This document shows positions 1 to 25,849 of a DNA stretch of 25,849 nt, one piece after another. Within the stretch, counting starts at the first letter, position 1; the number at the start of each line of letters is the position of its first letter. The DNA comes from a virus: the IMG/VR virus record IMGVR_UViG_3300043425_000765, positions 1-25,849 of that record, one strand, 5' to 3'. Both the position numbers and the translations under genes were made by a program. Below the pieces are notes generated by a model. It had not been told where the DNA came from, did no database searches, and worked only from the letters and a program-made list of their open reading frames with translations.

Positions 1-12
1 AAGATATTTTAC

Positions 13-33
13 CAAACAAATAAAATTTGTTTG
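13..33. repeat. Perfect 9-bp inverted repeat, AT-rich
   Basis: CAAACAAAT (13-21) and its exact reverse complement (25-33) are separated by AAA. The site lies beyond the terminator that closes the 66-residue gene, so it probably belongs to whatever follows to the left of the window. It could be an operator or a weak hairpin. The TTTG on the minus strand inside it could be a Bacteroidota -33 element, but the matching -7 region falls off the window. Confidence 0.5.
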
Positions 34-39
34 ACTGCA

Positions 40-73
40 AAAAATAAAAAACCCCGACGTAGAAACGCCGGGG
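40..73 (-). terminator. Intrinsic terminator after the 66-residue gene
   Basis: CCCCGACGT (52-60) pairs with ACGCCGGGG (65-73) with one internal mismatch and a four-base loop. Read on the minus strand, the stem is followed at once by a T-rich tract (complement of 40-51). This is a classic rho-independent terminator for leftward transcription, placed 35 bases past the stop of the 66-residue gene. Its core of 14 bases is identical to the core of the hairpin at 353-366. Confidence 0.85.
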
Positions 74-108
74 ATAGGTGTCTGTATGCTGTAGGATTTC
101 AAAGATAG

Positions 109-309
109 TCAGAACTTTGTTTTTTTCAGATCAGCGATCATGTTTTTTATTCCTGCTTTGATCGCTTCCCGGTCCTGATCCGTCCAGGTGATGGGTTTTT
201 TGTTCCCATCTTTGCCCCGCATTTTGTGGTAATAAATTTTAACCCCAGGGGCGTATTTTGGGAAAAACTGTGCAGCTGGGACCAGCTTGAAAAATTCGTC
301 AGTGTTCAT
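109..309 (-). CDS. Small protein of unknown function, own transcription unit (moron-like)
   Basis: This gene encodes 66 residues that match no family I recognise. The protein is basic (many Lys), has no signal peptide or membrane segment, and begins with an acidic/aromatic stretch (MNTDEFFKLV). It ends in a probable amphipathic helix (residues about 41-65, DQDREAIKAGIKNMIADLKK). It is the last gene of the window. Unlike every upstream gene, it is isolated: a terminator-like hairpin lies before it (342-371), a promoter-like sequence sits directly in front of its ATG (314-344), and a strong terminator follows (40-73). That layout is typical of phage morons, which are often expressed from the prophage and change host behaviour, such as superinfection exclusion or fitness. 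The role is inferred from context only. The start follows the -7 element by four bases, so the mRNA may be leaderless. Confidence 0.72.
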   Translation of the reverse strand: MNTDEFFKLVPAAQFFPKYAPGVKIYYHKMRGKDGNKKPITWTDQDREAIKAGIKNMIADLKKTKF

Positions 310-313
310 GGCG

Positions 314-344
314 CTAAATTAGTATGATTTCGCATACTAACAAA
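314..344 (-). promoter_or_regulatory. Bacteroidota-type promoter for the 66-residue gene
   Basis: On the minus strand TTTG (341-344) is followed after exactly 19 bases by TAATTTAG (314-321). The Bacteroidota consensus is TTTG-N19-21-TAnnTTTG, so the match is complete at -33 and misses one base at -7. It lies between the late-operon hairpin and the ATG at 309. Transcription would start within a few bases of the ATG. Confidence 0.62.
319..340. promoter_or_regulatory. Operator-like palindrome inside the promoter spacer
   Basis: TTAGTATG (319-326) and CATACTAA (333-340) form a perfect 8-bp inverted repeat with a 6-base spacer. It fills the spacer between the -33 and -7 elements and overlaps the -7 element. 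That position is where a dimeric repressor would block polymerase. No regulator is identified; a small ribbon-helix-helix-like protein is encoded at 17774-17992 but no link is shown. Confidence 0.55.
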
Positions 345-371
345 ATTGGCCAGACGTAGAAACGCCCGGCC
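342..371 (-). terminator. Hairpin ending the late operon after the endolysin
   Basis: GGCCAGACGT (348-357) pairs with ACGCCCGGCC (362-371), with two mismatches and a four-base loop. On the minus strand it is followed by AATTTTG, a short T-run. It shares 14 identical bases (353-366) with the terminator at 52-73. It sits 26 bases past the endolysin stop, and the T-run doubles as the -33 region of the next promoter. Confidence 0.62.
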
Positions 372-397
372 ATCCAAACACTGCACATGAGAACAGG

Positions 398-901
398 TTA
401 TATCCGGACGTATCCGGACGGGTCAATTTTCTTTTTTTGATGTAGTGCCAACAGCTGGCGAACAGAATAACCGAACGTTTTCTGGAAATGCGGGGGATCC
501 GAAAATTTCCAGTCACCGCCCCACTCCCAGCCATAACTTTTGAAAATGGCGACCACCTCCATCCAGTCAGATATTTTATCCCCGTCAAAATCGCTTTTGA
601 CGTCCCATACGGCCCGGTCATAATCGCCGTCACCGTCAACGTCATGGATCAGTACAATGTCCACTGCCAGGCCATAATTGTGCCAGCTGTAGCCACCGCG
701 CGCCCTGGTGACTATCTTCCCCGGCTTTGTCCGCCCCTGGGCGTAAATGGCGTCCTGTTCAGCTATGGTTCGAAGGGTGAAGGCGAATCGACAGATCGCG
801 CGGCCAGTTAGGACCTGGCAAATTTCATCGTAGATTTGGCGGGCTTCCTTTCGGACTTTTGGATGTAGTTTTTCGATCCGTTCCAGCGTGATTTTATCCA
901 T
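398..901 (-). CDS. Endolysin, M15-type D-Ala/L-Ala-D-Glu peptidase with calcium-loop motifs
   Basis: The 167-residue protein should cleave peptide cross-links or stems of peptidoglycan at lysis. The M15 (VanY-like) zinc signature is present: SWHNYGLAVD (residues about 72-81) supplies His and Asp ligands and DPPHF (about 136-140) supplies the last His. Between these lie two Asp-rich loops of EF-hand/dockerin style, HDVDGDGDYD and SDFDGDKISD. This is reminiscent of the calcium-controlled T5 endolysin, so activity may depend on calcium. There is no signal peptide, which fits a holin-released enzyme. Length is normal for phage M15 lysins. It is the last gene of the main late operon and overlaps the upstream 91-residue gene by 8 bases; a hairpin follows it. 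Confidence 0.93.
   Translation of the reverse strand: MDKITLERIEKLHPKVRKEARQIYDEICQVLTGRAICRFAFTLRTIAEQDAIYAQGRTKPGKIVTRARGGYSWHNYGLAVDIVLIHDVDGDGDYDRAVWDVKSDFDGDKISDWMEVVAIFKSYGWEWGGDWKFSDPPHFQKTFGYSVRQLLALHQKKKIDPSGYVRI
401..420. repeat. Exact 10-bp tandem duplication at the endolysin 3' end
   Basis: TATCCGGACG occurs twice in direct succession at 401-410 and 411-420, immediately before the endolysin stop codon in reading direction. It encodes the last residues of the enzyme (SGYVRI). It may be a simple slippage duplication; no function is evident. Confidence 0.6.
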
Positions 902-1169
902 CCATTTTTGATTTTATGTACAGTTTGATCCCGACGGCCCGAACGGTCCCTTCTACCAGGTTGGCGACTTTCAGCCTGCAGTCCCCGTTAAAATATTTGA
1001 CCGGCTGATCCTGGGCGATCTGAAAGGCGCGCTGTGTGACCTCCTCCCAGGTCATGGGTTCGGTTTTGTCAACGTCGTTCATGTTGACAGATAGCAAAAC
1101 GTATTTTCTTTCCTGTGCCTGTTCCATGGATTTATGTTGAATGAGTTTATCGACAGCGCGCCAGATCAT
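894..1169 (-). CDS. Small hypothetical protein in the lysis region
   Basis: This gene encodes a soluble-looking protein of up to 91 residues with no family I recognise. It has no signal peptide or membrane segment. The middle (MTWEEVTQRAFQIAQ) looks helical and the C-terminal part (CRLKVANLVEGTVRAVGIKL) looks like a beta/alpha segment. The first ATG gives a 6-base gap to the upstream membrane protein. A second ATG at 1127 has the A-rich leader seen before other starts here and would give 77 residues, so the N-terminus is uncertain. The gene overlaps the endolysin start by 8 bases, so the two are probably translationally coupled. Confidence 0.65.
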   Translation of the reverse strand: MIWRAVDKLIQHKSMEQAQERKYVLLSVNMNDVDKTEPMTWEEVTQRAFQIAQDQPVKYFNGDCRLKVANLVEGTVRAVGIKLYIKSKMDG

Positions 1170-1175
1170 TGGGCA

Positions 1176-1706
1176 TTATTTGAATCTAATCACGGCCCAC
1201 CCGACGTTCGTGATGATCAATAACGCGATCAGGCCGTACATTGTCCAGTCCCTTTCCCGCTTCGCGCTTTTGAATTCCTGCAGCTGTTCATCCCTTTCGG
1301 ATAGTTGGCCGTTCATGTAGGAAATCTGTCGTTCCATCGTTTGGACCCCTGTGCGGTCAATAATGGTTTTCAGGACCGTATCCGGCAAATGGACCGCGTA
1401 TTTTTGTTTTGTGATGGCCATCTGGCCGTCAATGAATCCCTGGGCGTATCCGCTCCGCCGGTCGTACACCGTGTCAATAATGGGGACGGGATAGTACACC
1501 GAATCCACCCCCCCAGGGATGACGATGGCGATGGTGTCCAGGATGCAGGGATACAAGTCACGAACCACTGGGACCATGGCATCCACCAGGGGACGTTTGG
1601 CCTGGACCCTTTCCAGGGCGCGCTGGTCATTTTTTGCGACGCTGCACTGGATAAAGGCAAGGTAGCCCACCAAAATGGCGGCCACCATTGCCATCCGGGA
1701 AATCAT
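1176..1706 (-). CDS. Membrane protein of the lysis cassette, possible unimolecular spanin
   Basis: The 176-residue protein has an N-terminal hydrophobic segment (residues 4-20), a Cys at 21, a periplasmic-looking middle, a helical coiled-coil-like stretch (about 122-153) and a C-terminal transmembrane helix (about 156-172) ending in a short basic tail. A lipoprotein-type N-terminus combined with a C-terminal membrane helix is the layout of one-piece spanins such as T1 gp11, which fuse inner and outer membranes after peptidoglycan is cut. Its position between holin candidate and endolysin supports this. The lipobox is poor, however: Gln precedes the Cys. The N-terminus could instead be a plain membrane anchor, so the spanin role is an inference. 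It overlaps the upstream holin candidate by 4 bases. Confidence 0.72.
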   Translation of the reverse strand: MISRMAMVAAILVGYLAFIQCSVAKNDQRALERVQAKRPLVDAMVPVVRDLYPCILDTIAIVIPGGVDSVYYPVPIIDTVYDRRSGYAQGFIDGQMAITKQKYAVHLPDTVLKTIIDRTGVQTMERQISYMNGQLSERDEQLQEFKSAKRERDWTMYGLIALLIITNVGWAVIRFK

Positions 1707-1891
1707 TGCTTCACCTCCCCGCCGGTGACGTTGTTATCCTTTGCGGCGATCAGGCCCAGGGCCGTCAATACCGACGTGATGGATACGGCCTGATCAGATG
1801 TGATCCAGCCCAGATACGCCGCGGCGGCGATCAGTCCAACAGCCACGCCTGACAGGGTGGTTTTCCAGTTTTTAGTGATTACTGTTTTCAT
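1703..1891 (-). CDS. Holin candidate (two membrane helices)
   Basis: The 62-residue protein has a short basic N-terminus, a first hydrophobic helix (about residues 13-31), a small polar turn (TSDQA) and a second hydrophobic stretch (about 35-50). The tail is polar (KDNNVTGGEVKQ). The size, two-helix topology and location just before the endolysin genes fit a small phage holin that forms lesions in the inner membrane and times lysis. Similar short proteins with a KDNNVTGG-like tail are common in phages, although usually annotated only as hypothetical or holin. It overlaps both neighbours by 4 bases, so the lysis genes appear tightly coupled. Confidence 0.7.
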   Translation of the reverse strand: MKTVITKNWKTTLSGVAVGLIAAAAYLGWITSDQAVSITSVLTALGLIAAKDNNVTGGEVKQ

Positions 1892-2127
1892 TGTTTATCC
1901 TGTTTGTTTTGTAAAGTGATTTTGATTTCATTGATCCCGTCCTGCAGTTTGTCCAGCTTTGTGCTGGTTTGTTCATCAGTACGTTCACGGGCGTTCATCC
2001 TCATTTCCAATGCCGAAAGACGGACATCAGTATTTTTCCAAAATGTCAGAACGACGCCGATTATTACGATGCTGGCGGTCAACAGTTCGCCCATCGTTAT
2101 CCCGGCTTTTGCTTTCGGCATTTCCAT
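1888..2127 (-). CDS. Small membrane-anchored coiled-coil protein, lysis accessory candidate
   Basis: The 79-residue protein has a short N-terminal tail, one transmembrane helix (about residues 13-30) and a charged, helical C-terminal half (about 33-79) with coiled-coil character (RLSALEMRMNARER, then LDKLQDGINEIKITL). The topology suggests an inner-membrane protein with a helical domain on one side. Small anchored coiled-coil proteins of this kind often sit beside holins and may act as antiholins or lysis accessories. No family is firmly recognised. It overlaps the holin candidate by 4 bases. Confidence 0.65.
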   Translation of the reverse strand: MEMPKAKAGITMGELLTASIVIIGVVLTFWKNTDVRLSALEMRMNARERTDEQTSTKLDKLQDGINEIKITLQNKQDKQ

Positions 2128-2148
2128 CCGATGAAATTGTGGGGGTGA

Positions 2149-2568
2149 TCAATTTGATGTAGTGGTTCCAGATGCAGCGGCCTGACGTGCTGCCTGGCGG
2201 GCGCCGGCGGCTGTCCTTTCCTGCAGCTTTAGGGCTTTCAGGGTCAATCTTAACGCCGTGTCTGGATGATCGTTTTTCTTTACATACTGATCGTAATCCG
2301 CGCCAGTGATGTCGATGTTTCCATTTGCGACGACCACGCCCAGGCTGTCCGAAATTTCATAGTAAACGCGGGCAGTGGTTTTGTAGTCATCAAAAACGCA
2401 AACCAGATTAATGTCGGACGCATCAAATTGCTGGCCGTTTTTCCAGATCTTGAATTCCTTAATCGGTTTTTTTTCTCTGACCGGTTGCGCCGGCTTTGTG
2501 CTGTCTGTTTGCGCCATCGCCATCATCCCGATGAACAGCGCCATCATCATCATTCCTGTTTTTTTCAT
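2149..2568 (-). CDS. Exported protein of unknown function with Ala-rich C-terminus
   Basis: The 139-residue protein starts with a clear signal peptide (residues 1-19, Met-rich, ending MMAMA before QTDST), with the cleavage style typical of Bacteroidota. The mature part has a Lys/Pro-rich linker, a central beta-rich segment (about 45-100, FDDYKTTARVYYEIS and GNIDITGADYD) and an Ala/Arg-rich helical tail (ARQAARQAAASG). The central part resembles small phage proteins near tail fibres, but I cannot name a family. It lies between fibre and lysis genes and overlaps the preceding small gene by 4 bases. It may act in the envelope or be a virion-associated protein; neither is shown. Confidence 0.7.
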   Translation of the reverse strand: MKKTGMMMMALFIGMMAMAQTDSTKPAQPVREKKPIKEFKIWKNGQQFDASDINLVCVFDDYKTTARVYYEISDSLGVVVANGNIDITGADYDQYVKKNDHPDTALRLTLKALKLQERTAAGARQAARQAAASGTTTSN

Positions 2569-2780
2569 TTGTTTGTATTTTGATTTTGTTCTGTGACTTG
2601 TTTTGCAATTTTAGCGCGGATCTGCTCTGATGTTTTTGCTGGCAATTCCCCCAAAGCGTCATAAATAACCTGTATTTCTTGCGCTGAAAGATCCAATTTG
2701 TAATTTTTCGGCTGTGTGCCGAATCCAAAACAAATGATAATTGCTGTAAAAATTCCGATGCTTTTGATTGTCTGTTTCAT
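2565..2780 (-). CDS. Small exported or membrane-anchored protein downstream of the tail fibre
   Basis: The 71-residue protein has a hydrophobic N-terminal segment (about residues 6-20) that could be a signal peptide or an anchor. A polar helical part follows (LSAQEIQVIYDALGELPAK) and the C-terminus is Gln/Asn/Lys-rich. It is unlike any family I recognise. It starts 12 bases after the tail fibre gene, with an A-rich leader (AAACAAATACACAC before ATG), and overlaps the next gene by 4 bases. The helical segment resembles small fold units in proteins of other phages, but this is not enough for a name. Confidence 0.6.
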   Translation of the reverse strand: MKQTIKSIGIFTAIIICFGFGTQPKNYKLDLSAQEIQVIYDALGELPAKTSEQIRAKIAKQVTEQNQNTNK

Positions 2781-2792
2781 GTGTGTATTTGT

Positions 2793-5700
2793 TTAGTATG
2801 TTGCTGCCAAAAGTTTGTATTTAACCCCGTTTATTTCAACCTGTACATATCCAGTTGCTGTGGGTGCTGTCGTTACATATTCACCCAGTTTCCACGGGCG
2901 CGCTGTGCCATCTGTAGGCGCCGCTGTTATGACTTCAGCATTTTTTGTTACCCTGAAACTTTTACTTCCATCTGTAAGGTTCAAAAAATTTGAAGATGAC
3001 CCAGATGCTGTATTTGTAATCAGCATGTATATACCATTGACATTTGCCGTTGTATTCCATGTTGATTGTAAATTCAAAATGTCCCCACCATTATTCCCAG
3101 TAAATGTTGAACCTGTTACCGTAATTGGTGAAACGTTAGTTGTATTTGATATGGCTAAAACGGTCGTATCTAAATATAAACCTTTCAAACTTGATGACTG
3201 ATTATTTACAAAAAATACTGGGCCTTTAACCACTAAACTGGCCGCGTATGTTGAAACGTCCACCATGCCAATAGTGACTTCCTGCGAAAAATATGATCTT
3301 CCGGATACTTGTAAAATTTCCCCATTATTTGTGTTACTGGTTGTCCCTATAAGTAATTCCCCGGATGCGCTTATTGTAGCCCTGACTGTGCTATTTGTCG
3401 CAAATTGTAAAGGTTTGTCATAACCTGAACCGACGACGGCGGCGTATGATGATGAACCCGTGAAAATGGATCCGCCCGTTGAACTTTCGGCACCGTACAA
3501 CAGCCAGGCATTTGAACTGTAAATCTGTGCAGCGATGTCGGACGTTCCAGATCTGGCGATGTTATGCCCGATAGAAACGTTTGCAGTTACGTCAATCTTC
3601 CCAGTGACGCGGGTGTTCCCGTTGACGTCCAGCTGGTATCCGTTGTCGCCTGGGGATGCACCTATAAATACGCGCCCGTTATTGAAAATTCGCATCCGCT
3701 CCGTGTTATTGGTGCCGAAAATCATTGCGCTATTTGCGCGCTGGTATAAATAAGCATCAGCGACACTGGTGCCGCCGAGTAATCCAATATCGAAACCGAT
3801 AGTATTTGCAGTATTCCGATACAATGTTTGAGCAATCCCGTCCAGTATAAATTGCCCGTTTGTAAACATATTCCCTGCGACATTCAATTTATATGATCCC
3901 GGGCTGTTTGTCCCGATGCCGACGTTCCCAGATTGCGTAAATCGCACCCGTTCGGCAGGGCTTCCAGTGTTGGACGTGCTGATCACCAGATCATCGCTGT
4001 TCGCAGTTCTGCCGAAAAACATATCTGATGCAGCCACGCCCTGAAAATTGAATCCGGAAAAACGGGTGTTGTCACCTTTGCCGATGTAGTTCAGGCCCGT
4101 CGCCGCTGTCAATGCTGTGGCGCCTTGATTGCTTCGATAATTTCCATCGACGATCAAATTTGAATTGCTGTAAATTTCACCGATGACTTGCAGGGCATAT
4201 CCATAATCTGTGGACGATGTATTTATACCCACTCGTCTGTTGTTAAATACTCTAAAGGCTTCAGCGAATCCAGCGTTTCTGAAAATTGTTGCCCCGTCTG
4301 GGTTATCAACGTAAATGTTGTTGTCTGTAAACAGCATGATTTTCGCTGCATCTGTTCCGCCTGTGCTGTTTTTCCATTTTAATTGATTCCCATTTTCAAA
4401 TATTTGATTGCCGTTGACGTGCAGTTTTGAAACGGGGCTGGTGGTGCCGATTCCGATGTTCCCATAGGGATATGTAATATTTCGATAGCCTATATTATCC
4501 CCCGCAAAAATATCGACGCGCCTATTTGATCCCGTTGCGCTGGGGCGTAATTGTGTCAGAAAATACAAGGATCCCAAGGTGGCATCTGTTCCGGCCCTTA
4601 ATGCTAAATTGCTGTAATTAGCGTCATTTGGCGCGGTGTAATTGTTTACGTTCAGATCCCCGCCGTTGACGTCCAATTTCGCGCCTGGGAAATTTGTACC
4701 AATTCCAACATTTCCGCCCTCATTTATTCGCATTTTTATTGATGGCGATGTTGTACCAGTGACCAAACTGATCCCGTTTGTGTAACCTGTTCGCGGGTTT
4801 GCCTGTATTATTGTTTCGCCATAGTTATCAAACGGAAACGACCCCCCGACATTGCTGGCATAAATAAAACCTTGCGCGCCTCCGCCGTCGTTATTTAGGG
4901 CAAAATCACTGTCGTAGAAAGTTGTCCTGTTTGTTGATGCGGTCCGTAAAACGCCTAATATTCGTTCACTCCCAGGGACTGAAAGTTTTGCCGTTGGGGA
5001 TGTCGTACCAATCCCTACATTTCCGCTGGTCGTCGCAAAGTTTGCCCCGTTGACGGATCGCATGGTTCCGTTCACGTCGAATTGATACCCGGCGTCGGCG
5101 GTTGTATTTAATAATAATCGCCCCTCTGTGGATAGGCTCATTTTTTCAACATGCCCGCCAAAATCAAAATTGGCGTAACCAAATTTCAATGACCCGTTTA
5201 GGTCTTGAATGTATGACATGTATTGCGCCGTGTTTGAATTGATTAAAGAAATTGTCGGCCTTGCGTTTGCTGTTGATGTTCGTATTGCTATGCCCCTATA
5301 ATTGGAAACATTATCAACCATTAATTTATTCCCTGACGCCTGTGCGCTGCCAATAATAATATTTGTACCCTCTTCAAATATTTGTGAATTACCCAGCGTA
5401 TTCGCCGCTGTCCATTTCGGGATGTAGTTTGTAGTCCCGGATCCGTTTGTTTTTCCTGATCCTAAACTGTCGACAGCTTTCTGTACTCTGGCCCTGGTGG
5501 CGATGGCCGCCGTATCGACCAGCAATGACTGGCCGGATTTTGTCAGGCCGTATCCTGCAGCCCGGATGTATGGCGACAGCATGCTGGACGTATCTGAAAT
5601 GTTCACTTTCAGATTGATCCTATTTGACAGACCCAGGGTGTCAGCTTTTCGCAAATATGGCGTCAGCATGGCGGTGGTATCTGATTTTCGCAGATACGGG

Positions 5701-7217
5701 GCAATCATTGCCGCGGTGTCACTGATGTTTAATTTCAGATTGATCCGGTTCGACAGAAACAGGGTGTCTGATTCTTTCAGGTACGGCGACAGCATGGATG
5801 CAGTGTCACTGATATTCAATTTTGTGGCCAGTGCAGCGTTTACGTTTGATGTCCTGGCGTATGGGGACAGCATGGCTGTAGTGTCTGCCTTTCGAAGGTA
5901 TGGCGTCAACATTGACGACGTATCCGAAATGTTGACTTTCAACGCCAGGGCCGCGTTGACATTTGACGTCCTGGCATACGGTGATAACATGCTGGCGGTG
6001 TCTGAAATATTGACTTTCAAATTTATCCTGTTGGACAGGGTTGCTGTGTCTGCATCCCGCAAATACGGGGACAGCATGCTGGCAGTGTCCGAATATTTTA
6101 CCGTCGTCGCATTATTCGCCGGGGTGTATCCCAGGGCCTGGGCGATCGTTTTGTTTTTCCACAGGCGGGTCGTGCTGTCGTATGCTATGACCTGATTATT
6201 TATACTGTCAGTGATCAGGACGTTGTGCAGTTCCTCCAGTTCGAATCCGTTCTGTACGTTGACAAATATTTCCCCATTATTGGAATTTACCCTGGTGACG
6301 ACGCCGATGTAAACCATGTGGGCAGGGGCGACGGGTTTGTTCGCTGTTCCGTACAACAGATTTCCGTTTGTACCTAACCAGACCGGATCCCCGGCGGTGG
6401 CGCCTATGGTGTTCAGCCCCGAAAGGCGGCCCTGAATGATCACAAAACCCTGTCCATTTGTTGTTAGGTTCTGGTATAACAGGCCCAGCGTTTTGCTGGA
6501 TGTGGCGTCCGACGTGTTTGATGCTTTTGAAACCAGTACATTCGTGCCATCCGCCCCCGTTACATATACCGCCTGACCTTTGTTTATGGATTGTGTGGCT
6601 TTCACTGTTTCCCTGACGTCGGTGGTGTAATTGTCGATCCATGCGACATCATAATTTGTGGCGCTGTTTTTCGCCAGGATCTGGCCGGTGGTTCCGCCTA
6701 TGGGCAAACCAGCGACAGCCTTTGCATACGGGGCCAGCATGGCCGCTGTATCTGATATGTTCAGTTTTGTGTTTATTCGATTCGACAGGGTGACCGTATC
6801 CCCTTTCCTGAAATACGGGGACAACATGGCGGACGTATCCGATTTCCTCAAATATGGCAGCAACATGGACGCCGTATCTGAAATCCTGACCCGTAGGGCC
6901 ACCAGTGCAGAAACGGAATCATCGCCCTTTTGACGCCAGGCCCTGGTTGACATTATGACCGTATCGACCGCGGCGTTTGCCCCGATTTTTTCCCATTTCA
7001 CGCCAGTCCTGACATACAGGGAATCATTTAGGACCACCAGGGACCCAGGTAATTTGTTCTGGACCGTATCCGCGGGCATAACTATGGCAGCTTTCGCCTT
7101 CAGCCTGTTATATGTGAACCCGTACCCGTTGACCATAGTATATCTGGTCGTATCATTTTGACCGATGGCGGCCAGGGTGAACGACAAAACAGTAAACAGG
7201 GCGATCAGTTTTTTCAT
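2793..7217 (-). CDS. Large repeat-rich tail fibre protein with N-terminal signal peptide
   Basis: The 1474-residue protein is the likely receptor-binding fibre. Residues 1-20 form a signal peptide (MKKLIALFTVLSFTLAAIGQ), which is unusual for a fibre. A first set of xDTxxMLxPY repeats spans about 111-164. Residues about 210-335 form the KGQ-VYVTGADGTN domain seen in many fibres. A second, longer repeat block spans about 374-551, mixed with LSNRIN-K-NISDT units. From about 619 to 1306 there are nine or so GNVGIGTTSP...KL-V-NG units, typical of trimeric beta-structured fibres and surface proteins of Bacteroidota. The C-terminus ends in ATGYVQVEINGVKYKL. I see no S74 chaperone peptidase. It overlaps the LysM-like gene by 4 bases, and its position after the baseplate genes fits a fibre. 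Confidence 0.88.
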   Translation of the reverse strand: MKKLIALFTVLSFTLAAIGQNDTTRYTMVNGYGFTYNRLKAKAAIVMPADTVQNKLPGSLVVLNDSLYVRTGVKWEKIGANAAVDTVIMSTRAWRQKGDDSVSALVALRVRISDTASMLLPYLRKSDTSAMLSPYFRKGDTVTLSNRINTKLNISDTAAMLAPYAKAVAGLPIGGTTGQILAKNSATNYDVAWIDNYTTDVRETVKATQSINKGQAVYVTGADGTNVLVSKASNTSDATSSKTLGLLYQNLTTNGQGFVIIQGRLSGLNTIGATAGDPVWLGTNGNLLYGTANKPVAPAHMVYIGVVTRVNSNNGEIFVNVQNGFELEELHNVLITDSINNQVIAYDSTTRLWKNKTIAQALGYTPANNATTVKYSDTASMLSPYLRDADTATLSNRINLKVNISDTASMLSPYARTSNVNAALALKVNISDTSSMLTPYLRKADTTAMLSPYARTSNVNAALATKLNISDTASMLSPYLKESDTLFLSNRINLKLNISDTAAMIAPYLRKSDTTAMLTPYLRKADTLGLSNRINLKVNISDTSSMLSPYIRAAGYGLTKSGQSLLVDTAAIATRARVQKAVDSLGSGKTNGSGTTNYIPKWTAANTLGNSQIFEEGTNIIIGSAQASGNKLMVDNVSNYRGIAIRTSTANARPTISLINSNTAQYMSYIQDLNGSLKFGYANFDFGGHVEKMSLSTEGRLLLNTTADAGYQFDVNGTMRSVNGANFATTSGNVGIGTTSPTAKLSVPGSERILGVLRTASTNRTTFYDSDFALNNDGGGAQGFIYASNVGGSFPFDNYGETIIQANPRTGYTNGISLVTGTTSPSIKMRINEGGNVGIGTNFPGAKLDVNGGDLNVNNYTAPNDANYSNLALRAGTDATLGSLYFLTQLRPSATGSNRRVDIFAGDNIGYRNITYPYGNIGIGTTSPVSKLHVNGNQIFENGNQLKWKNSTGGTDAAKIMLFTDNNIYVDNPDGATIFRNAGFAEAFRVFNNRRVGINTSSTDYGYALQVIGEIYSNSNLIVDGNYRSNQGATALTAATGLNYIGKGDNTRFSGFNFQGVAASDMFFGRTANSDDLVISTSNTGSPAERVRFTQSGNVGIGTNSPGSYKLNVAGNMFTNGQFILDGIAQTLYRNTANTIGFDIGLLGGTSVADAYLYQRANSAMIFGTNNTERMRIFNNGRVFIGASPGDNGYQLDVNGNTRVTGKIDVTANVSIGHNIARSGTSDIAAQIYSSNAWLLYGAESSTGGSIFTGSSSYAAVVGSGYDKPLQFATNSTVRATISASGELLIGTTSNTNNGEILQVSGRSYFSQEVTIGMVDVSTYAASLVVKGPVFFVNNQSSSLKGLYLDTTVLAISNTTNVSPITVTGSTFTGNNGGDILNLQSTWNTTANVNGIYMLITNTASGSSSNFLNLTDGSKSFRVTKNAEVITAAPTDGTARPWKLGEYVTTAPTATGYVQVEINGVKYKLLAATY
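3300..5363 (-). repeat. GIGT-type repeat block of the tail fibre
   Basis: About nine spaced copies of a unit of the form N-(I/V)GIGT-x-SP-x(2-5)-(K/Y)-L-x-V-x-G are translated here, for example SGNVGIGTTSP, YGNIGIGTTSP and SGNVGIGTNSP. Some copies are degenerate, such as GRVFIGASPGD and RRVGINTSS. The units are spaced unevenly, with beta-rich unique sequence between them. This is protein-level repetition; the DNA copies have diverged. Confidence 0.8.
5564..6896 (-). repeat. SDTxxMLxPY repeats of the tail fibre shaft
   Basis: Eleven copies of a unit close to (N)ISDTASMLSPY are translated in two blocks, 6722-6896 and 5564-6098, separated by a unique domain. Several alternate with LSNRINLKVN or with TSNVNAALA-KVN linkers. 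Regular short units of this kind are expected to form an elongated trimeric shaft. Copy number could vary between related phages by recombination. Confidence 0.8.
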
Positions 7218-7807
7218 GCAGTTATCAATTTATTGTAAAGTATGGACAGCGTTTGTCCAAAATCCGCGTATGTATTATTCGTCAGCGTCAGGACGCCCAG
7301 GGCCTTATTCCAGACATACTGTGCGCCTACCTGGCCCTCCGGAATCAGGGGTTTTATTTCCAGTTCAATCTGGATGATGTCGGATCCTGCCAGGCTGTTG
7401 CCATTGATGTCCAGGGGCGTGATCACGGTGGTCCCGTCCGCGCCGCTGGTCCAGGTTGTATTTAGCGTCACAATGTAGGAATCAGGCCCGCCGCCGCCGG
7501 GCTGGTATGGTGTGGATGGTTGGTTTGGGATGTTGGTAATGGGTCCACGTTCGACGACGTAATAAACGTTCCCCAGGCCGGCCATGTCTGTCGAATAATA
7601 GGTTTTCGATGCTGCAAATGCGGCGTTCTGCACCTGATCCACTACCAGGGAATCATCCCAGACAAATGGCTGGCGACTACTGACCGGTTCATTCAGGCCC
7701 TGGATCCCGTTGTCCTGCATTAATTTGTACAGATAGTCCAGGGATCCATACGTCTGTAAACAAACGTCATATATTGACTGTCCAGCGATGGCGTTAAATG
7801 TTCGCAT
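7214..7807 (-). CDS. LysM-like baseplate/tail protein
   Basis: With the start at 7807 the protein has 197 residues. The N-terminal 45 or so residues (FNAIAGQSIYDVCLQTYGSL-DYLYKLMQDN) read as a LysM/gpX-type module. Such modules help baseplate or tail proteins bind peptidoglycan. A Pro/Gly-rich linker (PSTPYQPGGGGP) then leads to a beta-rich C-terminal domain (about residues 110-197). The ORF is open further upstream to an ATG at 7849, but the conserved module begins directly at 7807 and this start overlaps the preceding gene by only 14 bases. It sits between the gp46-like wedge and the fibre, so a role at the distal tail is inferred. It overlaps the fibre gene by 4 bases. Confidence 0.78.
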   Translation of the reverse strand: MRTFNAIAGQSIYDVCLQTYGSLDYLYKLMQDNGIQGLNEPVSSRQPFVWDDSLVVDQVQNAAFAASKTYYSTDMAGLGNVYYVVERGPITNIPNQPSTPYQPGGGGPDSYIVTLNTTWTSGADGTTVITPLDINGNSLAGSDIIQIELEIKPLIPEGQVGAQYVWNKALGVLTLTNNTYADFGQTLSILYNKLITA

Positions 7808-8105
7808 TTGGTACGGCGTTTGGATTAACAGTAATTTGACCGCCCGCACTGACGGAAACCTGGGGGTTCGTGACCTTATATCCGTCGGATGTCAGCTCGA
7901 TCTGGATGGACCGTTTCAGGGCCTGTTCCTGCCCCGCGCTGTTCAGGTATGCAAATACCCCGACGCCATCAGCTGGGGTTTCTTTCCACCAGCCAGGAAA
8001 GGCGTTGATCGTGTCAGCGATGTGCTGGGTGTCACTTTCCGCAATGGCCAGATCCCCGCCCGTGATATATATGTCATTGTCCTGTAGTGCGAAATCCTGG
8101 TTCAT
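7794..8105 (-). CDS. Baseplate wedge protein, gpW/gp25 family (Mu gp46-like)
   Basis: The 103-residue protein matches the small baseplate wedge family. It contains the typical ITGGDLAIAESDTQHIADTI and FPGWWKETP-GVG segments in the first 50 residues, then a Tyr-Leu-Asn-Ser stretch and a beta-rich C-terminal half (SDGYKVTNPQVSVS). In Mu, gp46 helps join the hub to the tube and triggers sheath assembly. It overlaps the spike gene upstream by 4 bases and lies in the same order as Mu genes 45-46. Confidence 0.88.
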   Translation of the reverse strand: MNQDFALQDNDIYITGGDLAIAESDTQHIADTINAFPGWWKETPADGVGVFAYLNSAGQEQALKRSIQIELTSDGYKVTNPQVSVSAGGQITVNPNAVPNANI

Positions 8106-8725
8106 CCCTGTTCGATTTTCTCATTTTCAATGTCTTTCCGCTGGGTGGGTGTCAATGTCCCGGAAACCTGTGTGGGGGTCGGTCCTGATGATCCTGGCCC
8201 AGTGGTGACGCCGCTGTGGACATGGGCATTATATGCCGTGATCAGGGCGTTCACTTTGTTTTCCAGGGCGTTTAGCTTTTGCGTCAATTCGATCACCTTC
8301 ACCAGGCCACCCATGGCCCCGTCGTTCAGCGTCGTTTTCCCATCCTGCAGGGTGATCCGTGTTTCAGCGATTTCCAGGATCATCCCGTCATCATCAATTT
8401 GAACGCTGGCGTCATTTTCCCCGGCGGTCAAAACGATTTTTGACAGTCCGCTAAATAACAAAACAAACGGCTGGTTGAACGTGCTGTACGCTATAATGAC
8501 CGTTGAATCAATTTGCGGAATCATCATCATCCCATCATCGACAGACGCCATCAGCTGGACGTTTTCAATCGTCACAGCGCCCTGTGATGATATGCTGGTG
8601 ACCGTGCATGTCCGTTTCGGTTCATCCACAGCGTCAACAGTGGCCGACAACAGGCGTACATTGTCCGACAGCTGGGTTCCGGTCATCCGCTGGACCGCTT
8701 CGATGATCTGCCTATTTCCTGCCAT
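8102..8725 (-). CDS. Baseplate spike protein (gpV / Mu gp45-like)
   Basis: The 207-residue protein is the likely membrane-piercing spike. An OB-fold-like N-terminal half (VDAVDEPKRTCTVTSIS to FVLLFSG, about residues 30-92) is followed by a beta-helix-like stretch (about 95-135). A short helical segment comes next (KVIELTQKLNALENKVNAL), then NAHVHSG and a Gly/Pro/Thr-rich tail. The HxH motif recalls the iron-binding tips of P2-type spikes. The first 30 residues look like an adaptor. Its location between hub and wedge genes fits Mu order 44-45-46. It shares one base with the hub gene stop. Confidence 0.88.
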   Translation of the reverse strand: MAGNRQIIEAVQRMTGTQLSDNVRLLSATVDAVDEPKRTCTVTSISSQGAVTIENVQLMASVDDGMMMIPQIDSTVIIAYSTFNQPFVLLFSGLSKIVLTAGENDASVQIDDDGMILEIAETRITLQDGKTTLNDGAMGGLVKVIELTQKLNALENKVNALITAYNAHVHSGVTTGPGSSGPTPTQVSGTLTPTQRKDIENEKIEQG

Positions 8726-9960
8726 CAGTTTATTGGTTTTCCGTTTGCGTCCAGCCTGGTGACTAAATAATCCAGTTCAATTTCCTGGCGTAATCCATCC
8801 ACCCCGCCGGTGTACGTCACCCCCTTTACTTTATACCGCCCGTTCCGTTCAGGTAGGATCGTATCCAGGATGTCAACATTATCCCCGTGCTTTACATACG
8901 GGATGCCGAACGTCGTGAATTTACCCTTCAGGCCAGTGTAATAATATTTCCTCAATTCGTTTTCTGCCAGCTTCGCCAGCTGGTCAGTGGTGGTCGCCCC
9001 CAGGAAATGAAGGGTCCGCCTTTCGCCTCCAGTGTTTGGGGGCAGTGGTTTTCCCTTTCCGCCTACAATGATTTCCGGGGCGTCAGATGCGTTCCTGAAT
9101 GTAACCAGGACCTCCAGGCGGACCTTTTTTGTTTTCGCCTGGCCGTCTTTCGTTTTCTTTCCAGTGCTTTCCTCTATGGTATTTGTGGCCACGGCGGACA
9201 GGACCTGATCATCCCGGCGTTTATACTCCAGGGCATCTGAAATGATGTTTTGCTGAAATTTGAAAACCTTTTGCCCAGCGTCAACAGCTTCCTGTTCGAT
9301 GTATTTGAATGATCCGCACCGTAGTTCAGATCCGCGGAAATAGCTTTCAAAATGGAAATCCTTTCGCAGGCGCGCCAGGACTTCAGCGATCGTTTCATTT
9401 TGTGTGATGAAATCCCCCATCTGGGTGGATTCATTTTTGTTTACAGTGAATGACAGGCCGGCGTTTTTTATCATTTCCTCCAGCATGGTTTGAACGGTGT
9501 ATTTTGACCCAGAAAAAAACCCGTTTGCACCGCCAGACGCCTGATATTTTTTCAGGGCGTACATGTTGTCCTGAATTTCCAGGATGAAAGGTTTTTTGGA
9601 TGTCACGCCGGATATGTACCCATCAAAAATGTCCTGCAGGGGGCTGATCTCATTTCCCCGGCTGTCAAAACGTGCATATCCCCATTGAATGGCCACTTTG
9701 TCCCCCAGCAAAAATGTCGGGACCGTTTCGGAAAATCCGCCCAGGTTCACGTTGGTTCCGCCCAGTGGATAACGTCGCCCGCTTTTGTCACTGACATAAA
9801 CGTTTTTTGGCAGCGTGATCGTCCCGGCGTCCGTCAGATTTTGCCAGGTGCTGGTGAATTCAAAGGCGTGACAAAATTTGTAAACGATCACGCCGTTCCT
9901 GCCTGGGAAATCCCTGGTCGGTTGCTGGGTGAACGTTATCTGGGTGATTACTCTGTACAT
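8725..9960 (-). CDS. Baseplate hub protein (gpD / Mu gp44-like)
   Basis: The 411-residue protein is of the size and layout of the contractile-tail hub that links the tube to the spike. Seen in it are an N-terminal tube-like barrel (about 1-110, with FTSTWQNLTDAGTITLPKNV), a segment with FDGYISGV-KKPFILEIQDNMY, then the ETIAEVLARLRKDFHFESYFRG region (about 180-210). The last part (about 330-400) ends in the ERNGRYKVKGVTYTGG-DGLRQEIELDY motif common to gp44-type hubs. A Lys-rich insertion lies at about 258-280. It is placed next to the spike gene, as expected for these proteins. The next gene upstream (DUF6046) is 2 bases away. Confidence 0.87.
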   Translation of the reverse strand: MYRVITQITFTQQPTRDFPGRNGVIVYKFCHAFEFTSTWQNLTDAGTITLPKNVYVSDKSGRRYPLGGTNVNLGGFSETVPTFLLGDKVAIQWGYARFDSRGNEISPLQDIFDGYISGVTSKKPFILEIQDNMYALKKYQASGGANGFFSGSKYTVQTMLEEMIKNAGLSFTVNKNESTQMGDFITQNETIAEVLARLRKDFHFESYFRGSELRCGSFKYIEQEAVDAGQKVFKFQQNIISDALEYKRRDDQVLSAVATNTIEESTGKKTKDGQAKTKKVRLEVLVTFRNASDAPEIIVGGKGKPLPPNTGGERRTLHFLGATTTDQLAKLAENELRKYYYTGLKGKFTTFGIPYVKHGDNVDILDTILPERNGRYKVKGVTYTGGVDGLRQEIELDYLVTRLDANGKPIN

Positions 9961-9962
9961 TT

Positions 9963-10577
9963 TTACTGAATCTGTAGTTCCAGGGGTTCGTCACTGATGG
10001 CATTGATGCTGAAATCCTGGCGGCTGATCCCGCCGGCGTTTTGGGGCATGCTGTAATCTGTCACGACGATATTGTAAATCCCCATTCCGTTCAGGAATCT
10101 GGAAACCACAGGAATGGAAACAGGGGCTTCCGCCATTCGCTGGACCGCCAGGGCTTCCGCTTCCGGATATTGCCCGTTTTGCCCCGTGATGATTCCGTTT
10201 ATCGAAACCTGAAAATCATCTTTTGAAATATATTCTTTGACCGTCCCGTTCCGCCCCTGGATCTGGGTTTTGACGATAATGGTGGGCCGGCTGACCGTGC
10301 AAAGGACAGTTTCAACGCGGACCTGATCAGTGGTGACCTGTCGGTTCTGGGTAAAATCGGTGTACGTCACTGACTGAAATGTCAGGTCGATGACCACAGG
10401 CGTCCCCAGGGCTGATTTGTACAGTTCCGGATCCCGGTCGTCTGCCTGGTTGATCTTCCCGTCGTATGGGTTGTCACGGACCGACAGCGGGCGGATCCCG
10501 GCCAGGTTGTACGTCCTGATCAGGGTGGTCAGCGGGACGGCGGCGATAACATACGGGCGATCTGGTTGAAATATCAT
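9963..10577 (-). CDS. DUF6046 phage tail protein
   Basis: The 204-residue protein resembles DUF6046, a family found in phages of Bacteroidota. Matching features are the central QGRNGTVKEYISKDDFQVSI segment, the PEAEALAVQRMAEAPVSIPV helix, the FLNGMGIYNIVVTDYSMPQ segment and the INAISDEPLELQI end. The position between tape measure and hub corresponds to the Mu gp43 (DNA circulation/tail) slot, so it probably joins tube or tape measure to the baseplate hub. The exact structural role is inferred. It overlaps the tape measure gene by 4 bases. Confidence 0.82.
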   Translation of the reverse strand: MIFQPDRPYVIAAVPLTTLIRTYNLAGIRPLSVRDNPYDGKINQADDRDPELYKSALGTPVVIDLTFQSVTYTDFTQNRQVTTDQVRVETVLCTVSRPTIIVKTQIQGRNGTVKEYISKDDFQVSINGIITGQNGQYPEAEALAVQRMAEAPVSIPVVSRFLNGMGIYNIVVTDYSMPQNAGGISRQDFSINAISDEPLELQIQ

Positions 10578-12229
10578 TGTCCTGCGATTAACTGTGAATC
10601 ATTTGTGGCGCTGACCAGGGCCTGAGCCACCATTTCCCGAACCTTTGCGGCCCCTTCCGTGACGTTTGTGGTTTGTATCTTGAAATCCTTAATCAGGGAT
10701 CCGATGGTCACGTTTATGGTCACCGCTTTAGCTGCCTGGGCGCCTTTCGTTTCAGCTTTGACCGGGGCGATGGCTGGCGTCGTTTTAGTCCCGCCGGCTG
10801 TGGGTCCAGCTACATTTTTCGGGGCGGCGACCGTCTTTTTTGCCTGGTCAGACGCAAAATCTTTCATCCCTTCATCATACCCGGTTTTGAATCCATCCGC
10901 CAGCTTTCGGCCAGCGTTGACCATGACGTCAGCGGACTGTTTGAAACCTTCGATGACCATGGCGCCGTCCAGGGTGAAAACCCCTTTGATGACCTTCCAG
11001 ACGCCTTCAAACGCATCGACTACCAGGGCGGCCCAGGCTTTGATCACGCCCCAGACGCCCCACAGGACCGCGCGGAACGTCCCGAATTGATTGTAAGCAT
11101 ATACCACGCCGGCGGTCAATGCCCCCAGGGCGACAATGACGATGCCGATGGGGTTTGCGGTCATGGCCGCGTTCAGTGCATACTGGGCCGCTGCCATCAG
11201 TTTCGTGAATATGCTGGCCGTTCCATACGCTGTTCCCAGGGTGTACATGGCCGCGATCTGGACGTATGTCACAGCTGTCTGGATTCCCTGGATGGCGACG
11301 CCTGCCAGCAATGACGCCCGATAAATGGCATAGGCTCCAGCCACCACGCCCAGGCCGATGGCCACGGCTTTGATGGCGTCAGCATTTCGGACCGTCCAGT
11401 CCCAGGCTGATCGCATGACATCAATAAACGATGAAACCCCTGACAATATCGCCGCAAACGCCGGGGTCAGATCACGCCCGATTTTTTCCTGTAGCATGAA
11501 AATTTGATTCTGTGAACGGGCGAATTCAGCGTTCAGGCTGGTCATGGCCGCGGGCAGCCCGCCGCTGACCTCTGTTCGCAGCTGGTTGGCAAATTTGGGC
11601 AGAAAATCGGTTGCGATCAGTTCCCCCTTTACCAGCATGTCATCCAGTTTTTGTGTGGTCACTCCCATGGCGCGGGCAGCTACCTGAAAGGCTCCAGGCA
11701 TACGTTCACCCAGCTGGCCGCGTAGTTCCTCCGCGGAAACTTTTCCTTTGCTGATCATTTGGGATACAGCCATTAAAGCCCCCTCTGTCTGTTCAGCTGA
11801 CAGGCCGAAAACCGCTGACGCTTCGCTCATGCTCTCAAATATCGTCCGAACCGACTGACCCTCCAGTTCTGTTCCCTTTGCAGCGGCTCCGATAGTTTTG
11901 TACCCCTGGGCCGCGCTCTGCAGATTCAGGCCCAGTTTGTTCGAAAATTCAGTCAAATATTCAAATGTTTCCTGGCCTTGACCGCCGGAAATCATATCCA
12001 GTCCGATTTTCAATGATCCTACCTCGCGCGTCACATCAAATACGCTTTTGCCAAAGGCAATAATTCCCGCCGTTCCAAAGGCGATGCCGATGGCGCTGCC
12101 CAGGTTGCTGGCTGTTGTTTGCGCGCTTCGCATCTTTGTTTCAAACTTGCTCACTTCCTTATCAGCGACCTGGATTTTCCCGGTCAATAGATCTTTCAGC
12201 GTCAGCGTATAGACAACAGTTTCCGACAT
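10574..12229 (-). CDS. Tape measure protein
   Basis: The 551-residue protein sets tail length. It shows the lambda-like tape measure domain: VSQMISKGKVSAEELRGQLG and ERMPGAFQVAARAMGVTTQK (about residues 155-194), followed by KGELIATDFLPKFANQL. A hydrophobic central region (about 285-380) contains several potential membrane-spanning helices, as expected for a protein that may enter the host membrane. A short linker-rich C-terminal part follows (AAPKNVAGPTAGG). By the usual 0.15 nm per residue, a length of about 80 nm for the tail is plausible. It starts one base after the stop of the frameshifted chaperone frame. That order (tube, chaperone, tape measure) is conserved in many phages. Confidence 0.93.
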   Translation of the reverse strand: MSETVVYTLTLKDLLTGKIQVADKEVSKFETKMRSAQTTASNLGSAIGIAFGTAGIIAFGKSVFDVTREVGSLKIGLDMISGGQGQETFEYLTEFSNKLGLNLQSAAQGYKTIGAAAKGTELEGQSVRTIFESMSEASAVFGLSAEQTEGALMAVSQMISKGKVSAEELRGQLGERMPGAFQVAARAMGVTTQKLDDMLVKGELIATDFLPKFANQLRTEVSGGLPAAMTSLNAEFARSQNQIFMLQEKIGRDLTPAFAAILSGVSSFIDVMRSAWDWTVRNADAIKAVAIGLGVVAGAYAIYRASLLAGVAIQGIQTAVTYVQIAAMYTLGTAYGTASIFTKLMAAAQYALNAAMTANPIGIVIVALGALTAGVVYAYNQFGTFRAVLWGVWGVIKAWAALVVDAFEGVWKVIKGVFTLDGAMVIEGFKQSADVMVNAGRKLADGFKTGYDEGMKDFASDQAKKTVAAPKNVAGPTAGGTKTTPAIAPVKAETKGAQAAKAVTINVTIGSLIKDFKIQTTNVTEGAAKVREMVAQALVSATNDSQLIAGQ

Positions 12230-12230
12230 G

Positions 12231-12757
12231 TCAGTTCCATTTTATTTGATGCACCAGGCCCAGGTAATATTTCACCCGGCCCCATAATTTCCAGAAATCA
12301 TCATCCGTCAGTTCATCCGGGTCAATACGCAAACAGCAGTGGATCAACGCGGAAATCCGGGTTTCATCACTGCTGTCATCATCGACCTGGTAACGGTCGA
12401 TTATTTTTTTTTATCGCCATGGTTCACCGCAAATGAAATCATTTCACTGACAGCGTAAACCGCGCCCATGTAATATGGGTCATCTTCTGACCGTTCTGAT
12501 GTTATCCGCGGATCGCTGTAATCTTTCAGGATGATGGCGTCCAGGGCCTGGGAACAGGCGGAATAGAATCCCATCGCGTATTTATCCATCACCGCCAATT
12601 TGACGGCCCGGCTGGGTTCCTTGATGAATCCCACTACAGGGTCATCGTTTTGATTGACGGAAAAAATCAGCGGGTGAACTTTTATTTTCAATTCATCCGA
12701 AAGGGCTTGCGCCCTGGCTTCCGCCTCCAGTTTGGCGGCGTTCAATCGTGTGTCCAT
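12231..12757 (-). CDS. Frameshifted tail assembly chaperone (long form, -1 shift)
   Basis: The zero-frame protein ends in DKKK-stop on a run of nine A. If ribosomes slip back one base on this run, the frame continues for 57 codons: IIDRYQVDDDSSDETRISAL, then IHCCLRIDPDELTDDDFWKL, then WGRVKYYLGLVHQIKWN, and stops at 12231-12233. The stop lies one base before the tape measure ATG. The extension is acidic first and Trp-rich at the end, with no ATG of its own in frame before it. This is the lambda G/GT arrangement, in which a small fraction of long protein binds the tape measure during tail assembly. The frame, its length and its exact fit into the gap are seen; slippage itself is inferred. The product would be 175 residues. 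Confidence 0.82.
12401..12757 (-). CDS. Tail assembly chaperone, short form
   Basis: The 118-residue protein takes the position of lambda gpG and Mu gp41 between tube and tape measure. It is largely helical: a charged N-terminal helix (NAAKLEAEARAQALSDELK), a hydrophobic core region with the GFIKEPSRAVKLAVMDKY motif (about residues 43-60), and a C-terminal helical part (YYMGAVYAVSEMISFAV). It ends in DKKK from a nine-A run that serves as the slippage site for the long form. It starts 66 bases after the tube gene, past a strong hairpin. The short and long forms together should chaperone the tape measure while the tube polymerises. Confidence 0.85.
   Translation of the reverse strand: MDTRLNAAKLEAEARAQALSDELKIKVHPLIFSVNQNDDPVVGFIKEPSRAVKLAVMDKYAMGFYSACSQALDAIILKDYSDPRITSERSEDDPYYMGAVYAVSEMISFAVNHGDKKK
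12404..12412 (-). promoter_or_regulatory. Slippery run of nine A for -1 frameshifting
   Basis: On the minus strand the codons read GAT AAA AAA AAA TAA. Nine A in the frame AAA-AAA-AAA directly before the stop allow both tRNA-Lys to re-pair after a one-base backward slip (A AAA AAA heptamer). The stop then becomes ATA ATC, opening the 57-codon extension. A slip of two bases or a +1 shift would meet a stop after eight codons. Confidence 0.82.
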
Positions 12758-12782
12758 GTGTTCAGTGGTTTTGTTTGGAAAT

Positions 12783-12819
12783 TATGGCAGCCATCCGGAA
12801 TATCCGAACAGCTGCCATA
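12783..12819 (-). other. Strong RNA hairpin between tail tube and chaperone genes
   Basis: TATGGCAGC (12783-12791) and GCTGCCATA (12811-12819) form a perfect 9-bp stem, and the enclosed loop can form a second small stem (CGGA...TCCG). It begins 5 bases past the tube stop. The sequence after it on the minus strand (ATTTCC) has no strong T-run, so attenuation or 3' end protection is more likely than full termination. It would let the tube be made in excess of the chaperone. Confidence 0.6.
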
Positions 12820-12823
12820 GGGA

Positions 12824-13246
12824 TCAAAGGACGTGCGTGATGCCGGCGATGATCAGCGGAATTTTGATCAGGATTTTCGAATCCCCCTGTTTTGCAGAAA
12901 AAGGATCTTCCATGAATTCGCATGCTTCCAGGTTATCCTGGCGGAACGTCAGACTGGAATCACCGAACAGGACCTGGATGGGGAACGGCTTGATCAACAG
13001 CGGATCCTTTGAAGGGGCCGCCTGAATGATCCGGCGCCATTCGTCCAGAAACAGCGTTATATCCGCCTCATATTCAATCATCCCATAACCACGGGAAACG
13101 GGTTCGTTTCCGGCGCCATAGTTGTTTTCTTTGTTTTGCTTCCGGGTGTAATTGATTTCCGTGATTCCGACGACCGGAACGCCGAACAGATTGAACTTAA
13201 TGTTCGACCAGGAATAATTCACGCCGTTTATCAGCGGTGTAGCCAT
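12824..13246 (-). CDS. Tail tube protein
   Basis: The 140-residue protein lies directly after the sheath gene and is of tube size. It is beta-rich: it starts MATPLINGVNYSWSNIKFNL, continues with a segment that ends in FGVPVVGITEINYTRKQNKE, and then has the NNYGAGNEPVSRGYG loop and the YEADITLFLDEWRRIIQAAP region. The C-terminal strand pair runs about 105-140. These features match tube proteins of contractile phages of Bacteroidota. It should polymerise inside the sheath as hexamer rings. A strong RNA hairpin follows the stop and may support high expression. Confidence 0.87.
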   Translation of the reverse strand: MATPLINGVNYSWSNIKFNLFGVPVVGITEINYTRKQNKENNYGAGNEPVSRGYGMIEYEADITLFLDEWRRIIQAAPSKDPLLIKPFPIQVLFGDSSLTFRQDNLEACEFMEDPFSAKQGDSKILIKIPLIIAGITHVL

Positions 13247-13256
13247 TTTTCAAATT

Positions 13257-14786
13257 TTATACGGTGACGTTGTAACCGATATTTACCACAATGTTTCGAC
13301 CTGTCGCGATCTGTACCAGGGTGACGTTGATCGTCAGGATTCCCGTTGACAGAACGTTTTGCTGGGTGTTCACAGATACGGCGAAACCAGACAGTTCCCC
13401 ATTTCGGACCATTTCGAACAGGGGGCCTTCAGCCAGTCCCTGGAAATATGCCACAGCTTCATCCGACAGCGTACCGTCAGCGTTTAGCGTGATGGGGGAA
13501 TTCAGGGCAGGCAGAACCGAAATGTAAATGACGCGGGTGGCCTTTTGCATTGTCCTGTTATCCGTGATATAGGCGTAATCCGAATTCAGGGCGATGCTGG
13601 TGGGGTTTTCGTTAAAATACGACCCCGCAATACCCACGAATTTCCGCAGGAACAGATACCGACGATCCTGCAGGACTGACAAAAGGCTGTCAGTTACGCT
13701 GGAATGGGAAAACAGGACGCCGTTTGCAAATGCCAGGACATCACATTCGGTTCCGTTGCTGATGTTGAACTGGGCCACCCAGGCAATGGAATGGGATACC
13801 TTCGCCCGTGCGACCGCTCCCAGGGCAGCGCCCAGGGTGGTCACCGACTTTCCGGTGGAATAGAACAGGCTCGCGCCGGTGGCGCCTCCATCCTGGGAAA
13901 TTACCGCTGTGCAATAATTCGCCGTCAGGGTGGACAGATCTGTCAGGGTGGAAACGTCAGCTGTGCCGCTGATGTCCGCGCCGTAAAGGGCTATGATCTC
14001 TTTATGGGCGGTGACGTTGGCCGCGCAAACATTGTGAATGGCGGTGATGTCCGCGCTTGCAAATGCCGCGCTGTCCTTGAAAATACCGATCTGCCTGATC
14101 TTGCCGGTGGCAAACGATTGGACAGTGGTGATTTCCGTAAACGTGTACGGCGAAGGGACCGCAAAAATCCCGACGAACAGGTTCCCCTGGGGTTGCAGGC
14201 GGAAATATTCGCTGATATGGTAGTGCCACACAGCATATTTGGACGCGACGCCCCCAGTGAACTGGGTGATCGTTCCTGCCAGGGTTGCCCCAGCGCTGTA
14301 TGTTGCGGTCAGCGGGGACCCAGTATTTAGAAAAATACCCATCCCCGCGCGGGCCGTGATTGTCACGGTGGCGGAATTCACGCTGGCGGTGTATCCGTGT
14401 GTATTTGTTCCTGAATTGATGACAGCGGCGATGCTGGTGGCAACATTTGCCACCGTGCTGTCCGCTGAAACCTTTGTGTAAACGCCCAGGGATACCGTGC
14501 GACCCAGATATTCAGCCACTTTGAGTTCAACGGTGTCCCCGTTGGCCCCGGCGGCTGTGACCAGGTATGACGCGGCGGCCTTTGTTTCATCGGAAAAGGT
14601 TCCGACGATGCCGGCGGCCTCTGCATCTGCCAGGCTGAAAAACTGTTTGATCCGGTTCGATACGCTGAATCCAGACGGAAGGTTCCCGCTGGTGTAGAAT
14701 ATCAGGCCCGAAATATGATCTTCACCGGGCAGCGGACGGCCCAGGCCGCCCTGTCCCAGATTGAATGTTATGTTATTTAATGCCAT
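13257..14786 (-). CDS. Contractile tail sheath protein (DUF2586-type)
   Basis: The 509-residue protein is the likely sheath. Its N-terminus (INTITFNL-like: MALNNITFNLGQGGLGRPLP) resembles DUF2586 sheath proteins of Bacteroidota phages. A middle insertion domain (about residues 90-180, Thr/Ala-rich and beta-like) is followed by the core with YHISEYFRLQPQGNLFVGIF (about 188-207). The C-terminal part contains the YAYITDNRTMQKATRVIYIS region (about 406-425) and EAVAYFQGLAEGPLFEMV (about 443-460), near the region that joins subunits. The order sheath-tube-chaperone-tape measure is standard for myophages and supports the call. It starts 13 bases past the small gene upstream. Confidence 0.9.
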   Translation of the reverse strand: MALNNITFNLGQGGLGRPLPGEDHISGLIFYTSGNLPSGFSVSNRIKQFFSLADAEAAGIVGTFSDETKAAASYLVTAAGANGDTVELKVAEYLGRTVSLGVYTKVSADSTVANVATSIAAVINSGTNTHGYTASVNSATVTITARAGMGIFLNTGSPLTATYSAGATLAGTITQFTGGVASKYAVWHYHISEYFRLQPQGNLFVGIFAVPSPYTFTEITTVQSFATGKIRQIGIFKDSAAFASADITAIHNVCAANVTAHKEIIALYGADISGTADVSTLTDLSTLTANYCTAVISQDGGATGASLFYSTGKSVTTLGAALGAVARAKVSHSIAWVAQFNISNGTECDVLAFANGVLFSHSSVTDSLLSVLQDRRYLFLRKFVGIAGSYFNENPTSIALNSDYAYITDNRTMQKATRVIYISVLPALNSPITLNADGTLSDEAVAYFQGLAEGPLFEMVRNGELSGFAVSVNTQQNVLSTGILTINVTLVQIATGRNIVVNIGYNVTV

Positions 14787-14799
14787 TAGGCGGGGGTTT

Positions 14800-15018
14800 T
14801 TATCCGTTCAGAATCTGTTCACGGCTGTGCGGCGTGAATCCAGGTTTTTCAGCAAAAAACCAGTTCCCATTATCATCCATCCATACACAGTTGATATGCG
14901 GATATTTGATCAGCGTTGATTTCAGTTCATCGCTTATTTCAGGCCCGTCAGTGAATGGCAGTGCATCATTGACGTCATCCTGGGGGATCTGTTCAGCTTG
15001 CTTTTTTGGGCGTCCCAT
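14800..15018 (-). CDS. Small acidic protein of unknown function between capsid and sheath
   Basis: With the start at 15018 the protein has 72 residues, beginning MGRPKKQAEQIPQDD. The reading frame is open to an ATG at 15069, but that would overlap the upstream gene by 31 bases. The ATG at 15018 has the A-rich leader (AACCAAACAAACACTGAACACC) seen before other starts. A short basic head is followed by an acidic middle (DDVNDALPFTDGPEISDELK) and a C-terminal segment (INCVWMDDNGNWFFAEKPGF) that reads like a small beta hairpin. No family is recognised. Its place, between capsid and sheath, is that of Mu gp35/gp38-like small proteins, so a neck or assembly role is possible. Confidence 0.68.
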   Translation of the reverse strand: MGRPKKQAEQIPQDDVNDALPFTDGPEISDELKSTLIKYPHINCVWMDDNGNWFFAEKPGFTPHSREQILNG

Positions 15019-15038
15019 GGTGTTCAGTGTTTGTTTGG

Positions 15039-15467
15039 TTAAAGGACCACGCGGCTTTGTTCGACCCATTTGGTCCCATTAAATCGGAACGTTATGATCG
15101 CGTTCAATCCGCTGGAAAGGGTGGCAGTTCCCGCGCTGACCCAGTTGGTCCCGGTGAACTTTATCAGGTCGCCGCTGGTGCCAGTGATCTGCAGGGTGAT
15201 CTGGTCGCCGTAGTAACTGTTTGTCACTGTCGGGGACTTAAAGGTCAGGGAATCCAGGGCGGCCACTTTGTAAATGGTTTCCCAGGCATTTGGGGCGATG
15301 GTCACGCTGTCTGCACCAGCTGCATCCGTTACGCTGACCAGCTTGAAGGTCAAAACGCGGCCAGTGTTATCGGTGTTTTTTGCAGTTCCAAAACGGGGGG
15401 ATGTGCTTTGTGCATTCACTACTGACATCGTGAAAATAAAGGCGAATAATGCGATCAGATTTTTCAT
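15039..15467 (-). CDS. Small exported protein next to the major capsid gene
   Basis: The 142-residue protein starts with a clear signal peptide (MKNLIALFAFIFTMSVVNAQ; cleavage after NA before Q). The mature part is beta-rich (FGTAKNTDNTGRVLTFKLVS to NGTKWVEQSRVVL) and has no Cys and few charges. Small beta proteins in this position, right after the capsid protein, are often capsid decoration proteins. A secretion signal contradicts this and suggests instead an envelope or surface role, or an N-terminus used differently. It starts 55 bases after the capsid stop, behind a hairpin, with an A-rich leader. The function is not known. Confidence 0.7.
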   Translation of the reverse strand: MKNLIALFAFIFTMSVVNAQSTSPRFGTAKNTDNTGRVLTFKLVSVTDAAGADSVTIAPNAWETIYKVAALDSLTFKSPTVTNSYYGDQITLQITGTSGDLIKFTGTNWVSAGTATLSSGLNAIITFRFNGTKWVEQSRVVL

Positions 15468-15483
15468 GTCTGTATTTATTTAA

Positions 15484-15507
15484 GGGGCGACCGTTTCAGA
15501 TCGCCCC
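15484..15507 (-). other. RNA hairpin directly after the major capsid gene
   Basis: GGGGCGA (15484-15490) and TCGCCCC (15501-15507) form a perfect 7-bp GC-rich stem with a 10-base loop, 15 bases past the capsid stop. On the minus strand it is followed by TTAAATAAATA. The weak T-run suggests partial termination or transcript protection, which would favour capsid protein over downstream products. Confidence 0.6.
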
Positions 15508-15522
15508 GGTTTTAGGTTTTGT

Positions 15523-16521
15523 TTAGCTGTTGAAATAATCGGACGTCAGGGTGGTGTACAGGAATACCTGGTCGCTGAATCCGTACTGGACGTCAAATTT
15601 CATCAATCCCTTCAGGAAAAACAGTTCACTGTTGTTTTGCAAACGCATCAGCTGCAAATTGTTGTCCTCTGTTGAGTTCATACCGACGTACAGGTTTGAA
15701 CTGGTGTCAGGCAGGCCCTCGCAAAAAAGGATGGTGTCATCAGGGAAACCAGCCAAAGGAACGATTTCGTAGCCTTTCCATGGTTTGATCCCGGCGTCCA
15801 TGGTGTTCAAACCTTTGAACGTCGTACCCTGTACCAGGGCAGTTTGATAAAGCTGTTCAGTTTCGATGGACATGAAAAACTTCATCCGCTTGTATCTGTT
15901 CGGACTGGCCAACAGCGCTTTTTTGTTGATGGCCACGGACTGGATCAACAGATCCAATTTGTCCAGGATGTTGGATGTCGTCAGTGCGACGGGGTTGGCA
16001 ATGAAACGAACGTCGCTGTCATTGACCATTTTTTTCATGAATCCATCCATGAACATTAACTGACCTTTGCCGCTGTCACCAGGGGTGGCGTTATACGTTT
16101 TGGATCCCATCCAAAATTCGGTTTCAATGACCTCAAATGTCCTGTTCAGGGCAATTTGCATCATGTAGTTTTCCGCGGTCAATGGGAGTTCACGCGCCAA
16201 CAGGGTCGGGGACAGCTGTTCTGCCAGCCAGTGTTCCTCAAAATCGCGCGGGTTAAATTCGGTGTAGAACATGTGATCATCAGGAAACAAACTGCGTCCG
16301 TCGATCGTGAATTTCCCGTTTGTGGCGTTGGATGTCGGGGTTGCCTGGCGGGGCTGCAAAGGGTTGGACAGGTCGATCCGTCCAATGGTGTGCTTTTTCT
16401 TAATACCGTCTTTTACATAGACAGCGCCCTTTTGGATGGTATCCATGCCGAAGGTCGCAGGCAGCCAGAAATAACTGGCGAACGTACCGGCGTACTGTGT
16501 ATCGTTTATGATCAATGACAT
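15523..16521 (-). CDS. Major capsid protein
   Basis: The 332-residue protein follows the protease/scaffold gene by 29 bases, the standard place for the capsid subunit. It is expected to adopt the HK97 fold: an N-terminal arm (about 1-70), an E-loop/spine region (about residues 85-135, LFPDDHMFYTEFNPRDF-EEH), a P-domain with long helices (NILDKLDLLIQSVA and ALNRTFEVIETEFWMG), and a C-terminal beta A-domain (GYEIVPLAGFPDDTILF to QYGFSDQVFLYTT). The fold is inferred; sequence similarity that I can see is with capsid proteins of Bacteroidota phages. A stable hairpin follows the gene. Expression is expected to be very high. Confidence 0.85.
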   Translation of the reverse strand: MSLIINDTQYAGTFASYFWLPATFGMDTIQKGAVYVKDGIKKKHTIGRIDLSNPLQPRQATPTSNATNGKFTIDGRSLFPDDHMFYTEFNPRDFEEHWLAEQLSPTLLARELPLTAENYMMQIALNRTFEVIETEFWMGSKTYNATPGDSGKGQLMFMDGFMKKMVNDSDVRFIANPVALTTSNILDKLDLLIQSVAINKKALLASPNRYKRMKFFMSIETEQLYQTALVQGTTFKGLNTMDAGIKPWKGYEIVPLAGFPDDTILFCEGLPDTSSNLYVGMNSTEDNNLQLMRLQNNSELFFLKGLMKFDVQYGFSDQVFLYTTLTSDYFNS

Positions 16522-16550
16522 AAAACTGTGATTTTACTGGGTTTGATTGA

Positions 16551-17039
16551 TTATTTCTGTTTCAGGTTGTTCATCACCCGCGCCATCAAATGGCCGGCGG
16601 TCGTGCTGACTTCATTTTTGTTTTGCGGATCCACCTGGATGGTTACCGCTGCTTTGTTCAGGGGCAGGGATTCCAGCATGGTTTTCACGCCATCCATGTC
16701 GTCTTTTGCCTTTGCGGTCCAGGCCGAAATCGTGACATCATCATTTTTGATGCGTCCCTGGGCGGCGTAACCTTTGACCATGTTGGTGGCATCTGCCAGG
16801 GCTTTAGCTTCCTGGGCGGCGTTCCTTTCGCTTTCCAGTTCGGTCAGTTTGTCCTGGGCGGCCTGCAGATCTTCAGCGGCTTTCCGGGCAGCTGTTTCGC
16901 GGGCAGCTATGTCGTCTTTCAGGGTTTGGATCGTTTGATCCCTTTCAGTCAGCTGGTTTTGTACGGATTCAATGGCCGCGACTATGCTGGCCTCCGCGGC
17001 GTCGTCCTGCAAACCCAGCTTGTTTGTCACCAGTTTCAT
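16551..17039 (-). CDS. Possible internal start for a free scaffold protein (Mu Z-like)
   Basis: Met222 of the protease-scaffold gene starts a 162-residue frame exactly at the border between protease and scaffold (MKLVTNKLGLQDDAAEASIV). The sequence before it (AACCCCACCGAAAAAA) is A-rich, like other starts here, and lacks a clear Shine-Dalgarno motif. The coiled coil of about 75 residues (SVQNQLTERDQTIQTLKDD onward) fits a scaffold core. In phage Mu, Z is made this way from within I. Whether it occurs here is inferred by analogy. Confidence 0.45.
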   Translation of the reverse strand: MKLVTNKLGLQDDAAEASIVAAIESVQNQLTERDQTIQTLKDDIAARETAARKAAEDLQAAQDKLTELESERNAAQEAKALADATNMVKGYAAQGRIKNDDVTISAWTAKAKDDMDGVKTMLESLPLNKAAVTIQVDPQNKNEVSTTAGHLMARVMNNLKQK

Positions 17040-17702
17040 TTTTTTCGGTGGGGTTTTGTTATCGAAATATTGATTCAAAATTTTGCTGGATGCTTTCCAG
17101 TATGCTGTCGGGCTGTCTGCCAGGGCTTTCCTGGGGGCGTTCAGGCCGGCTGTCGATTCCACTTCATCGCACAGGTTCATTGTCCTGGCTTCATCTGCAT
17201 TGATGAACGTTGTCCGCTCCATCATCACGGCGACAGCCTGGGCGTCCATCCCTGATTTCTGGGAAATGATTTTGTTCAGGCTTTCTTTCATGGACGACAA
17301 AACGCCGCTGGATTGATCCGCGCTGTCCGCGCTGTAGGGATTGTGGTACATTAAGATCCCATAATCAGCCATGATCCGCCGGCGGCCACATTGAAAAATC
17401 ACGCCGGCCATACTGGCAGCAATTCCCGCGCAATATGTATCGACTTTTGTTTTCGTCTTTAGGATGGCATTACAAATGTTGTACCCATCGACGACGGACC
17501 CGCCTATGGAATTGATCCATACCTGGATCCGTTTTTTACCCATACCGTCCAGCGTCATCAATTCAGCGGCGAACCTGCTGCCATCAATGCCGTACCCGTT
17601 GGATTCGTCAAACCCGCCTATGTGCTTATCCAGCATCATTATGGGTTCCTCTGATTCCGGGTTCCTGCAATATTCCATGTATGTTTTGTCAACGTATGCC
17701 AT
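16551..17702 (-). CDS. ClpP-like prohead protease fused to scaffold domain (Mu I/Z-like)
   Basis: The 383-residue protein has an N-terminal S14 (ClpP-like) protease domain (about residues 25-190) and a C-terminal Glu/Ala-rich coiled-coil scaffold (about 230-305), followed by a tail with a capsid-binding-like end. Oligomer motif WINSIGGSVVDGYNICNAI is present. The nucleophile is Ser97 in GIAASMAG and the base is His120 in YHNPYS. The acid should lie in MERTTFINADEA, where ClpP-type enzymes carry Asp; here the aligned position is Thr164. In Mu, protease I contains the scaffold Z as an internal start; Met222 (17039) in PPKKMKLVTNK may serve the same way. It lies directly before the capsid gene. 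Confidence 0.9.
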   Translation of the reverse strand: MAYVDKTYMEYCRNPESEEPIMMLDKHIGGFDESNGYGIDGSRFAAELMTLDGMGKKRIQVWINSIGGSVVDGYNICNAILKTKTKVDTYCAGIAASMAGVIFQCGRRRIMADYGILMYHNPYSADSADQSSGVLSSMKESLNKIISQKSGMDAQAVAVMMERTTFINADEARTMNLCDEVESTAGLNAPRKALADSPTAYWKASSKILNQYFDNKTPPKKMKLVTNKLGLQDDAAEASIVAAIESVQNQLTERDQTIQTLKDDIAARETAARKAAEDLQAAQDKLTELESERNAAQEAKALADATNMVKGYAAQGRIKNDDVTISAWTAKAKDDMDGVKTMLESLPLNKAAVTIQVDPQNKNEVSTTAGHLMARVMNNLKQK

Positions 17703-17733
17703 AGATCGCCTGTAAATTACTGACCCGTCAAAA

Positions 17734-17756
17734 TGTGGCCGTTTTTATACGCCACA
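17734..17756 (-). other. Weak hairpin before the protease gene
   Basis: TGTGGC (17734-17739) and GCCACA (17751-17756) can pair, with A/T-rich flanks that mirror each other (CAAAA...AAAATTG). On the minus strand the stem is followed by TTTTG, a weak terminator-like pattern. It lies in the 71-base gap between the small DNA-binding-like gene and the protease gene, so it could end or attenuate the transcript there. I found no convincing promoter in this gap. Confidence 0.4.
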
Positions 17757-17773
17757 AAATTGGATCCTGGTTG

Positions 17774-17992
17774 TCAATAGTGGTTTTTACCGTGTCGTAA
17801 AATTCTGTCATGTTCGTGTTTGGGCATGCGATCAAAAAATTCCTTTAGCGCCTGGGTGACGACCTCCGATTTCCTCATTTCATTTGCCGCGGCGTATGCC
17901 ACCGTCAAATTGTGATATTTCGGGGGTGGATAACTGTGAACCCGTCTTTTTAGCGCTTCCTTTGTGGATTGATAGGTTTTTCGGTTGCCCAT
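17774..17992 (-). CDS. Small basic protein, ribbon-helix-helix-like
   Basis: The 72-residue protein is basic, with many Lys, Arg and His. The segment KYHNLTVAYAAANEMRKSEVVTQALKEFFDRMP (residues about 25-57) reads as strand-helix-turn-helix, with the SEVVTQALKEFF second helix typical of ribbon-helix-helix DNA-binding proteins. It could be a small regulator of phage or host genes. The first 24 residues are a basic extension (RKTYQSTKEALKRRVHSYPPP). The gene lies alone between structural genes, 15 bases from the 96-residue gene and 71 bases from the protease. A weak hairpin follows. The family call is tentative. Confidence 0.55.
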   Translation of the reverse strand: MGNRKTYQSTKEALKRRVHSYPPPKYHNLTVAYAAANEMRKSEVVTQALKEFFDRMPKHEHDRILRHGKNHY

Positions 17993-18007
17993 ATTTGGTT
18001 TGAAAGT

Positions 18008-18298
18008 TTAACATGTATTTCCCGTCGGAACGCCTACCTCCCCATTTCCAAAATCCAGATAATAAATGGTCCCGGCGTTATTTTTGACGTACCCGTATCC
18101 GGTTAAACGTGTGGTCAGTTGCGGATTCGTATAAATTACCACCCCGACCCCAATATTCGAATAGATTCCACTGATGAAATACAGGTTCGGGCTTTCGCCA
18201 CAGATCTGATTTTCAACGGTGGAAACGGCCACCTGGATGACCGTGTACCCACCAGATGGACCAGCCCCAGACAGGGCGTTCACATATCTTTTGATCAT
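18008..18298 (-). CDS. Small hypothetical protein with an exposed-domain-like C-terminus
   Basis: The 96-residue protein has two parts. The first (about 1-45) is beta-like (GGYTVIQVAVSTVENQI). The second (about 50-96, VVIYTNPQLTTRLTGYGYVK, then GTIYYLDFGNGEVG, ending TGNTC) resembles a short module frequently seen at the C-terminus of surface and fibre proteins in Bacteroidota, but I do not name it firmly. The final residue is Cys. It starts one base after the fibre-like gene and may be its partner or a tip protein. Confidence 0.6.
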   Translation of the reverse strand: MIKRYVNALSGAGPSGGYTVIQVAVSTVENQICGESPNLYFISGIYSNIGVGVVIYTNPQLTTRLTGYGYVKNNAGTIYYLDFGNGEVGVPTGNTC

Positions 18299-18299
18299 T

Positions 18300-19070
18300 T
18301 TACAGGGCCTGTTTTAGTGTGTATGAAACCTCATGCACCCCTGTAGCGTTCAATCCCGCGTACAGGAAATAAATCACGTTAGTATTGCTGGCGACGTTTG
18401 CCAGGTTTCCGCCATCCTGCAGGACGACGCCATCCACGGGCTGATTGATCGTCAGGGTCCGACCGGCTCCGAATATCCATTTCATTCGAACGACAGCCCC
18501 AGGGATGGCATTTGTGAAATCAAATGACAGGGCCGCGTTTACTGGGGCATCCGCAAAAAATACGGACTGGTCCTGATCAAATTTGACCGTAAACGTCGAA
18601 GGTAGGGACGCGATCTGCACATTTTTCAGGGGCAGCTGGGTGTTGACCATGTTTCCAAAATCGAACAGGCCGGATCCACTGGCGGCGTTTGTGAAAACGA
18701 TCTTTCGGATTTCATGAACGTTCCGCTGGACGCCATCCGTAAAGGTCACCGGGTCAGCGTTTGTTTGATAATAGGACGTCTGGACGTTTGCAACAGCTGC
18801 CTGGCTGACGTTCAGGTTGAAGGCGTCCACCAGGTAAACTTCCCCGGCGAAATAAACGGCCCCGGCTGTGACGTTCATGACGCTGGTGGATCCTGTGTTC
18901 AATACCCCGAACAGGATGTATGCCCTGGTATTATCAATGTCCCGCCCGATCAGGTTGCGCGCAATGGCGTTCAGGGCTTCCTGGTATGCCAGTTGTACAT
19001 GATCCAGCGTTCCGCCCTTCACGGGCATCCCTGTACTGTTGGTGATGTTTGCAGTCGATAGTTTACGCAT
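18300..19070 (-). CDS. Phage tail/fibre-like structural protein
   Basis: The 256-residue protein is predicted to be beta-rich and has the composition of tail fibre or baseplate appendage proteins: Asn, Thr, Val, Ala rich with few Cys. A short helical N-terminus (LDHVQLAYQEALNAIARNL, about residues 22-40) is followed by segments such as GVLNTGSTSVMNVTAGAVYF and FGAGRTLTINQPVDGVVLQD. It lies directly after the baseplate J and partner genes, with gaps of only 1 base on both sides, which is where short fibres and tail-collar proteins are usually found. I cannot assign a specific family. It may decorate the baseplate or bind the host. Confidence 0.68.
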   Translation of the reverse strand: MRKLSTANITNSTGMPVKGGTLDHVQLAYQEALNAIARNLIGRDIDNTRAYILFGVLNTGSTSVMNVTAGAVYFAGEVYLVDAFNLNVSQAAVANVQTSYYQTNADPVTFTDGVQRNVHEIRKIVFTNAASGSGLFDFGNMVNTQLPLKNVQIASLPSTFTVKFDQDQSVFFADAPVNAALSFDFTNAIPGAVVRMKWIFGAGRTLTINQPVDGVVLQDGGNLANVASNTNVIYFLYAGLNATGVHEVSYTLKQAL

Positions 19071-19071
19071 G

Positions 19072-19749
19072 TCAGTATGTTGTTATGTTGTAGGTGATGC
19101 CGGCGGGGACGTAACGGTCCACAAAGGCGCGAAATATTTTTTCATTATTGATCAGGGACGGATCCAGTGCATTGAAAACGGCGACCGGGCAGTAAATTGT
19201 AAAATTGAACTGGACTGAATATGTGAACTGATTGATGACATATTCCACGGATCCAGACGAATAAACGACTGAACTGCCTGTTTCCACGGCGGTGGATCTG
19301 AAAACGGGGATGGGGACGCCGTTGGTGCTGATGTAAATGTCCGACGTGTTTGGGGGCTGCCTGAAAACAGTTCCGAACCATGTGTTCATCGCATATTCCA
19401 GCGTCAGTTTGTTCCCATTGTACAGGATCCGTTCCGACATGCCGATAAAATTGAACTGGATGACCCGCCAGGTGGCCACGGTCGTCGGGACGTCTGTATT
19501 ATTGTTAACCAGGCTTTCATACACGATTTTATTGTATTTGACCTGATCGTATTTATTATATGGCGACGTATTGACCCACTGGGGGGCGGTGGATCCGGTC
19601 CTGAATGATCCAAAATACAGATCCCGCAAATACTGCAGGGGCGACAGCAATATTTTCACCCAGGCGACCGAACGGGTGAATCGTTTGTCTGGGGGCAGCA
19701 TTTGCGCTGCAAATTTTGCATAATCTATGTCGTAAATCGTGTTCGGCAT
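19072..19749 (-). CDS. Baseplate partner protein with carbohydrate-binding-like segment
   Basis: The 225-residue protein follows baseplate J by one base, the slot of Mu gp48 / P2 gpI, the wedge partner. Its middle part (residues about 55-97: APQWVNTSPYNKYDQVKYN, then IVYESLVNNNTDVPTTVATW) has the W...Y..GD-V-Y...Y...N..P...W pattern of small chitin-binding type-3 (CBM5/12-like) modules, though without a strict match. The N-terminal helix (LSPLQYLRDLYFG) and the C-terminal Tyr-rich strands (VIYSS to AGITYNITTY) flank it. It may act as wedge protein and also touch cell-surface glycans. The wedge assignment is from position only. Confidence 0.65.
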   Translation of the reverse strand: MPNTIYDIDYAKFAAQMLPPDKRFTRSVAWVKILLSPLQYLRDLYFGSFRTGSTAPQWVNTSPYNKYDQVKYNKIVYESLVNNNTDVPTTVATWRVIQFNFIGMSERILYNGNKLTLEYAMNTWFGTVFRQPPNTSDIYISTNGVPIPVFRSTAVETGSSVVYSSGSVEYVINQFTYSVQFNFTIYCPVAVFNALDPSLINNEKIFRAFVDRYVPAGITYNITTY

Positions 19750-19750
19750 A

Positions 19751-20596
19751 TCATTCAGCTATGAACGTCAGTGAATCATTCAGGGTGTTCCCAGTGGTCG
19801 TTTCCCCGACCATATACCCGGCCACCGTTCCCCACAGGCGGGAAATGGTTTGCTGGTTCTGTACCAGATAGGAACCTGATGCAAAGGCTGTCCCATTTGC
19901 GCGCGCGCGAACGTTGACCAGGACCACATCCGTGACCCCTTCGACCGCTGTAATTGCATCCTCCAGGTCCGTGATTTTTACCTGTCCATTGAAAGGGATG
20001 GCCGCCAGGAAATTTTCTATGGCTGCAATGACGTCCGCTTTTATTACCGCGCTGTACTGGCCCTGATAGTAAACGTTTGCCTGGACGTACAGTTTATCGG
20101 ATGCCTGGCTGATCACGTTGTACACTACCCCGGCGACGCCTATCTGGGTGACATAGGACTGCAGGGCGGACAGCTGGGGACTGGACAGCGCTGCAGGGGG
20201 TTCCCCGGTGGCCACCTTAATGATGACGCTGTTTGACAGGTTTGTGGTCACGCTGCACCTGGTAATGATCTGCAGTGTTTCGTCAATGACAGGATATGCC
20301 GGGGCAAAATTGATCAGCTGAACCACCTGGGGCGTCGTCGCGCTGTACTGAAATTTGAAAATCTGATCCTGCAGCCAGGCGGGGGTTGCAGGGGCAGCGG
20401 CGGCGGCCACGGCTTCCACGTCCGCGGTGAAAATATCCATCAGCTGTTCCAGGGCATTGATCCCGACGGCGACGACATAGGTGAACAGACGATAAACGGC
20501 CCGTTTACTGGTGGATGTCAACAGCGGGGACAGTACGCTGTCCGCGGCGATGTTGTCCAACATTTGCTGTTGAATTTCGGAAATCTGTCTGGCCAT
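19751..20596 (-). CDS. Baseplate J-like protein (Mu gp47-like)
   Basis: The 281-residue protein is a baseplate wedge of the gpJ/gp47 family. Typical features are the Ala-rich helical N-terminus (VAAAAAPATPAWLQDQIFKF, about 63-82), the TGEPPAALSSPQLSALQSYV segment (about 130-149) and VNVYYQGQYSAVIKADVIAA (about 174-193). These are followed by INFNGQ-like strands (FNGQVKITDLEDAITAVEGV, about 201-220) and the VNVRARANGT tail. It is somewhat shorter than Mu gp47 (381). It should link wedge to hub in the contractile baseplate. In Mu it lies with the other baseplate genes; here it is placed before the protease and capsid genes, so the order is rearranged. It shares one base with the upstream gene stop. 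Confidence 0.85.
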   Translation of the reverse strand: MARQISEIQQQMLDNIAADSVLSPLLTSTSKRAVYRLFTYVVAVGINALEQLMDIFTADVEAVAAAAAPATPAWLQDQIFKFQYSATTPQVVQLINFAPAYPVIDETLQIITRCSVTTNLSNSVIIKVATGEPPAALSSPQLSALQSYVTQIGVAGVVYNVISQASDKLYVQANVYYQGQYSAVIKADVIAAIENFLAAIPFNGQVKITDLEDAITAVEGVTDVVLVNVRARANGTAFASGSYLVQNQQTISRLWGTVAGYMVGETTTGNTLNDSLTFIAE

Positions 20597-21180
20597 TATT
20601 GCGGGATTTTGTAGGGTTGATCAATCATTAAAAATCGCGGGCTGTCGCCATAATCGCCCACAATGTTCACGCCCGTCGGGGGCTGTTTGTCAATATAGAT
20701 ACCACGTCCGTCATCGTATGGGCTGGCTTTGCTGTCCATAAAGGTGCATGAAAAATTGATGATGTAGTGATAAACGTTGTCATGATCATAGTCAGCCTGT
20801 TCCTGTTCTGCCACCAGCATGGTGCAGGCGGTGGGGGTGTACTGGGACAGGGCAGCAATGACCTGATCCCGTAAATCGTAAATGACCAGATCCTGTTCGA
20901 ACGTCCCGTCCTGGTTGTAATATTCATGGACCAGATGGATGGCCCACACCAGGCGCGCTGATCGTAAATTTTTGCCGGTTTCCTCAAATGGCAGGGGACC
21001 GACAATTTCCACAAAGGCGGCGGGCTTTGGATATATGTACGTTTCCCCGTCTTTTTCACGTTCGACTTGGTTGTTCCATACCCTGGAATAAATGCCCACC
21101 GTCTGGCCGTCCTGGTTGGTGACCTGGATCAGGGACAGTTTTGTCAGGATGTCCTGTAAAGGTTGTTTTAGGCCAGCCAT
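20596..21180 (-). CDS. Probable tail terminator/neck protein
   Basis: The 194-residue protein has the general look of tail terminator or minor tail proteins: an N-terminal helix (LKQPLQDILTKLSLI), beta strands (YIYPKPAAFVEIVGPLPFEE), a central Glu/Asp-rich helical region (DLVIYDLRDQVIAALSQY) and a C-terminal beta pair (YHYIINFSCTFMD). The gene lies directly after the gpG-type protein, which is the position of Mu gp37 and similar terminator genes. No specific family is recognised. It would cap the tail tube and attach the tail to the head. It overlaps the gpG-like gene by 13 bases and shares one base with baseplate J. Confidence 0.58.
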   Translation of the reverse strand: MAGLKQPLQDILTKLSLIQVTNQDGQTVGIYSRVWNNQVEREKDGETYIYPKPAAFVEIVGPLPFEETGKNLRSARLVWAIHLVHEYYNQDGTFEQDLVIYDLRDQVIAALSQYTPTACTMLVAEQEQADYDHDNVYHYIINFSCTFMDSKASPYDDGRGIYIDKQPPTGVNIVGDYGDSPRFLMIDQPYKIPQ

Positions 21181-21725
21181 ATTTTGTTTATTTCTCTGTC
21201 GATCAGTTTTAACTGTAATTTTCGAAGGTTTGCGCTGTCCCCCATAAATCGCCGCCGGGGCATTTTCATGGTGTGGGCTTTTACGTTCGCCTCCCCTGTC
21301 CGCTCAAATACAGGCGTACTTTTTAACCTCCGGGGCTTTTTTCGTGCCAGCCCTATAAATTCAGGCGTTGATCCCCTTTTGAAAATTGATCTGGTATGGG
21401 CGCGCCTGGTGCCATTGTATCCGTCATTATGGACGGCGGCGTATGGCAGGGCGACGACCAGCTGGATCCTGTCAAATGATTCAAACCTGATGGATCTGTT
21501 CACCGCCCGGCGAAGGTTTCCGGATTTCACCAGGATGGCGCGGCCCTGGGATTTTGGCCCGGTGTCCTTTCGTTTGTCCCATTTTACCACGCTTTTGTCA
21601 TCCCATCCCTGTTTTTCCCAGGATTTCACAAAAAAGGTTTGCGCCTGGTTCGACAACAGGACGGGCAGCGTCTTTTTTAGGCGCTCCATGTTTTGCAAAA
21701 CCTGATCCAGGCGGAATTTATTCAT
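21168..21725 (-). CDS. Phage virion morphogenesis protein (Mu gpG / P2 gpS-like)
   Basis: The 185-residue protein belongs to the family of gpG/gpS tail completion proteins. Features that match are the N-terminal helix (KFRLDQVLQNMERLKKTLPV), WEKQGWDDKSVVKWDKRK, the GRAILVKSGNLRRAVNRSIR segment (residues 61-80), and LVVALPYAAVHNDGYNGTRRAHTRSI, where YAAVHNDG is the family hallmark. The C-terminus (MPRRRFMGDSANLRKLQLKL) is also conserved. It is very basic. In Mu and P2 such proteins act in head-tail joining or tail completion. The gene overlaps both neighbours, by 4 and 13 bases. Confidence 0.88.
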   Translation of the reverse strand: MNKFRLDQVLQNMERLKKTLPVLLSNQAQTFFVKSWEKQGWDDKSVVKWDKRKDTGPKSQGRAILVKSGNLRRAVNRSIRFESFDRIQLVVALPYAAVHNDGYNGTRRAHTRSIFKRGSTPEFIGLARKKPRRLKSTPVFERTGEANVKAHTMKMPRRRFMGDSANLRKLQLKLIDREINKIWLA

Positions 21726-22087
21726 TTTTTCATCGTTAAAAGGTAGGCCGTCTGTCTGGCCGCGCCACTCAATTCATCCAGTATATTCTGCAGGGCCGTA
21801 TCCGGGGCGATGCTTCGCAGGTTTTGGCTGTCCAATATGGCGACGATGGACTGGATCCATGGCGTCATCCGTCCGGGTTCGTATGCCACCGCGCGGACCG
21901 TGCTGTCCCCTTTAGGGCGCCCGTAAATTCCAGCGTATGTTTCCACGAATTTATCCGCCAGGTCGTTCCAGGTCCCGTAAAATTCGCCCAGGGCTTCATG
22001 TTCGGCAAATGATTCCGTCTGCCAGTGATAACGACGGGCCTGAATTGTGATTTCATCAAATATTCGCGTCAGATCTTCGATGTTCAT
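21722..22087 (-). CDS. DUF5856 protein, ferritin/Dps-like
   Basis: The 121-residue protein is helical and contains HWQTESFAEHEALGEFYGTW, followed by NDLADKFVETYAGIYGR (residues about 21-57). This resembles DUF5856 phage proteins and the first metal-binding helix pair of Dps/ferritin: His21 and Trp22, His30, Asp45 and Glu49 are spaced like ferroxidase ligands. The C-terminal part (WIQSIVAILDSQN, then LQNILDELSGAARQTAYLL) supplies further helices. A role in iron binding or DNA protection is possible, but no test is in the sequence. It overlaps neighbours by 4 bases at both ends (ATGA type), tying it to the virion operon, so it may be packaged or support assembly. Confidence 0.78.
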   Translation of the reverse strand: MNIEDLTRIFDEITIQARRYHWQTESFAEHEALGEFYGTWNDLADKFVETYAGIYGRPKGDSTVRAVAYEPGRMTPWIQSIVAILDSQNLRSIAPDTALQNILDELSGAARQTAYLLTMKK

Positions 22088-22278
22088 TTTCCTTTTTTTA
22101 TGGGGGTGAATACAATTTTATTTCCCTGTTCGGGCAATGGTTTTTTGTGCATGTTGTCGCCGTGCATGATTTCATCTGGGATGCCATCAGGAAACGCATC
22201 ACAGGCATCAATGCCCCAAAAATGTTGGCATTTCAGGCAGATGTCGTTATCAATGATCGTTTTAATTTGTTCGGGCAT
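22084..22278 (-). CDS. Small Cys-rich phage protein of the MuF neighbourhood
   Basis: The 64-residue protein has the recurring pattern CLKCQHFWGIDACDAFPDGI-PDEIMHGDNMHKKP seen in many phages next to MuF genes. Three Cys (residues 14, 17, 26) and His residues (19, 39, 44) could form a small metal-binding site. It ends in a basic tail (TPIKKGK). The function is not known. It overlaps the 3' end of the MuF gene by 17 bases and the next gene by 4 bases, so translation is probably coupled to head-gene expression. Because of its conservation in many phages it is unlikely to be a specific immunity protein. Confidence 0.75.
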   Translation of the reverse strand: MPEQIKTIIDNDICLKCQHFWGIDACDAFPDGIPDEIMHGDNMHKKPLPEQGNKIVFTPIKKGK

Positions 22279-23884
22279 ATTCTTTCAATTTGTCAAAATA
22301 GTTTCTGATTAATGGGACCATGTTTTCCGGTTCCCGATAGTACATGACCAGGGATTCCGCGAAAACTTCATCATAATTCGACGCGCCATATTTACTGATC
22401 GTGTACAGATCGTCCGCGGTCAGGTTTGCATAAATTGACAGCCATTCTTTCCGCATTTCCTCGGTTTTGGCTTTCAATGTCCCCAGCCTGGTCCCTGGGG
22501 TGGCATCCCTGAACCTTTTTTGAATCAGGGAACGATTGATCAGGCCCAGTAATTGATCCTCTAAAACATGACCCGCTTCATGGATAAAAAGATCCTCCAC
22601 TATATCCGCCTCCTTTAGGTGAACCGTCCATCTTTTGTAATTGATCACTTTTTTCCATTGCTCCAGCTGCTTAATGTAGAATTTTTGAACGTCTGGACGA
22701 TTGATGTTTTTTTCAATGTTCAGCTGGGTTTCTTTCATTCGTTCCAGGTTCCTGGACTGATAATTTAGGACCCCGCTTTCAAATTGCGCTTTTACCTCCG
22801 TCGGGGTGGTTGCTGATTTTTTGAACGAAATCATTTTCCCGTTTGCGGCCCCCAGGGATTTCGCGCCGCCTTTTATTTCCTGCAGGGGCTGGATCTGGAA
22901 ATCATCAAAAATCATTTTCAGGGTCCGGTTGATATTGTTGGCATTTTCCAGGCTGATCCCGGAATATTTTACAGATACAGAAATGCCATTATCCATGGCC
23001 CATTTTTCGGCCTCCTTAATATTTTTGGCCGGCTTAAATCCCCCAGGGGCCGGGGCTTCAATTTTAGCCTGGCTGGGCGGGTCCGCTTTCGGGATGGGCA
23101 GATCAAAATTCCGCATCGCCAGCCCCCTGTCCCTGGGCGCGATGTCAAAATACGGGTGATCCTTGCTGAAAACGTACCCAGATTGACCAGGGTTCATTTT
23201 GAACAGGTCGTCCATCTGGGTTTCGGCTTCAGTCACTTTTTCCATCTTCGCGTCCATCCCCGTCGGGACCCCCTCGGACAGCTGCAGCAACAGGCACCGA
23301 CAGTTAAAATGATTCAGCGGGGCAATTTTTTTCCATATCGGATCATTCACCGGGGCAATGATTCCATCCAAATGCCTGCAGATGTCAGACGTTCGTTTGT
23401 CCATGACAGCGGAATATTCCAACAGGGGCAGGATGTCAGCATTTTTTTCAATGTCCAGCCATTTCCTGGCGTTCTGTGCCTGTCCTATGGCGGTGTCATA
23501 TTCCGTCCGCAACCAGGTTTTATTAAACAGGTCATACGTCTGTTCGGCCTTTTCGCGGAATTGTTTGAATGGTACTATCGTTCCATCGTCACTGATCAGC
23601 GCGCTGGACATAGTTCTGATCTGTTGGTATGTTTTGGCAGCGCTAAACAGATAGATATTTGACCGGAGTTCTGACAATAATTCCCGGTCCTGCATGTTAA
23701 ACCCAGGGGGCAGTTTTTCCCCTGACAGCGCGGTCCAGGTCGTGCCGAACCCCTCATAAACGCCCTGTTTCAGATAGTCTGCGATCTTAAAATACAACAG
23801 CGGGGGCAAACTTTCCTGGGTGACTTTACCCATGTAAATTTGCCGGAATAATTGCTGAATGTATTGATCACTGATCTGCAACAT
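22262..23884 (-). CDS. MuF-type head morphogenesis protein fused to a zinc-metallopeptidase-like domain
   Basis: The 540-residue protein has a MuF/SPP1-gp7 domain in the first 200 residues, with RTEYDTAIGQAQNARKW, the DKRTSDICRHLDGI stretch and the LNHFNCRCLLLQL end (residues about 126-202). MuF proteins sit inside the head or at the portal and are packaged with DNA. After a Pro-rich linker (about 260-285) comes a second domain. Its HEAGH motif (residues 435-439) follows a hydrophobic LF-I helix and is an HExxH zinc site. ASNYDEVFAESLVMYY (501-516) supplies Glu506 or Glu510 as likely third ligand and resembles the anthrax lethal-factor-like (ATLF) domain end. It may be a toxin/effector injected with DNA or a processing protease. 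Overlaps with both neighbours (1 and 17 bases). Confidence 0.88.
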   Translation of the reverse strand: MLQISDQYIQQLFRQIYMGKVTQESLPPLLYFKIADYLKQGVYEGFGTTWTALSGEKLPPGFNMQDRELLSELRSNIYLFSAAKTYQQIRTMSSALISDDGTIVPFKQFREKAEQTYDLFNKTWLRTEYDTAIGQAQNARKWLDIEKNADILPLLEYSAVMDKRTSDICRHLDGIIAPVNDPIWKKIAPLNHFNCRCLLLQLSEGVPTGMDAKMEKVTEAETQMDDLFKMNPGQSGYVFSKDHPYFDIAPRDRGLAMRNFDLPIPKADPPSQAKIEAPAPGGFKPAKNIKEAEKWAMDNGISVSVKYSGISLENANNINRTLKMIFDDFQIQPLQEIKGGAKSLGAANGKMISFKKSATTPTEVKAQFESGVLNYQSRNLERMKETQLNIEKNINRPDVQKFYIKQLEQWKKVINYKRWTVHLKEADIVEDLFIHEAGHVLEDQLLGLINRSLIQKRFRDATPGTRLGTLKAKTEEMRKEWLSIYANLTADDLYTISKYGASNYDEVFAESLVMYYREPENMVPLIRNYFDKLKEYARTN

Positions 23885-24192
23885 TAAACGCTGGATTTCC
23901 GCATTTTCATTTTGTACTGTTCAGTAAATGGCAGACATTTCATCTGCACATCTTCCGGGCTGATGTTTTCGACCTTTGAAACCGTTTCAATTCCGTAAAC
24001 GCGGACCAGGTTTTTCCACTGTTTGACGGTCCTATTTTTGGCATTTGTTCCAAACGCCCTTTCGTAACTATCGCGTACCTCTGGGACGTTTGCATGTACG
24101 GCCAACGCCTTTTGGGCAATGACCACCCGTTCAAATGGCCTCAATAGTTTGTTAAAGATCCATTCAGCCAGTTTCAGGCGTGCTGTTTTCAT
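23884..24192 (-). CDS. Small basic protein of unknown function between portal and MuF
   Basis: The 102-residue protein is rich in Lys and Arg and mainly helical (LKLAEWIFNKLLRPFERVVI, residues about 6-25; RDSYERAFGTNAKNRTVKQW, about 40-59). A loop and a short segment (VYGIETVSKVENISPEDVQM) follow. I recognise no family. Its place between portal and MuF, with a 12-base gap before and a 1-base overlap after, suggests a role in head assembly. It could also bind DNA because of its charge. No signal or membrane segment is present. Confidence 0.62.
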   Translation of the reverse strand: MKTARLKLAEWIFNKLLRPFERVVIAQKALAVHANVPEVRDSYERAFGTNAKNRTVKQWKNLVRVYGIETVSKVENISPEDVQMKCLPFTEQYKMKMRKSSV

Positions 24193-24204
24193 GTGCTATG
24201 TGTT

Positions 24205-25596
24205 TTAGGAATAAAGGTGTTTCAGTCTGTTCTGGACCTTTTTTATTTCCTCCAGTTTGTCCGGATCTTCCAGGTCGTCATCTTCATCAGGTTCCGAGGC
24301 TTCAATTTCCCCGGTGGTTATGCCTGTGCGTTCCTCGAAATATTTTGCGTCCATCTTCAGCCCGGCGTTTTTCATCACCTGGGCGATTTCCGCGGTCACT
24401 TTATTGCTGGCATCTTCGCGCGCGCGGAACGCTTCACGTTCGGCGTCGTTTTTATATTCAAACCTGATCCCCTCTGGGATCTTGAATCCCAGTGCGCGCA
24501 TTTTCGGCAACAGCTGGCCGTTTACCATTCGTTCAATGAACTTTCCATCTTTCACCTGTTTATCCCGAAGGGCTGCAGCTATGGGGTTATCATCCCCCTG
24601 GCCGGCTCCCAGCTTTCCAGGCGTGCTGTCAATGGCGTCCGAATGACCCAGGATCAGTTTGGAAACCTTTTTTTCGCAGCGCTGTTCCAGGCTTTCATAA
24701 CTTTTGTACCCGGTTCCGCTGGTGCTGGTGTCCAAAAATTGGATTTCATCCATGGGGTCGATAATGGCATACCCGGCTGATCCCATGTTTTGAATGGCTG
24801 ATTCCAGTTCCGCCCTTTCGCTTTCCTCTGTTTTGGTGGTTTTGCCCACCCTGTATGGCATGGCGAACAGTTCCACAAAATCCCCGTTGTATCCCAGCGT
24901 ATTTCGCAGGAAAATTTCATACAGGCCGATTTTGTAAAACAGGCCATATCCACATGACCCCACACCGTTTTCGCTGGGGGTGGATACCCATATATGCCAG
25001 TCCTTATATGGTTCCTCTGCAAACTTTGCACCCGACAGACTGTAAATAAATTCAGCCACGTTCAGGCGGTCCGGGGATACGTTCCAGCGCCGGATCAGGC
25101 TGGTATTTTTGAACTGGTCGCCCTCTATGTCCCCTAGGGAAATAAGACTGTACCCAAAAAACAGGGCGTCCAGGGCGTAATTGATCACCAGGTCAAACCA
25201 GTCACCATTGAACAGATCTTTCAGGGTTTCAACGTCATTTCCTGCCTGATCTTTGAAACAAAAATCCCTTAATAGGGTCAGATCCTTTCGGCGGTCCATT
25301 AAACTGTAAACGTGACCGTTTAGGATCACGTCAATGAACATACGCTGCATCTTTACCCGGTGGGGATACCAGGCGTTTTCCGCCTCTGTGACCGCTTCCC
25401 GCCACATGGCGACGTCATGACGCAAACGCTGCAGCTGGACCGGGGCGATGTAGTTGGTCAGGTTCCTGGCCAGATCTGTCGATCCGCCGCCCTGACGTAC
25501 AGCCACGCTGCCAGGGGCGCCAAAGGTCACCGGCTGGGTGTTTGCGTTGAATCCCGCGGCGTTCCTTATGGATGATATTCGATTTCGTTTGCCCAT
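24205..25596 (-). CDS. Portal protein, DUF935 family (Mu gp29-like)
   Basis: The 463-residue protein forms the ring through which DNA enters the head. DUF935 features are visible: HVYSLMDRRKDLTLLRDF and LKDLFNGDWFDLVINYALD-ALFFGYSLISLG (residues about 93-155), then FYKIGLYEIFLRNTLGYNGD, FVELFAMPYRVGKTTKTEES (about 221-265) and the YAIIDPMDEIQFLDTSTSGT region (about 280-300). The LILGHSDAIDSTPGKLGAGQ segment with the following RDKQVKDGKFIERMVNGQLL helix (about 316-362) is the hallmark stretch. The acidic C-terminus (SEPDEDDDLEDPDKLEEIKK) may touch the scaffold or terminase. It overlaps the DUF1320 stop by one base, an unusual neighbour: in Mu, gp28 terminase precedes the portal. Confidence 0.93.
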   Translation of the reverse strand: MGKRNRISSIRNAAGFNANTQPVTFGAPGSVAVRQGGGSTDLARNLTNYIAPVQLQRLRHDVAMWREAVTEAENAWYPHRVKMQRMFIDVILNGHVYSLMDRRKDLTLLRDFCFKDQAGNDVETLKDLFNGDWFDLVINYALDALFFGYSLISLGDIEGDQFKNTSLIRRWNVSPDRLNVAEFIYSLSGAKFAEEPYKDWHIWVSTPSENGVGSCGYGLFYKIGLYEIFLRNTLGYNGDFVELFAMPYRVGKTTKTEESERAELESAIQNMGSAGYAIIDPMDEIQFLDTSTSGTGYKSYESLEQRCEKKVSKLILGHSDAIDSTPGKLGAGQGDDNPIAAALRDKQVKDGKFIERMVNGQLLPKMRALGFKIPEGIRFEYKNDAEREAFRAREDASNKVTAEIAQVMKNAGLKMDAKYFEERTGITTGEIEASEPDEDDDLEDPDKLEEIKKVQNRLKHLYS

Positions 25597-25849
25597 CAGT
25601 ATGAATTAATGTTTTTAATTGGTCCGCCGTACCGTATCCGGGCGCCCTGTTTGGGCTGGATCAGGGGCAGCTTTGCGGTCATTTCCCCGCGGGCAAACGA
25701 TCGCAGCATTTCGGTGGCATTGATGTATCTGTCCCGGCGAAGGTCAGGGATATTCCTGGGCGCGATCCGGCTGTGGACATGGTATAAACAGATGTCAATG
25801 ACCGTCATCAGAACAGACTGGGTTCTGTTGTCGCCGGCGGTCCATTTCG
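25596..25849 (-). CDS. DUF1320 (Mu gp36-like) head-tail connector, 5' part outside the window
   Basis: Only the C-terminal 83 residues lie in the window; the frame is open to the right edge, so the start is missing. The visible part begins KWTAGDNRTQSVLMTVIDIC and continues with LYHVHSRIAPRNIPDLRRDR, YINATEMLRSFARGEMT and a final RIRYG stretch. This matches the C-terminal half of DUF1320 (gp36) proteins, whose members are small neck or head-completion proteins. An ATG at 25808 is inside the conserved part and is not the true start. It overlaps the portal start by one base (TGATG), so the two genes are probably coupled. Confidence 0.82.
   Translation of the reverse strand, partial: KWTAGDNRTQSVLMTVIDICLYHVHSRIAPRNIPDLRRDRYINATEMLRSFARGEMTAKLPLIQPKQGARIRYGGPIKNINSY

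Follow-up and report, generated by a model that had tools for sequence, protein, structure and literature searches.

Tailed phages typically make two forms of a tail-assembly chaperone by a -1 slip. In phage lambda, these are gpG, a short chaperone, and gpGT, a minority -1 fusion, encoded between the tail tube and tape measure genes (PMC5009743). Here, we consider whether an open reading frame (ORF) of 118 codons, which ends in nine adenines and a stop codon, forms such a pair with the open -1 frame that follows it and, if so, whether the slip would be made by the ribosome or by RNA polymerase. The ORF is found in a viral contig from IMG/VR (25,849 bases), the whole of which was examined and is referred to below as the window.

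Gene order and the junction

The genes for a Mu-type portal (Pfam Portal_Mu, E 2.9e-52), a Clp-type head protease, a DUF2586 sheath, the tail tube and the tape measure are all located on the minus strand, and the 118-codon ORF sits between the tail tube and tape measure genes (Table 1). The same strand also encodes, at window positions 2793-7217, a protein of 1474 residues that contains many near-repeats (DTASMLSPYLRKSD... and GNVGIGTTSP...) and is probably a tail fibre.

Table 1. Features of the tail-gene region, in window coordinates.
Feature	Position	Strand	Basis
Tail sheath	13257..14786	-	Pfam DUF2586, E 5.4e-35; PHROG 907 tail sheath, E 5.4e-34
Tail tube protein	12824..13246	-	PHROG 4579 tail protein, E 5.5e-19; position after the sheath
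Putative tail assembly chaperone, G-like N-terminal frame (118 aa, ATG start)	12401..12757	-	ORF; TAA stop at 12401-12403
Putative A9 slip site, AAA AAA AAA followed by TAA	12404..12412	-	Sequence; kept in homologues
T-like -1 frame extension	12231..12404	-	57 codons (12404..12234) and TGA (12233..12231)
SL1, predicted hairpin ATCGACC/GGTCGAT	12381..12401	-	Fold; comparison with synonymous recodings
SL2, predicted hairpin with 10-bp outer stem ACAGCAGTG/CACTGCTGT and an inner stem	12332..12377	-	Synonymous recodings; covariation
Tape measure protein	10574..12229	-	Pfam TMP_3, E 4.9e-28; PHROG tape measure, E 2.5e-53

The 3' end of the ORF reads ...GGC GAT AAA AAA AAA TAA, and the -1 frame reads ATA ATC GAC ... 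AAC TGA, with a single base (12230) between its stop codon and the ATG of the tape measure gene at 12229. This layout had been described in a first-pass annotation of the contig and is exact to the base. The +1 (i.e., -2) frame closes after 7 codons. Of possible start codons, the -1 extension holds TTG (codons 20 and 25) and GTG (codons 44 and 51) but no ATG. In a first-order Markov model, a -1 frame that starts at a given point stays open for 57 codons by chance with a probability of about 0.12, and the case therefore rests on the comparison of homologues.

Conservation of the -1 extension

Homologues were gathered by scans of viral contigs and genomes. The first tabulation comprised 72 distinct junctions; the tree comprises 75, with later additions included and two Winoviridae phages left out. 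At each of the 72 junctions, a homologous -1 extension stays open for 53-73 codons; the other two frames both reach a stop within the first 50 codons. The lysine run KKK was invariant in the first alignment of 10 sequences, and dN/dS of the extension is 0.089, 0.088 and 0.042 in three groups, i.e., close to that of the N-terminal part, which indicates that the extension is under purifying selection.

The first-pass annotation had read the two frames as a G/GT pair joined by a -1 shift and had pointed to related phages as a check, and we searched these for an interrupted -1 frame, a lost A-run and a separate, ATG-started gene for the extension. An interrupted frame was found at none of the 72 junctions, and both the A-run (see below) and the -1 frame are kept, the latter with the dN/dS of 0.04-0.09 given above. 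The odd case is L154 (reverse strand, locus from G600), where the N- and C-terminal parts form one continuous ORF with A7C, not A9C. This single ORF may reflect either a genuine fusion or an error in calling the homopolymer; the presence of both parts in a single frame supports the view that they constitute one protein.

A more distant sister group was retrieved through the extension and includes the Flavobacterium phages FPSV and lotta/pippi as well as the Winogradskyella phage Peternella. The -1 layout is shared by nearly every readable member of this group, where the slip site is mostly A_AAA_AAG, with a single codon between it and the stop, and less often A7G, A8-A10, G_GGA_AAG or G_GAA_AAG; at a few sites (e.g., in L158, L184, L200 and L207) no obvious heptamer was seen. 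In L152, L175, L183 and L187 of this group, G_GAA_AAG, an imperfect slippery heptamer, replaces the A-run, and a -1 extension still follows. Genome searches by order, class and family yielded few prophages.

The expectation that conventional annotation would leave the stretch non-coding is borne out by published phages: the extension is unannotated in the FPSV phages and in Peternella, part of it appears in lotta8-1 as a separate hypothetical ORF (gp39), and the frames are joined in none of the phage records examined. In published Flavobacterium and Winogradskyella phages the extension is found at 6037-6165 (L017), 6056-6240 (L016) and 2514-2753 (L213), and records with a split or gapped extension could be corrected. 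The protein family is undescribed in the literature searched, which was one open-access collection.

Two readings of the junction other than a fusion may be weighed on these data. Re-initiation or coupling where the first gene ends might allow the extension to be translated as a small gene of its own, and in L006, L008, L021 and L022 the stop codon overlaps an ATG of the -1 frame (AAAAATGA). However, ATG as the first -1 codon is confined to this nearest subclade; the window has ATA at the junction, most relatives have ATA, CTA, TTA, GTA or CTG, such that there is no conserved start codon, and L154 carries both parts as one ORF, all of which makes a separate gene very improbable. Homopolymers are also prone to sequencing and assembly errors, and L154, in which two A's differ, does read through. 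Nevertheless, an identical A9 is found in 69 of the 75 distinct homologues from many samples, genome assemblies included, the -1 layout is seen also in isolated phages and the extension appears to be under purifying selection; an error or a decayed gene is thus a negligible prospect. Sequencing error and separate initiation can be all but dismissed, and the -1 junction, together with the fusion, is very likely genuine. The stop/ATG overlap in the four members of the nearest subclade could, in these phages, permit an extra, separate translation of the extension.

Predicted protein products

None of the Pfam, PHROGs or NCBIfam families recognises the 118-residue protein, and no credible match came from a profile search of the PDB sequences. 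The AlphaFold model of this N-terminal part (pLDDT 79.4), compared with the PDB, retrieved 3FGX at rank 1 (E 0.027, TM 0.54-0.64) and 2OB9 at rank 3 (E 0.77). These statistics are weak, but the two entries, i.e., Rbstp2171 and HK97 gp13, are the best fold matches that are known chaperones, and both are phage tail assembly chaperones (PMC9603447). The model of the 118-residue product thus weakly resembles known tail-assembly chaperones, and a chaperone function is putative. The extension is modelled as a compact helical domain (pLDDT 92.5), for which a fold search gave no significant match; the hit at rank 2 is the homologous ORF of phage lotta8-1. Because of the chaperone-like fold and the gene position between tube and tape measure, the G/GT reading is the best one, and it gains further support from the 72 homologous junctions.

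Length and register of the A-run

Apart from the A9, no run of A or T in the 25.8-kb window reaches 9. Among the 75 close homologues, 74 have an A-run of at least 9, with A9 in 69 and A10 in 5, and lengths of 7 or 8 were never seen. The lone exception within the A9 clade, L115, has the classical A_AAA_AAG. The length is maintained despite changes in the codon register of the run, which is in phase 0 in 58 rows; on the tree, the phase-0 label changes 6 times, of which at least 4 changes are forced by well-supported branches.

Elsewhere in the clade long runs are scarce. Its other 460 genes contain 1 run of at least 9 A, compared to about 25 expected from synonymous shuffles, and runs of 8 A are about halved in every register, whereas runs of 7 are not depleted. 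In-frame A7 is not avoided in these genes and A_AAA_AAG is commoner than expected, which suggests that heptamers alone are harmless. The lone run outside the chaperone in the predicted genes of the clade is an A13 in L062 (about 2648-2660); it is located shortly before the likely start of the sheath, in an N-terminal extension that is itself doubtful. Avoidance by run length, where 9 or more are avoided and 7 are not, is what slippage of the polymerase predicts, but it could come from replication slippage instead.

The A9 qualifies as a slip site at two levels. It contains A_AAA_AAA, an in-frame heptamer of the form X_XXY_YYZ as used for -1 ribosomal shifts, and it has the length of a transcriptional slippage site, i.e., a homopolymer of A or T with 9 or more residues. 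A ribosomal heptamer requires just A7 or A6G.

RNA structure downstream of the A-run

In 50-nt segments that start 20 nt after the stop codon, the mean folding z-score is -2.26 for 45 dissimilar representatives, compared to about -0.2 elsewhere. The downstream RNA of the window folds at -33.3 kcal/mol (z -5.8 relative to dinucleotide shuffles), and for the first 34 codons of its -1 frame the minimum free energy is -40.5, compared to -22.5 for synonymous recodings, of which 0/200 were as good.

Two hairpins are predicted in this RNA (Table 1). SL1 starts 2 nt 3' of the A9, and its GACC core follows after 5 nt; it occurs only in the nearest subclade of the window, where it exceeds synonymous recodings (fraction as good 0.005-0.08; 0.064 in the window). 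SL2 starts 26 nt 3' of the A9 and differs more strongly from its recodings (z -3.7, 0.2% as good). In a subset of 23 sequences that share one pairing register, and for a helix that we named ourselves, 27 cells of SL2 are changed on both sides, compared to 11.5 +/- 2.9 in shuffles, with 0/500 as high and with far lower counts in slid controls; 232 of 276 cells are paired, compared to 146.6 +/- 8.6 in the synonymous null. RNAalifold gave no consensus structure for an alignment of 28 sequences, probably owing to members whose pairing is shifted by one column. Taken together, comparisons of this kind indicate that SL1 and SL2 are selected beyond the protein sequence, and a role as stimulators of the shift is proposed.

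The distribution of structure is uneven. In about 40% of the A9-clade representatives the downstream structure is no better than expected, yet the A9 is kept. Members of the sister group also have long hairpins, and in several of them the base of the stem is found 2-9 nt after the stop. A6G sites and long-A sites do not differ significantly in structure (p = 0.18). No pseudoknot was consistently indicated when pairing of spacer, loop and flank was examined (mean z -0.5 to -0.7), although a few members of the subclade of the window have strong values.

Ribosomal or transcriptional slippage

We favour, with a probability of roughly 0.65, a model where the chaperone fusion of this phage is made by ribosomal -1 frameshifting, such that the two frames would encode one tail-assembly chaperone pair. 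Most ribosomes would stop at the TAA after the A9 to yield the 118-residue G-like protein, while a minority would pass into the -1 frame to yield a 175-residue GT-like fusion (...DKKK-IIDRY...KWN). With the stop codon in the A site, the tRNA-Lys pairs would slip back by one base in the adenines of A_AAA_AAA, and SL1 and SL2 just downstream may stimulate this slippage. By analogy with lambda, the short form may coat the tape measure and the added domain may recruit tail-tube subunits. We infer the occurrence of the shift in cells, its efficiency, its level and the division of labour between the products. The ribosomal model is supported by the classical A_AAA_AAG at the same position in the sister group and in L115. 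It is also supported by the selected downstream structure, which fits a ribosomal event because the RNA 3' of the site is still unmade while the polymerase is on the A-run. Against it count an A-run that is longer than a heptamer needs and fixed in length, the clade members that keep the A9 without such structure, the apparent harmlessness of heptamers in the other genes, and the 26-nt distance of SL2, the strongest hairpin, with the nearby SL1 found only in the nearest subclade. The usual spacing between a slip site and its stimulator is 5-9 nt, which SL2 exceeds.

The first-pass annotation had proposed a programmed -1 frameshift. The frame of the shift is supported by the homologues, but the ribosomal level is not the only option, and slippage by the polymerase had not been considered. 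In the latter case, the polymerase would add an A on the A9 and the resulting A10 mRNA would encode the fusion, possibly alongside ribosomal slippage. The constancy of a run of at least 9 across codon registers, the near absence of such runs from other genes and the lack of downstream structure in many members all fit this mechanism, as do published data: runs of 9 A or T suffice for efficient slippage in bacteria, the hybrid of RNA and DNA spans 9-10 bp (PMC5009743) and the polymerase slips on A11 at about 20% (PMC4256274). The A6G of the sister group and of L115 is too short for it, however, the avoidance of long runs has the alternative source in replication named above, and the literature on phage chaperones describes ribosomal shifts (PMC5009743). 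In addition, it is hard to see what the selected hairpins would do for a polymerase that has yet to make them, and we consider transcriptional slippage rather unlikely. A purely transcriptional model was the leading candidate after the run-length results and was demoted when the downstream hairpins were found. More broadly, the A9 may, tentatively, act as a slip site at both levels or at the transcriptional level only, having replaced, or having been replaced by, the ribosomal A_AAA_AAG of the sister group. Finally, the hairpins could serve mRNA stability, polarity or translation of the tape measure gene, with the shift dependent on the A-run alone. The distance of SL2 and its absence from many A9 members fit such a role; the lower stems that begin close to the slip site in many sister-group members, and the position of SL1 in the subclade of the window, speak against it, and we regard it as unlikely. 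The ribosomal model with stimulatory hairpins thus remains the preferred one.

Relation to known systems

The locus resembles that of lambda gpG/gpGT in gene position and in a -1 shift at the end of the first frame, but differs in that the proteins lack similarity to known families, the A9 directly precedes the stop and the downstream hairpins appear selected. With the gp41 region of Mu it shares the order sheath, tube, chaperone and tape measure as well as a Mu-type portal. The first-pass annotation had suggested that a -1 shift here would be a switch within a Mu-like gene order. The -2 shift in the chaperone region of Mu is stated in the literature (PMC5009743, PMC2628397), in contrast to the -1 shift found here, but the switch is not supported as a lineage event: -1 is general across these Bacteroidota phages, Mu gp41 and the chaperone have no detectable sequence similarity (hhalign probability 0.6%) and the two tape measures are only weakly alike (21% over 135 aa). 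On this comparison, the -2 and -1 shifts represent a difference between similar gene orders and no demonstrated lineage event.

In Winoviridae (the Flavobacterium phages FPSV and lotta/pippi and the Winogradskyella phage Peternella), a homologous -1 extension is found at the same position, but one codon separates the slip site, A_AAA_AAG, from the stop, and FPSV has little downstream structure. Thermus dnaX, Shigella spa13/mxiE and Citrobacter tssM1 are similar in having homopolymers of about 9 or more A/T and two product lengths (PMC5009743, PMC4256274); unlike these bacterial slippage sites, the present one is followed by hairpins that appear selected and has relatives that use a ribosomal heptamer.

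From this comparison, a frameshifted chaperone is ordinary in kind, its combined signal is unusual, and what is new is the protein family, the fixed run of nine adenines and the conserved hairpin behind the run. Should the A9 be a site of polymerase slippage, the level of recoding would have changed within one gene family at the same junction, and this would be, to our knowledge, the first tail chaperone made in this manner. A large, unannotated family of Bacteroidota phages joins the G/GT scheme, with a C-terminal domain, dropped or split by gene callers, that is now supplied, and its single junction, which carries either A9 or A6G and has hairpins in some members only, constitutes a natural set for separating ribosomal from RNA-polymerase slippage.

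What the first reader, a model, noticed from the sequence alone, without database searches (positions are those of the whole stretch)
22262..23100. MuF head protein fused to an HEAGH (ATLF-like) metallopeptidase domain
The C-terminal 250 residues of the MuF protein carry HEAGH (435-439) and, 60-70 residues on, ASNYDEVFAESLVMYY. That pairing is the zinc signature of gluzincin-type and lethal-factor-like peptidases. MuF proteins with toxin-like C-terminal domains are known from temperate phages (polymorphic MuF toxins), and an enzyme packaged at the portal could be injected into the host with DNA. The gene directly after it is a broadly conserved Cys-rich phage protein, not an obvious immunity gene. 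The target could be a host defence or signalling protein, or the domain could process capsid parts.
Basis: partly seen in the sequence, partly recalled or inferred. Interest (0 to 1): 0.72.

Follow-up and report, generated by a model that had tools for sequence, protein, structure and literature searches.

The report
Swappable phage protease with matched partner
A phage head protein carries at its end a protein-cutting enzyme domain built like that of anthrax lethal factor, and related phages gain, lose or exchange this domain as one block together with a small neighbouring gene that matches it, so the pair looks like a delivered weapon with its own safety catch.

Summary
Confirmed: window 22262..23884(-) is a 540-aa MuF protein with HEAGH at 435-439. 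Its C-terminal domain (about residues 283-540) has a zinc-peptidase fold: a 50-sequence profile finds the lethal factor catalytic domain first in the PDB (E 2.9e-6), and the AlphaFold model matches it at Z 12.5, then PPEPs at Z 8-10. H435, E436, H439, E506, E510 are invariant in 50 of 50 relatives. The ATLF Pfam cut-off is not reached.

The domain and the small Cys-rich gene behind it (22084..22278) form one cassette: in 81 loci taken by MuF N-terminus, the Cys gene occurs in 0 of 65 short MuFs. Three peptidase types each have their own partner-gene family, with no crossing in the loci examined. Two lytic Flavobacterium phages, about 99% identical over the aligned genome, differ chiefly in exactly this block: type A plus partner A against type B plus partner B.

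Best reading: a head-carried peptidase effector with a cognate partner, probably an inhibitor. Delivery, substrate and inhibition are untested. MuF metallopeptidases are known (Jamet 2017); the typed pairs, the clean exchange and the lytic carriers are the new parts.

The parts
22262..23884 (-). MuF head protein with C-terminal peptidase domain, 540 aa
   Evidence: ORF and translation; Phage_Mu_F 54.8 bits over cut-off 29.6 at residues 112-199
23093..23884 (-). MuF N-terminal part (residues 1-264), the part that close relatives keep
   Evidence: 70% identical to L009, whose MuF ends at residue 267
22265..23038 (-). type A zinc-metallopeptidase domain, about residues 283-540
   Evidence: alignment A6 of 50; AlphaFold model pLDDT 76.3, pTM 0.70; lethal factor Z 12.5
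22568..22582 (-). HEAGH, residues 435-439: predicted zinc ligands H435, H439 and general base E436
   Evidence: on helix 159-177 of the model; roles inferred
22355..22390 (-). Y499 to E510: near-invariant Y499, invariant E506 and E510 (third zinc ligand is probably one of the two Glu)
   Evidence: E506 and E510 on helix 235-248 of the model
22084..22278 (-). small Cys-rich partner gene (partner A), 64 aa, invariant C14 C17 C26 A28 F29 P34 H44; start overlaps the end of muf
   Evidence: model pLDDT 82, no PDB fold match
21722..22087 (-). next gene; its homologue directly follows the short muf in L009 (right flank of the cassette)
24205..25596 (-). portal protein upstream (Portal_Mu)
   Evidence: 178.5 bits, cut-off 23.9
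16551..17702 (-). separate ClpP-like head maturation protease
   Evidence: phrog_2976 E 9.2e-39

Best explanation
The C-terminal part of this MuF protein is a zinc metallopeptidase effector domain of the lethal factor / PPEP fold, carried in the phage head near the portal on the MuF anchor. It belongs to a two-gene cassette: the peptidase domain plus a small cognate partner gene directly after it. The cassette is inserted, lost or exchanged as a block at the end of muf. Most likely the enzyme enters the host cell with the DNA and cuts a host protein (defence, signalling or another early target), while the partner, made in the producing cell, holds the enzyme inactive until it is packaged. Shown by computation here: fold, invariant active site, presence/absence as a unit, one partner family per peptidase type, exchange between near-identical phages. 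Inferred: enzymatic activity, place in the virion, injection, host target, and that the partner is an inhibitor.
For: Fold and site. MuF anchor. Unit gain and loss: of 81 loci taken by MuF N-terminus (best 80 of 182 relatives plus L009), the Cys gene occurs in 0 of 65 short MuFs and in 7 of 13 with an HExxH extension; the other 6 have other peptidase types with other small genes. The tree needs 6 changes for the pair, starred branches force 6; the window's five nearest rows are all short. The same domain (51% identical) plus Cys gene sits in L003 on a far MuF (32% over 63 residues) beside another portal family. Partner specificity: type B 7 of 7 rows partner B; type C 18 of 20 partner C; no crossing. 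Exchange: lotta8-1 and pippi8-1 align at 98.8-99.96% except 6623-7010 and 16949-17850, the latter running from about MuF codon 275 to the stop codon of the small gene. Partner distances follow the peptidase domain (partial r 0.72), hardly the MuF part (partial r 0.12), in 27 loci. One natural fusion of Cys domain and peptidase end, L183. Own head protease present.
Against: No toxicity, delivery or inhibition data. Partner A belongs to a wide family: of 71 genome loci with an upstream ORF only 10 have HExxH in the ORF picked; some follow proteins with an ADP-ribosyltransferase (L215 with MuF over cut-off, L225 with MuF under cut-off, L210 without a MuF match), and some seem to stand apart from phage genes, so it is not a peptidase-only gene. 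Of 11 loci found by the domain itself and not cut, 5 have no partner (L014; L015-L018, one protein with an extra C-terminal domain). The 13 uncut C-extensions seen in this MuF lineage are all of HExxH type, whereas polymorphic toxins usually also swap in nucleases. Plain Foldseek against the PDB gave no E <= 0.001. The sign test on independent pairs has median p 0.06.
Confidence: 0.6

Rival explanations
1. The peptidase processes phage proteins: it cuts MuF itself or other head parts during assembly or release, and the small gene is an assembly factor.
For: Iyer 2017 proposes autoprocessing for MPTase domains of head-packaged polyvalent proteins (PMC5512222, passages). MuF is a head protein family.
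Against: The window has a ClpP-like head maturation protease and lotta8-1 a protease annotated by the Clp Pfam family. 65 of 81 related MuFs lack the domain. Near-identical phages have unlike peptidase types here, which a fixed cleavage site in the capsid would not favour.
Confidence: 0.17
2. The domain is an injected effector, but the partner is not an inhibitor: it is a loading factor, folding helper or second effector.
For: Partner A is strongly conserved (7 invariant columns in 42 sequences) and its family also follows proteins with an ADP-ribosyltransferase (L215, L225, L210), unlike a narrow inhibitor. Carriers include lytic isolates, where no lysogen needs protection (PMC7077304, passages).
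Against: Each peptidase type has its own unrelated partner family; one general loading factor for the MuF anchor would not change with the C-domain. Partner distances follow the C-domain, not the MuF part.
Confidence: 0.25
3. The domain is a dead enzyme kept as a structural or DNA-ejection part.
For: Little: phrog_21401 (pilot protein for DNA ejection) matches residues 286-357 at E 4.3e-6.
Against: H435, E436, H439, E506, E510 invariant in 50 of 50.
Confidence: 0.04

Closest known systems
MuF polymorphic toxins of temperate phages (Jamet 2017, PMC5576092; passages and section 8 seen)
   Same: MuF N-terminus, variable C-terminal domain, small gene after it; 20% of their 191 putative MuF toxins have a metallopeptidase domain and 89.4% a small ORF downstream
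   Different: Here three peptidase types each with its own partner family, exchange between near-identical phages, and presence in phages described as lytic, whereas that paper found no virulent phage with a known MuF toxin domain
Anthrax lethal factor catalytic domain (Pfam ATLF; peptidase family M34 by recall)
   Same: Fold (Z 12.5, rmsd 3.0, 153 residues), HExxH plus downstream Glu
   Different: Below the ATLF cut-off (20.3 vs 27.4 bits) and fused to a phage MuF
Pro-Pro endopeptidases PPEP-1, -2, -3
   Same: Fold, Z 8-10
   Different: PPEPs are stand-alone enzymes (recalled); substrate choice unknown here
MPTase domains of phage polyvalent proteins (Iyer 2017, PMC5512222; passages seen)
   Same: Head-associated zincin domains, with lethal factor as profile match
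   Different: Single MuF plus peptidase with a cognate small gene, not a large multi-domain protein
Bxa, MuF ADP-ribosyltransferase toxin of a Bacteroides prophage (PMC11699363; passages seen)
   Same: MuF toxin with small immunity genes in Bacteroidota
   Different: Other enzyme; the words metallo, peptidase and zinc do not occur in that text

Membership tests
MuF polymorphic toxins (Jamet 2017) | N-terminal MuF domain | tested here: met
   54.8 bits, cut-off 29.6
MuF polymorphic toxins (Jamet 2017) | C-terminal domain that varies between related proteins | tested here: met
   absent in nearest relatives, exchanged between lotta8-1 and pippi8-1
MuF polymorphic toxins (Jamet 2017) | small ORF directly downstream, tied to the toxin domain | tested here: met
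MuF polymorphic toxins (Jamet 2017) | encoded by temperate phages | tested here: inconclusive
   the window is a 25.8-kb virus record in which no integrase search was made; lotta8-1 and pippi8-1 are described as lytic and have no annotated integrase
MuF polymorphic toxins (Jamet 2017) | toxicity neutralised by the immunity protein | not testable with these tools
   needs expression tests
ATLF (Pfam PF07737) | score over the curated cut-off | tested here: not met
   18.4 bits (whole protein) and 20.3 (C-domain) against 27.4; L003 24.2; 9 of 50 relatives match ATLF at E <= 0.01, best 7e-6
ATLF (Pfam PF07737) | fold of the lethal factor catalytic domain | tested here: met
   Z 12.5; profile E 2.9e-6
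ATLF (Pfam PF07737) | HExxH plus downstream Glu ligand, Tyr near it | tested here: met
   H435, E436, H439, E506, E510 invariant, Y499 in at least 90%; which Glu binds zinc and the role of the Tyr rest on recalled lethal factor chemistry
PPEP | cleavage between two prolines | not testable with these tools
   fold match only
Polyvalent-protein MPTase clades (Iyer 2017) | membership of one of 12 described clades | not tested
   the alignments of that paper were not compared

The most novel reading that the evidence does not exclude
A polymorphic effector locus in Bacteroidota phages, lytic ones included, in which the alleles are head-delivered zinc peptidases, each paired with a dedicated small inhibitor; the phages swap peptidase-inhibitor pairs against changing host defence proteins, so the alleles are host-range or counter-defence cargo and not weapons of lysogens.
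Probability: 0.3. Interest if true: 0.8.

Novelty: new variant of a known kind. Interest (0 to 1): 0.64.

Why it matters
Whether the small genes after MuF effectors are true cognate partners, and what MuF peptidases do, are open questions. Here nature supplies a near-isogenic pair: two plaque-forming phages isolated on one host that differ mainly in which peptidase-partner cassette they carry. That makes delivery, host target and inhibition directly testable. It would also extend MuF effectors to lytic phages, where a role in lysogeny or in protecting lysogens cannot explain them.

Tried and rejected
Partner A as a peptidase-only gene: rejected, the family is much wider. The ORF picker takes the longest ORF ending within 700 bases upstream, so some picks are wrong frames and 10 of 71 is rough. 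Partner A as a general companion of MuF: rejected for Bacillota, where of 42 MuF-bearing genomes (of 299) only 2 have a family member, both on other contigs than their MuF match.

No Pfam or NCBIfam family for the partner (weak chance-level rows only); no solved relative by sequence or fold (Foldseek gave almost no candidates, so this is no evidence of a new fold). Foldseek of the peptidase against the PDB gave no E <= 0.001; the profile search and the VIA second look carry the assignment. BLAST of the C-domain alone against phage records found nothing, though the whole MuF reached residue 515 in lotta8-1.

Partner-found loci bias (90 of 96 type A ORFs have partner A, 5 none, 1 without room), and contigs repeat there (for example L002, L008, L019; L013 and L060). 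Unbiased are 6 of 11 uncut loci with the domain have the partner; the 5 without are 2 proteins; 7 of 7 type A, one of them, L146, not recognised by the domain profile. The partner B and C profiles were built from 3 and 4 of the loci counted; leaving those contigs out, B is 3 of 3 and C 14 of 16 (L145 and L279 are one contig, L283, L285, L286, L288 are those of L175, L169, L176, L134). The Mantel test used partner-found loci only. The phrog match of residues 286-357 to an ejection protein was not followed. RNA, tandem-repeat and promoter features were not looked for.

Literature: searches listed no paper that, by title or abstract, describes these peptidase-partner pairs; the library holds open-access papers only, and I read passages of five papers.

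Full report
What is there. The window is a virus record of 25,849 bases. Ten of its ORFs were scanned against PHROGs and give tail sheath, tape measure, baseplate hub, tail fibre, a ClpP-like head maturation protease and an endolysin, so it is a contractile-tailed phage or a fragment of one. On the minus strand follow portal (Portal_Mu), a 102-aa gene, muf (22262..23884), a 64-aa Cys-rich gene (22084..22278) and further genes. Two contigs carry the same domain at 100% (L002 over its whole length, L004 to query residue 107, where the contig ends).

Peptidase. Single-sequence searches are weak: ATLF 20.3 bits against a cut-off of 27.4, Peptidase_M90 16.6 against 26.2. An iterated profile started from the window and L003 (51% identical) gives 92 domain hits in the fetched loci, copies included. 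In the 50-sequence alignment A6 the invariant columns are H435, E436, H439, E506 and E510, with Y499 and A509 in at least 90%. The profile of A6 against PDB sequences gives lethal factor first (E 2.9e-6 to 1.2e-4), then weakly myroilysin (E 0.0017 or worse) and, among others, MtfA-like proteins (0.015 and 0.047). The AlphaFold model has pLDDT 76.3 and pTM 0.70, with HExxH on one helix and the two Glu on a later helix. VIA-align gives lethal factor Z 12.5 (153 residues, rmsd 3.0), PPEPs Z 8-10 and MtfA-like 3dl1 Z 9.1; rows of unrelated proteins reach at most 7.4. In BFVD the three hits at E <= 0.001 are phage proteins named lethal factor, minor capsid protein and metalloprotease. The chemistry (two His, Glu, nearby Tyr) is recalled from lethal factor.

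The module. L009 is a close relative: its MuF is 70% identical over residues 2-268 but stops at 267 aa, and the homologue of window gene 21722..22087 starts straight after, so both the peptidase domain and the Cys gene are absent. L003 has a far MuF front (32% identity over 63 residues; Phage_Mu_F over cut-off), another portal family (Phage_portal), and the same domain plus the same small gene. To test this without selecting on the cassette, loci were fetched by the MuF N-terminus alone (best 80 of 182) and classified with L009: 65 short MuFs (224-286 aa; Cys gene in 0; one has only 249 bases downstream), one with an internal insert and short end (0), 13 with an HExxH extension (7 with the Cys gene), 2 cut by the contig end. 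The tree has 81 rows: 78 of these plus window, lotta8-1 and FPSV-S27. The extension-plus-Cys state needs 6 changes and starred branches force 6; in independent pairs on starred branches (7) the Cys gene goes with the extension in a mean of 4.8, against it in 0.0, and does not differ in 2.2; median sign-test p 0.0625. From the other side, 80 loci fetched by the Cys gene alone (best 80 of 118) gave 79 with an upstream ORF, 77 of which hold HExxH; the exceptions are L030, cut by the contig end, and L093. Control: 2 of 236 other ORFs. The cassette has lower GC than its flanks (domain 0.457, Cys gene 0.417, MuF front 0.494, next gene 0.529), though the 102-aa gene before muf is also low (0.454).

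Three matched types. The six HExxH extensions without the Cys gene fall into two other peptidase types. Type B (pippi8-1, L145, L149 and relatives) is followed by an unrelated acidic small gene in 7 of 7 rows from 6 contigs; type C is followed by a third small-gene family in 18 of 20 loci (L298 resembles it by eye, L300 shows none). Leaving out the contigs from which the small-gene profiles were built, this is 3 of 3 and 14 of 16. No type B or C locus has partner A, and none of 96 type A ORFs has partner B or C. In 27 type A loci with a complete MuF part, partner distances correlate with the peptidase domain (r 0.76; partial 0.72; 0 of 2000 shuffles as high) and hardly with the MuF part once the domain is allowed for (partial 0.12; 166 of 2000).

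A natural exchange. Flavobacterium phages lotta8-1 and pippi8-1 (Pippivirus, isolated on strain LMO8, treated as lytic; PMC7077304, passages) align at 98.8-99.96% over their 34.7 kb except two places: 6623-7010 and 16949-17850 of lotta8-1. The second runs from about MuF codon 275 into the stop codon of the small gene. lotta8-1 has type A with partner A, pippi8-1 type B with partner B. lotta8-2 is like lotta8-1 there (99.5%). Both phages plate on LMO8 and, less well, on LMO6 and LMO9, so no host-range difference is reported between them in the passages I saw. The label structural protein on these MuFs rests on sequence similarity, not on proteomics. Neither genome has an annotated integrase.

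The partner. It has three invariant Cys and an invariant His, which suggests a small zinc knuckle (inference). The model is fairly confident but irregular (pLDDT 82, pTM 0.61) and has no fold match. The family is wider than this system: of 80 genome loci (best 80 of 100), 71 have an upstream ORF and 10 of these hold HExxH. Others follow an ADP-ribosyltransferase: L215 with MuF over its cut-off, L225 with MuF under it, L210 without a MuF match; L190 and L230 are MuF with unknown C-terminus, L242 a Phage_min_cap2 protein. One Omnitrophota ORF (L183) joins a Cys domain to a peptidase end that matches positions 128-202 of the 203-position domain profile at E 1.4e-4. Immunity families that serve several toxin types are known, such as SUKH (recalled).

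How it likely works, and limits. MuF proteins sit at the portal (recalled); a peptidase on the end of MuF would be packaged and could enter the host with DNA. The matched small gene is best explained as an inhibitor that keeps the enzyme off in the producing cell, but a loading role is not excluded. The uncut C-extensions in this MuF lineage are all of HExxH type (13 of 13), which fits a specialised host-protein target better than general killing. Lytic carriers fit early-infection help better than protection of lysogens. None of this is shown by experiment.

Known and new. MuF toxins with metallopeptidase domains and downstream small ORFs are described (PMC5576092), and lethal-factor-like MPTases in phage polyvalent proteins too (PMC5512222). 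Zhang 2012 lists lethal-factor-like toxins with other delivery systems (PVC, T2SS) and, in the passages seen, not with MuF (PMC3482391). The typed peptidase-partner pairs, the block exchange between near-identical phages and the lytic carriers were not found in the searches made.

Noticed in passing
L183:560-1891: Natural fusion in an Omnitrophota contig: Cys-rich domain at the N-terminus, HEFGH peptidase end at the C-terminus of one 444-aa ORF.
   Followed up: partly
L006 (Flavobacterium phage FPSV-S27) 3774-4688: Short MuF followed by an annotated DNA methylase gene at the same position, so the end of muf may be a general cargo site.
   Followed up: no
L303 6623-7010: The only other place where lotta8-1 and pippi8-1 do not align; small hypothetical genes.
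   Followed up: no
L015:4023-6032: MuF-type ORF with the peptidase domain followed by further C-terminal sequence and no partner gene within 700 bases (same protein in L016-L018).
   Followed up: partly
L239, L252, L256 and other Rhodothermia-type loci: Cys-family genes in Longimonas, Salinivenus and relatives; the neighbourhood was not examined beyond the upstream ORF; function unknown.
   Followed up: no
L190, L200, L214, L230, L250: Methanogen loci: Cys-family gene after proteins with similar C-terminal ends by eye; in L190 and L230 these are MuF proteins with unknown C-terminus.
   Followed up: partly
L126: MuF with about 120 extra residues inside but the short end and no partner gene.
   Followed up: no
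L278 1-180: Human-gut phage contig with a Cys-family gene convergent to a MuF gene without HExxH, unlike the usual order.
   Followed up: no
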